A stretch of 64,000 nt of DNA, taken from Branchiostoma lanceolatum. Taxonomy: Eukaryota; Chordata; Leptocardii; Amphioxiformes; Branchiostomatidae. The notes beneath the pieces are model-generated. The model was not told where the DNA came from. It made no database searches and worked only from the letters and a program-made list of their open reading frames with translations. Numbering within the stretch: position 1 is the first letter of the stretch; each line of letters begins with the position of its first letter. This document shows positions 1 through 64,000 of this stretch, in pieces. Made by a program: the position numbers and the translations under genes. Location of the stretch: positions 11,520,001-11,584,000 of the forward strand of contig NC_089739.1 of NCBI RefSeq assembly GCF_035083965.1, read 5' to 3'.

Positions 1-1200
1 TCAGCGCGCCCTATATCAGTTGAGGTGGGGGTTGTCACAAATAAAAGGGCCCTTTTGGGGCGTACGCGCATTGCTTTTTTGGTAGATATGTCGGACTTAT
101 CTAGTGCAGTACTGTACACTGGTTTTGTTTCAATGTTTTTGTTTCCTTTCAGATTTGTCAGCTTCTCATAAGGCGTGCCTTGAGTCTTGTGCTCTTCTTT
201 GATTCTAATCTTACCCTTGGTGGTACTATTTTTATCTTTGCTGATGTCTTCAGCGTTTCCTTCAAATAATACTTCCTTAATAGATGTTTCATTTTCTCTA
301 TGTTGGCGTTGAGGGTTTGCAGGTTTGTGTCTTTTAAACATATTCCTATTATATAATGTGTTCTTGGTGTAATTCTTCGCTGGTGATTTTTCATACTCAA
401 TTCTTTCCGTTTGAACGCCGGTACGTTGTACGAGCAAATTTGAACCGTGGTTCTTAACTTTTTCTCCAAGCGGTAATGTTCTCCTCCTCGAATTTCCGTA
501 TGTATCGTTGGCGAAGTGTTTGTACCCATATCTTTTATTAGAATGTTCATTGTCAAGAGATGCAGAAGGCGGACTTTCAGACGTTGATGTTCTTGTAACA
601 GACAGGTCTTCTATTATTGTTTCCAATCTAAGTGCAGGTGATGATACTGTGGGGTGTGTAGACGGCTGTGCTGTAGACGTCCCTCCTCCGAAAAGATCTA
701 GACAATAATATAGAACAATCTCCTGTATTATACTTTGACCAACGTACCAGAAGATGTAAGAAAATTAGTACGCGCCCGTTCTAAGTTCATCTCATCTATA
801 CCATCTATCTAGAAGGTATCTAACTGGACTGCGGCATTTTGGCGACACATTGTTGCGGCAACATTGCGAATGTTTCGCCAATTTTCCCTTGCAGTCACAC
901 TGACCTGCGACGCGTTGGCGAATGAAGCCCAGTTGAGCAGATAATTGGAAATGGCAGTGTTGCACTGAATAAAAAACCAATGTAACATTATCGGAATACA
1001 TCAAAAAGAAAATTGCACTGATAAAAGGATGTTCGCTTATAAAACTTGGCACAATATTGGTAACATGTGAAACATACGAATACGAATTGAAAGACTCGAA
1101 CTTTGAATTACTTTTCACATAATAAATGGTGCCTTACCTATTGGCAACTAATGGCCTCCAATAGGGGACCAGCATTCGAGTCTAGTTCACGTCTTGTTCG
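1..1200. other. Gene-free left flank
   Basis: I recognise no gene here. The longest open frame runs on the minus strand from about 610 down to 158. It is Lys/Arg-rich, resembles no family I know, and overlaps a plus-strand open frame (415-706) that ends in a basic PPPKRSRQ-like tail. A good acceptor-like tract (pyrimidines then CAG) ends at 152 on the plus strand, so an exon fragment is conceivable. The rest to 1200 is plain AT-rich sequence. Confidence 0.4.
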
Positions 1201-1214
1201 CGTCTAGGTCACGC

Positions 1215-1327
1215 TAGCCTGGAGTCCAGCCTTGCTGTCTTTGGCCCGCTCTCCCAAGATCCACCAGTCTGCCAAAAAGCGGATCTTGGGGAGTGGGCGA
1301 AAGCTAACAAGGCTGGACTCCAGGCTA
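1215..1327. repeat. Hairpin (MITE-like) inverted repeat
   Basis: Two arms of about 47 bp, at 1215-1261 and 1281-1327, are near-perfect reverse complements. Both carry TAGCCTGGAGTCCAGCCTTG at the outer edge and an AAGATCC core next to a ~20-bp loop. The form is that of a small foldback DNA element. I found no convincing target-site duplication, so the transposon class is open. Confidence 0.65.
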
Positions 1328-1845
1328 ATAGTTCACGTCATTCGTAGCATTTCTGCCCATTGTGTTGTATTTCACTTGAAAAACAATTCCCCATTTTAAG
1401 CGGCACATTGGCGTCCATTGCCGTCTAGTTTGCGTCAAATTGGCGATTTGGGGTGTCACGTTGGAGAAGTCATTTGCAAGCAGTCGCCAACGTGCCGCAG
1501 TCCAGTGGGATATCCGCTTAACCATTTCCCTCATATATTTTCACAGGTGCGCATCTGAAAACGAGTACAGACAACCAGAGAGCCCGAATGATTTATCAGT
1601 AATCTAACAAAAAAACAGATCTCACCGACGATAAAAGTGTTTTGTCTGTCTGCAACTTGGTTAAGCCTTCCAGTGACTCGTCCACCCGTAATTATAGTAC
1701 TTAAGTGGAAGACAATGGACCACTTGTGGAAGTCTGACCCCACCCTTCCTGCAAATGTTAGATAGTCTTCACACCTTATTGTCACCTTTTGACATTTCTT
1801 GACAACAGTCAACATTTTATTATGTTTTTGATATACATGGAGGAC

Positions 1846-2050
1846 GAGAGAGAGAGAGAGAGAGATACGGAGAGAAAGAAAGAGAGGGGTAGACAGAAAG
1901 CACGAGAGAAAAAAAGGAGACAAAGAAAGAGAGACAGGAATGGAAAATGACAGAGGTAGGGGGGAAGAGAGCGAGATACAGAGAGCGACAGAGATAGGGA
2001 AAGAGAAAGGGACACGGCTAGAGAAAAACAGATAGAGTGAAAGGACAGAG
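1846..2050. repeat. GA-rich purine tract and GA microsatellite
   Basis: A pure (GA)n run near 1848-1866 continues as an almost uninterrupted purine-only tract on the plus strand to about 2050. The Ser/Leu-rich frames read from the other strand are an artefact of it. It is simple sequence. Confidence 0.85.
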
Positions 2051-2352
2051 AGTCACAGCTAAATGTAGCATTGTTGAGAGATGGGTATACCACATTACCA
2101 TAATTGAATATCGTGTATTCTTTTGTTGAAGCCACAAAGCGATTCCTTCAACAGAAATGTGTCTTTCTGTTACATGCTGGCCAGTCATGCCTATAATACA
2201 TATGTCCTTGGCCCATTTCCTTTCATCATAGCTGACCCTATTACATATAAATTTGTCCCTTTCTTCAGCCTAAGCTTCGTATATCATTTGCATAAACAAC
2301 TGAAGAGGAAATAATGGGTTCCGGATTGAGGATTGCACACTGCAGGCATGTG

Positions 2353-2587
2353 TACTGTAAATGCAGAAATGTTCGCAGTGGTTTTATGTTCGCGGTATAC
2401 GCGGCGACCGTTTCACCGCGAACTTAAAACCACCGCGAACATTTTGTCCAATACTGTAGCAGTATGTGACTATGTGACAGATTGACGAACGAACCACATG
2501 TGGCTATAATACTGCTGCGAGCTTAAAAACACAGCGAACTCTCCATTTTCCCCTTAGCGCGAAATATAAACCATGCATTTACAGTAA
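2353..2587. repeat. Dispersed palindromic repeat, copy 1 (GTTCGCGGTGGTTTTA family)
   Basis: The element opens with TACTGTAAATGCAGAAATG and closes with CATTTACAGTAA, a terminal inverted repeat. Inside are further inverted motifs: GTTCGC(A/G)GTGGTTTTA on the left is answered by TAAAACCACCGCGAAC. This is the best-preserved copy in the window of a family seen at least seven times. It looks like a non-autonomous TIR element (MITE) and encodes nothing. Confidence 0.7.
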
Positions 2588-3103
2588 TTACTATGGATCG
2601 TGGGGGTGTTACAAAGGTACAGTGTTATTGTGAGACGTTTATCTGTTTGTATGAAGTGTGACTAATTGATACCTACAGATATTGCTGGGCGGGACGTGAA
2701 GGCAGACAGTTGTTGACAGTTCGACACTTAAATCGATTTGTACGGTGTTAAGCGACTAATAGTACATGTATATTACTAGATTTACCAAACAGCGTGTATT
2801 TTCGTACGGATTGCACTTAATTGCAATATCACATTTATTTCGATAAATTGGGTCAGAAAATGGCAAAGATGTACCGAAGAACTGGTTAAAAGCAATGAAT
2901 CACCAACAGGAAAAATGATTTGGGGCTGAAATGTCAAAAAAATGAATCTGTTTTGTTTTCCTTTAACTATCTATCTTTCCGTACAACAGCGTTACATTGG
3001 GAGTGATCTTATAAATTTCATGACGTTTCAACGACGATTTAACGAGATGCAACAATGATTAACTGAGCAGAAAGATTTTCATTCCGTGGACTGAATACAG
3101 TGG

Positions 3104-3460
3104 ATGTCCCTGTATAGCTCAACTGGTAGCAGTATCAGTTGGTAATTGGGAGACCCCGGTTCGAAATCCAGGGAATTGCATCTCATCGGTTGGGACTGCT
3201 CCCGTATTTCGGTAGGGACGTAAAAAGATAGGGGTCCCATGTTCCAGTAGCTGCCTTAACTTGAGCACGTTAAAGGGAAGGGCTAGCAACACCTCCCTGT
3301 AAAAATATACCCTGCTACAGAAACAGCAAGGAAACTTGCTGACCTATGTGCCACTAGCTACTTCTATAACAGACTGTCTAACTGACTAAACTTTTTGTGC
3401 CGACTGCATATCGTTAAGTATAGACCTAGAGATGTACAGTGCAAATAAAGTGAACGAATA
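3104..3460 (+). repeat. tRNA-headed SINE
   Basis: A tRNA-like head at about 3106-3176 has an A-box-like TATAGCTCAACTGGTAGC and a B box GGTTCGAAATCC, with a pairable acceptor stem (TCCCTG with CAGGGA). An unrelated ~280-bp body follows, ending at a GCAAATAAAGTGAA tail. The RNA polymerase III boxes plus a non-tRNA body define a tRNA-derived SINE. It is not a working tRNA, because the anticodon region is not well formed. Confidence 0.7.
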
Positions 3461-5430
3461 ATACTTCCTTTAATTAGTTAGTTTCTGTTATTTCCTCCTT
3501 TATTTCTTTTCCTCCTTTATTTCTTTTTGACGGTTTCCTTCTGTGTTAGCTTGCCATTTCCCCGCATATATCTGTTTAAGTCAGACATTAGAATATATCC
3601 ATATCCAATATAACTATGCATGCTGAAAACCAGACATTCCATGCAGTGACTGATTGGGAATGTTACAAAGATCTCACCAAAGATAATGTTTTGAGGTGCT
3701 TTGTCTGCCTGTGTCCGGCCTCCGGCTAACTTTAACCCTATGATTATACAGAACTACAGAAGCGTTAAAAGAGGGTCCGACGCTTTTCAAATTGTGACCC
3801 CACCTGCTTCAGTGCAAATGTTATCGAATCTTCACACCTTCTCTTCACCTTTTGACACTACAGTCAACATTTTATTATGTTTTAACGTTTTGGTTAAAGA
3901 CCTATGCTATAATAATATGCCATCTGTACACCAAGTCACAAATAAACGTTTGAATGAAATCGTTAACAATGCCCCCCATGGGGATTGACTGAAATCAAGT
4001 GCTTGTGTCTAGACAAAATTATTTTTATTCCGTAAAAGTTACATATCTTGAGTTTAATTGTGAAACAAAACGTGTGTTTGTTTGTCTGTTAAATGCACAG
4101 GCGGACTTTCACAAGTCCCATGGCAAAACATTAGTACCTATATCTAAATCTACTTATATCTCTTTGATACGATTATTTGAAGTGAGTGTTTTGAGCATGA
4201 CGCATGGGGTTCCCACCTTAGGTAGTCGGTCAATCGATCATTATGTGTCTATATATGTCTTGAAAATTTCTTTGATGTATAATGTTCACTTTCTTTGCTT
4301 TTTTGGGTTAGTTAGTTTGCGTTTTGCAAAACGCAAATTGTGAAAGAATGCGTTGGAATTCGAATGAAAACAAACGTTTTTGTTTGGATGTAGTCTGTCA
4401 AGCGAAGAAAGTGCCCCGAGTGATGCTTTATAAGCGGTGTCGATTTTTAGACCCATTTGCGTCCAATTCCACAAATAGAAAATGATTTTTTTTTTTTTGC
4501 AAAATGATTAAATTTCAGAAATATCAAGCCTTATCAAGTTTTGCCCCTGATATGATGTATGGATTTGATTCCGAATGATCTGAAAAATGTATATTACATA
4601 AAAATGTTGAAACTTTAAAATCTCCTGAAAACAAAGTTTGAAGATGAACCATTATGATAGCTCGCACAATTTATTAACAACTGTTTCAGTAAGAAAATAG
4701 ATACTTCAACTACTGCATTCATAGCACAGTGCACAAAATGCAATGCATGACCAATACATATTTAGTTTTTGGTATCTTTTCATATGTAGATTTCGACCTA
4801 TAAACGTTTGGCTACTGAGAAAGCACACAAAAGACTACAGTCCGAATATAGGTCAATTTTAGAAATAGACTTTTTATGGACTTCTTGCTTTGAGGATGAT
4901 TCTTATTTGATATAATTTAAATCTAAACATAAGTAACTTAAACTTGTAGTATAAATGCTTAAAGATCAAATGTATCTGCTTAAAGTTTGGATAACATACC
5001 TGTAGTTCTAGATGACTGCACTGTAGACCAGGTGTATTGGAAAACAACAAGCCGCAAGAAAAAAATTCTTGACAAGAAGTATAAAATCCAACTCCACATT
5101 TTTACCGGCCGCATTTCAAAGTCCGTGTGACGTTTGTAGCCATCCACACTTCGATGAAAAACCTTCGCTAAGGCACAATGCCATCATTATCTACATCTTT
5201 GAATAGACAACCGATAGGACACCATTGTTGATGAGAGTTAAGTCATATCCTGACAGAAATCAGCTTGGGGGTGTTCCCACCATGTGTGTCCTGGTATATG
5301 TGCAATCCTTTCAATTCAATTTAGCCAAAGAGGATAATGTTTCAACTTTTAGACACAAGGAATCCATTGTGTTCATTTGCATCATTATTAGCGGCACGAT
5401 GCACAATTCACTCACTCTCACTATCTCCCA
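3461..5430. other. Intergenic, no gene seen
   Basis: AT-rich sequence with short unsupported open frames only. A perfect 22-bp palindrome (TTTGCGTTTTGCAAAACGCAAA) lies at 4316-4337. I see no splice-consistent coding signal on either strand. Confidence 0.5.
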
Positions 5431-5571
5431 TGATAGCAAATAGTCAGCCGTCGGGGCAGCATAGCTCTCAATGAAAGCTCTCCACTGCTGGCGGTCTACC
5501 GCCAGTCTGGTCATCTGGTTGCCTGAATGACCGGTCCCTCCTTTAGATCTTGCACAATTAATGGTTGACAA
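5431..5571 (-). pseudogene. LINE (non-LTR retrotransposon) tail fragment
   Basis: Read on the minus strand, the segment gives a frame containing RLAVDRQQWRAFIES followed by a short Tyr/Leu-rich end. The DRxxWRxFI pattern is what I expect at the extreme C-terminus of many LINE ORF2 proteins. No reverse-transcriptase core is present nearby, so this is a 5'-truncated relic. Confidence 0.5.
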
Positions 5572-5862
5572 AAGATGAAATTGACAATATTTTCTTTTTC
5601 ACTGCATGTGTGCTACTAAAAATCATGGCCGCAAATCATTTAAGCATTTTGTGGTCAATATCATTGCCCAACTTTGCAGCGGAAAATGAAAGCAGGTGTG
5701 AAGAAAAGAACCTTGCAAAAGACCTGAGCCAGCTTATATTTTAGAAGTGACTTATGTGGTAGAGATGGTCATTCTCGTATAGGACTGTATAGCCATAGCC
5801 AAAGCTTGTGTGTTTTGATTCAATAAATGTAAACTCATAGTTTTGAAAAGGTGTTAGCAAAG

Positions 5863-6069
5863 GTAAATGCAGAAATGTTCGCGGTGGTTTTATGTTCACG
5901 GTTTTCGTGGTGAACTATTTACCACGAAGTTAAAACCACCGCAAAAAGCTGTTCCATTGTGCGACTGTAGCGCTACTATTGTTTCAAACGTGAACTAGAA
6001 ACCACCGCGAACACTCCATTTTCTCCCTACCGTGAAATTAAATCACAGCGAACATTTCTATATTTACAG
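5863..6069. repeat. Dispersed palindromic repeat, copy 2
   Basis: It begins GTAAATGCAGAAATGTTCGC and ends TATTTACAGC, with internal GCGGTGGTTTTATG, TAAAACCACCGC and AAACCACCGCGAAC. It has the same internal layout as the copy at 2353-2587 and about the same length, with scattered substitutions. Confidence 0.7.
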
Positions 6070-6129
6070 CATTTGCCGTTACGTTCAAAGCCTCCAGTAT
6101 TTAGACTGGATTCCAGGTTCAATCAATCG

Positions 6130-6430
6130 TTCGCAGGCAGCAGTGGCTGATGCATGGCGGCTGCAGACATGCATAGGGCTCACCAGGCTGGTCTGCTCTC
6201 GGCATAGACTCTCCAGTTGTTTCTGGTGATCCCCAGCCCCTGGAGCGTGTTGAAGATCTGGTCTTCCCATCTTCATCTAGGGCGACCTCTAGGTCGCTTC
6301 CATGACGGGTTAGGTTCCGATGAAATCAGCCTGATGGCGTCCTGAGTAGGAACCACCCTGGAGACGTGACCCAGGAATTCGAAGATCATCTGTTGCTTGG
6401 TGATTTTACAACTAACCGGCAGTTGGTTAG
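6130..6430 (-). pseudogene. LINE ORF2 C-terminal relic
   Basis: The minus strand from about 6400 down encodes IFEFLGHVSRVVPTQDAI, then KRPRGRPR, a premature TGA, RWEDQI, GLGITRNNWRVYAESRPAW and a second stop. The order FxGHVxR, KRxRGRPxxRWxDQI, LGI, W and AExRxxW is the usual end of non-LTR retrotransposon ORF2. Internal stops and the absence of the catalytic domain make it dead and 5'-truncated. Confidence 0.65.
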
Positions 6431-7713
6431 ATATATAACTTTTAAATTGCATTTTGTTCTTAAGACTTTAATACCGATCCCCATTTGAAACGTTCCCCAT
6501 TTGAACAGTTCAACAGACGATAAAACGAATAGTTAGCAAGTGTGTCAGTTCAGGATTTCAAACTAAAGCTTAAGTCTGAAATCGTGTTATTACCGACCTA
6601 TTACACCCTCTTAACAAAGGACTAATCATGAATGGGAAGTACTGTTTGGTAGGGAATTTGGTCATACTTTTTTCAGGCCAATGGTTCCTTTCTAGTCCTG
6701 TCTTTCTACGTTTTCTTTGTCAACTCTCTTGTACCATTCCAGTTTCCCCTCCTAAGGCCGTGTTAATTTGATTATATGGATGACATCCTCTGGGACCCCA
6801 AAACTGATGCGAGTGTGCAAATAAAATAAACAGTTTGGCAAAAAAAAATGTTGACTTCATTATGAATATGAAATCTATGTGGTCAAGAAGGATGAACAAA
6901 ATGAAACACACAGAGTATGGAACATTGTATAGTACATGTAACACCGAAATACAGATTCTGCATTTTTGTTCTTTTACATCTTCTTCTTTCATGCGTCTTT
7001 GACTTTTGCGTTCTTTAACATTAGCATCAACTTTTCTTCATCATGTATCCGCCACTATGTTAGCATCCCTATTTCATGATCAGTAAATCCTTCCTAAAGC
7101 ATTCTCAGACATTTAAAGATCTTCTGACCCTCTTAAATAACCACTATCAAATGTCTGTAGCTCAAAAAAGAGGATGCCAAAAAAAGGAAAAAAAGGAGGT
7201 AGCTTTAAAAATATGAAAAAAGGAGGAAAATTAAAAAATATGAGAATGCTTCAGCTACTGGTAACTACTATTTGAGCTATGATCCATTGAACTGCAAATA
7301 AGGACACCATCGGTTGCCTCATTGATGAGGGAAGTGACTGAAAACACTCTATCATCTATGGCCTATTTACACATTTAAGTTTTCGGAGTCGACTCGGGGC
7401 TGTGTGTGGGGAGCTTTGGGCTGCTCACGTGGAGTTTAACAACTAAAGAACTGCTACTTGAGTGGTCAAGGCTTCTCCTTGCACAGTCCTGAGTTGACTC
7501 AAAACATGTGTGTGAACCTAGTCTATATGTTTAACTTATCTAAATTGTCCCATGCCTGATCGAATAAATAGATACATAAAGTTAACTTGAACTACCTACA
7601 TGTTTAACTTTTAAATTATCAAATAAATTCTGTCCCATCTCTGAATACTAGTAACTAGATATATGAAGTTAACTTGAACTAAACAGATCTGAATAAACCA
7701 GTTGTAGTTGACG
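6431..7713. other. Spacer downstream of the C22orf39-like gene
   Basis: It contains A-rich, GGA-interspersed low-complexity sequence near 7165-7245. It would include the 3' UTR of the minus-strand gene that ends at 7714. I did not find an unambiguous minus-strand AATAAA close to the stop, so the transcript end is unknown. Confidence 0.4.
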
Positions 7714-10700
7714 TTAACTTTGCTGTTGTTGTTGTTTCAGTTTCTGTTTCATCTCCTCAATTGGAAGGTACCAATCCTTTGGAGGGGTGTCTCGGCGAGG
7801 CCACACGGTGTTCACATAGTATTTTTGCTGAAGATGTCTGTTCTCAACCTTAAGTAGCTCTTGCTGTTGAAGATGAAAAAACAAGTTTTAGTTTTAGCTG
7901 AGGTATGTTAAATGTCAAGATAGTGGAAATCTATTCTGTGAAAAACAAAAGAGTCAGACAACATGTGAAACAAGTGTTTGTGAAAAAGCTGACGTTTGCG
8001 GTATATACTGTTCTTGTAGGATTAGGAAAATATGATCCTTTTGTATGGGGTGTATTTGGGGTGGGTACCTGTACAGAAATTTGGGATGGGGTGTCAAGCT
8101 ATGATTCTCCAAAACCTAAAAACACTGCTGCGGTGCTCAAATCGCCATGTTTCATTGGTACCAAAATAATTACCAACAGGCCAAAATTAAAAAACAAATC
8201 CATCTAAAGGATCTTGAGTTACAGCTGCGAACACACTAACACAGACAAAAACAGTACCCCTGTTGGAGGCTACTGATAACATCCTCCCTGGAGGTAAAAA
8301 TTGTGAAAATAAAACTGATAGAGATGCATACAAGACCTTGCTAAGGATGGTAATAAAACAACTTCTGAATATATCTCTACTCACTGAATAAAAAAGACTC
8401 TTTTTACCAATGCAGCACAGGTGTTGCTGCTTATACATATTAATGAGATGCATTCCCACAACACTACGCGGTCCCAAACGTACAGAAGTGTAACACATAG
8501 TGTTGCGATCCCTGTGATTGTACATATGTAAATACTTTGTGTTTGGGAATGCATCTCATTAATATGTATAAGCAGCAACACCTGTGCTGCATTGCTTTGT
8601 GAACCAGTCAGAATTGCCTTGAAAACCCTAGCGAACCTTAGACTGATTGTGGACCATGGCCCTCCGTATTCCTAAAGTGAGTCCTGTGAACTTAAGATGG
8701 ACTCACTCTGGGAGGAGAGCTTAATGACCATGACTGAACTGCTCCACCCTTGGACTCACTTGAGACCCATCAGAGCTGTCACCCAGCTCCCAAGCCCAGA
8801 GTCTGGTCAGGGAGTTCCCTTGTGGGAAGCTGGAGTTGTGTCTGCATTAGTTATGCCAGATCTACCGTGTAATTGAGATCACCAGCTCCAGCCACATAGG
8901 CTGTTTACACCATGATTGATGGTTCAGTGCATTGTATTCTTCCAAAACTCACAAACACCAGTTGTTGTTTTTTACAGCAGTGAATTTCTTACCACTTATT
9001 ACATTGTCGTACATGTACTGTACCTAACTAACTAAGTTTTAGTTTCCAAGATAATCAGGCTGTCTATTAATCACCATGGTCTATCTGCTGTCCTCATCAG
9101 GTCAAGTGCAACATCTATGTCCCCCTATGTCTGTATGCTGATCAATAAAAAAATGTTTGTGGTGTTCAAATCTATATCACTTTCATGTGTACCAGCAATT
9201 CGCAGTTGAATCAGTGCAGTAACAATAATTATGGCTCTACAAAGAGTGAGGTACTATATACTAGCAAGGAGGTTGATACTAGTAAAGCCTTTGTTCCAAA
9301 GTGTAGTTCATTCTGCAACAGAAATCTGCAGACTTGAGAACAACAAATTGAACATAAAATGGAACTGGAAGGAACCAGCCTCCCATCTGTAGTTTTGTCT
9401 TCAGACTTGGGCCATGCATGTCTAATTGATTTATACCCATATGGTGATTAGTGACCTGGACTCACTGATGACTGAAGGTTGACACACTCTAGACTTGGGC
9501 CTTGGGGGAGAAGTCTTTATCTGTGTAGTGTGTGCTGGGTCTGCTTCCAGCTATGGTGAGAAGTGACCAGTGGACTCACTGATGACTGAACGTTGACACA
9601 CTCTAGACTTGGGCCTTGGGGGAGAAGTCAGCTATCATGCATGTCTAATTGATTTATACCCATGATGAACCCCTGAGGTAGGCAGTTTCCTATATCTGTG
9701 TGCTGGGTCTGCTTCCAGCTATGGTGATTAATGACCCTGGACTCACTGATGACTGAAGATTGACTCACTATCCGAATTGGTGTGAAGGACTCACTCTAGA
9801 CCATGGTCCACCAAATTTCACGCTAAAAGTGCTCAGATAGGGCAAAAGGGGTAGACTTAATCCGGCATTAAGTCCCCCTCTGGCCATACTAAGTTCACTT
9901 TCAGCCCACCGTGCTTCCACTATCAGACAAAGGTTTGGAAGGGAAGGTGACAGATGGTCATCGAAACGTTGGTTGAATTAAACACTTGGTTGTGTAAAAA
10001 GAGTCTTTTTTAGTCAGTGACTTACCAACCTGATGAAAGAGTTCACGGATATCTCTACTCACCTTTGTATCTTCTGTTTGGGTTTTCATCCATGCTGTAC
10101 AGGCCTCATAGTCCTTCTTCCATTGTGCACACTCTGGTTTCTCTCCATACACATAATAGGAATGGAACCGGTTTCCTATAGCTGCAAAGAGATTTATAAA
10201 TTAAACTATATTTAGGGCTACATAACATGACCTATTTACGTGCAGGGTCATTTGTCTGTAGACTACTTTGGACAGCTACTGTGCATTTTTTCTGGTCTAT
10301 ATATGTTCTTCAAGCATAGCGCTAGAAGGGAAAAAACTGAAGTGGCCGATAGGTAAGCCTAGCACAATTCTACATCATATAGATCAGTATAAATACATGC
10401 TCGCACGGCGTTAAACAGGCGGAGAAAAACTTACAGACCATGCATTTTCTTTTTAGAAGAGCTGATATTTCTGCCCATGGGTTTAACATTTGGCTCTGTC
10501 CATGTGGTTTTAAGATGAATACGTTTTGAATAAATCCGACGTTACTTGGTCATGTTACGTTACATAGTGATACTGTACATAACCCCAAAAATTAGTACTA
10601 GTAGGTATGACTCTGATATACCAGAACATAAATGTACTGGTACTGTGACACTCAAGTACATTGTATTTGTATATATTTAATATCTGATTGTTAAACTTTT

Positions 10701-12684
10701 ATGTTATTCCTACCATAAAGATGAGAACATAGCAAGTTCGAAAAAGACAGGCTTTGAAACCCGCAATCATGTGACTCAGAGCTAAATCAGAGCTTTTGCC
10801 TACATCTTATGCCGATTGTTTCTCTATTATACTTTATAGCCTTGATGCCATCCTCCGTGGGAACCGCCAGCTTAATCTTTTCTCTTTTCGTTTGCTGACC
10901 ACGGTCAGGAAGCAAAAAGATTGAGACAGCGGTTACTACGGAGGAACTGGATGGTACCCAGGCTATCACTTTTATGCAGTGTTTCCGCCAGACCGCGACT
11001 GAGAGGCCGTCCACTTGGGGAGGGCCGTACCGCGAAAAATTATTAATTGACCATACCGCGAAAATTAATTTACCAGGAAAGTAACTGAATGTTGTGATCA
11101 GAAAAGAATTTGTTTATTTTTCACAATCGATTTGTTACGAAGGTCGTTATAATCCTTGCTATAATACTGCTTCAATCGTCACAAAATGTGATCTATATTG
11201 ACCAGAAATGCCTGAACTGTAAAGGCGAACTCCCGCCAATGTGGTCACGTGACATCTTGCCATCAACCAATCAGAGCACAGGTTTTATGACGCAAACCAA
11301 TCAGCGCTTAGAACATCGCATATCAATGAGCTAAAAACATGGCGGACCGGACAGGTTGCGACTCGAGTGAGCGTCATGACTTATGTGAATTCATAGCGAA
11401 AAATATGATTTATCTACGGTACATACGGAGAATTTTCACGGAAAAATATTCCAAGGAATATATATTGTGTCGAATACGACCAGAAATGAAGGCGAATCGC
11501 GGAAAATCACAACGTGGAGGCTGAAATGCGCGGGCGAAATACTTGTTTTGTTTACGTTTTTCCTTGTTTTCTTCGATGCCTTTCTTCGATTTGAGTCTTG
11601 AAAAACGGGTTTCAAATGAGATCACCGTATGCCAAAGGCACCAACATAGATTCTTCGCAAGTAAAACAATAGCAACAAACAAAAGAGTTTGAATGTCCAA
11701 CGATATAGAGCGTCCCCACGCCCGCAGTAACAAAGAAAAACAAATAAATTACGCAGACCTCTCGTATTTTTTATCGATTTCTCGGCATTTAGTTCGTCTT
11801 TTTTTAAACAGGACGGCCTCTGTCTGAGTTCAGGCCGTCCAAAGCGACATAAGGCCGTCATTTGACGAGAAGACGGCCCTCTGGAGGAAACACTGCTATT
11901 ATGGGTGTCAGACTACTAGCACTAGTAGCAGAGCCGATAAGCTATGAAAGAAGCAAACGGAGCTTGAATAGTACAATTTATATGGATACCAGGCTAAGTT
12001 GTAATATCTATACATGTATCTAAATCTCAACTTAATTGTAATGACTTACTTGCACAGTCTGAGTATTCTTGTTTGTAGTAGTCACAAGGGTAGTGTGGCT
12101 GTAATGTCAAATATAGCAATCAAGTCAAGTTATAATACACCTTCAATACATTAAAATACAACTCTAAAACCATGTTTCTTTGATAAAAGCTATCAAAACA
12201 AGCTTTCAGTTATTCCCTCACACCTATACATAAACATCCAGTTGAACCTCCTATCTCAGAGCAAGGCTAAATGTGTTTTCATAAATATTATACATAATAA
12301 TTTTGATAAAACGATATTCTGTATCCTGTCTCCTAAGTAACATATGGCTAAAAGATGTTATTTTACATTTCATTACAGTATCGTCATTAAGACTTGGGAG
12401 CCTTGTTTTTGATCTAATAGTACGTAGCATGGTGGTGCATGGTCCTTGAAGTGAAAGGTATTTCCTCCCAGCATGTTGTTGCCCCCTCCCCACACCGGCT
12501 TACTCAACACAACGTTTGCATGGTTTTAGCATATAAAATAATAACAACCTACTATAATGAAAGCATATTACGTTTTAAATGTACAGTATCGATATATCAT
12601 TGACTACTGGCCTAACAATGCAGAGTTAAGAAAAACAAAAAAATTTCACTTCACCTTCCAAATTTGTTCTCTGGAGGTCGCCAT
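7714..12684 (-). CDS. C22orf39: C22orf39/UPF0545 (DUF3128) family twin-CX9C protein
   Basis: Four minus-strand coding exons join in phase: 12655-12684 (ATGGCGACC start), 12050-12098, 10030-10181 and 7714-7863, giving 126 residues. The protein starts MATSREQIWK. It holds two CX9C pairs, PCDYYKQEYSDC and ECAQWKKDYEAC, joined by a segment with HSYYVYGEKP. It ends VWPRRDTPPKDWYLP followed by a Gln-rich tail. Human C22orf39 (about 105 residues) has the same twin CX9C layout, a YYVHGERP-like link and a VW-PR-PPPDW end. Twin CX9C proteins usually fold as disulfide-locked helical hairpins, often in the mitochondrial intermembrane space, while a synaptic role is reported for the mammalian gene; neither is shown by the sequence. 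Exon 1 is the least certain: it is 30 nt with a GTGAAG donor, but phase and ATGGCG context fit well. Introns carry repeats and a hAT-like element. Confidence 0.85.
8408..8594. repeat. Foldback element with 51-bp perfect arms
   Basis: Arms at 8408-8458 and 8544-8594 are perfect reverse complements (outer end CAATGCAGCACAGGTG) around an 85-bp loop. It lies in the last intron of the C22orf39-like gene. The loop contains ACTACGCGGTCCCAAA, and a similar CACTGGGCGGTCCCAAA stands at about 12706-12722 beside exon 1, so a related copy may exist there. I see no target-site duplication. The perfection of the arms suggests recent insertion or gene conversion. Confidence 0.75.
9400..9790. repeat. Shuffled tandem duplications
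   Basis: Several blocks recur in changed order: GCATGTCTAATTGATTTATA twice, GACTCACTGATGACTGAA three times, CACTCTAGACTTGGGCCTTG twice and TGTGCTGGGTCTGCTTCCAG twice. Units are about 110-230 bp apart. This is a local segmental duplication mosaic in an intron with no coding content. Confidence 0.7.
10248..10560. repeat. ~310-bp copy of the KLHDC9 downstream sequence
   Basis: From TCATTTGT(C/T)TGTAGACTAC to GGTCATGTTACGTTAC this block matches 28247-28555 almost throughout, in the same orientation, with small indels. It stops about where the duplicated KLHDC9 coding end begins. It is either a dispersed repeat or a segment moved between the two loci. Confidence 0.75.
10977..11895. mobile_element. 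Non-autonomous hAT-like DNA transposon, 919 bp
   Basis: The ends CAGTGTTTCCGCCAGA and TCTGGAGGAAACACTG form a terminal inverted repeat with one mismatch. Flanking 8-bp sequences CTTTTATG (10969-10976) and CTATTATG (11896-11903) match at 7 of 8 positions, as expected for a hAT target-site duplication. CAGTG ends are also typical of hAT. No transposase frame is visible. The interior has two CCAAT boxes (11267-11305 region), an ATGGCGG-started 61-codon frame (11339-11524) and inverted GGCCGTC motifs near the right end. It sits in intron 1 of the minus-strand C22orf39-like gene. Confidence 0.8.
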
Positions 12685-13085
12685 GATGATGATGATTGCC
12701 CAATACACTGGGCGGTCCCAAATATATTGTGCTATAGGGTGTTACGGACTAGAGTAAAAATAAAAATAAAGAGTAGCGTAATAATTGTTGATATCATAAG
12801 CTATTTAAATATATTTGAGGTCTTTCTAATGTGATGTAATGACCATTTTCTTGTTTAACTAAAGCCTTTTTGCTGTCACAAAAACTAGATTTACCCCTGC
12901 TACTTGGATGGTTCAATCTGACATGAGTCCAGTTGACCTTTGACCGAACTTTCAGCAATTCAATATTTTTGCAATTTCTCTCATTTATTGGTTGAAATAT
13001 AATATCAGGAAGGTCTAAGTAGCAACATAATCTCATTATGATAACATAGATTTTATTTTCTGTGAAATCTGACGATCACAACAAG

Positions 13086-13145
13086 ACGCTTGGTCTAGGG
13101 ACGCCATCATCCAAAATAATCTTCCGCCGTGCAAGCGTCCCTATA
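13086..13145. promoter_or_regulatory. Possible hairpin or regulatory block upstream of both genes
   Basis: AGGGACGCCATC at 13097 and AAGCGTCCCT near 13132 are inverted around a CCGCC core. The block lies in the 12.69-13.35 kb spacer between the divergent C22orf39-like (minus) and RAD21 (plus) starts, so it could serve either promoter. There is no further support. Confidence 0.25.
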
Positions 13146-13344
13146 TCCTTACGCGACCTAAACAATAAAATCACAGTTCTTTTAAACTTCACACAATTAT
13201 GAAGCTACTGCTTAAACAAAGTTGTATATTTTTCTTATTTTGTTTGGATAGATCACATCTGACTATTGAAATATAATATATTTTCGCTTTTCAAACGTGA
13301 GAACTACTTTCTTACAGTGTAGTGATACGGCTCAATTTAAACTG

Positions 13345-13503
13345 TGTATTTAGGCGGGAAGCGTAGGACGCCATTTTGTTGGTGTGTTTTGATGAGGTAA
13401 AATTGCACCGGAGATTTTCCTGTTTTTGCACACTAAAACGGGAAAACAAGAACATCATATCTATTCTGATTCCTTCTTGGAGCTTTTCAGAAGATATTCT
13501 GAG
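13345..13503 (+). promoter_or_regulatory. RAD21: RAD21 core promoter and untranslated first exon
   Basis: GGCGGGAA at 13353-13360 matches an E2F site and GCCATTTT at 13370-13377 matches YY1; both are common at cell-cycle and cohesin gene promoters. No TATA box is seen. A leader exon probably ends at 13503 with the donor GAG|GTGAGT. Its partner is the acceptor ATTTCAG ending at 14897, just upstream of the ATG. The exact transcription start cannot be read from sequence. Confidence 0.5.
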
Positions 13504-14224
13504 GTGAGTTTTTCTTCAAGCATCATTTTTTGGTGAAATATTGAGCAGAAACCCGCCTAGATTTGGGCGGGTTTTTCGCGCAGACGAGGTAAAAGCTAGA
13601 GTGATAGCTGTCGAAAAATCGATCTTGCAAACATAATCGACCATTTCTTTGCCATAAATGATGCATTTTGATGCATTTATATAAATCTTTTGCATTTTGA
13701 TATTCTTGCTGTATACATAGATATAGGTGGCTTCGAATCCAAACATTCTGCGATAATTTGTAACGTTAGAAATCGGAATCATTTGTATTCAGAACGCTTA
13801 GCTTTGCTTGATCATTTCGGGTGTTTTTGCATAAATGTATCCATCAAAAGAACTACTACTAGTCATTTACCAAGCAAACATGTCATTTAGTTCGTAGAGT
13901 GTTTTGTCTGGTTCTGTGGTCAAACCTTGAAGTCCTTTTTAGAAATTTAGACGTTTTTATCTCAACTCGTTATCAATTCATGGGGAGGGGGGCGTGTTGT
14001 CTGGATGTTGTTGACTATAAATATCGCTTCCGTCCACAATACATAATGCATAAGTGATGACCGGTTGCAAAATATTAATGTGTATTGACTATTGAATGTG
14101 CTTCTGGGTGTCAAATTATGACCTAGCAGACAACAAGAAATTTGGAGCTGTTGATACATTGAGTATGGATGGGTGAAAACCTTGAAGGCAGCATGCCGTG
14201 GTGTCTTTAATTTTTCGTCTTTAA

Positions 14225-14386
14225 AAATACAGAAACGTTTGCGGTGGTTTTATGTTCACGGTTTTAGCTGTGAACTCTTTACCGTAAACTTAAACTAAGT
14301 TAAAGCCACCGCGCTACTGTTGTTTCATTTGAATCAATGCGAACACTCCATTTTAAATCCCCATTAACATTTCTGCATTTACAGTA
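14225..14386. repeat. Dispersed palindromic repeat, copy 3
   Basis: It opens AATACAGAAACGTTTGCGGTGG and closes TTTCTGCATTTACAGTAT, in RAD21 leader intron. It is shorter than the copies at 2353 and 5863 because the middle is partly lost. Confidence 0.6.
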
Positions 14387-14910
14387 TATGGATAGCTCCT
14401 TCAACAAAACTTGATTATTAGGGGAGTCATGGTATTCATTGTGCAGGGCAGTACAACTTCAATTTGCGAAATGGAAGAGTCGCAACAAAATTTTGTATTC
14501 AGTATTCACCAAAAAGCGTATTTGAATCATTGGAAAAACAACAAATTTATGCGTGAAACCCAGCAAAGTGGGCTCAAAGATGACACCACTGCCAAATGTC
14601 ATTGTCTTGTTAATTTGCTACCTTCCAACTACCTTACCTACAGCTAACAAATGCAAATGAAACTCGCACTTCACGAACTACAAGCAAGTAGGTGCCAGTC
14701 TCATTGTAGGACCTTGATAATAGACCCTTTGTTCCATTGTTGTATTTTGTTTTCTTATCATATTCATATTGCGATCTTCCCAACTTGAGACAGTGAGAGG
14801 ATAGTCTCAAGCACTGTGAGACAACATGTTGTACTAGCACAGTGGTTGAATATAGAAAAAGTCGAAGTAAATCATATTTTCTTCTTTTACATTTCAGTGA
14901 GTGAGGCACC

Positions 14911-17900
14911 ATGTTCTACGCCCATTTCATCTTGAGTAAGAAGGGCCCCCTGGCAAAGGTGTGGCTGGCTGCTCATTGGGACAAGAAGCTTACCAAGCAG
15001 CATGTGTTTGAGACTAGCATCGAAGGCAGTGTGGAGAGCATCCTTCATCCAAAGGTAATATTCTGCATGTGTGTGATTGTGGAGCTTTCATTGTATGTTG
15101 AAAATGAAACCCACTTTTTACTCGATTATATATGAAGATGAGCGGCATTCGCTGTTTAAGACAATACTAGTAGGATTAGACAAGAGATGTACAAAAATGT
15201 CAAAGCAAGACACTTTTATATATTTATGTCAGGTAAGAACGAACATACAATAGACAAAGTATGTAGCCCGCCATGTTTCCAAATGTTTCAAAAAGAGAGA
15301 AGAAACTAAGTGATCAACATTAGTTTAGCGATAGTCGACAGTGTGTCTATCTTTTAGTTTGTCAATGTAGCAGGCTTATCAATTTATGTTTTGCATTATG
15401 CCTCTTAGACCACGTGTGGTCATCCGTGCATTTAGCCCATCTGGACAGGAATATGCAATAAAGAGTATTATTATCAAAGTTTCTTGGTGTGATATATAGG
15501 GGTTGCTAGATAAAAGTTCTCAAAAATGTTCAAGCTTTCAGTAACTTCGTACCTTTATATTCATATACGGTGTATACATTCAGTTGAAACTCCTTTTTCA
15601 AAGCAAGGACATTACTATCTTATAATTATGTCCTTGCTCAAAGTAAAAAACTATTATGCCTCTTAGACCACGTGTGGTCATCCGTGCATTTAGCCCATCT
15701 GGGCAGGAATATGCAATAAAGAGTATTATTATCAAAGTTTCTTGGTGTGATATATTCCCTAAATATGAACAGCTTCTTCCACCTCAATGCCGGAAGTGCT
15801 TGAGGAAGGGAAAGACATCTAATTTTAGACGTCAAACCTGATTTGATTGAAAGTTGGCCAAGAACTGAAACTAACTTCTTGTCATGTTCAGGACATGAAT
15901 TTTTATTTTACAGAAATAGGAATAATGTGATAAGCGTCGTCCAAGCTACATTTTCTAAATGAGATTTGTTCCCATTTTCAGGTGAAGATGGCCTTACGAA
16001 CATCAGGCCATCTGTTGCTGGGAGTGGTGCGTATCCACAACCGCAAGGCCAAGTACCTACTGGCTGACTGCAACGAAGCCTTCGTCAAGATCAAGATGGC
16101 GTTCCGGCCTGGCGTGGTGGATCTCCCGGAGGAGAACCGTGAAGCGGCTGTGGCGACCATCACTCTTCCCGAGGTGTTCCACGACTTCGACACCACCGTT
16201 CCTGACTTGAAGTGAGTGAAGACAGTTGTGCTGTGATTTCCTCATTGCCTTGGTGTTCGAAGTTTTCGTTGTGTCTGGATGTTTGTGTAACTGTTCTTGT
16301 GTTTTGTAGTTACATGTGTGTGTATTTGGATCATACAGTGTCATTAGAGTGGTAGAAAGTGAGTTGAAAGATAAATCTGCTGCGAAGGTCAGATTTGAAA
16401 GTGATACAAAGGTAGGAAGTAAGAGTTCAGAGTTGCAGAACTAATCACCAACAGATTATTTTGCAATATATTAGCAATCAATATGTGACTCTTTGTTATA
16501 TTATTTGCTGCAAATGTTTGATGAATAACATACAATTGAGACTGAGAGCACACAAGAACTTATTTCTGTAAACCCGTCCAATTTTGATAGATTGATAAAT
16601 GATTTGAATACTTTAGAATCTTTAAATGCTCTCGAAACTTTTGTTGCAAAGTTTCCTTACTAGCATGAACTTGCAAAAGTCTTTTCCATATTGCTCATAT
16701 AATGGTATTGTTTTTGAACATAACATGATGTGTCTTGTGCTCCAATCTCTTTTCTCTTTTTTGTTGCAGTGATTTTGACATGCAGGCTTTCACCATGAAC
16801 CAGAGCCGTGTGGAAGAAATCACCATGAGAGAGGACGTCGGCAACATCAACATGATGGAGACGGACGCCTTCGGTAAGGGGAATCTTTGAGCATGAAATA
16901 CAAAGTTGATATAATGATAACATTGAGCAATCACTAATGCAATGGTACCAGTTAGGGGTGGATATCGGTTCGACTGGACCGGTTTGGACCGGAAAAACAT
17001 GCAAGAACCGGGTCAAAAAAACCGAAAGTCGTGAACCGGTTTTTTGAACCCGGAAGTTGGAACAAAGTAGAAATATTAGAATATTTAGACATCTCCTTAG
17101 TACTCTGGCCACAGAAGGGGAAAAATAACATTGAATCAAACTAGATTAGCCAAAAATAAGTCCATATTCATCTCTTTCTATAGCTGTTTGTTCAGTTTTA
17201 GGTCGATACTGAAGTGTGCTACGAAAAAAAACACATAAAAGTTACCACACAGCCACGAGGTTGGTGCCGAATCGGCATCATGTATCCCCATAAACTCACT
17301 GGAAACTAAAAAAAACACACACTGTCACTCTCATAAAGTTCGATAAATCTTCACTTGAAACAAAGAAATCAACACCTGTTCGTTTTGAACCACCCAAAAC
17401 CCTCCATAGATCGTGGAATTTGAACCGGAAAAGAGGAAAACAAACCCTCAGCAAAACAAAAGATGGCTGCCATAGGCATAGAGGAGCATGCAAGCTCATT
17501 TGCATGTTCCATATATGGAATATGGGTGTGACACTACCGCCCTCTAGCGACCCTTAGTCACACTGCGGTTGATAATGATTCTAACACTATGTTTCAGTCA
17601 TAGCAAGGAGGTTTTTTTGGTCATAGTTTATCTGTAGGGGCAAACTTAAGTAATTTCCTTTATTGTTGTTGTTACATTACAAACTCTACTATCATTATAA
17701 CTGAATTACTTCTTCAATCTTTTTAAAAAGTTGTTTGATATACTATACTGCTTTTGTGTTTTGTACTACTGAGCTTTTTTGCTTACTACTGACTATAATT
17801 TTGCATTAATTTTTTTGAAATTATATTCCAGGATGTTAGTTTTGATTAATAGGACTATTACTTGGCAACCTGGCTCAAAAAAGTATTTTGCACCCTGAAC

Positions 17901-20900
17901 GTTCAAATACATAACCAGTTATTGGTTTGATATTACCTAAGTGCACTAAGATATCAACTAGGCAGGATCAGGTTTAGGTTCAGGTCCGGACCTGAACCTA
18001 AACCTCTGGACCTGAACCTGGACTCGAACCTGATCGAGCCGAACCGGTATCCACCCCTAGTACCAGTTATTCTCCAGTTTATTGAGAATGTCAGTTATCT
18101 TAAAAAGAACGAAATGTTTCAGTTTAAACTACACTTCAAGAAGAAATGTTAGTTCTTCTTTCAACAATAGTGAATGGTCTAACTTTTTCAACCTGTTTGG
18201 TACAAGGTATCAATGCCTATATTGTCATGACTCATAGTCTTTATCATATTCAAAATATCCCCTTGATGCTTGCCTCACGCAGTAAAATGTGTTGTTTTAT
18301 TATGTATACAATATTACAGTGCTCAAAACAAAAAAAATGGACTTTAACATGCAAATCATTTGTGTAAAACCTTTTTGTCTGAAATGGTTGAAAGCTCACC
18401 ATTATCACTATATTTTTGGTGCTTTATGTATTTCGAAGGACCAAAAAGTTATAGCTTTGCATTATTTTTTTCCCCCAGGTGATCTTCCTTTTGACGATAA
18501 GGAAATGTTGCGAGATGCCAGCAACATGGACGAGACTTTGTACAACACGGCGGACGCCAGCAACCTCCTGCTGGAGGGCGATCACAACAAGAAGGACGAC
18601 ACGGTAGAGAAGCGCCACCCGGAGCTCAGATACGATGACCCCATCAAGGACGACTTTGGCGGGGCCCCCGGAGACGGTATCCTAGGTAAGTACACGCTAT
18701 AGGTTAAGTTTTACGTCTATTTTTGTTAGTCAGCCGTTACCACCGAGAGCTGCCTTGGCTGACTGTGTAGAGACTTGTTTCATTCATTGCTAACAAATAC
18801 AAGTACAAGTACTGAAAATCATGAAGTATTTGCAGTGGTTTTATGTTTATGGTTTTAGTGGTGACCTCTCACTGCGAACTCATCACACAGCAAACATATG
18901 CTTTGCTTCTCATTGTGTTACTATGGTTGTGTGTGTGTGAGTGAGAGTTTCAACTGCAAACTTAAAGCACAGCAAGTCCCCACAGACTTACACCAATTTA
19001 CAATATGACTGTGTTTTCAAGACCTTTTTATAATGGCCAAACTAATCTATTTTCATTTATCTGGCATTTTTAGTAAAACTTCAGCAAGAGTTCCAATTGA
19101 AAATAAAGGAATAAAACTTAAATCTCAATTTTTACCCATGTCAAATTCTGTGTATCAAGTAGACGACAAGAGAGCTTCTAATTTTTTCTAAATTTTCATT
19201 GTCGACCCAAATTTACTAAGAAGAGAATTTTACAGTGCAAGTAACCTTTTACCCCAAGTTGTTTTAACTTCCCTGCTGCCTAAGTCTAACAAATAGGGAA
19301 TTAGTTGCCAAATGCCTATTTCAGTGTGTTAAAGGTTTAAGATCAACAGATTTTTGTGATCAATGCTAGACATAAACCAAGTCCACATATGATACGGTTG
19401 TTTTATATACCATACATGTTCTCTATTCTTGTATAGGTGCTGATTTCCTGGGTGCTACAGCAGGGGACTTGTTCGGAGAGGCTCCAGGGGGGCCGACCGG
19501 CGACATCTCCATCGGGCCTGAGATAGCTGCAACGCCCATCCCTGAACAGGCTAATGGTAAGAGAATCCCAAGATTCAACTTATCTTAGAAGGTCTTAGAA
19601 ATAGTGCATCAAGACTCAATGAAGACTTAAAGACAAATAGGAAGGTTAAGGAGCATAAGTCAGTAAGGAAAGCTATGGTCTTTTCCTAGAGCAATTGTGG
19701 ACCTGAGTCTCAGCAAGTATGGTAGGAGTATATTCATAATCATAGCAATTATACCAACTATGCAGATTTAGATATAGAAGCTGGTGTATTACACCAAAAA
19801 GGCAGTTACACTGGATAAACAGATGCAGATACAGAAGCTTGTGTGTTACACCAAAGGGCAGTTATACTCTCTATACAGAAACAAGCCACAAGGGTTAGAA
19901 ATAGTAGAGATGTTACCAGACCTTACGCTTGTTGTAAACTGGATTTTGACTGTTTGATCCAATGACGCAAAGCACATAATTATGTTCAATCTGTCTCAAA
20001 TATTAGTCAAATCCCAGACAGTTTCCAAAAATGTGTACAATATAAATTATTGAAAAGTATTAATAAATATGATAATGCGTTTGATTGCAGACAAGGAACG
20101 CGCAGGTCCTAGCGGTGAGCTACAACCGGACCAGAACGCAACCGCTGTCGCCGACCAGACAACTCTGGTACCAAACGAACGGGAGGCTTTTGCTTTAGAG
20201 CCTCTAGAAGTCACAGGTAAGCATTTGTCTAGTTCTCTGCAATTTTACATTCCTTCATTTTTGGTACTTTTATATCTTTAGCCCCAGTAGGTTTGAATCA
20301 TTCAAGGTTTGAATAAGACAGTTGCAAAAATGAACAGTACATGTTGGTTGGTGACAATGCATTGTACCCACGAATTTGTTCAGCTACGCTTTCCAAAATG
20401 GGTTAATATCTTTTGTTTAGGTATTCTGTTTTTTTTTTGTTTTGTTGTTTTTGTTTATTGTTGGACGCATGAGGAAGTTATTCGTTTCCGTTTTTGTTCA
20501 GGTCCTGTGCCAGCGGTGGCAGGTAAAGGATAGTTTTTCGGACAAACTAACAGTAGAGCTCTGAGTAGTAGAGTGTGTGCAGTGCCTCTGTTTTTCAGTG
20601 TGCTTTTCCTTAGATGTAGAATGGTTGTGTTTTTGTTTTTTTTAGATAGAAAGATTGTTGAAGGATTGCAGTGCCTGTGACTAATTCGATTGACACATTT
20701 TCAGATTTGAGTTGTTTTCACCTCTTCACCTATGACCTTAGTGTGGTATCTATCCAATTCTAGCTGCAGTACGTTCCTCTGATCACTTCTCTGCCAAATA
20801 GTATAGCATCAGTTGATAGAGAAACATTGGCATTAAAATATTGCGTAGAGTGTATGTGAGTGTTCTGATTGTATTGGTAACTGGATTCAAACAAGCATTT

Positions 20901-23900
20901 GGAAAATCAATCCTAGTTTGAGACCTCAAACAATGCGATTCAGAACTATCGAATATATTCAAAGCCAAATGTTTATCAACTGATGCGTGGAAGTTATCAG
21001 AGAAGGAACACTAGAGCTAGAATAGGATAGATACCTAACAATGTGTCTAAGTTACTGTGTTTTTCCTGCATGTGTGATTTTTCCACTTAGTCTGCAAGCA
21101 CTTCGGATGTAAGCACTTATCTTTAGAACTTGATAAAGATGATTAATTACTGACTTCTCGCGAAACGTTGAATCTCATTGTGTATGGTATGAACACTAAA
21201 CAGGTGTCAAAGAAACCAGGGTGCGTAAGAAGCGGAAGCTGATCGTGGACCCGGTGATCGAGCTGGCCAGCTCGGAGATCCGTGCCCAGCTGGAGGACAC
21301 CTCGGACATCGTCACGACCCTTGACCTGGCCCCGCCCACCAAGAAGCTGATGCAATGGAAGGAGATGGGCGGCGTGGACAAGCTGTTCACCATGCCGTGT
21401 CGAGCTGTTGGGGCAAAAGTCTTGCTAGCCGTAAGTTTAGTTCTTTATTAGACTAGACACAGCATTGAGAGTAGAGACCTTCGCAAAACAGCTTACTGCA
21501 AATGCATTTATTTTTGTGGGTATTTAAATTCACAGAGCAAAAACTTTTCCGCAGTGTTTAGAATTTGCAGTGAAAACAACACTTGAGTGCAAAGACTCAT
21601 ATTCGAATTGTCAGGATTTTGCAGTGGAGAGCCACCATAAAAACAACAAAGATAAAACCACCATGAATGTTACAAGATTTACTGTAGTTACACGTTCATT
21701 CTACCACAAGAGACAAGTCACCATCTTTAAATCTAGAATAAAAAGTTCCAAAATTGGCAATATTTCATGGTGGACAATACTAGAAAATTTCTGGATTTAA
21801 AAAAAAAATTTGATCTATAAGAGATATCCTGTGCTCAAATCAGTAAACAAAACAAATACTAATACAACCAAACTCTATTGACTATCACTAATTTTGAGTC
21901 GTTGCGTTGCTAGAATCATGCTAGGGTTCACTAATGGCATTTTGCTCCTTGTAAAGTGTTTCTTTTTGTCTCTTCAGATTTTCCACAGAAATTTGAACAC
22001 CGTAATCCCAGAAGACCTGAGGGAAGAGAAGGGATCGGCAGTGGACGATGAAGAACGAATGGAGATCGAGTCAACAGAAATGGGAAGAGATGACTTGTAT
22101 GGTGAGTCCTTTTTGTCATATTTCTTTAAGGTACCAGCCAAAGAATGATGCTGCAATTTGAACGGAAACAGATAGGTGGTTCCTCGATCAACATCCTTGG
22201 TACACCATTGAAAAAATCTATTTGTAACTTTTTTGTTCGTCTTGTACATCGACAGAGCAATTCCACAGAAAACCAACATTAAATTTGTTTGTACTTTTGT
22301 AGTGTAAGTTGATTTTTTTTTCTGATTAAGTTCACTTTCATTCGAAATCTTAGTTTCTTCTATCTTTTGTATCTTTGGAACATTGCTACTGGTTCTAAGG
22401 TCTAATATTATTCTATCCATTTACCTATTTGCACACAGTAAGGGTTATCTTAGAATGTAATTGAATTTATGTATGGGATGGAATGTATTAAATTCTTTTG
22501 AAGAATTCTTTTTAACAATCTATTATAAAATGACATTCATCTTCCATTTAGTTTGAACAGAAGTGACATGTAGAAGCAAAATCCCAAAATGTCTCCTTTC
22601 TTCTAGACGACGGTCCGATGTCGTTCGGCGGTCCAGCGTCAGTGTCCAGTCTGGGAAGTGTTGCGGAGCCGCTACCAATGGGAGACGACGATGATGACGA
22701 CCTTCCTCCCAAGTCCGTAGAACCACCGGAGGTGCCCGAGAGAAGGTCGTCACCTACGCCAGAAGAACAGGTACGAACCAGCAAAGATAGTAGACAAATT
22801 TTCATCGCTTTTCGTATTGCTGCATATTTGGGTATTTGTGAAATGAATACAAGATGCTAGAAGCACTGACAGTCTTACTTTTTTTAAGAAGTCATTTTGT
22901 TTTTTTAACTAAATTTTTGTCAGCAAAAGTCTTGGCAGAATTGGTGAGATTAATAATGTTGTAATATTCAACAGGAGTGTTTCAACCATATGTGAAAGGC
23001 AAATTTGAACATGAACGGTATGAAATGACTGAAGATTTCTAGATTTTCTATTAGGAAGTGGCCATGCCAGATTTGATGTGTCGTTTCAGAAACAAGTGAA
23101 AAAAAAGGAAAAAGGAAAGATGTCAATTTTTTAAGTCTAGGAAATCTTGTGCCGTAACGGCAGGATTTCCGACTCAGAACCAAGGGGTTCCGGGTTCGAA
23201 TCCCCTGCTGCCACCGATCTTGTGCCTTTGGGAAAAAAGGCACTGAACACAATTTTCCCCACTCCACCCAAGTGTAAGAATCGGGCACATTATGTGTGGG
23301 GGTCACAACATCAGCAATAGCTGCCTGTGTCCCACGTGTATTGCACTTTTGCAATTCCAATAAATCCAATCCAAATCCAAATCTTGACTTCCACTTATAC
23401 ACCTTGAAGCTCACATGTAGACAATGTGCTTATGAATATGCTTTTGTGTATGCTTATGTTCTTCTGTGCTTTTTGTCTGCTTATTATTTCCTGTGCTTTA
23501 TGTTCCCAGGCTGTTGTTAGTAAAAACAGTAAAGCTTCGCCGTCAAAGCGCAAGGTAGACAGTGGCTTATATTGGGTGGTTTGCTGTGTGTGAAAAATAA
23601 CACTAATTTAGTGTACAACAAAAAACACCCATAGCCTGAATAAGTATAATAATCCTGAGTGTTTGACTTTGAAACTGAATAATAGGCGTGTTGAAGTTTT
23701 CTAATGGTAAATGGTTTAATGCTCTTTCTGGAATCTAACCAAATGTCTTTAAAATAGGGAATGTTAGAGGTTTACTAAAAGAGCTAATAATATAGTATCA
23801 TGGATAATAAATTTATTGGTCAGGTGGTCCAAATGGTATGTGAAAAGTATGTTGTAAAAACTTCAAAAAAGATAAGAATGTAATCCATTTGGTCTGACTT

Positions 23901-25386
23901 CTTGGATTCTTGGAGCTTCAAACTAACTTTATCTTATCGGTAGCTCACTTTTCCTTCTCCCTGCTATTTTGTGTATGGATCATGCAAAAGTTCTGTATTG
24001 GTTACAGCATGAAGATCATGATGTGGTCATGCCTTTTGATAAAACACCTTGCAGTTGAAAAGATATATATTGTGATACCTTCACTGTTACTAGTGTTAGT
24101 GCAGAGAAGAAGGTTTGCTGTGGTTTGAAGTTGTTGTGGGGATTCTTCGATGGTCTTACAGAGATCTTGTGAGCTTTAATCATTGTTCTTCCATGTTCTT
24201 TCCATGATTCATGTGAAATTAGTTTCATGCAAGTTGTGAAGAAGATTTAGTTTTATCCACTGTTAACGTAGACTTCTTTCCCTGCCGTTGTGGTTTCAGA
24301 ACGCGCTGGGTGGAGTAGAAGACCTGTTTGGACAGGCAACTGGTAGCCCTGCTGTGGACCTCCCCCCAATGTCACCAGTCAAGACACCATCATCATCACC
24401 CAGAAAGGTAAACTATGTCCTCTCCTTGATGTCTATATATGTTGTCGCAGAACAAAAGATTTAAGCACTATTAAAGGAGCCAAGCTCCATCAAACAATAT
24501 GAAACTGTACTGTTAAGAGCTGCATGCTAGATTTGTACCTGTACTTGAACAATATGACAAAGTAACCTGTGGTCTTTCAAAATGATGACAGACACAGTTA
24601 ACAGAATGCATATTTACAATCAGTGTCTGAAAGCACATACTCTCACCAGAGGTTTTCAAATCAAAGATGGTGCTGATTTCAAAGTCCATACAATGTTTTT
24701 TTCTTGTTTTCAGTGCCAGATTTTCATCTTTGTGGTAATGATTGTACGCTTTTAGTCACAAAATAGGTGTATATTTGAGTGCAAGTATATCTGTGTACGT
24801 TGACAAGCCGTATTGTACTATGGACTTGTACCTAAAAGATTTTTTTGTGCCCCAGTACTGTTCTGACTGTAACAGGATCAAATGTTGGGCTTTGAATATG
24901 GTGTATTTTGAAACTTGTAAAATAACTTCTCTAAGTTACAATGTATGTTTTCTTACAATAGAATAAGGAAACATACTGTCTTTCTATTCTCACAAGGACA
25001 TAATTTGGACTTATTGTTTGCATGTGCTCTTGCTACAGCCTGAATATGTACTAAAACAATGTCTGTCTTCCTCACAGGCGTACCGTACTCCAAGAGGCGG
25101 TGGTGACTCCTCTCACGCGAACGAGACAGAGGAAGAGCAGGAGGAGAGACGACTGAACAAACGTACCACACAGATGCTTCACGTCATGGACAGAACCATG
25201 GGCAGCACCGGTTCCATCACGTTCTTCGACATGACGAAAAAGCACACCCGGAAACAGGCCGCCGCCAAATTCTACACCCTACTGGTCCTGAAGAAACAGA
25301 CCGCGATCGAAGTCGAACAGAAGGAACATTTCAGTGATATCCTCATTACAAAGGGACCAAAGTTTAACAGTTTAGTCGGGGCGTAG
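14911..25386 (+). CDS. RAD21: Cohesin subunit RAD21 (SCC1 kleisin)
   Basis: Twelve coding exons splice in phase: 14911-15054, 15982-16211, 16770-16873, 18479-18685, 19437-19556, 20091-20216, 21204-21430, 21978-22101, 22607-22770, 23510-23554, 24300-24407 and 25078-25386. They give 635 residues, against 631 in human. The N-terminus [20 protein letters not shown] is the hallmark kleisin helix that binds SMC3. DDKEMLR near residues 165-171 matches the ExxR separase site of vertebrate RAD21 (R172). Exon 7 carries [10 protein letters not shown] and the conserved [12 protein letters not shown] segment. Acidic and Ser/Pro-rich linkers follow. The last exon encodes the winged-helix domain that binds SMC1, ending [11 protein letters not shown]21 closes the cohesin ring and is cut by separase at anaphase. 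Spliced from a leader exon near 13.4 kb. AATAAA at 25611 suits the 3' end. Confidence 0.97.
15395..15755. repeat. 103-bp direct repeat pair in a RAD21 intron
   Basis: The copies at 15395-15497 and 15653-15755 are almost identical. Each holds the palindrome GACCACGTGTGGTC and AATATGCAATAAAGAG. Between them, 15601-15641 contains a hairpin with GCAAGGACAT answered by ATGTCCTTGC. The pair lies between RAD21 coding exons 1 and 2. Confidence 0.7.
16953..18059. mobile_element. hAT-like DNA transposon in RAD21 intron, 1107 bp
   Basis: The ends TAGGGGTGGATATCGGTTCG and CGAACCGGTATCCACCCCTA are inverted repeats. The 8-bp sequence GTACCAGT is present exactly at both flanks (16945-16952 and 18060-18067), a perfect hAT-type target-site duplication. 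No transposase frame survives. A perfect 36-bp palindrome lies at 17970-18005, next to the right end. The intron is otherwise ordinary, and RAD21 exons 3 and 4 flank it. Confidence 0.85.
18826..18985. repeat. Degenerate copy of the dispersed palindromic repeat
   Basis: GCAGTGGTTTTATGTT, CACTGCGAACTCA and AACTGCAAACTTAAAGCACAGC recall the GTTCGCGGTGGTTTTA family, but the terminal repeats are eroded. Confidence 0.4.
19235..19340. repeat. ~110-bp dispersed repeat shared with 49495-49612
   Basis: The block holds ACTTCCCTGCTGCCTAAGTCTAACAAATAG and TTCAGTGTGTTAAAGGTT. The sequence near 49500-49612 is the same with substitutions (CCTGCTGCCTAACTCTAACC, TTCAGTGTGCTCAAGGTT). It is a moderately diverged repeat with no ends I can define. 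Confidence 0.55.
20502..20522 (+). CDS. RAD21: Candidate 21-nt alternative microexon of RAD21
   Basis: Between coding exons 6 and 7, a T-rich tract and CAG precede 21 nt, which are followed by GTAAAG. The flanking exons meet in phase 1, and the 21 nt preserve that phase, adding GPVPAVA before the basic RKKRK stretch. Acceptor, donor, length and frame all fit an optional microexon. The gene reads through without it, so it would be an isoform. Coincidence remains possible. Confidence 0.45.
21489..21695. repeat. Second dispersed repeat type, copy 1
   Basis: AATGCATTTATTTTTGTGGG, CATATTCGAATTGTCAGGATTTT and a close in AAGATTTACTGTAG match the block at 25976-26188 in the same order. The family is distinct from the GTTCGCGG type but of similar size. 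Confidence 0.5.
23145..23395 (+). repeat. tRNA-derived SINE in RAD21 intron
   Basis: An A-box-like GTAACGGCAGGATTTCCG and a perfect B box GGGTTCGAATCCCC (about 23192-23205) form the head. The body has TGTGCCTTTGGGAAAAAAGGCACT, and the tail is built of CCAAT/AATCCAA units. The GGGAAAGGCACTT body motif recurs at 50310 and 60500, so these belong to related SINEs. Confidence 0.75.
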
Positions 25387-25610
25387 TTGTTGTTAGAGAA
25401 GTTTAGGAAAGTAAACGTGTATTTAGCTGTATTTTGTTCAATTTTTTCGTTATAATTGTTGGATATGCAAGTAAAATTGATAAAGTTGTTAGTTTATATT
25501 CTACTTGTGTTGGTCCCAAAGTTTTTTTCTCCTTTTTTTTTAATGTAATACTGTGACATAGCTAGTGTAGGATTTTTCTCTCAAATTATCATTTTATTCT
25601 TTGAAAATGA

Positions 25611-25616
25611 AATAAA
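25611..25616 (+). terminator. RAD21: RAD21 polyadenylation signal
   Basis: AATAAA stands about 225 nt after the RAD21 stop, at the start of an A run. It is the first canonical signal downstream. Confidence 0.6.
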
Positions 25617-25975
25617 AAAAGGGTCCAAACTTTGTCAGTGATTCAAGATGTATTCTTCAAACCTTTTTCGTGTATCGTATAAATAAATATGTAACTTGGT
25701 AACAGTACAAGGATATTTTGTTCTAAGAATGTCTGTAATTTCAACGTATAATTTGTCGTCTTTTGTAGGGCAGTGTATTTGGTACATATCTGTTAGTCTA
25801 TTTAGAAGTATTATCATGTTTTTGTTAGAAAAAAGCACACTAAGCAAATAATGTTATTGTGAGTTGTTAAGTTACATATAATCTTTTAAATGTTCATGAC
25901 AAAAAAAAATGTGAATGTACCTACTGTACGGGAACTTAGCAAAGGTCTCTATTTTGGAGACTCAAAACATGTTAC

Positions 25976-26188
25976 TGTACATTCATTTATTTTTGCTGGG
26001 ACTTAAGTTCGCTTTAGGGAAAATACGTTTCACTGTGTTTTAAGTTCAAGGTTCAAACCATTCTGTTGCACATTAGCGATACAATGGAAAACGCATACTC
26101 ATATTGTCATGATTCTACATTAAAGATAATAGGTAACTGCGAAAAACACAAAAACAAAACCTTTGCTAATATTTCAAGATTTACTGTA
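25976..26188. repeat. Second dispersed repeat type, copy 2
   Basis: It opens TACTGTACATTCATTTATTTTTG and closes AAGATTTACTGTAG. The central CATATTGTCATGATT and ACTTAAGTTCGC correspond to parts of the 21489 copy. TACTGTA at one end and TACTGTAG at the other may be remnants of terminal repeats. Confidence 0.5.
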
Positions 26189-26768
26189 GGTGGGGGGTAC
26201 ATTTCTCAAAAAACATAACAAAAAGTAAACCCAAGACTAAGGTCTATAAGCTGAAATGGGTTTTGTACAGTAAGGATTTGTAGATGTCTATTCTAGTGTA
26301 TTAAAAGGTAGAATGGGATTTAAATGTAAATATGTTTCTCAAAACCTCCTTTCAGAGCCTTGTAATAGATGATATAACACAAGACCAGGTTTTTACTTCG
26401 CCTAGCCCTGGATTTTGGGGAGTCATCTGACAAACCCCTGTCTATCAAAATGACGAAATGTTCATTATTTTTGTCTTTAGCAACAAGATTCAATCAAATA
26501 ATGGACACTGGGCAAAACCCTGATGCTTACAAGCTTAACTTTATTTTTCTTCTTTTTATCCAGGACTAGTATAACTTTTAACAATTCCTACTGCGATACA
26601 TAAAATACATGACGTACATCTTTTGCAGTGTTAAAGTCAAGACATATTGAAGGTTGATAGACCCATGTCAGTCTTTTGTTCAGATGTACTATGGAGGTTT
26701 TTACATTTTTTAATAAAACAGCTCTTTCCTTGTGAATGTACTCCTGTTTTGACCCATGATTTTGTATG

Positions 26769-27040
26769 TTAGAGAAGATCCTCAACATACTGACTTGGGT
26801 ATTGTTGCCTCTTTGAAATGAAGGTATTGTTTTCAGTGTGTTTTTCCAGCATAACTTGAGAAGCTCTAAATGGATTGTGGTCATATCTGCTAAGTGGGTA
26901 GGTTGTGAAAGATGAAGGTCTAGGTCGATTTTGGGCCTCCTGACAGCTTTTCTTGCTACTGCAGCAGAACTTACAGAGATATGAGGTAGCCAAACTCGTG
27001 TTTTCAGTGTACGATGTTTTCATTGTAGTGCTAACTGTAG
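26769..27040 (-). CDS. Doubtful terminal exon, unknown protein
   Basis: The minus strand has an acceptor-like GCTACAG near 27030, then an open frame of about 85 residues. It contains CKFCCSSKKSCQEAQ, Ser/Pro/Tyr-rich sequence and an acidic end YPSQYVEDLL before TAA. The composition reads like a cytoplasmic tail rather than noise. I cannot find upstream exons or name a family, and the neighbouring ORF in another frame is probably a shadow. Confidence 0.2.
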
Positions 27041-27044
27041 CTTT

Positions 27045-27290
27045 TGACAACCAATAGCAGACTTGACTGCCACAAGTGGTTGCTTAGACAACCAATAAAC
27101 AATCTTACCTGATATTAATCGTTGCTTCGGACAACCAATACCGGACTAATCTTGTATCAATGGTTCAAGGTTTAGGCAACTGATACCAAACTTACTTTGA
27201 ATGAGTGGTTGCTCGTGACAACCAAAAACAAACTTACCTGACATTAATAGTTGCATTAGACAGCCAATATCGGACTTACCTGGTATTTAG
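27045..27290. repeat. Degenerate ~58-bp tandem repeat with CCAAT cores
   Basis: About four or five units share GGTTGC-TT(A/C)GACAACCAATA followed by CGGACTTACCTG and TATTAATG. GGTTGC and GACAACC are mutually inverted, so each unit can fold. Divergence between units is high. Confidence 0.5.
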
Positions 27291-27544
27291 CGCTAATGGT
27301 TCGTAAATTACACGCTTGGTGCGGTAAAGAAAGAATTAGAATGATGATCGCAGTATCAGAACATAAAATAGATATCTTGAACTGCGGGATATATCTACAT
27401 AATCCATTGATGAAGGTTAGACATCCAGGTAATAAGATATGCCAAAATGACAGTTACTCAAGCAACGGGATAAAAATCTCTACATAATAATTACTGGCAC
27501 TGGAAACTCGCGTTCACATCAAATGATTCATCATTTCCGTAAGT

Positions 27545-27725
27545 TGATGTAATTACGATCCCTCTGATTGGCTTGAACTGTTGTTCCTCTATGTAAGCAT
27601 GCATCTGATTGGTCACTGCGAGAGCATTGGTTTTAAGTGCAGAAAGCCGATTATCTGATCATTCCCACCGACGTTCTTGTACTGACCATATCGTGGAGTC
27701 TACAACTGAGGTTCAAATCAGGTGA
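27545..27725 (+). promoter_or_regulatory. Possible promoter and first exon of unknown transcript
   Basis: Two inverted CCAAT boxes (CTGATTGG at about 27556 and CATCTGATTGG at about 27602) precede a stretch ending AATCAG|GTGAGC at about 27720, a good donor. No coding partner is visible downstream on the plus strand before PYCR, so this could be a noncoding or leader exon. Support is weak. Confidence 0.25.
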
Positions 27726-28246
27726 GCTGAGAATTCAGTAAGAAACTCTAGATCTGAGACAACAGATTGTAAGATCAGAGATGAACAAAAGGAGGTCTTT
27801 TTTTATGCATATATTTTGACACCAAAAAACATTTTTCTCAAGAGTGTTCTTATAGAAGACAACGGTACTTCATTAACCTTGTTCTGGTACAAGATATTGC
27901 AAGTTGATTTAATTTTGGCATTGGTAGAGAGAGAGGAGGCATTTCCAACTTTGTAGCTAAAGATAGTAACACAGTGCAAGACGTGCTGATGTTAAACCTT
28001 TCTTTGATATTCCGACTATCCATGGTGATTCGAGGTTTGAAACTCTTGCCATGCTCAGTTTTAGGAAGGTTTGATACAACCTAGCGACCCCCGCTCAGAT
28101 GATACATTTTTGCACGGCATAACATCATGGTCATGCGTTTATCACTACGTGCTGCTGATGTCGGGCAAATTCACAACACAAACATTGTTTTCTTCCATCG
28201 CGGCATTCGCATCAAGCAAGGAGGGACAAAGATACTGACTTTACTA

Positions 28247-28638
28247 TCATTTGTTTGTAGACTACTTCCTACAGTTACTGTGCATTTTTTTCTGGTCTAT
28301 GTTCTTCAAGCATAGCGCTAGAAGGGAAAAGACTGAAGTGGACGATAATGGGTAAGCCTAGCACAATTCTACATCATATATCCCAGTATAAATACATGCT
28401 CGCACAGCATTAAACAGGCGGAGAAAAACTTACAGACCATGCATTTTTCTTTTTAGAAGAGCTGATATTTCTGCCCATTGGTTTAACATTTGGCTCTGTC
28501 CGCGCGGTTTTAAGATAAATAACGTTTTGAATAAATCGGTCATGTTACGTTACCTGTCTAATTTATCTTCAATGCATAGATATCTCCACATGGAGTTTTA
28601 GCATGCGGGCCTACACCCCCAACCACAAGCATCTGTCC
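28247..28638. repeat. KLHDC9 3' flank, with duplicated last-exon fragment
   Basis: Bases 28247-28555 match 10248-10560. Bases 28480-28638 form the first copy of a ~158-bp tandem duplication whose second copy, 28639-28797, contains the real end of KLHDC9. Read on the minus strand, the first copy still encodes GQMLVVGGVG...CGDIYALK and a stop. It is a pseudo-exon end lying downstream of the genuine stop. Confidence 0.8.
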
Positions 28639-28715
28639 ATTTAACATTTGGCTCTGTCCGCGCGATTTTAAGATAAATAACATTTTAAATAAATCGGTCA
28701 TGTTACGTTACCTGT

Positions 28716-30409
28716 CTAACTTATCTTCAATGCATAGATATCTCCACATGGAGTTTTAGCATCCGGGCCTACACCCCCAACTACGAGCATCTGTCCATTC
28801 AAAATACAAGTTGCGTGACCAGATCTCTTCAGCGAATTTTTCTCGTTCCACGGCTTTAAGTGGTACCAGATGGCATGCTTTCCTCCCGTGTCGAAGAGAA
28901 AGATGTCGTGGCAAACGGTATCCCTCGCACGAGCGAAGCATTCGCCCCCGTAGACCACAACGTATCGACCAATGGTAGAGGCTGTGTGGTGGTGGACTCC
29001 TTTGGGCGCCTGTTTTTTGGCCACCCCTTGTTCAATCAGTTTGGTGAAGCCAGCCTCCAAATCTGAGCATCTCGCCTCTTCAACCTGTGAAAAGACAACA
29101 AAGAACTTTTAAAGTTGGCAACTTTATCAAAATCCCAGCCAAACTGTAAGCAAAATACTATAAGTCAACCCAAGGAAGTTTAAACACAAAGTTAATCGAT
29201 CTGGTGAAAAATGCTTTGTAAATTAAGTATCACTGTAACATAAACTTGCAAATATTGTTTCAATCATTTCTTGGTATCAAAATAATCTTGTGTTGTATGA
29301 GCTGGTGAAAATTCCAATTCTTAGGGTTCCAGAAAAACGTATATGACACATTCAAGCTCTCAAAGTAATGTATCTAATGATGTTTTCCAAACAGTCTAAC
29401 TTATTCTGTTGTGCATCCACATTTTTCCTGTGCTCTTAAATCTTCTGAACACCATTGCACCTGTATTTCCAAAATGAATTTCAAGCCCTGATATGGTACG
29501 CTTCAGAAGTTACTGTGTAGATAAACATGTTTATGCATGGTAGTCATGCATGCACATGTATTATCATAGTGCATACCTACATACCTGGATTTTGCTTGGT
29601 TTCCAAGTTCCAATGATTTCATAGTCACCAGAGTCCCGTCCCCCGAACACCATCAGGGCACAGGTCTTTTCACCGGGAACCTTGATCATGCTGGCCGTGT
29701 GTCCCGATCGGGACGAGGCGTGATACCCTGCTTCTCGGTACTCGTATCGTCCTTTCTCGACGTCCACCTTCAGATGGAACACGCTTCCAAACCGTCGCTG
29801 CATTCTCACGCCTCCCTCGCGACCGACAACAAGCGTCTCCATCTCCGACAGTTTGGTGCACGTGTGGCTGCTGAGTCCGGCTGGCGGGTCGTTCGCCGGT
29901 CCAGGACAGAGATCTGACCATGAGAAGGATTTGGTGTCGAGTAGGGACACGGCGGATGTTCGCTGTTTGCCGTCCCAACCGCCAACAACGCAGACGTAGC
30001 GATCTAAAATGGTGACTGCAGCGTGGTGACTTCTGGCAGGACCTTCAGTTTTACATCTACGCAGAACGATAACAATTTTTCCAAATAATTCTTAGAAGTA
30101 ATAGAAAACAGTCTACTGAATTGTTTGTCACAGAATTTGAAAATATAAACTTGTCAGGAATATGATATTCCCTCTTTATTTTCAATCACAAAAGAACCAA
30201 TGACTATACCTGACTTTCTCCCATCCTGCTACTGGGTCAAAGACGACCACGTCGTTGAAGGGCTCCTTTGACTGCGCCACTGAGGTGCCGCCAAAAATGA
30301 CCAACCTGCCGCCCACAACGTTACAGGTGTGCGACACCCGGGCCGCTAGGGGGCAGCTCGACACCTGCTGCCAACTCCACGGTAGACTGCTCCCTCGATC
30401 CCCGCTCAT
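28716..30409 (-). CDS. KLHDC9: Kelch domain-containing protein 9
   Basis: Three exons join in phase: 30210-30409 (ATG at 30409), 29585-30056 and 28716-29084, for 346 residues; human KLHDC9 has 349. Kelch blades appear as VVGGRLVIFGGT, VCVVGGWDG, VFGGRDSGDYEI, VVVYGGE and LVVGGVG, each with a paired Gly and hydrophobic strand. Family-specific stretches include PARSHHAA, PPAGLSSHTCTKLS, VGREGG...QRRFGS and FARARDTVCHDIF, which place it in KLHDC9 rather than general kelch proteins. It should be a beta-propeller, probably a protein-interaction scaffold; the biochemical role of the family is poorly known. The gene is compact, with two short introns. Its 3' end lies inside a tandem duplication. Confidence 0.95.
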
Positions 30410-32190
30410 TTTCTCACCAAAGAACGCCCTGAATCTACCTGAGAATGAGACTTAGAATGAATAAGGATACCATCTAAATGACAACGTTTCGATTTCGTGC
30501 CGTATACTCCGATATAGTCCTGAAGTCTGCATTTTCTGGAAGGATCTACTTGTTTACCAACAAACCGACGCCATTTTGGAACTTTATAGGACGTGACCGT
30601 ACGGAAGCGTCCTCGTGCGAGATATACTAAAATTGCATCACTGTCAACACTAAACGGAAGAAACAGAATAAAGGCCAAGAAACCAGTGTTCTTTCTCTTT
30701 GTTCTTCCTTACGCCTTACCTTCTTCCTTGTTTACTGTCGTCCTTTACTTCTCCATTCCTTTCCCCATCTTTCTTGCTTGCTCCTGCCTTTAATTTCTTA
30801 GTTTTATGCACAAAACGATATTGCTCGCCTCATCGCCATTTCAGGAAAAAATAGGGAAAAAAACTACAGATTTGGCAATTTCAAACGATAGATGTACGAA
30901 AAGAAAGAAGAATGCACAGAGACAAGAGAAAATACCCTAAATTTCCAAATCGCCCCTTTTTCTTCCGAAAATGCAAAGAATATAAGATCCAGATGCAAAA
31001 GTAGAGCGCAGCCTCGTTTTGGTGTCGGCCAGACGAAAGTCAACACTGCCACGTCGCAGAGTCCGGCAGCCGCTTGCTCGGAGAAAAAATATATCAACCC
31101 GGTGAGTTTACCCTTCTAGATTGACTTTTGAACGGCTGTTGCAATGTCGGACTTTGTCTGAAACGTGTGTGTTCATAAAATGATGCAATGATCGACATAG
31201 ACTCCTGAATGATTGACATATATGCTAAAACAATCAACCATATGTCAACTGGCAGTGACAGAAATATGACCGAGAGATTATTTTGTTATTTTTTTCTATC
31301 GTCGGCCGCGGGATGTGTTGGGTAGAGAATTTTACTTGATAATGATAAAATTTTGATCATCGGGAGAATGCAGCAGAAAGAAAAGGGAAACGGTCCCGTT
31401 GGAAATTTAATTACTTGAAGACAAGTCTCGGCGAAAGGCATTGTGGGCATATTCAAAATTCAAAGTCGTAACAGGATGGGTAAGTTCCAATCCACTTAGC
31501 CAGACGAGGGTAGAAAAAATTTTTTGTCATCGAGTATGTTCTAATATGACTAAATTAAATGAATATAGCGATCAATCATTTAATTCTTAGAAGGAAAGGC
31601 GTTATGCAAATGAGTTCCTCGAGTCTGGGTCGGTTGCCATTGCAACGTTAAGTGAGCGAGAGTGATTACTGATGGCATATATAGATCAAGGGCACGAAAA
31701 CACTTTCACGTGTGAGGTTACTGTAAGTCAATCCAGACGTCTGACTGTACACAGAGTAAACATAGACATTCGCCATCATAGCAGAAATGATTTCATTTTC
31801 AGTGCCAGAGCAGTATAGCGGAGACTCCATCTTCGAATTTGAAATCCTGACTGGATGCACAAGGCGCGATCAAGTATTAAAAAGATATGTCTCTTTGACG
31901 GTAGGATCGCATTGCACCGGAATTTTAGCTGAATACAGACCGTACAAGACGATTCATTCATATATGGGCATACCGGGCCGATACTGTATCCCCGCCCGCC
32001 TCCGTCAAAACTGTGGACTTGCAGCCACTCTCTGATTGGCTGAACAATTAATTAAACTTGATTATTATGGACAGTCGGGATCGTTCTAGTTCATGTAACA
32101 TTGTGCAGTGTCATTAGCATAAAACATTCAGAACGTCTTTTAGTAAATCTAATCAGCCTACTTGAACTAGTACGTGTACGATTCAAAGGC
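30410..32190. other. KLHDC9 promoter side and spacer
   Basis: GCCATTTTGG at 30570-30579 matches YY1 and lies about 160 bp upstream of the KLHDC9 ATG, so the minus-strand promoter is probably within 30430-30650. Beyond this I see no gene. A plus-strand frame at 30892-31119 lacks family features. Confidence 0.4.
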
Positions 32191-32194
32191 GCTA

Positions 32195-32398
32195 TTACTG
32201 TAAAATGAGAAATGTTCGCGGAGATTTAATTTCATGGTAGGGAAAATAGAGTGTTCGCGGGTAAAGTTACACGGAGAGGGTAGGTGGGTAGGAGACAGAA
32301 CCAAAATGTTCGCGGTGGTTGTCAAGTTCACGTTGAATAGGACACCGCGACAAAGGGAACATAAAACCACCGCGAAGATAACCCTTTTTATAGTATAT
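32195..32398. repeat. Dispersed palindromic repeat, copy 4 (inverted)
   Basis: It opens ATTACTGTAAAATGAGAAATGTTCGCGG and closes ATAAAACCACCGCGAAG then TATAGTATATG. GTTCGCGGTGGTTGTCAAGTTC occurs inside. The order of blocks is reversed relative to the copy at 2353. Confidence 0.6.
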
Positions 32399-32507
32399 GT
32401 AATTGCATCATCGCGCTTACTCCAGACATGCCTGTGTATTACTCACACCGAAGGCTGATCAAATGTCGAAAACGCCTATATTAGAACTTCCTTTATAGTT
32501 TATCGAC

Positions 32508-34036
32508 TAGAGTCAATTCCACATTACCGAGAGGGTGTTTGTTGCCTTTTGTTCTAACATTTCCATAACCTTTGTAACAATCTATGTGAGATAAGTAACT
32601 GTTAAGAACAATTTTCTACATTTATTTGATGTTCTAAATGTTTTCTGCTGTGTTCCAACAGGTTAAACAAATTTCCAACATTGAACACATTATTTGTATT
32701 AGTTTCTGAACTGTTGCAACATAGATTGATCATTTGTTTGAACATTCCAACATTCTGCAAACATGGTATAACTATAACTGGGTCAGTGGGCTGGGAACAG
32801 GGCAATTCACACATCCCTTCATAGTACAGTAGAATCCGCTTAACTGCACCACCCATTTGTCAGCGTTTTTGGTGCAATTATCCGGCTGGTGCAATTATGC
32901 GAAATGCCCAGCTGGACCGCGCCACCATGGGCGAGGGGGTGTATTGTTAGTCAGAAACACTAGCACATGGACAACAGACGAAATTATTCAGTTATTAACT
33001 TTATTTATTGACCTTTTTGCTGAAAATAAAGAAATGACAACGAACCTGGTTTAAAAGATTTTGCATTCTCTCATTTTTCCATACGATCTACCGCATTACA
33101 ACACTCGTAATGTTACAGGGGAGGCATTCTGAAACATCGTCATGCCACTCATGGTCACTCGTGGGATAACAGTTTCTGTGTTACATTACGTAGAGTGTAG
33201 TTGTCGATTGACGTAAATCATGTACCGCCATGAAACTAGGAATTTGAAACTAAAACTTGGTTACTGATTACGGGTGACCCACCCGGGACCTCCCATACGA
33301 TTCCTATCAACGTAACTGTCAATGGAGACCGCCTTCTTTTGTTACTCAAAACAGTTTTAAACATGCTGGCGGTATTGCGCCTTTACACCGGCAGGTATCG
33401 GCTCATTTGTACCGCGTTTGCCGATTTTAGCGCACCTTTTCAGTTAACTTGTCGAGGATTTTTGAAAAAAATTGGTGCAGTTATCCGGCATCGGTGACCA
33501 TGCGCGGTGCAGATATGCGGAGTCACTAACAATGCAGTGAATGGGAACCGGTTTTGGATATTGGGATTCGGTGCAGTTAAATGGAAGGTGCGTTTATCCG
33601 AGGTGTGATTAAGTGGCTTCGTCTGTATAGGGGATTAGGCCTACGTGCCATGCATAGACACCTCAAGAGAAAAGAGTTGCCAGTGTCCAGACGTGAAATC
33701 CAAAAATATACAGAGGCAGACAATAAAGTAGCACCTACTTTTATGGGGGCAATAACCCAAATCTACCACTGAATGATGCAAAATGTTGGAACATGTTTCA
33801 ACAGTGAAACAATCACACAGATGTTTGAAAATTGTTCTAAATAAAGAGATATTTGTGCAAATACTTTCATAATATTTCCGAAATATATAGTAGAGTTCAA
33901 ACATGTTCAAACTTTCATTTCTAATTGTTTGAACAGTCTGGAATTATTTTGACTGAAACAGTCTTTTCTCTAAAATTGTTCAAACTTATTAGCAATATCA
34001 TCTGAAAACCCTCTCGGTGACATGGAATTGACTCTA
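32508..34036. mobile_element. Outer TIR DNA transposon (hosts a nested element)
   Basis: TAGAGTCAATTCCACATTAC at the left and its near-complement ending GGAATTGACTCTA at the right form ~29-bp imperfect terminal repeats, continuing into ACCGAGAGGGT and ACCCTCTCGGT. If TA is the duplicated target, the element is of Tc1/mariner type. No transposase is seen. Bases 32827-33625 are a separate inserted element, so the original length was about 730 bp. Confidence 0.7.
32827..33625. mobile_element. Nested pogo/Tigger-like MITE, 799 bp
   Basis: Left end CAGTAGAATCCGCTTAACTG and right end (complement) CAGACGAAGCCACTTAAT resemble pogo/Tigger terminal repeats. Both are flanked by TA (32825-32826 and 33626-33627). 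GGTGCA(A/G)TTATCCGGC motifs recur inside near each end. There is no transposase. It inserted into the element spanning 32508-34036 and is therefore the younger of the two. Confidence 0.65.
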
Positions 34037-34239
34037 ACTCATCGTGATAATTATTCACGCCATTTTAGCCAATTTGTACATTTCAATTCCTTCCATTAGG
34101 AGTCATTGACACCGTAGAGACTAGTTCCAGACTTGAGGAATTTTTCCTTGTCTACTGCACGCAGGAAGTGTTTCTTTGCTGCATTGTTCTTCTTGAAGTT
34201 CTTCCTGTGGCATTGTTGCAAATTCCAAGGAAACGTGAT

Positions 34240-34640
34240 ACAGGTGGTCTGCCCATTTCCTTAAAGTGACGTCATGGAAAACTACAGCTTCCCCAGACCC
34301 CCATGTGTGCACGTGATGACCCGCCTTATAGATCGTGCACTTGACTATGAAAACATTGACTCATTCTAAACCAAACATGTCTCTTCAAAAAAAACTTGTA
34401 GAAAATGTAACGAAAATCAATATTTCCAGACATGTTTCTTGCAAGGAGTCGGACATTATAATATACTTGTTTCTAGACATGTTAATTTTAGGTCAGCATG
34501 TCCTTTGTGTTTGATTGTTCGCCCCTATAAGACCCTATAATGACATGTGATACAGGTGGCTTTGCGACTGTATTTATGCCGTCATGGAAAAATACAGCCT
34601 TTCCAAACTGCACGTGTCCACGTGACAGCTAAGCCCCAAC
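34240..34640. repeat. Direct repeat pair of ~90 bp
   Basis: GTGATACAGGTGG, GTCATGGAAAA, TACAGC and a CACGTG-containing end are shared in the same order by 34235-34325 and 34548-34640. Divergence is moderate. No gene is present. Confidence 0.5.
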
Positions 34641-34840
34641 CCACATATGCAGTCATCTGAACTTTACTTTGGTCAATCGTTAAAACGTTTTTGGCGCGGA
34701 GGAAGGCTCGTCCATAGTCCTAGACTGTCAACACTGAAAGGTAAAAATGGCCCCTTTTTTTCTACCCCGTTTTGTATTGGAAAGAAAGATATCTATTCCT
34801 CGATCTTTTTCACTGACGTGATTTTTTTTTGGGGGGGGGG

Positions 34841-35056
34841 GGGTTATAAGAGGGTCTGTATGCTCTTTTCCGTAAGGCGTAGCCTATCTTTATTTCCCGC
34901 AATTCGTTGGGAAAACCGTCCCTTTCCACGTAATTCGTAGCGAGGCGACGAAATGTTGCGCAATTTCCTTCATTGATTTTAGCGTTAATGTTATACAGGA
35001 TAATTTTTCAACGTAAAGCGTTGTAGGGTCCCCCATGCAGACCCTCTTTATAACGT
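34841..35056. repeat. Imperfect inverted repeat next to a poly-G run
   Basis: TTATAAGAGGGTCTGTATG at 34844 and its complement ending CATGCAGACCCTCTTTATAAC at 35053 are inverted. A T8G14 run precedes the left arm (about 34822-34843). It may be a decayed foldback element. Confidence 0.45.
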
Positions 35057-35670
35057 TGAATGATAGAAGACGTGGCTTGAACATGCAACATAAATTTCAG
35101 ACTTTTCTGTTCTGTATGCCAGTGATTTTCCATTCAACTTGAACTTCAAATAGCCAATTCAGAAGCCAAAGAGTCTTTTATTCGGCTACTATTTAGTTTT
35201 CTCGTCGTTTCGGTAACGAATTTTGCCGAGGAATTTGCGAATTGAAGTTCTACTATAGAACTAACTTGGTCACCAGGCTCTGAAGCTCTCCCGGAGCAGT
35301 GAGTTTTCCTAAAGCCGCCTTGCCGGGACTTGGGGCTAGGCTAGCGTTCTACGTGATATTTTTCAACAGAAGAAAATGTTTTTTTTTACTCCTGTTGATT
35401 TTGTTGAACGAAAAAAATAAAGCTGACTGAAAAACAAATAGTCTGTGTCAATATTACGTAATTAAGGTTTTTATATTGGATTTGGCGTTAAATATCTATA
35501 AAGGAATACCGAAGAAGAGAAACCCCCATCACTTTATATTTGCAAGGAAAGAATTTGTCTTGTGCAAAGCCTAATATTTTCATTTCACAAATTTGGCATT
35601 CCAGACATGAAGGAATGGAAAATTTTATAGGTGCGCCAGACATCGAAGTAGCAATGAATGTACATCCTTG
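35057..35670. other. Spacer upstream of PYCR, nothing recognised
   Basis: No coding signal, RNA gene or repeat is apparent before the CCAAT-rich block that begins near 35675. Confidence 0.4.
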
Positions 35671-35674
35671 TACC

Positions 35675-35930
35675 GAAAACCAATCACCAATAAGATAGCC
35701 TTTTACATCGATACCCCTGAGTTCCACCAATCAGGCCTTCGCTTACACAGCCTTAGGATAATCACCCCACCCAGGCCACGATTTACCAGTAACCAATCAG
35801 ATGAGGTTTAAGAATCAGCGTGGGCTCGTTGCTTGGTAACAGCCAATCGGAAGGCGGGACACGTCAGTGATCACGCAGAGGCGGCATGTTGGGGGTCATG
35901 ACCTCACGGTCGTTGCGTCAGTAATTTTCC
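35675..35930 (+). promoter_or_regulatory. PYCR: PYCR promoter with five CCAAT boxes
   Basis: CCAAT stands at 35680-35684, 35687-35691, 35727-35731, 35793-35797 and 35843-35847, all on the plus strand, the main four spaced about 40-66 bp. GGCGGGAC (GC box) follows at 35852. GTTGCGTCA near 35914 is one base from an ATF/C/EBP-ATF composite, and mammalian PYCR1 is an ATF4 target. There is no TATA box close to the ATG except TATAAAA at 35961. Confidence 0.55.
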
Positions 35931-35973
35931 ACAAGGAATTTTCTTTCTTCTACCGGTTTGTATAAAACCATTC

Positions 35974-38900
35974 ATGCCTTTCAGCCAACAACCAGTCGTC
36001 GCCCAACCACCCGAAGAAGAGAAACCAGTCGCCAGTCCAACTTTAATGGGAGATATCACACTACAGAAAAAGATTTCCGAGATGTCGCTAGCTTTCGTGG
36101 GAGCCGGGAAGATGGCCCAGGCCATGGCGAAAGGTTTCCTGGCGGCAGGTAAGGGCCTTTCCCCCGCCAACACGTGGCGAGAGTGCCGGTGGCGGTTAAA
36201 CGTACCGGGCTTTAGAATTTAGAATTTAACAAAACTAAACTGGTTTTATATGTTAAATTCGTCAATATATCTGTAATATCTAAGAATGAAGGTTTTATTT
36301 GTATATTTTTGCCCGGGCTACCGGATGGCGGTTGGTCAAGCTGATGCAATAGCGGTTAGGATTACGGGACCAACCGTTAGATATAGATGGGGAAATTAGG
36401 GGGAAATATGCTTTTTTTTTCATTAAATTCGTATAGAATATGAATATTTATACTCATTTCAATGAGATAAATCGTGTTCTTTTTAATGTCTTAGTCATTA
36501 TAGATGCATGATTTCTGTGAAAATTTTGAAATGCACCTAGATTTTATTTTTAATAATTTAAACCTCCTTGGTTATTGAGATGCCTGACTGAGAGTTGTTA
36601 CTCATCCAATATTGAAGTTCTTCGTTCAACTGGTGTTTCTAAGAAATGTTTTTTTTTGTCCGAAGAAACTCAAATTATCCACATCACTGTTGAAAAAGGG
36701 TTTCTAAGATGTACAAGTTATTTTTTATTTATTCTTGTTGAATATTTTGGAGAATAAGAAGCACTGTATTAAAATGGATGTGTGAAAAATAATATTCATA
36801 CAGAAATGGAATGATAATACAGTAATGTAATGTTAAATCTCAATTTCTGTTACCGAGCCTTTGATATACTTTTCGCAAAATTTTTTAACACAGTGCAGCT
36901 TATTATTATGTGGGAATAATAATAACTTTATTGCAAGTTCATGCCCGAAGGCTAATTGCAGACAAACAAGTACATGGGAATACATGGGAATCAAAAAATA
37001 GGTATCTAGGCTACTGTCAAAGTTCTAAGTTAACTAAGGTTGACTATGGTTGGGTTTGACTTCTTTTTTGAAGGCAGTGGAAAATGAAGAGACCCACGTT
37101 TTTCATCGTAAGTGGGTTTGTTGATTTTAGTAGTGATATGGATTTTTGTAAGCTATTCAAATTATTATAATTTGTGTTTTGGACAATTTCATCCAATCGT
37201 TTCTTGGAACAATGAATAATTGGACAAAGAAAAATCAAACTTTCACAACTTTCTATCCAAAGCTGTAAAAGAGACGGGAAAATTCCAGCCATTTTAACAA
37301 ATTTCCTGTTATTTTTCTGTTCGTCAGGAGTTGTAAAGGCAGACCACATCACAGCGACAGCGCCTTCTTGTAGAAGTCAGCCTTCACTAGAGGTGAGTCA
37401 TTATTGCAATAACAACCTCCTATAATAGCCTCTTCACTTTTTTATTGTTTTGAGGCCACTTGAAGAGGTTATAAGCACTTTTATGATAATGTATTGTTTC
37501 AGTGTATTTTATTATGTATTTTGTAAATTTGCATGTGTACATTTTATTGCTGTTTGTAATGTTTATTTTCTCTTTTTGTATTTATGAAGTGTTTATTATC
37601 GACTAGAATTTATGGATATGGTTATGATAAGGTTAATTTTACTAGCTGTTGGATAGAATGAAAAACTTCTCCCCAGAAATTATGGATCTTTCTGAGAATG
37701 TGTTGTACATGCACCTGTTGGCTGTTGTTACCAGGGTCATGCCATTTTCATATAGGGGTGATACTATGCACCTTGATTTGAGCATTTTACCCTTTTTTAC
37801 CTGCGATTTCAGTTCTTGCCTGCTCATTTTAAGTTGTATATTTATGGAACTTGTTGTAAATGGAACTTTGGCTAAAAATTTAAAGAAAAACAACGAAAAC
37901 TTTGCTGAGAATTCTGTGAGCAGAAAACAAAAAATTATTTTGAGCCCTGGGCCATTATATTTCTGACGTAATCGTAAAGTATACGGTTTATGTGTGCAGC
38001 ATGTTGTCATGCACTATTGTAGTTGAACACATATACAACAGTACTGTATATCCGGCTTAATGATTGAACAAAATGGAGATGTTGTCACAACGCTGTGGTA
38101 CGCTATTGCCTTCATGTACCTGTGTACATTGCCTTTGCCACGTTTTACAAAAGAGATTTTTCATATATTTATATAGGTGTTCTGTAAGTGGTTAGGTTAC
38201 TGTAATTGTTGAAAACTCTGCTGTGGTATAATGTTTGCAGTTTTCACGGTAACCTCATCTTTTAAAACCACCGGGAAAAGCTATTTCCGTCTTCTGCCTG
38301 CTTACCCCTTTATTTCATCTGCAAACCAAAAACTGCCGCGAATACTCCATTTTCTCCCTTCCGCGAAATTAGATCCTGCGAACTTAAAGGCATTTACAGT
38401 ATGACATGTAATTATGAAATTGATGGTAAGTGTATTGTTGTGTTAGTTACTCGTCCTTGGATTGTCATCTTTTTGTGTCTAATTTTGTGGAAGCGTATTG
38501 AAGATTGGTGCGTGATGGAAATTTCCACTGGCGCCTTTCACAGTTTCAGGTGCTTGCACATGATTGGTTGTCAGGTAGACCCCATCACCTTACCTTAAGA
38601 CCTTATAATCACCCAGACATGTGAAATTAATTTTAGTAGGCCATACCATATTTTGGCCTGAGGCAGTGTTCTCCATTGTCCCTCTGTTTTTAAGTTGGTA
38701 AGCCAAGCTGAATGGAGGCTTTACCGGCCTATAGGATAAAGATACAAGCATTGTTATATCTGTATCTGTTAAGCCGGTATAACTACCCTTTTGTGTAACA
38801 CTAACACACTACTGAACGACCTGTCACACCTAACCCTTGCACATCTAGCAAGCATTGTTTGAAATTAAAGCTATCAAATGAGGATGCCCCTACTGGCACT

Positions 38901-41900
38901 GTACTTGGAAGCAATGAGTTCCACTCTATGATAGTTCTTGGAAAATTAATTTTTCCAACACATCAATCCTAGGTTGAAAACTCTGGTAGATAAACACATT
39001 TCTAGCGTTCAGGTCTCAAGGACAGAATTTTGCTTCTTGGCACAGGGATGTCCTTTCTTTTGGACCAAAAAAAGACTTTATAAGGTCTCTAACAGTGCAG
39101 CTAAAAAGGTATGTGTCAAATTAGAGGTAGCTTGTCTCTCAAAATCTGAATAGCTTACAATGTAAGAGCTGGAGAAAGCTCTGTACACAGAAAAATAATC
39201 CAGTTAAAAGAGATCTAGACGGTTAATGTTAGAGCTGTTTTGTACCCAGGCCAGCCTGACTGTTAAGTAGATTTGTCAAAAGTTTTTCGATAGCCCTGGT
39301 CGCCTGTGTAAGTAAAAAAATCATGTGAACAGTGAAACTTACTTTACACCGGGAGTTATTGGAATGAAACATGGTATTCTGTTTTAAAACGTTTCAAAAA
39401 GTGTTTTAACAAATGATTTCCTTCTTTCCAGGATATCGGTTGTCAATTCACACACAACAACAAGGAAGCGGTGGAGAATAGTGACATCATCTTCCTGTCG
39501 GTAAAACCACACATTCTACCAGGCGTTCTACAGGAGATCGCACCCGTGGTCACCAAGAGACACCTCATGGTCTCTGTGGCAGCGGGTGTCCCACTGCAGT
39601 TCCTAGAAGAGGTGAGAAAACATTGGTGTGATACCTGACAAAATTGATTTTGTGGATGATTTTTGCCTTTTTTCTGCGTGAAGGTAATTTCGTCCCTTTT
39701 GAGTTTGAATGTAGGCTTAAGATTAAACAGGCTTAAGGTCACTGGTTAGATTCCTGGCTAGGCATTGTATGGGTACCTGACTTAAGCTGGGGAGGTAAAA
39801 GCTACACACGTAACAGCAGAAAAATGACAAATTGTTAGGAGAACATTATTTTGTTTCCATTCTAGCATTAGACAGGATTTTTTATGGGTGTTGTACATAG
39901 AATGAAGATTTAGTGCACATTGACTTCAAAAATACAAGTTAAGGTCTTTCGTTGCTAGTTAGCTTTGCTGGCTGCCAAAATAATTGTATTTACTAGCTGG
40001 CTGCCAAAATAATTGTATTTACTAGCACTGGTTTTGCAAAGAAAGATTCTTCAACTCATAAAGCAGTTTGAAAACCCAAAGTTTCATTGATCAAAAACCT
40101 TCAATGATTTCAGCAACATATTTCTAGCCTGGATACAGAGTAGCACGATATTTTACATTATTGAATTATGTTATTGTGGTTTTTGCAGTGACTGGGAACT
40201 TAAAACCACCGTTTGTTCTGTCTTCAGCCGTGAATCCCCTTGTTCCAACCGCAAACTTAAAACCACCGCAAACACTCCATTTTTTCCCTACCACGATCGC
40301 GAAATTAAATCCCCGCAAACACAGTAATCCGATGACGTCAGTACGTACAGATATTGACGTTGACTGTTGTGGACACGAATGCTGTTGCCTAGCAACGGAT
40401 ATATCCTATCCTGTTATTTCCACCAATTAGCTGCTATGTTTACTGTCGCATGCAGGAGTTTGAATATCAGAGACCTAGAAACCAGTGGGCTGTCCTGACC
40501 TTATATGACTAACACTTACAGAATGTACTGTTGCAGCGAAGGTTTTTTTCACAAAATATTGCATTGGATTGTGAAAATTAGGAAAACAATTTGTGCACTA
40601 GAAAGACGGTGGAGAAAAATGACATCAAAATTTAGAGAAAGACAGGTAAAGAAAATAAACTACAGTACTCTCACCTCTCAAATAGAAGTACCCCCTGGAA
40701 TATAAGTACCCCCCGGAAAAATCTTCAAAATCTAATATAAGTACCCCCTGAAATAAAAGTACCCCCCGGAAAATTTCAAAATTGACGATCGAGGTAAACT
40801 GTGTCCACATGACTGTCCGAGGGAAATAAGATAATAGCAGGTAGGTTGCATCTATTCAATTATGCCTGAGGACCATACCTAGCTATTAAGTTTATGGATA
40901 TTGAACAGAATAACTGTACGCTTGTTCAAATGATGATGATCTGCTTGCCACTTCGATAGAATAAAATAGTAATGTTGAAAATTTGGGCATATGTTCCCGC
41001 TATGACCCGTAACCGGGGGCCACGGTGCTTCAAATTCAACAAGTGAAAATGTACATGATACAGTGTATGCATTTTTCTACTTGGAACTTGCAGCAAGTGA
41101 TCAAGGAAAATTGTTGTACATGAATTTCATTATCTTTTATCATTACTGACATATAATCAAAATCATCAGATAGCTAAATTGTTCCTAATCATATTTTCTA
41201 AAGACATTACCCCCCTAAAAAAACAAATATGAACACCAAAAAAAGGTTTATGTCCATGAACTTTTGCTCCATAGCGTCGAGAACAAAGTTTTTGTGAGGC
41301 GCTCGGATTTCAATTCCCGCGGTAAAGCCCACAATATTGAACAGAGCTCGACTGTAAAAGTAGCACAGCGTCTCAGGCCGCACATACGAAGAAATTACCG
41401 ATTACATGTTGACAATAGAAACGGCCTTTTACCGCAAAAATTTGGAAAATCTTACGGTTATTCTAAAATACAAACCCTCCTAAAATATAGATAGAATTCT
41501 GTTTCTATCGTTGCCGCAAAATATAACATTTTCCACGCGTTTACGGTATCATTTGAAAGATCGTAATCTGCACTATGCAATATGCTGCTAGTTTTACTGT
41601 CACCACGCCTGATGGTGCCGCCATGTTCGATGGCAAAACATGCTGTTGTTTACCACTCGTTTTGTGCCGTTCTTAGATTTTGCGGCCTCAAAACACATTT
41701 CACAAGGGAAGTTAAGTTACAATTGTTGTTTTTACGTGTAATGTATCTTCTGTGAACGAATTATTCTTCCGCCGCGCTGCCGATAGCGGTCATCGAATTC
41801 TTCCCTGTGCAAGTCTACTACTCGACACGTTTTTTGATCAGCGTGCCGCAAGTTTGGTTTACGATGTAAACACAGACTGTCAAAGTTATTTACATAAAAA

Positions 41901-44900
41901 TTGTATTTTGAAATGTCAGTGTTGCGTCTTATTTTCCCCCAATAACAACGTTAACTTTGTAATGTCATAGCGAGATCGACCGATATGTTACGAGTGCCGC
42001 AAGGATTTCACAAAGGCTGCCGCCGGTGATAGCGGTGGGGAAATCAACGCCGCTAGGCCGAAAAATAGCGAATTACTAGCAAAAATACCGGGGAAATATG
42101 AGCAGAAAAACCTAAAATTTCGATTTTAGAGGGATTTCTGGTTAGCAAAATCCCAACTTTTGAAAAAATAATAAACGTACCGTCTGAAATAAGAAAGTAC
42201 CGGGCGGATGTTTAGGCGAAAAAAAATAAACGTACCGGTACGTTTATTTGAGAGGTGAGAGTAGTTATACCTGTAAGAAACAAATCTTGATACTGTAAAT
42301 TGTGTAATATTTGCTGTGGTTTTAATGCCTGCAGTTTATGCCATGAGCTCTCACTGCAAGCGTTCTCTGTACTACTGTATTGTTCCATCTGCTAATGCCT
42401 TTTTTCCCTTTAGTAAAACCAATATGCAAAGTGCCCTGAAAGGCTATAAAACTTTAAGTCTTAACTCATCTACTTATGTGTTTAGTTTAGTTTTTGTGTT
42501 AAACTGTTCTTTTTACGTTTTTCAGAAACTCCCCCCTAAGAGCCGCGTGATGAGAGTAATGCCCAACACCCCGTGCGTTGTCAGACAGGGCGCGTCGGTC
42601 TACGTCCCCGGCAGTCACGTGGAGAAGGAAGACTCCGAGATTATCAAGTCGCTCCTGTCCAGTCTGGGCTACTGTAGCGAGAGTAACGAAGGAATGATAT
42701 CCGCCGTGACCGGATTGGCCGGAAGCGGGCCTGCGTATGTGAGTATATCCGATAGATCTGTCTATCTTTGAAACTCTGTTCCATGCTATAACAACAGGCT
42801 AGCATACTTATTATCATGTTATGTCCCCTAAAAATCCCCCTTAGACAACTTGAAGGATTTGCAATTCTTCATCTTTTTATACTTATATAGATTTCTACAC
42901 AAGCTGCTACTATACAGTGACCCTCTATTCAGCGCTACCATCATTATTGTAAAATTGAAAAGAAAAGAAGAAATGAAAATGTAAAAGTGTATTTTGAATG
43001 CAACTGACAGCTGTGTGCACCTGTGTTTACCTTTGTTTAGGACTTGGTTTATTTACTATTCTAATCACAGGGCTCGAAATTCAGTTTCGGGAATAGGTGC
43101 ACTGGTGCACCCAACCTAAAAAATTGGGTGCACCAAAAAATTTTTGGGTGCACCACATAAAATAAAGTTGAATGTAACTATTGTAAGCAAAACCTAATGA
43201 CAAACCTTACTGTTCCTCTTCATGCACTTTTGGCACCCGATCTCGGCACGCAATTTTGAAGCTTTCAAAATCGAAATTAACTCAAATTCTAACATCAAAA
43301 TATTAAACAGGTACTACAACAAAGATTTTATTATTTTCTTACACTTAGATGTCAAGAATATGCTGTCTACTAGTGTGCAGTGATACCTTTACACATTAAA
43401 CCGTACGAAAATATTTGGGTGCACCAGTGCACCCACAAAAAAAAATTAGGTGCACAGCTCCAAAATTGGGTGCACTGGGTGCACATGCACCCAGTATTTC
43501 GAGCCCTGAATCAGCATATTCGGTGGCAACAAACACGAATACTTATGCATAATAAGATCAGTAAAAAATCTGTCTAAAGTAAGGGCACATCTTATGTTAT
43601 GGCATCCCCCTTTTGAGGTACATTTGATCATGTTCCGATCTAGACCTGTACCTGAACAATGTTACAGGTACAGGTTTTATGTTAGACACTACTAGTCCCA
43701 ACAGTTGATGGTAGTTGTGGTGGTGTAGAAAGATAATTTTTAAAAACCAGATAACAAACTGAGAAGAATCAACGAACTGAGAAGAATTGCTGTCTTTTCT
43801 ATTTCGTCTCAAAAACAGAAGAAAAAATAATGATATGTTGTCTTTGTTCACGTTTAATTTGATTCTCTGTATGGCAAAGTTCAAGTTGTAAGGATTGGAT
43901 TCGAAAGAACTTGACCACAATTTTGTCAAACAAGATTGACCTTGGGGCACCATTGTGACCTTGAAACAGCGAGCTTGAAGCTGCGGTATTTGTTTATCTC
44001 CGTGTTTGCAGATGATACAGAAACGTGGGTTTTGCTGGGACGCCTACAGAGAACCTATACACATGGCCATAGGTTTGGGGGGTATGGGGCAGGCATTTGT
44101 AAGTACAGCGCTGGGTGGTCTGGTGGTCCGGGACTAAACTCACAAGCTTGTAGGCGGATATGGTGTTTTAGAAAAAAGGCAGATCACCTAGATCGCTTTT
44201 AGATTAACCATTCAATGTCTTGAAACTTGTCTTGTCCTACACGCCACTGTGCATAACCTTTGTGTAATGTCTTCAACAATGGGATAGAGGGATGGGTGGC
44301 ATTAAATTGTTTGTTCTAGACACTGCCTAGTCTGTATAACGCAAACTCCAGCTGTCCGGGGATTTCTGTCCCCTCCCTGCGGCGGCTATGCGGTTACAGG
44401 GCAGCAAGCTGTTACAGGAGCTTGATTGAGTTCAGGCTAGACACTGCCATGTGTACAGCTACAGAAAGAATGAGAGTTAAAGAAGGTGGGAGATTCAGTA
44501 CAATTCAAGAAATTGGTGACTGCATAGAAAAAAATAAAGGTGGATAGAGTTGTTACCTTAGATTAAGTTAGAATCTGATCATGAAGGTTCTGAGTTCTAA
44601 TCCCAGGGAGGCCCCGATGTTTTGCCCCTGGGACTCGCCTCGGGTGAAAATGAGTGCCTAACCGTTTAGAGACATCCTCTCGGATTGGACGCAAAGCCAG
44701 CGGTCCTGTGTTTTAGGAGAGCCACACCTCAAGCACGTTAAAGAACCCACCACAGTGGTGAACTAAAAATGGTAATACAACTCTAGAGCCTACTACAAGA
44801 TCAATTAATAATCCTTGAAATCTTTCTTTCCTTGAAAATTTTGGTCCAATTTGGAGACTTTTTCTATGAGAAGGAAAAGGAAAGAGTGATTTGGAATAAG

Positions 44901-47191
44901 TTTTCCCAGTTCGGTCTTCCTCACCAGGACATGTTCTACATAACTGCCCAAACCAGTTTGAACCACCCACTGCCCTGCCCCCTATATTGACCAATCAGCA
45001 TCAGCCTCACAGACAGTCATGCTCAAAATGGTGGGAATGTAACCAGGTCACACACAGGGCACAGTTCAAAAGTTTAACCCCCTTACTTAATTACTGGCGT
45101 AAAAACTTGAAATAAAGCAAACTAGCTAGACTCTTTCTTGGCTGAAAAATAAAACAGCGGTGTAGCACTGTCTACTGGGTTAAGGAAATATCATGTAACA
45201 CAAGGGGCTACTATGTTTGGTAGATTTATTGTTCTACTTTGCTACAGAACTATGTCTGCTTACTGTGCCTTAGAAGTTATGTGACAGAGACTGGCATTCT
45301 CTTATTTAGCCATAGCGGATGCTGTAAGGCTGATGTAAATGAGGGTTTTACAAGTCAATAGAAATGAATATTTTCCGACATAGGCCTTTAACACGAATGT
45401 TCTGCTTTATATGTTATTTGAAGCAGAAGAAAGGAAAACAATGTTTCTCACACTCTTTTCTGTTGGTTTCGTAAGAATTAGAATGAACATTTCAGCAAAT
45501 TTACATAGAAAAAAATAGATAAGCTGTTTACATGGTTACAAAGGTGTGATTATGCTGTTTACACTGTTCTAAAGGTGTTAATATGAAGCATTTTTCCAAA
45601 CAATCTACAGTGATTTCTGATTTTTCATTTTTGAAACACCACTGACTTTAAATTCTTACTTGTAGGTTACAAAGTAGCATTTTTTTACCCCGAGTTAGTT
45701 CGTTGACATGATGAAATAACTAAACATGTTACATAAGGACAGGCCACACCCTGGCAGAGTTATGGGTGGATCTCCCCTGTAAACAGATGTTACCACAAAT
45801 CATAGAATGGAGGGGTGTCCTGATCTGAAGATCAGGGATTAGTAGTAGTGCTAACTGGTTTGGACTGGTCTGCCCCCCCACCCCCCCCTCCCCATCAAAA
45901 ACGAAAACAGATCTAGAGCTGCTTATAGTTGTCTGGATAAAGCTTATTTAATGAACAAGTCACATCCTAATGCAGGAACGAAAAGCTACAATGGTTGCTA
46001 TGAATGCTTTCTGGCTGCACTGGTTTTGGTTGCTGTATACATATTCATCTTCTTTCAAACTCGAGACACACAAAATGTGAAAATATAAAAACCTGGCATA
46101 GTTTTCTGAATCATCAGTTTACAAATAATTGAATAAACCACTGCAGTTTGAGACTACATGTATGAATAGTAACAAACAAGTGGAGAAATAGTGAAATACA
46201 AACATTGTAATGTATTTATGATACTACAAATGACATTGTCTTACGGACCAATAAATGACCAATATTTTTGTCCAATCCCAGGCCTTCACAGCCATTGATG
46301 CCTTAGCGGACGGAGGGGTGAAGATGGGGTTGCCACGGGAACTGTCAATCAAACTGGCGGCCCAAACATTACTGGTATGTTGGAAGAGTCTACCAACACT
46401 TTTCACTTAGAATGTGGAATGTCAGTCACCATTTTTCATGGGGTAGTTGTTGTTGTAGTGTTGTAGTCTTACAGTACTTGTTGGTTGAAAAAAAAATGCT
46501 ATAGTAATAGTATACCAAATGGGCCAACAGGCAGTAACTTTATTTCTGTTGTTACGTCTACAATTTTATTTGTCTTTCCAAACTGTGACATCTACTAACG
46601 TAGTCAAACCCAGCCAAAGTCAACCTTAGTTAACATAGAACTTTCATTGTAGACTAGATAACTATATATCGATTCCCATGTATTCCCATGTACTTGTTGT
46701 CTGCAATTAGCCTTCGGGCATGAACTTGCAATAAAGTTATTATTATTATCACTAACACATAATGCCACTAGGGTACATAATTCCGCCACCCTGAAAAAGA
46801 TCCGTCCAAACATATCTCCAACCCAACATTCAGGAGTATAATGGGCTTCTGTATATCTAAACTGTACATACCTTGTGCAATAGAGATCTCTCAAACCCAC
46901 AGTGGTGGATCTATGCAACCTGGTGGATTAATATTAATGAAGGATAAGAAAGTAGTTGTCAATTTACACATGTTGATAAAAAGCTTTGTTCTTTTTTGAC
47001 AGGGTGCATCGAAGATGGTTCTAGAAACAGGGAAACACCCCATGCAGTTAAAGGATGACGTGTGCTCCCCCGGTGGAACCACGATATACGCCATCCACAA
47101 GCTCGAGTCCGGCGGCTTCCGAAACTTACTCATCGACGCGGTGGAAGGGGCGTGTCTTCGAGCAGACGCCATCGCCAAGAAGTCCAAATAA
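35974..47191 (+). CDS. PYCR: Pyrroline-5-carboxylate reductase
   Basis: Six exons splice in phase: 35974-36148, 37328-37392, 39432-39611, 42526-42738, 46282-46374 and 47003-47191. The enzyme reduces P5C to proline with NAD(P)H, the last step of proline synthesis. The Rossmann dinucleotide motif is [14 protein letters not shown]. Family marks follow: [55 protein letters not shown], and the P5CR signature [18 protein letters not shown]. From the first ATG it is 304 residues; from the in-frame ATG before SLAFVGAG it is 268, closer to usual. The 36-residue extension is acidic and Pro-rich, unlike a mitochondrial presequence. The C-terminus stops at IAKKSK without the PYCR1/2 tail, as in PYCR3, although the core looks more like PYCR1/2. 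Assignment to one vertebrate paralogue is open. Confidence 0.95.
36916..37060 (-). repeat. Retroposon 3' tail in PYCR intron 1
   Basis: On the minus strand it runs from GTCAAACCCA through TTCCCATGTACTTG and GCCTTCGGGCATGAACTTGCAATAAAG and ends in an (ATT)n tail. The tail type indicates a LINE or SINE 3' end. Its partner is at 46602-46749 in the opposite orientation. Confidence 0.7.
38198..38401. repeat. Dispersed palindromic repeat, copy 5
   Basis: TTACTGTAA at the left and GGCATTTACAGTA at the right frame TTTTAAAACCACCGGGAAA and CTCCATTTTCTCCCTTCCGCGAAATTAGAT. It lies in PYCR intron 2. Confidence 0.6.
40165..40328. repeat. Dispersed palindromic repeat, copy 6
   Basis: ACTTAAAACCACCGTTTG, CAAACTTAAAACCACCGC, CACTCCATTTTTTCCC and GCGAAATTAAATCCCCGC show the right half well; the left half is short. 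It lies in PYCR intron 3. Confidence 0.6.
40668..42261. mobile_element. TIR DNA transposon in PYCR intron 3, ~1.6 kb
   Basis: CTCTCACCTCTCAAATA at 40668 is repeated as a perfect 17-bp inverted copy ending at 42261, each followed by TA outside, which suggests a Tc1/mariner/pogo-type target. Just inside the left end AAGTACCCCC(C/T)GGAA-type units recur four times, and ACGTACCGG units occur at the right. Frames of 76 and 72 codons inside (41264, 41752) show no transposase motif. It looks non-autonomous. Confidence 0.7.
42292..42365. repeat. Fragment of the dispersed palindromic repeat
   Basis: TACTGTAAATTGTGTAATATTTGCTGTGGTTTTA followed by a CAGTTTATGCC stretch corresponds to the left end of the GTTCGCGG family only. 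Confidence 0.4.
43068..43508. mobile_element. hAT-like MITE with GGGTGCACC motifs, ~440 bp
   Basis: Ends CAGGGCTCGAAAT and ATTTCGAGCCCTG are perfect inverted repeats. AATCA flanks both sides (43063-43067 and 43509-43513), consistent with a 5-bp duplication as described for hAT5-type elements. Clusters of GGTGCACC and TGCACCCA, themselves near-palindromic, occupy both subterminal regions and resemble transposase-binding arrays. It lies in PYCR intron 4. Confidence 0.75.
44535..44775 (+). repeat. Diverged tRNA-derived SINE
   Basis: A B-box-like GAGTTCTAATCCCAG (about 44591) is followed by a body with TGCCTAACCGTTTAG and CAAGCACGTTAAAGAACCCACC. The AAGCACGTTAA motif is shared with the SINEs at 3104 (GAGCACGTTAAAG) and 60425 (AAGCACGTTAACG). 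Confidence 0.6.
46602..46749 (+). repeat. Retroposon 3' tail in PYCR intron 5
   Basis: It is a close match to the complement of 36916-37060 and ends GAACTTGCAATAAAG(TTATTATTATTA). The inverted pair brackets PYCR exons 2-5. Confidence 0.7.
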
Positions 47192-50100
47192 GGAACGAAA
47201 ACGCTTTTTTGTTACACGATAAAAGGATGATCATCTTCTCTGTTCTATGAATAGTTGAAAAGTTCATTCTAGAGTTTGTCGCACTGTGTGTTCTAGTATG
47301 TTACAGCAGAGTCAGCTCGCTAGAGAGTTAACACTATTCCAATGTTCTGCAGTACCGGTGAAACTTGCAAGGTGGTGCTCTTGCACAGCAGCAGTAACCG
47401 TACATTCCAAGAGTTGCGAAATGTGACGTGAACACACTTGGACAGCCTGTTTTTGTAGAGTTTTGTCTTACAAGATTTATAGTTAAAAAAGATGTTTATA
47501 TGTATAACGCTATGTTCTAGCAGATATGCTTAAGGTTTGTATTGAAAATAAGTTCAATATTAGATAATGTACGGCTATACATTACAGAAAGCTTTGAAGG
47601 AAGCTGAAGAAATGGTATATTTTATTTACCATTTTTTTCTTTCTCCACGTCTATGACACATATAGACATACTGACAGGGATGTCCGATCATCTAAATCCA
47701 TCCATTCTCAGCTTTGCTTGCGACTGAATTTGAATCTATGATTTGTCCAAAAATCGGACGTTCCTACCAAAACTATCGGTGGAGAATCTCTAAAAAAAGA
47801 CATCCCTGTTTTTTTTGTTCAGTTTTTGTGTAACGTAAATTTAAAGGAAGCGTTTAGAGGACTTCTCACCAGTCCACACATTTATTGAGAAGGATTGGGT
47901 GAAGCTAATGGTGTGTAATAAATGTGATAAGGATTTAAGAAGTTGACGTTTTGATATGTTTGAGCGGAAAGAAGGAAAAATGGTTAGTGGTGGGTGTTAA
48001 GTAGGGTACCACTGTTTTTTGTTTGGAAAACTTGTGGAATGGCAATTGAATAACCCAGCGTTCTCATAAGCGAAAGATTGAACTCAGAAAAGTGTCAAAA
48101 TCTTTTTGTTTTTTCTTTGCTGAAAACGAACCAGCGAAAAGAAGTAAACGTGCTATATTCATTACCAACTGGCTCTGAGACCAAAGAAAAACATTTGAAG
48201 ATATCGTAAAAAAAAGAATTTTGTTTACATTTTTGGATATTTGCACATACCAAAATGCATAGTAGAGCTGCTTCGAAACTACATTGTCGAAATACTGAAA
48301 CCTACAAAAAATTCACTAATGTTTTGTACTGAAGATTCTGATATTGTTCAATGACTTGCCAGGCCCAAACTTACACTTGACAACCCTACCTAATTTTACT
48401 ATTTTAGACCATAGTGTATAATTGTATTGTTTTGGGAAGGGACAAAAATTTTCAGCAATTCCTTGTTTCGGTTGTCAGAATTTATCTCATTAGTTGTGGG
48501 GGTGGGAGGGTACTGTAAGGTAGCCAATCAGAGACATTGACAGAAAAACTACCACTTTATGTTAGCTCTCTTTTGCATAGATGTATATATTGGGGATAAC
48601 TTGAAGTGCAGAAATTCTGAAACAGCATTTATATGAATTTCCTTTAATCTCAATTTATTTCTGGTACTTTTGTTGGAGAATTAAGTAAATCGGGCAGACT
48701 GACTTAAACCAAATTTTCAAAAATTGCATTTGAATTTACATTTCGATCTGGGAAAAATGTTTCGGAGCTTGTGTAGTTTATTTATTTATTTATTGTTGCG
48801 CTTAATTTTTGTATGTAGTCATGTTTTGGGGAGGGGGGGCACTAATCTACAGCATAGATATCATTCCTGTTAACTTGACAAAAGAATTAACCTTACTTTT
48901 AAGTATGTACCAAATTCGTATTGGTCACAACACAAATCAGTGGGCCAAGGGTTATTAAAAATCATACTTGAAGTTTTCGGATGCTTTAATTTCATAACCT
49001 CTGTTGCAATATTGAGTGCGAAATTGTTCTCGGTTACTTTGCAATGCATGTTAATTTTGTTAAAATCTTAAGTCCAATAATACTAGTGTTTAAGACTAGC
49101 TAAATTGCCTAGTACATTCTTGCACAGTTAACAGTATGTAAATACCCTGAAAGATGATATTTTGTCTTTGTACGGTTGTTAGAAAATGATACTTTCAATT
49201 TAAGACACGGTAACAGACACCTTGGACCAATTGTCCGCAGAAAACCACTCAACGGCAAATTGAGAAAAGAAAAAAATTGTTGTAATGATTTTTTGGTGCG
49301 AACGCTTCTTATGAACAGATTGGGAGTGGGAAAAGTTAAGTTTGTATGAATGTTACTTGTAAGATGTTATGTTATGTTAGGATAAGGATTTGCCAAATGC
49401 GAAGGGAGGGAAAATCTTTACCACAAGCAAGTTTGTACTTACCAAAATGTCAATTCAATTATCCATTAACCAATTGTCAAGCACGGTGTCTTTAACCTTT
49501 GGTAACACAGTACAAGGTTAACCTTCTCCCTGCTGCCTAACTCTAACCAATAGAGAATGGGGTGCCAAACGGCTAGTTCAGTGTGCTCAAGGTTAAGTTG
49601 TATATGTTACATGAATGTATGCGCACAGATAGAGATGCAATTGCATTTTTCATGTTGCAATTGTACAACTCACACGTTACACTATGACGGTTTTCTATTC
49701 AAGAGATTGAAATACATTTGAGGTACAAACGTACCTCCAAAGTATTTTTGTAGCTGTACTCCAATGCACTTGTTCAGAAATGCATTGAAAAGTTTTGATA
49801 CACATTTGACTGAATCATGTAGGTTGGTTATCTATTGATGGTTATTGGAAAGTCATTTGAGATTGTGGAGAGAAGTTCTTAGTGGGAGAAAGTAATTGTT
49901 CGACTTAAGCACTTGGAAATTTTCTTCCAAGAAAGCTGTCCAGGAAATAAATTGTCTATTTGACAATTGGAACCTGAACTTTGTGTTGATCATGATTTTG
50001 TCATACAAAATTTACTGTAGATCACTTTGATATAGCGGTCGCAAAATATAGCGGTTGGGACGGTTGCGCGAAAATGGAGTAGATCGCGGCACTTAATTTT

Positions 50101-50265
50101 AACGGTGGGGAGCAAATGTTACTCTCAAATATCAGTTGTGAAATATTTGCGATTATGAAATTTTAGCTGTTGACTAGTGACCGTTAAATCAGCTCAAATT
50201 AAGTTGCAGTTAACAAATCAAGAATTACAGTAATTTAAAAAAGCATTTCACTCAAGAAGCAGGTA
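47192..50265. other. PYCR 3' UTR and spacer
   Basis: AATAAA occurs at 47917 and 49946; either may end the PYCR transcript. Bases 49495-49612 are the repeat shared with 19235. Bases 49992-50233 run from TTTACTGTAGATC to GAATTACAGTAATTT and may be another TIR-type repeat with GCGGTCGC motifs. No further gene is seen. Confidence 0.4.
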
Positions 50266-50530
50266 TTATAATTCATCAGAGAATGTCCAGACATGCACCC
50301 AGACGTTGCGCCCTTGGGAAAGGCACTTAACACACATTTCCCATGTCCTAAGCCCAGCAGTAGGGTTTGGGTTGGCGTTAGGAAGGGCATCCAGCCGTAA
50401 AAACTCTTGCTACAAAAAAGGACTTGCACTTGATGAGGAGTTCTGGGGCTTCCCCATCCATGTGCAAGCACGTCTAACCCCCAGATGATGGGGAACAAAA
50501 GACGTTAAATTGGAGAGAGAGAGAGACTAA
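50266..50530 (+). repeat. SINE-related repeat with GA tail
   Basis: GCGCCCTTGGGAAAGGCACTTAACACACATTTCCC resembles the body of the SINEs at 23145 and 60425. It continues through GGCATCCAGCCGTAAAAAC to a (GA)n end near 50513-50526. No intact tRNA head is present. Confidence 0.6.
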
Positions 50531-50738
50531 ATCGTTATGCTTGAATCCACTTTGTTTTATCAAATTTACCATAAGTTGAAGCCTGAACGCAGGCCAAACA
50601 TTATACTTTAGCGATCAAGTTCTTGAATTACCCGGAGGACCCTTCAAACAATGAGTTCTATGTTTCTTACAAAAGTACCAAAATCTCTATCCAAAGACGG
50701 AATAGTCTTAAAATTTTTCAGTGCACCTTCCTAAATGT

Positions 50739-51056
50739 GTGATAGTCACTTGACTGCTTTCATTAGGCGTCTACCGTTAGCGAGAAACTGTGCCCGAAGT
50801 TGGCCATACAAGTACATGTACATAAGAAGCGGGTCCGTATGGGGGGATACATATATGGATTTAGAAAAAGACTTGTCCAAAAGACAGCTGAGGTGATGTG
50901 TGATAGTCACTCGACTGCTTTCATTTGGCGTCTACCGTTAGTGACAAATTGTGCCCAAAGTTGGCCATACAAGTACATGTACATAAGAAGCGGGTCCGTA
51001 TGGGGGGATACATACATGGATTTAGAAAAAGACTTGTCCAAAAGACAACTTAGGTA
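50739..51056. repeat. Two-copy tandem repeat, 161 bp
   Basis: Copies start at 50739 and 50900 with GTGATAGTCACT and stay about 95% alike through GGTCCGTATGGGGGGATACAT and AAAAGACTTGTCCAAAAGACA. The open frame across it is a by-product of the repeat. Confidence 0.8.
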
Positions 51057-51236
51057 ATTTAGCCAAAAGTCAGGCGCATTTGTATCCCCAAAATATAATC
51101 TGAAAAGAATACCCCCTTCTTGAGTGGGATTCTCATTTTAAAGGCAGCTGTATAGATCTATAACAAAATGATATGTTAGTAAATGTTACCTTAAATTTAT
51201 GTCAAATATATACAAGTGTAAGGCTATGCTAATTCT

Positions 51237-51356
51237 TGCTTGAATCAAGTCCTTGCTTGAATCTCCAACTTACTCTTACTTGAATCAAGTCCTTGCTTGA
51301 ATCTCCAACTTACTCTTACTTGAATCAAGTCCTTCCTTGAATCTCCAACTTACTCA
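51237..51356. repeat. Three-copy tandem repeat, 40 bp
   Basis: GAATCAAGTCCTTGCTTGAA and TCTCCAACTTACTCTTACTT form the unit at 51242, 51282 and 51322. GAATCAAG and CTTGAATC are nearly inverted, so each unit can fold. There are no spacers of CRISPR type. Confidence 0.8.
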
Positions 51357-52269
51357 GACAAAACAAAACGCAGGTTTGCTTTCAAGCAAACCGCAATCAG
51401 ACCCCATGGGTTGAAAATGTGCAACTCTGGAATTACCAGTAGCCTAGCTTCAGCCAGAGGAGCTGGCAAATTATTCAACAATTTTGGCCAAATTTCTACA
51501 TTTTTCCAAGAAACTTTTACTTTGTTTCTAGCAATCCAAGGAGTCTTGAAGAGACTATAAACGATCAGTGCATGTTTATCATTTTCTGAAGTTCCTCTGT
51601 TCAGGAAGCAATCCAATCTTCACATGGTAACATACTTCCCAGCACAATACTGGTTCGCATGTACGCGGATTAAAAGCGACTTCTATCTACCGTTGAAAGT
51701 ACTGCAAGAAGATTAACGTAACTGGGCAGGTTCTTTCTGCAATACAACTTTGAACCACTAGGGGTCTCTTTTCTCATCGCGCTGTTTTGAACCATGTTTT
51801 CCACGATTTTACATTCCAGATCTGAAACGTCAGTTGAAACTTTCTGAAAGACGTAGCAGATTCAGTTTCCAAGTTTTCTCAAATATCCTTCTATGTTTTG
51901 TTTTTTTTTTAAATTTTTGTATGGACAGCATAATCATGACTGAAGACTGAAGTTGTTGATAGAATCCGATAGATCCATATGGCATTTTGTATGTAGGAAG
52001 GTGTCGGCAAAACTAAGTACGATCATAGGCATCCTACCGACTTTCTATGGAACTGCCGAAGAAGTTCCCGTTTTGATATCTCATGTTCTGGACACGCTAT
52101 GGTCATGATGTTTGAAGGTAGATAGCTTTTGGGTTTGTAAAGACTTTCAAGTGGCACAGCTTTGGTAATACGTTGACCAAAAAATGAAATACATTTTACT
52201 ACTTCGCCTTTTATTATCAATATTGGTAATTATTGATAAACAGCACGGACGAACCCCATTGGAAACGTG

Positions 52270-52625
52270 TGTTCATTTTATCTTCGCCGAGAAGATTATG
52301 TTTTCGGTTGAGCCGGCTGTTGGGAGGGTCTGTATGTATGTCAAGAGCATAACTCAAGAAACCTTTGATGAATCTTTATGATTTTTGTTAGGTATGTAGT
52401 GGTTGTGCAAAGGAATGTCAAGTTAAAAAATCATTTACCTGGCGTTTTTCAACAGTACTGCAGCGGACTTTTCATGTTTGTGTGTTTGCATGTAGGCAAA
52501 AAAGTGACGGAAACGTTGATGGATCTTCATTTTTTTCTAGGTATGTAGCGGGCTGTTTATGTTTCTGTGTTTGTATGTCGCCAAGCTAACTCGTTTGTTA
52601 TACGTTTTGAAAATAAATAAAAAAA
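52270..52625 (+). repeat. Probable dispersed repeat (CTTCGCCGAGAAG type)
   Basis: The block has CTTCGCCGAGAAGATTATG, GTATGTATGTCAAGAGCATAAC and two GGTATGTAG(T/C)GG units 160 bp apart, each followed by a GTTTGTATG-like stretch. I remember sequence of this kind as common in marine invertebrate genomes; that is recollection only, and ends are not defined. Confidence 0.35.
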
Positions 52626-53426
52626 TCACTATCCACCAGACAAACGTACAGAATTAGACTTTATTGCGTCTTTAAACAACATTACAAAGCTTTGTCAATA
52701 GCATACCTACAGCGAGAAATATTGCGATTCACAACAAAAACAAATAAACACCAAGATTATTAAAACTAAAGCTAAAACATAAACAATCATTTTTACATCA
52801 TCGGTGAACGATGAAAGGAAGGGTTTCCGTTTAAGAATTTTATTTGGCACTAATTTTTGCAGCACATCCGGCCCTTTAACACAAATCATAGGAATTTCAT
52901 AGAGACATTTTTTTACTTGAAAACAGCACACATGGTTCAAGACTTTTGCATAATTTGGGAAGAAATACTAGCCATGGATGCCATTAAAGGTGTCCATGTT
53001 TAAAAGCGTACATTAAGTAACATTTGCTTGTCGTATGGTACACAAGTGCATCGACGTTAATGCTTTCAATATCACAGTAGATCGAACTAATTTACTAGTT
53101 GTATATGTATATGTATATCTGACATTCAAAGGTGAATATTAAACTCTTGAAACTGGACAAAATTTGGGTCTGCCGGTCTGGAATGTTTGGAGCGAAATCT
53201 GTTGCTATTTTCAGCGTCAAACTATGCGTAAGCGACTCTTATTTTATTACCCGAAACATCAGAAAGTAATTTCTGTATTTTGTCCAGTTTAAAGAATTGG
53301 TGAATTCATCAGTGGATGTCTGTTCTTCATCAATGTATGTATGACATTGTAATTAAGAATATCTAAAATATACTCTGTACTATGTTGCCCAAATATACGG
53401 CTCAACGGAGCCAGGTCGCACAGCAG

Positions 53427-53704
53427 TCGCCTCGTTTGCAGCCTCCCCGGTGGCGTCGGCGTTTATTTTTGGGGGGGGGGGGGAGGGGCGCTGATTCTCG
53501 TTTGGCTAGGGGCCAGGTCCTTTTGCTCGGGGACCGTATCTGCCGCTCTGGGAGATACCCCCCCCCCCAAAAAAAAACCAAAAAAAAAAAGAACCTGGCC
53601 CCTATAAGTTAAAAATCGCGAATCAGCCCCCCCCCCCCACCCCCCCCCCCCCCCCCAAAAAAGATAAACGTCGGCGCCAACCGAGAGGACTGCAAACGAG
53701 GTTA
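53427..53704. mobile_element. MULE-like foldback MITE
   Basis: CCTCGTTTGCAG at 53430 and CTGCAAACGAGG ending at 53701 begin ~45-bp imperfect arms (through GTTTAT and ATAAAC). A second inner pair GGCCAGGTCC/ACCTGGCC also folds. GCACAGCAG flanks both sides exactly (53418-53426 and 53705-53713), a 9-bp duplication as in Mutator-like elements. Long G and C runs (12-17) lie inside and may be unreliable in assembly. Confidence 0.65.
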
Positions 53705-54494
53705 GCACAGCAGATTATTTTCAGAGAAGTACTGGAGAGAGAGAACAAGTCGAAATGAAAATCTCACAAAACCAAGAGCTCAAAACAATCCACCTTAAAA
53801 ATGAGATCAATTTTCAAGCTTAAAATAATACAAGCCGGAATTTGCAACTTTTTTAACCTAGGGACAAAATATGATCCACATAGCATAAAACATATAAAGA
53901 AGCACTTAACATGTGAATATTTTCATTGTCCGTTATTGTTCTAACCTGCGTCCTTATTGCTTGATTTCGTCATCATTTCAATCAATATTTGTTATGCTTG
54001 ATCAATCATTTTATTTACATGTTTTAAATTCAAAGACATTACTTTCAATCATTGTTCCATTCTTCCATCAATTCAATTTTTTCTAAGGTACACCGGGGGC
54101 TAAAAGCAAACAATAGTCCATTCAAGTGAATTGTATTGACCAAGATTTAACTCACTCTTGATTCCATCTATCTATACTACAAAAGACACACGCACACACA
54201 CAAACACATTTTTCAAATCAACTTTCAAGGCACTCCAGTTTTCTTACTTTAAGAGTTTGCATCTTTTTCACTCCAAGAGTGATATGACAATAAAAGTTAC
54301 TGAGTATGATACTCTCCAACCAGATGTATGGATTCAGCTTATTTTATACATTTTTTCAAGTGATACGTCTACTGGAAAAAGACTGCATCATTTGAACAAT
54401 GTTTTTAAAAAAAACGGCTAACTATGTAAAGTTTTTAAGGAATAAAGAATTGAAGCCACACATCTGCTTGGAGATTGAACGTGCGCATGCGCTC

Positions 54495-57400
54495 TCAGTC
54501 TGAGGGGTCCCGACAGTGAGAACAGTCGCGCATTTCCTCCAGGAACAGCTCGATCTGAATCGTCGAGGAATGCACGTCGAATCTGCTGCGCACCAAACGG
54601 GAGGCTATGTCCAGCACCTCCTGGGGGTCCGCATCAACGTCTGGAAGAGATAATGATTGTAATGACCCAAATTTCAAATTTCAACTGTCAAATCAGCCTC
54701 TTCACAGCTGGAATCGTACGAAAGTTCATACTTGTAACTTAAAAATGCCTTCCTCAGATCGCAGAGCTGAATTAGCTTTGAGATGTTGTTTGTCAAGAAA
54801 TATGCCTTATGACCATCGTGCATATTTGGTAATCTTAGACAATATTATAAATGGGATGGGACTCTGTAGAATTGTATTGTTATACTTGGTGATAAAGTGT
54901 GACGTGTTTTTGGTTAGCCAGCCCTCCAAGCATGCGAACACTGGTAGTTAACGTCAGCTGAAACTATTGCGTGACTTTGTAGTACAGGTTTCCTCTTTAA
55001 TAGTTATGCGACAAGAGTGACTTTGCTCCGTTGGCGTTGCCAAGATGTATCGCACTTACCCACGGCGATGTGGACGGCCAGCGCGTTCTTTCCGACTGTC
55101 AGGGACCAGATGTGCAGCCCGTGGACGGCGTGCACCCCGGGGATCGCCTTCAGACTCTCCTTCACAGAGTTGAAATCCAGTCCGCGGGGGGTACCTGGAA
55201 ACAGAACAAGGGCAAAAAGATGTCAGGGGCGTCTGGAAACAGTTGTAAACAATTAGCATGACGCCAGAATCTGTCTCGTTAGAAAAAAAAAAATTGAGAA
55301 AAATTCGTCAAATGCTTCGTATTACTGGAATGAAAGGGGAGGCCCCTTTCTTCAAGCGATCCGACTTTTCTCAAGTGTGGGGCTTATAAAGGTCACGGAA
55401 AATGCCATTTGTCGCTAACTTTTATATGAATCAAACAGACAGGTGCTTACCGCCATTTTGGTGTCCCTATCTACATTTCAAAGTATCCAAGCGGAAGCGC
55501 GTACATCAGTTTGTGTTTCATCGGCAAGTATTCTTCAGTTATTATCTTCTTTGAGCTCTAGATCTAGTGACTGTTTGATAGGGTCAGAAGATATTTAAAT
55601 GTCTGAAAACACTTAACCTGCACACTATGCAAATAAGGACACCAACATGGCGACGGACAGAAGGTCTTTAAATGTCTGAAAACACTTAACCTGCAAACTA
55701 TGCAAATAAGGACACCAACATGGCGGCGGACAGAAGGTCTTTAGATGTCTGAAAACACTTAACCTGCACACTATGCAAATAAGGACACCAAAATGGCGGC
55801 GGACACTAATGAATGTCTATTTGCCGTACCTTCCATCAGCACGTTGATGGTGTCCCGCAGGATGCTGAGGGTTGTGATCAGCACCAGGACGGAGAACATG
55901 AAGGTGCAGATGGGGTCCGCAATGGCCCAGTCAGGCTGGGGAACAAAAACATGTTTACTAGTGATGTAGCTACTTACTACCTACCTAAGTGCGATGTACA
56001 TTTAGATGTACGATGGCCTGTAAAGACACTGCGTGGAAGCACTTCTTTACGGGACCACCGTAGCGATGACTATTGGTGATACGAGAGCTTGGAACTTTAC
56101 TAACAGAAAAGAACCAACCTCCTCTACAGTAGAGGTTACTAAGTATACAATGGACTAGTCTTCCGCTCAGACTTACATCCAAACTTCAGGCTGAATTTTT
56201 TTTCACATGACTTACAAAAAATCCGGAGCTTTTCAGGCTGTCATTGATAATGGCTACATGCAAGTTTGAGTCAAAGACACCGCCTTCCAATTTTTCTTCA
56301 ATGTGTATTTTTGAAGTCATTTGTTGCTGTCGGATTTGGCTTCATGGTCCATAGACTACGAAGGCCCACATCGACAACTACGCAACCATTTTGTCGCTGT
56401 GACGCGACAATTGTCGTTGTGGGCCTTTGTATTTCATTTAAAGATCCCGAAATCTCTAAGTGCTTACCCTGAAGTAAATGATGATTGCGGCGATCAGCAC
56501 GCCCAGACTCTGCACGAAATCCCCGACCACGTGGATGAACGCTGCCCGGACGTTCACGTTTTCTTTCCGGCTGTGCTCGCCTCCCTCTTCCTTCCCCAGT
56601 AACTCCGCGTGCGGGTCTCCCTGCTGGTAACCCTGACTCTCTGTACCGGTCCTAGCTTTTCCATTGCCGATGGCATTCCCTTCTTCACACGACCTAATGC
56701 CGCCATAACTACTCTGAATGCCGTTACTTTGGTAGCTTTTTGCCAACTTCTGACTCTCGTCGCATTCCTCGTGACTACATGGACCGTCCTGTGTATGACC
56801 TTTCTCAGATGGCTCTTGACCCTCGTGACCTGTTGACATCTGACCCCCGTGGCTGTGTCCGTGATCTGTTGATGTTTGACCCCCGTGGCTGTGACCGTGA
56901 CCTGTTGACATTTGACCCCCATGACTGTGCCCGTGACCTGTTGACGTTTGACCCCCGTGGCTGTGTCCGTGACCTGTTGATGTTTGACCTCCGTTGCTGT
57001 GACCGTGACCTTTGTCCCCGTGGCTGTGACCGTGACCTTTGCCCCCGTGGCTGTGCCCATGTCCGCTGAACCCGTGACTGTGTCCGTGACCCCACTGATG
57101 GAGGATGAAGCCCATTCTGTAGTGGAAATGTAGATTGTCATTTAGCATCAATACCCTCAGAATGCCCAAGGATGGGCAGTAGGCCTAAGTAAGTCAGAAT
57201 CAAGCACTGTCTTAAAAGAAAGCTACAATAAACTGCAATAAATAACATTAAAAATGTAGAAAATATTCAAACTTTCCTAAATCATTATCAAATAGAGACA
57301 GTTCATTAACAAATCACAGGGCAAAAAAATCAGCTATAGGCTCAACTATACGGCATCAGAACTAGTGATTGGTCAAAAGGTGTATAGAAGTCTAAACCGG

Positions 57401-59598
57401 GACGAGGGGTGATACAGTCTTCCTTATAATTAGTCTTTGATTTCTTACGTAGCGACCATATTTTTAGAAAAGATTCGGCTATCATTCAACAGATGTAATA
57501 ATCTTTCGTGTTATGTCTGCATGACCCTTCCGTACAATTCAAGAGCATTGAATTTTGCCGGCTCTTACACCAGATTGACAGCCACCCCGCAGGCAGCCGT
57601 GATGAGCATGATCTTGGTGTCGATGTCCATGTCTTTGTGGATGACTCTCAGCACGGCGTTATACACCAGGATCCCGGTCACCACCCAGATCAACAGCACG
57701 GACACCAGGGCACCCATGACCTCTGGAATATGGTACACGTAAACATAAACAAAAATAGAAACAAATGCCCAAACAAGTTCCGACGTCAGCAGCAGGGCCT
57801 AGATCCCGTCTTAAACAGGTAAAATTGAATAACAACATAAACATAAACAATAGAAGCACAGACGTCGACAACAGGGCCTGCATCACCTAAACAAGTAAAC
57901 ATAAACAATGTAAACTTGAATATCAAATAAACGTTATCATTAGACATTATAACTCTTATCACCTATTAATTAGCCAAAGACAACTGTAAAAATTGCAGGC
58001 CAATTGGATAAACAGTTCAAATCAGCATTTGGTATATAATGCATATAACCTATACAGACTGTCAATCTCCAAGCAGATGTGAAGAGTGGACTTACCCGCC
58101 CGGTAGTAGCCGAAGTTCATGCTCTTGGTGGCCGGCCGAGTCGCGACCCAGATAGCGAACAGGCTGATCATGAAGCTGGCGAAATCCGTCATCATGTGGG
58201 CGGCGTCTGTCATGATGGCCAGGCTGCCGGCTAGGTAGCCACCTGTCAATCACACATGCAAATTAGTGACGTCACCATACATGTATGGATGATCTCTGTC
58301 ATGATGGCAAGACTGGTTTTAAGATAAATCTGACAATCACATTTTCAAATAAGTGATATCACGTGACTGTCACGTGGTTAACCGATCACCTCGGCCACCA
58401 TGAAGATGAGACAGAGGATGCACATATATCACGTGACCTATCGTGATATCACGTGACTATCACGTGACTTACCAATCACCTCGGCCACCATGCAGATGGA
58501 AAAGAGACGCACATATATCACGTGACCTATTGTGACATCACGTGACTATCACGTGACTTACCGATCACCTCAGTCACCATGAAGATGAGACAGAGGATGC
58601 ATATATATCACGTGACCTATCGTGATATCACGTGGCTATCACGTGACTTACCGATCACCTCGGCCACCATGAAGATGAGACAGAGGATGCACATATGGCC
58701 CCATGTGACATCACGTGTACATCACGTGCACATCATGTGACTTACCGACCACCTCGGCCACCATGAAGATGAGACAGAGGATGCTGGCCATGATGAGTTT
58801 CTTCCTGGCCGTGGGGTCCACGGGCCGGCTCTCCCCGCTGTCATGGCAGTGGGACCGGTCGTTTCTACCCAGCAGGTACTGCTCCTGGGGACGTAGTCAT
58901 GAGAAATGTGTCAACAACAGCAGCTGATCTTTACATGTCGTTTTCGTGGGGAAGTTAAAATTATTTTCTTCCATTACGCAAATTAAAATCGGTGGAATCA
59001 AAATGGCAACTTTTTGGTTGTTACTTAGATCCTCTCACGGTAAGAAGATGCACTTGGATACGTAAAGGTTGTGGTACGGCCAAATTTTTATTTTCAATGG
59101 CTTTAAAGGGACACAGTAGACTCTGCTGAAAAACTCCATGCCTTTAATACTTCTTTCCGTTGTTCTGAAAGTTCGCTTACATATTAGTTTTCGTGTTGTG
59201 TCTTCTCGTCTATCTTGACATCACATGCAGAGCAATAGGTTTTCTATGCAATGAGAATTCTGTAACATACAATAGATAAAGCCCTAATTTATGATATCAT
59301 AAAATATTTAAAAAAATACAGCAGAGCATACCAGGCCAGGGTTCATTCATTTAAATAATAAGAAATATATCACCAAGTTAAAGTACAGGGTGAAAAGTTT
59401 TATTTCTAAAGATGTCCATTCACTCCCATTTTTCTCCACAGACCCTCCCTGAATGATTAGTGGTCTGTCCCTGATACGTACCTCGTCATCATCATTAGTG
59501 GACGTGTCCGTGATGAAAGGTGTGCATCCGCCCGGCCTCACGTCACCGCCCCTGTAACACAAGAAAGATAGTCTCAGTGCACCTTCTATACTACTCAT
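54495..59598 (-). CDS. SLC30A8: Zinc transporter of the SLC30A2/3/8 (ZnT) group, 5' end uncertain
   Basis: Minus-strand exons in phase: 59482-59551, 58746-58884, 58096-58242, 57569-57722, 56468-57116, 55830-55935, 55060-55194 and 54495-54640, about 515 residues. ZnTs exchange cytosolic Zn2+ for protons into vesicles. The cytosolic SHCHD motif precedes TM1 (MASILCLIFMVAEVVG). Zinc-site residues appear as HMMTD in TM2 and HVVGD in TM5. VRAAFIHVVGDFVQS, YFRPDWAIADPICTF and LHIWSLTV are family marks, and the end CSHCRDPSD keeps the CxxC of ZnT2/3/8. Exon 56468-57116 encodes a loop of about 150 extra residues with eight GHGHSHG-type repeats. The start is unsettled: either the 59551 acceptor joins an unseen upstream exon, or translation starts at the in-frame ATG at 59598. 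The symbol reflects RAD21 linkage; the gene may equally predate the ZnT2/3/8 split. Confidence 0.9.
55601..55810. repeat. Three-copy tandem repeat, 73 bp, in SLC30A intron
   Basis: Units begin at 55601, 55674 and 55747 with GTCTGAAAACACTTAACCTG. Each contains CTATGCAAATAAG (an octamer/POU-type motif) and AACATGGCG(A/G)CGGACA (resembles a YY1 site). Copies differ by a few bases only. Confidence 0.8.
56829..57045. repeat. 36-bp coding minisatellite of the His-rich loop
   Basis: About five units of 36 nt (GACCCCCGTGGCTGTG plus CCGTGACCTGTTGA type) encode the 12-residue unit GHGHSHGGQTST and variants. It lies within exon 56468-57116, and shorter 24-27-nt variants adjoin toward 57100. The period is a multiple of three, so copy changes stay in frame. 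Confidence 0.8.
58368..58745. repeat. ~90-bp tandem array copying an exon end and splice donor
   Basis: Four units with (A)CTTACC-like starts at 58376, 58467, 58556 and 58646 precede the real exon edge at 58740. Each repeats the final ~40 bp of the TM1 exon (CACCTCGGCCACCATGAAGA on the plus strand) and, in three of four, the GTAAGT donor. Thirteen CACGTG sites fill the rest. The array lies in the intron between the exons at 58096-58242 and 58746-58884. Confidence 0.85.
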
Positions 59599-60420
59599 GA
59601 GCCCTGGGCCCGCTTGGGATTACAGTATCTCCAAGCAGAAGTTACAGGGAAGGAAAATCGTTACTTCTTGGCGACGCCCCAGGGGCGGAGCCTGTTTTAT
59701 GGCTGGGGCTTGGTTTGAAATCATCCTGATGATGACTGCCGCGCGTTCTCACACCCATGGGTGCTTGTGACAATTTTTGGCAGTCAGAAAACGTTACGAT
59801 CTTTCATCCCAATATCTGCTTGAGTCTTCCCGGCCTTGAAAGCTACCTGCCGTTCAAACTGCAGTACCCTATAAAGCCGCCAGGAAGCGCTCACGCTTAC
59901 CTACCCTTTGTTTTGACACCTATCCACGTATCAAATATCATAACAATCCATCAATAGTTTGACTTGTGTTGTTAAACCAACAGCGATCTGACCAACAAAC
60001 ACACAAATAGTACCAAAGGTATAACTTACATAGCAAAGGTAATCGTAAGAGATGCACGGGGCAGGGAAAATGCAACTCAGGCTCTACACCCCCACTGAAT
60101 GTTATGAATGGAACAGTCCAATATAAACATCAGAAGCAATATACATACAGAAGCCATGAGAATGTAACATTTGGGCGGTACTTTGGGGACCAATAAATGC
60201 CACTAGTCTTTAGTACCGTACTTGAAGTGGTTTTACGACGGATGTCTTATCACAAGAGAGACCAAGATGACGTTGGTGTGAAAGTACATAGCGTAAGGCC
60301 ACGTACACAATTTTGGCTTATGATGCGATGTTTTCTTAGTGTATATCAATTTTACTGTATATCAGTATCTGGGTTTTAGCTATTTAGGCTATTAAGCGAA
60401 TGTCAGAAACCGAGGAAAAT
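59599..60420. other. SLC30A8: Upstream flank of the SLC30A gene
   Basis: The missing 5' exon or promoter would be expected here or further right, but I could not identify a convincing ATG exon with a matching donor. Confidence 0.35.
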
Positions 60421-60424
60421 ACAT

Positions 60425-60640
60425 TCAAAAAACAGCACAGGTGGTTGGGATTGTTGAACTGGGGGTCCTGAGTTCGAATCCCCCGACAGGTCCAAACATT
60501 GTGCCCTTTGGGAAAGGCACTTAGCACCTATTTCCTCACGTGAAAAAGGGTATCTAGCTTCGGTTAGGGACGTCCTCGGATATACGAGAGCCATACCCAA
60601 GCACGTTAACGAACACACAACACTTATAATTACAAAAAGT
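60425..60640 (+). repeat. tRNA-derived SINE
   Basis: B box GAGTTCGAATCCCC at about 60469 with a preceding GGTGGTTGGGATTGTTGAA head is followed by TGCCCTTTGGGAAAGGCACTTAGCACC and CAAGCACGTTAACGAACACAC. It has the same body motifs as the SINEs at 23145 and 50266. Confidence 0.7.
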
Positions 60641-60804
60641 ATAGTGGTCCATTCCGATGATAGTGAATCAAATAAATCTATTATCCGGATATGCAGCTTG
60701 TATTCTTCAGTACAACAGTAACTGTTTTATACGCGGTTAACTGGGTATACTATGCAAGCATGATGCCCCCCTCAAGCGCCACTTACTGACGTCTAAATTG
60801 GTCC

Positions 60805-60960
60805 TGACCTAATAGCCTAGTGGTAAGTGCGTTCGGTTCGTGAGCTGGCGGCCCGCGGGTTCGATTCCCAGGAGCCTCTCACGGTACTACTTGCCTCGTG
60901 CGTTTCACGAGCGCGTGCCATAGTTGCCTATGATCTATTCATGGACTGAACTGACCATGC
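60805..60960 (+). repeat. tRNA-derived SINE with intact A and B boxes
   Basis: TAGCCTAGTGGTAAGTGCG (A box) and GCGGGTTCGATTCCCAGGAG (B box) are well formed. The body after it (CCTCTCACGGTACTACTTGC) does not pair to close a tRNA acceptor stem, so I call it a SINE head rather than a tRNA gene. Its body differs from the other copies. Confidence 0.6.
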
Positions 60961-62522
60961 AAATTCATGGGGTGGGGTGGCCAAGTATTGACGTCAAAAA
61001 GGCAAAACCGCAATTGCGTAACAACAATTTTGTTGACATAGCTCAATAAGTAGCTGTTTTTTTCTGGGCTACTTAATCCACTGATCCCAGAAACAACATT
61101 GCTGTCCAACATTTAATGGTTAGCATCCCTAGTGTACACAGGATTTGCTTGTTCCTGTATAAATTAAGGAAAAAATGTCTCGTTTTTTTTTAAAGAAAAC
61201 GTAGAAACCTCTCGTAACACTACTTAGCGATTTGAATGTTTTGTATAGAATCTGGGTACGAATCTGAGACCAGGTTTAGTCCACGTGCATTTTATTTCAT
61301 TTGGCCAATGCTTTGATTTATGCAAACATTAAAATCATGTCAAAGATCTGTTGAGAACCAATATGATTAAAAAGGGAAAGAGTATGCTCTCTTTCAATGG
61401 CCTGTCGAAAATTAACACGTTTCTATAGTTTTCAAATGAAACGGACAACAGAGGATGGCATACACACGCAACTACTCAGACAACAGAAGACCGCTTACAC
61501 ACGCAACCGTTAGAGCGCGTCGAAGGCATTCCGGACATGCGCATTATAGCAACAATACTCAATGCAGAATACAACAATACAGCATTCTTTGCGACTGACA
61601 CCATGTTTTTGTCTTCATTGATCGCTATCTTTGTGTAAACGTAATCAAGGCCACAGCAAGGAAATTTTATGAATGACATCAGCGCGCTCATTAATTTTTG
61701 CAAGATTTTGAAATAAAAAACGTGACGAAAAAATGGGACAACATGTCTTGTTGTAGCCTAGATTATTCTTGTAGAAGTGACACTTCTGAGGTAGCCATAT
61801 CTGTAGCTATGGAAGTGAAACTAGTTCTATAGTTGTAAAAGTGGCACGAATGTGGTAGCCATGAATGAGTGTAGTTACCAACTTGGTAAGTGCTACCAGT
61901 CTACCACACTAGTGTCACTTTGTGCACCTCTTGAATACAGGAATAAAAGACTTGTTAGCTGTGATACCATGTTTTGTCGCTTCAATTTTTGTTACAACAT
62001 TTATGGTGTCTATTTTGAAAATTTAGCAATGTTTTTCTTTTACCCATTTTGCTTTTTTTCGCCCTCTCGCATTAAATTTGTATTCTGCAGATGATGTCAT
62101 CCATGAAATTGAAAAAAAAATACCCGGGCAGGCCGGTTTTTGTGTTCATTTTTATGATGTATTATTGACGTATCTTTCCAATGGGGATTAGATATTACAA
62201 CGACCAACATGACGCCATATAAAATATTTACAACAAAACAACGTCATCGAACCTTTTCTTCATTCATATTGTGCAAAATCAATTTCTTCAACTTGTTTTC
62301 ACATCAAATCGATCGACCAGCGCGTTTGTGTGCATTCGCTCACACACGCACAAACGCAAAGAATGACACAAAGAAACAGAAAACATTATCCTTTACAATA
62401 ACTGTTTTGTATGAACTTTTGCAGGGATTGATAAACAATAACTTGTGTGCGAGTTAACTCAATTCCGTCAACACATCGGTGTATGTAGAACGATACAGCG
62501 ATATTAGAGTCAGGTGCAGAAG
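60961..62522. other. Intergenic, no gene seen
   Basis: A loosely repetitive stretch at 61745-61925 has AAGTGACACT, GGTAGCCAT and AGTGTCACTTT motifs in both orientations. Nothing else stands out. Confidence 0.4.
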
Positions 62523-62524
62523 TA

Positions 62525-62995
62525 AGGTCTCATTCCTGAGTTTTTTCGCCCCATAGGCTTACATGTTATAATACGTGTTTTACATGGGCGCGTTCGTAAT
62601 GAAGCTATAGAAAATGCACCAATGTTATTCATTTTATGTTGAGAACATTTACCCAAGATCATGTGAAAAAAATTGCCAACCGTTTCACTACATACAATCT
62701 CTTTTTATAGCAATTACAAACTGCACCAAGCTACACCCCCAAAAGGTACTTTTCCAGCTGAAAGCGCATGACCGCATCACCTACAATGCCGGGCTGTGCA
62801 CGTCCGACCTCGCGCGCGGCTGCCGAACTTTACCTGCTAATTTCGTCAGTTACAAACAGGCTTTCATCAGTTTGACGCTTGAGATCAGTTGGGCTGGCTA
62901 AAAGGAAATTTCCCACCGATATAAACACACGTTCATGCAGCCGTTAATTTTTTTGGGGTACGGATTCTTTTAGGAGTAATACAGGAATGAGACCT
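62525..62995. mobile_element. TIR MITE, ~470 bp
   Basis: AGGTCTCATTCCTG and CAGGAATGAGACCT are perfect inverted ends, flanked by TA on both sides as expected for Tc1/mariner-type insertion. The interior has no transposase. Confidence 0.65.
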
Positions 62996-63125
62996 TAAGG
63001 CGTAGGAAAAAAAAACTTGTGTTTCCGGTTTCAGTCCTGGAAAATAGGGTCGGTAGGTAGGGATTCTCTTATTTTCATTTTCTTGTTTAAATTTCGAGCA
63101 AAGTGATCAAACTAGTACAGTTTAA

Positions 63126-63476
63126 AGGCAACCAAAGCAATATTAGTGCCCCCAAAAATGGAAATAAAATAATGCTGAAATCTTTATGGTAGTGACATTT
63201 GCTAACACTGTTTAGCACATTTATGTAATAACTTCGTACTTTGAGCAATTCAAAGCCGCGAAAAAAACGTACCGTATGATGATCCCCTTAGTTTCGCGAG
63301 CCTACAAAAAAATCGGCGACGATTTTCAGTGAGTTCTCACCTCACAACGAAGTCATATTTTCCATCATGGACGTTGCTCTACATTGTGCTACTGTTGTTT
63401 GAACTAATCGTGAATAGAAATGACTAAATAAATAGACTTTCAAAAATTTCGGGTCCTAATATTGCTTGGGTTTCCT
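63126..63476. mobile_element. TIR MITE flanked by TTAA, ~350 bp
   Basis: AGGCAACCAAAGCAATATTAG and CTAATATTGCTTGGGTTTCCT are imperfect inverted ends with two mismatches. TTAA lies directly outside both ends (63122-63125 and 63477-63480), as for piggyBac-type elements. It is non-coding. Confidence 0.65.
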
Positions 63477-63914
63477 TTAACAATGTAAAATTGAAATGCG
63501 TCAGGCACTGGTGTTTTCAACATCATATTGTAGTTATGTAGATCTAGACGTACATAGTACAAGCACAAGTATATTTCTGAACTGAACAAAGAAATACAAT
63601 GTTTACTGCACATTCTTACATCAACTATTCAAAGCCTTAATCTGTTAACTGAGTGTGAAATACAGGAAGTCTGTTTTTAAATTTCATCACTCAGATGTCA
63701 GATAGAAACTAGAGTTAAGTATTTGTGCTACATATACTTCAGGTTTGCTATGTTGGTTTAGCGTTTACGGGGTCTTTGTATAGATATGAATTGGTATTAA
63801 ATATTTCTTTTTATTTGAGTTGAATGTGTGATAGTTGTGTACCGATTTGTTAAAAATAGAGAGAACGCTAGCGACCCCCCAAAACACCCCTCCCTCCCAA
63901 TAAAATGGTATGGC

Positions 63915-63955
63915 GACCCTGTGATGTCACAATTCAAGATGGCGGCCGCCCACAC
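63915..63955. promoter_or_regulatory. Possible promoter motifs at the right edge
   Basis: TGATGTCA (CRE-like) at 63922 and AAGATGGCGGCCGCC (YY1-like, CpG-rich) at 63936 stand out from AT-rich surroundings. They could belong to a gene beyond the window. Confidence 0.3.
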
Positions 63956-64000
63956 ATGCCAACGGATCCAACAATATAATAAATAAATAACAATATAGAT

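Follow-up and report, generated by a model that had tools for sequence, protein, structure and literature searches.

Both boundaries of a single intron have been duplicated in a putative amphioxus zinc-transporter gene, with the copies lying inside that same intron, and we think it likely that the locus is a mirage-type minisatellite, in other words a neutral duplication of exon/intron boundaries through which the intron has grown inward from both of its ends. What we see here is probably harmless intron growth, and not a switch. The zinc-transporter array opens no new class, and yet mirage-like arrays are natural experiments on how the spliceosome chooses among near-identical, closely spaced donors, in addition to being a source from which introns can be enlarged or gained. 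Since the copies here represent the two boundaries of a single intron, the choice of donor and the choice of acceptor could also be tested jointly.

A zinc-transporter intron with both ends copied

The window, by which we mean the whole 64-kb stretch of Branchiostoma lanceolatum DNA that was analysed, contains an SLC30/ZnT-like gene on the minus strand, and all of the gene features described below are read from that strand. Eight exons were modelled, E0 to E7, from 59552 to 54495, which when joined (with the E3 donor at 57568) form one open, stop-terminated frame of 514 residues; the model starts at E0. Pfam finds Cation_efflux (1.8e-45) and ZT_dimer (1.2e-15) in the full model, and the histidine-rich exon of the gene is located at 57116–56468. 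These two domains together with a histidine-rich loop are features of the SLC30 (ZnT) family, and all three are present here. For the part encoded by E1 to E3, the best PDB matches are ZnT8 first, and then SLC30A3 and SLC30A4, and on the basis of sequence we assign the host gene to the SLC30 (ZnT) zinc transporters, with ZnT8, ZnT3 and ZnT4 as its apparent nearest relatives. Exon E1 (58746–58884; ...ASILCLIFMVAEVV) is 139 nt long and ends in phase 1; it yields no family when searched singly with Pfam, and the label of TM1 that it received in the initial annotation would fit ZnT topology. Exon E2 (58096–58242), also searched singly, matches Cation_efflux at 8.1e-13, and between these two exons lies the host intron (58243–58745), which is 503 nt long and reads GTAAGT...TGACAG.

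Four units of about 90 bp stand 3′ of the true donor (GTAAGT, 58740–58745, beginning at 58745), each of them copying the 3′-terminal 39 nt of E1 together with the beginning of the intron. TRF places this array at 58353–58784, with a period of 90, 4.8 copies and 86% matches, and assigns to it an 11-bp subrepeat (TATCACGTGAC), while self-BLAST matches the array to itself at an offset of 90 with E = 1.5e-112. In unit 1, the exon-tail copy (58652–58690) differs from E1 at one of its 39 positions and is followed by an intact decoy donor, GTAAGT (58646–58651, beginning at 58651); unit 2 shows three differences in 39 (58562–58600) and the same GTAAGT (58556–58561, beginning at 58561). Unit 3 is the most changed, since an ungapped comparison of its exon-tail copy (58473–58511) finds 11 of 39 positions different, the product of a 1-nt deletion and clustered substitutions, and its GTAAGT occupies 58467–58472 (beginning at 58472). 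In unit 4, the exon-tail copy (58383–58421) is again 1/39 away from E1, and the donor is broken, reading GTTAAC (58377–58382, beginning at 58382). Counting from the true donor through unit 4, donors are spaced by 94, 90, 89 and 90 nt, and the last full codon of the exon tail, which is GTC in E1, reads ATT in unit 3 and ATC in the other three units. The initial annotation had proposed just such a set of four copied exon tails, three with an intact GTAAGT, at these coordinates and within the true donor's own intron, and TRF, self-BLAST and the alignment of the units all bear it out. An exact match to the 34-nt exon tail was absent from bacterial and archaeal contigs, a search that is uninformative for animals, and neither Rfam (gathering thresholds) nor ARAGORN (bacterial code) gave any match in the window.

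The opposite end of the intron has been copied as well, which the initial annotation overlooked. At 58362–58295 lies a diverged duplicate of the segment that joins the intron's 3′ end to the start of E2, and its true counterpart, which takes in the intron 3′ end, the acceptor and the E2 start, was found by BLAST at 58206–58275 (50 of 70 aligned positions identical). Where the true acceptor reads TGATTGACAG the copy has TGATTGTCAG, with a decoy AG at 58330–58331 and 58329 as the first base after it. The local alignment, made between non-overlapping segments, scores 32, compared with 27 or less in 2000 dinucleotide shuffles. Duplication is not confined to donors: this acceptor copy adjoins the donor-side array from outside. 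No acceptor inside the units had been noted in the initial annotation; AGs do occur there.

Tandem arrays are of course prone to misassembly, and one amphioxus globin mirage was apparently misassembled in a draft genome (PMC3087553). In the present case, however, pairwise divergence among the five copies, counting the true boundary as one of them, is 7–18% and the array is only about 430 bp long, and for both reasons we hold an assembly artefact to be exceedingly improbable; the gene also reads through all eight modelled exons, which speaks against it too.

Amphioxus mirages and the proposed origin

Mirage minisatellites are described from amphioxus Adh3, troponin C and the globins BflGb6 and BflGb9, with repeat units of 10–72 bp in Adh3 and of about 150–160 bp in the globins, and they are thought not to disturb splicing (PMC3087553, PMC3902484). 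Mirages are recorded from floridae globin genes and, earlier, from Adh3; duplication can affect 5′ as well as 3′ boundaries, Gb6 copy number differs between two haplotypes, and the inner units of Gb6 are homogenised with the ends of the array left out (PMC3087553). The zinc-transporter locus resembles these amphioxus mirages in that the tandem unit spans an exon/intron boundary and in that many units carry splice signals, three of the four donor copies being intact here and the acceptor copy keeping its AG. Unlike the globin mirages, where Gb6 is shown with acceptor-side copies and Gb9 with a donor-side copy, our intron has copies of its donor and of its acceptor boundary alike, and this is the addition that our locus makes to the amphioxus cases compared.

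Further loci can be compared. The 60-bp and 108-bp repeats of lancelet PGBD5 are, like ours, imperfect tandem repeats that abut or overlap splice sites, and in that gene the repeat copy number differs between assemblies. For introns of VCBP3, the presence of whole exons or parts of exons, canonical splice sites being kept in some of them, is mentioned as data not shown (PMC2632668). Intron gain through duplication across a boundary has also been described (PMC4974935), and there, too, a boundary-spanning tandem duplication adds splice signals; the outcome in that account was a new intron, whereas our locus looks like the enlargement of an intron that already existed, with no sign of a new one. 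Among the open-licence literature matches listed, none is a zinc-transporter mirage, which is weak evidence of absence; PMC2206037 and PMC8724738 contributed nothing further here.

We envisage that local tandem duplication gave rise to the four copies of the exon-end/intron-start junction, and that a separate event produced the one copy of the intron-end/exon-start junction. The acceptor-side copy is the less identical of the two, and so this second event would probably be the older. The intron would in this way have been enlarged from both ends inward. Within the donor-side array, unequal exchange or conversion probably keeps the inner units alike, and homogenisation of this sort would preserve intact-looking donor copies without any selection on splicing. 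The likeness to Gb6, in having homogenised inner units with the ends excluded, is present in the first 31 intron bases, where units 1–3 differ among themselves at 1–3 positions, pairs that include the true boundary at 8–13 and pairs that include unit 4 at 5–13. The 39-nt exon part argues against homogenisation, for there the pattern is absent and it is an inner unit, unit 3, that is the outlier, at 10–12 differences from each of the others. Units 1 and 4 agree throughout the exon part (0/39) yet differ at 6/31 positions in the intron part (Fisher p = 0.006). Uneven conversion may be the cause of this mismatch between exon and intron, with constraint as a possible alternative.

Predicted splicing and possible regulatory consequences

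Ten donor/acceptor pairings were translated, namely five donors (the broken one included) with each of two acceptors. Only the true pairing stays open, and all nine that involve a decoy reach a stop: whenever a later donor is used (eight pairings), translation ends after ...AEVVGKSHDVHVMYT at the same TGA (58713–58711), which lies 33 nt inside the intron, and the true donor joined to the decoy acceptor ends at a TAA after VVDLS. It had been suggested that use of a later donor would duplicate or truncate TM1. The later intact donors extend E1 by 94, 184 or 273 nt, and because the in-frame TGA is found in every extension, donor choice could truncate TM1 and never duplicate it; truncation survives as a prediction, and duplication through a later donor is ruled out by frame.

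Judged by predicted pairing with the U1 5′ end, three of the decoys are near the true donor, which is at -8.8 kcal/mol compared with -8.8, -8.8 and -8.6 for the intact decoys and -2.8 for the broken one. Masking of the decoys by RNA structure finds no support in predicted folds: the mean unpaired value in the global RNA fold is 0.14 for the true donor versus 0.47, 0.46 and 0.19 for the intact decoys, which makes the true donor the least accessible of the four, and in 160-nt folds it comes second, at 0.52 versus 0.58, 0.46 and 0.41. As a suggestion, the first donor may win on account of its upstream exon context, of which the copies carry only 39 of 139 nt.

Such near-equal donors, none hidden by predicted folding any more than the true one, are what might be looked for in poison-splicing control, whereby some transcripts would use a decoy, gain a stop and decay, and zinc status could set the level of the transporter; the sharing of one TGA by every decoy-donor product, and the TAA met through the decoy acceptor, would also suit it. 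However, an early stop is the expected fate of most intron read-through, within tens of nucleotides, and the decoy stops are for this reason no sign of design. The existence of the decoys is moreover explained by the copying itself, and we consider control of this kind very improbable. Highly unlikely, in our opinion, is the chain of ideas in which inward-growing ends set up competing donors and two acceptors, these yield zinc-responsive transcripts bearing a stop or a TM1 insert, and differences in array length between individuals tune the output. On the neutral mirage reading that we prefer, splicing would be expected to join the first donor to the final acceptor, and transcripts made with a decoy donor or the decoy acceptor would carry an early stop and be mostly lost through nonsense-mediated decay.

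A repeat unit might instead be spliced in as an exon of its own. Fifteen AG-to-donor cassettes of 20–160 nt were found, of which two are stop-free through E2 and one of these is in frame; this last (58526–58473) is 54 nt long, lies in unit 3 and would insert 18 residues in frame (GHVIYVRLFSICMVAEVI), in part a repetition of TM1. The second stop-free cassette is out of frame and relies on the broken donor, and a count restricted to the three intact donors leaves ten cassettes in the real intron, one of them in frame and open. Some encouragement for exonisation comes from lancelet PGBD5, in which two 108-bp units were once annotated as an exon in a gene model, although the authors set this repeat-derived exon aside and inferred normal splicing (PMC3902484). 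The difficulty is that, when the intron was shuffled 2000 times with its donors kept in position, 1469 of the shuffles contained at least one in-frame open cassette. Because shuffles yield one so often, the cassette is no evidence of function, and we have discarded it as a functional sign. Its upstream AG (GTGATGTCACAATAG) is without a clear pyrimidine tract by eye, a weakness that is tempered by the true acceptor being weak too, with pyrimidines at half of the 20 nt before its AG. All in all, insertion of unit 3 as a cassette seems to us extremely unlikely, and the doubt expressed in the initial annotation about independent exonisation still stands, given a lone in-frame open cassette at chance level.

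A different kind of function would be that of an intronic enhancer, for which the array might have been kept on account of its E-boxes. Thirteen CACGTG palindromes, which had also escaped earlier notice and are presumably sites of the USF/MITF/TFE type, lie in the intron between 58359 and 58728, although the expected number for all 64 kb of the window is 9.7. Of the 28 CACGTG sites present in the window, 13 fall in this interval, as do 9 of the 11 TCACGTGA sites, a concentration that would favour such a role. The CACGTG sites multiply with the repeat unit, however, and being carried along by it they are not independent of one another; nor did a literature search bring up a link between TFEB/CLEAR-element E-boxes and SLC30A zinc transporters, its one near match being unrelated to judge by title and abstract. 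We rate an enhancer as a doubtful proposition, with a very low probability.

Local duplication around the copied boundaries

Are exon boundaries preferred as targets of duplication? We scanned the 14 exon ends and starts that face the seven introns of the model (the E3 end used was two bases short), and two of the 14 have a clear intronic copy, both of them in the E1–E2 intron. Of 1500 random 45-nt pieces, 51 are matched by a copy scoring at least 32 in the 503 nt that follow, and 16 by one at the donor-side match score, the array being included in both counts. Set against this background of 3.4%, two of 14 gives p ~0.08, with both in one intron, and a preference for boundaries is not demonstrated. 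Self-BLAST returned 16 rows within 2 kb in the window, several of which belong to one array, and local duplication being so frequent, the boundary copies may be its chance victims. Support is mixed for palindrome hairpins as a trigger of duplication: folding of five pieces as single-strand DNA gave z = -3.80, -1.25, -2.31, -0.77 and -0.87, and of 200 shuffles 0, 20, 6, 45 and 35, respectively, folded equally well.

Several smaller repeats were seen in the same gene. A short, marginal copy of the E0 end (59453–59475) lies directly past the E0 donor and is possibly a worn mirage; its score of 26 was reached by 0/200 shuffles, the best of which gave 23. The copy of the E3 start is weaker, with a score of 21 that is reached by 3/200 shuffles, and the E5 exon end is without a clear intronic copy (score 18, reached by 15/200). 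The intron that follows E5 holds three 73-bp tandem copies (95%) at 55582–55805, which start about 25 nt past its donor end. Coding sequence is repetitive too, with 36-bp and 27-bp repeats in the histidine-rich loop of the ZnT protein at 56824–57091, on the minus strand (GHGHSHGGQTST units).

Elsewhere in the window, a 161-bp tandem duplicate (94% identical) occupies 50735–51058 and has no Pfam match in the one frame scanned of six. A 103-bp direct repeat at 15395–15755 is 99% identical, its copies 258 bp apart, and a minus frame of 15200–15898 shows a weak DUF3788 match, below the Pfam cut-off. Finally, a 158-bp tandem duplicate on the minus strand at 28482–28805, about 95% identical, carries the terminal part of a stretch coding for kelch repeats (LNGQMLVVGGVGPDAKTPCGDIYALKI) together with the bases that follow it, the boundary being in this instance either a splice site or a stop codon.
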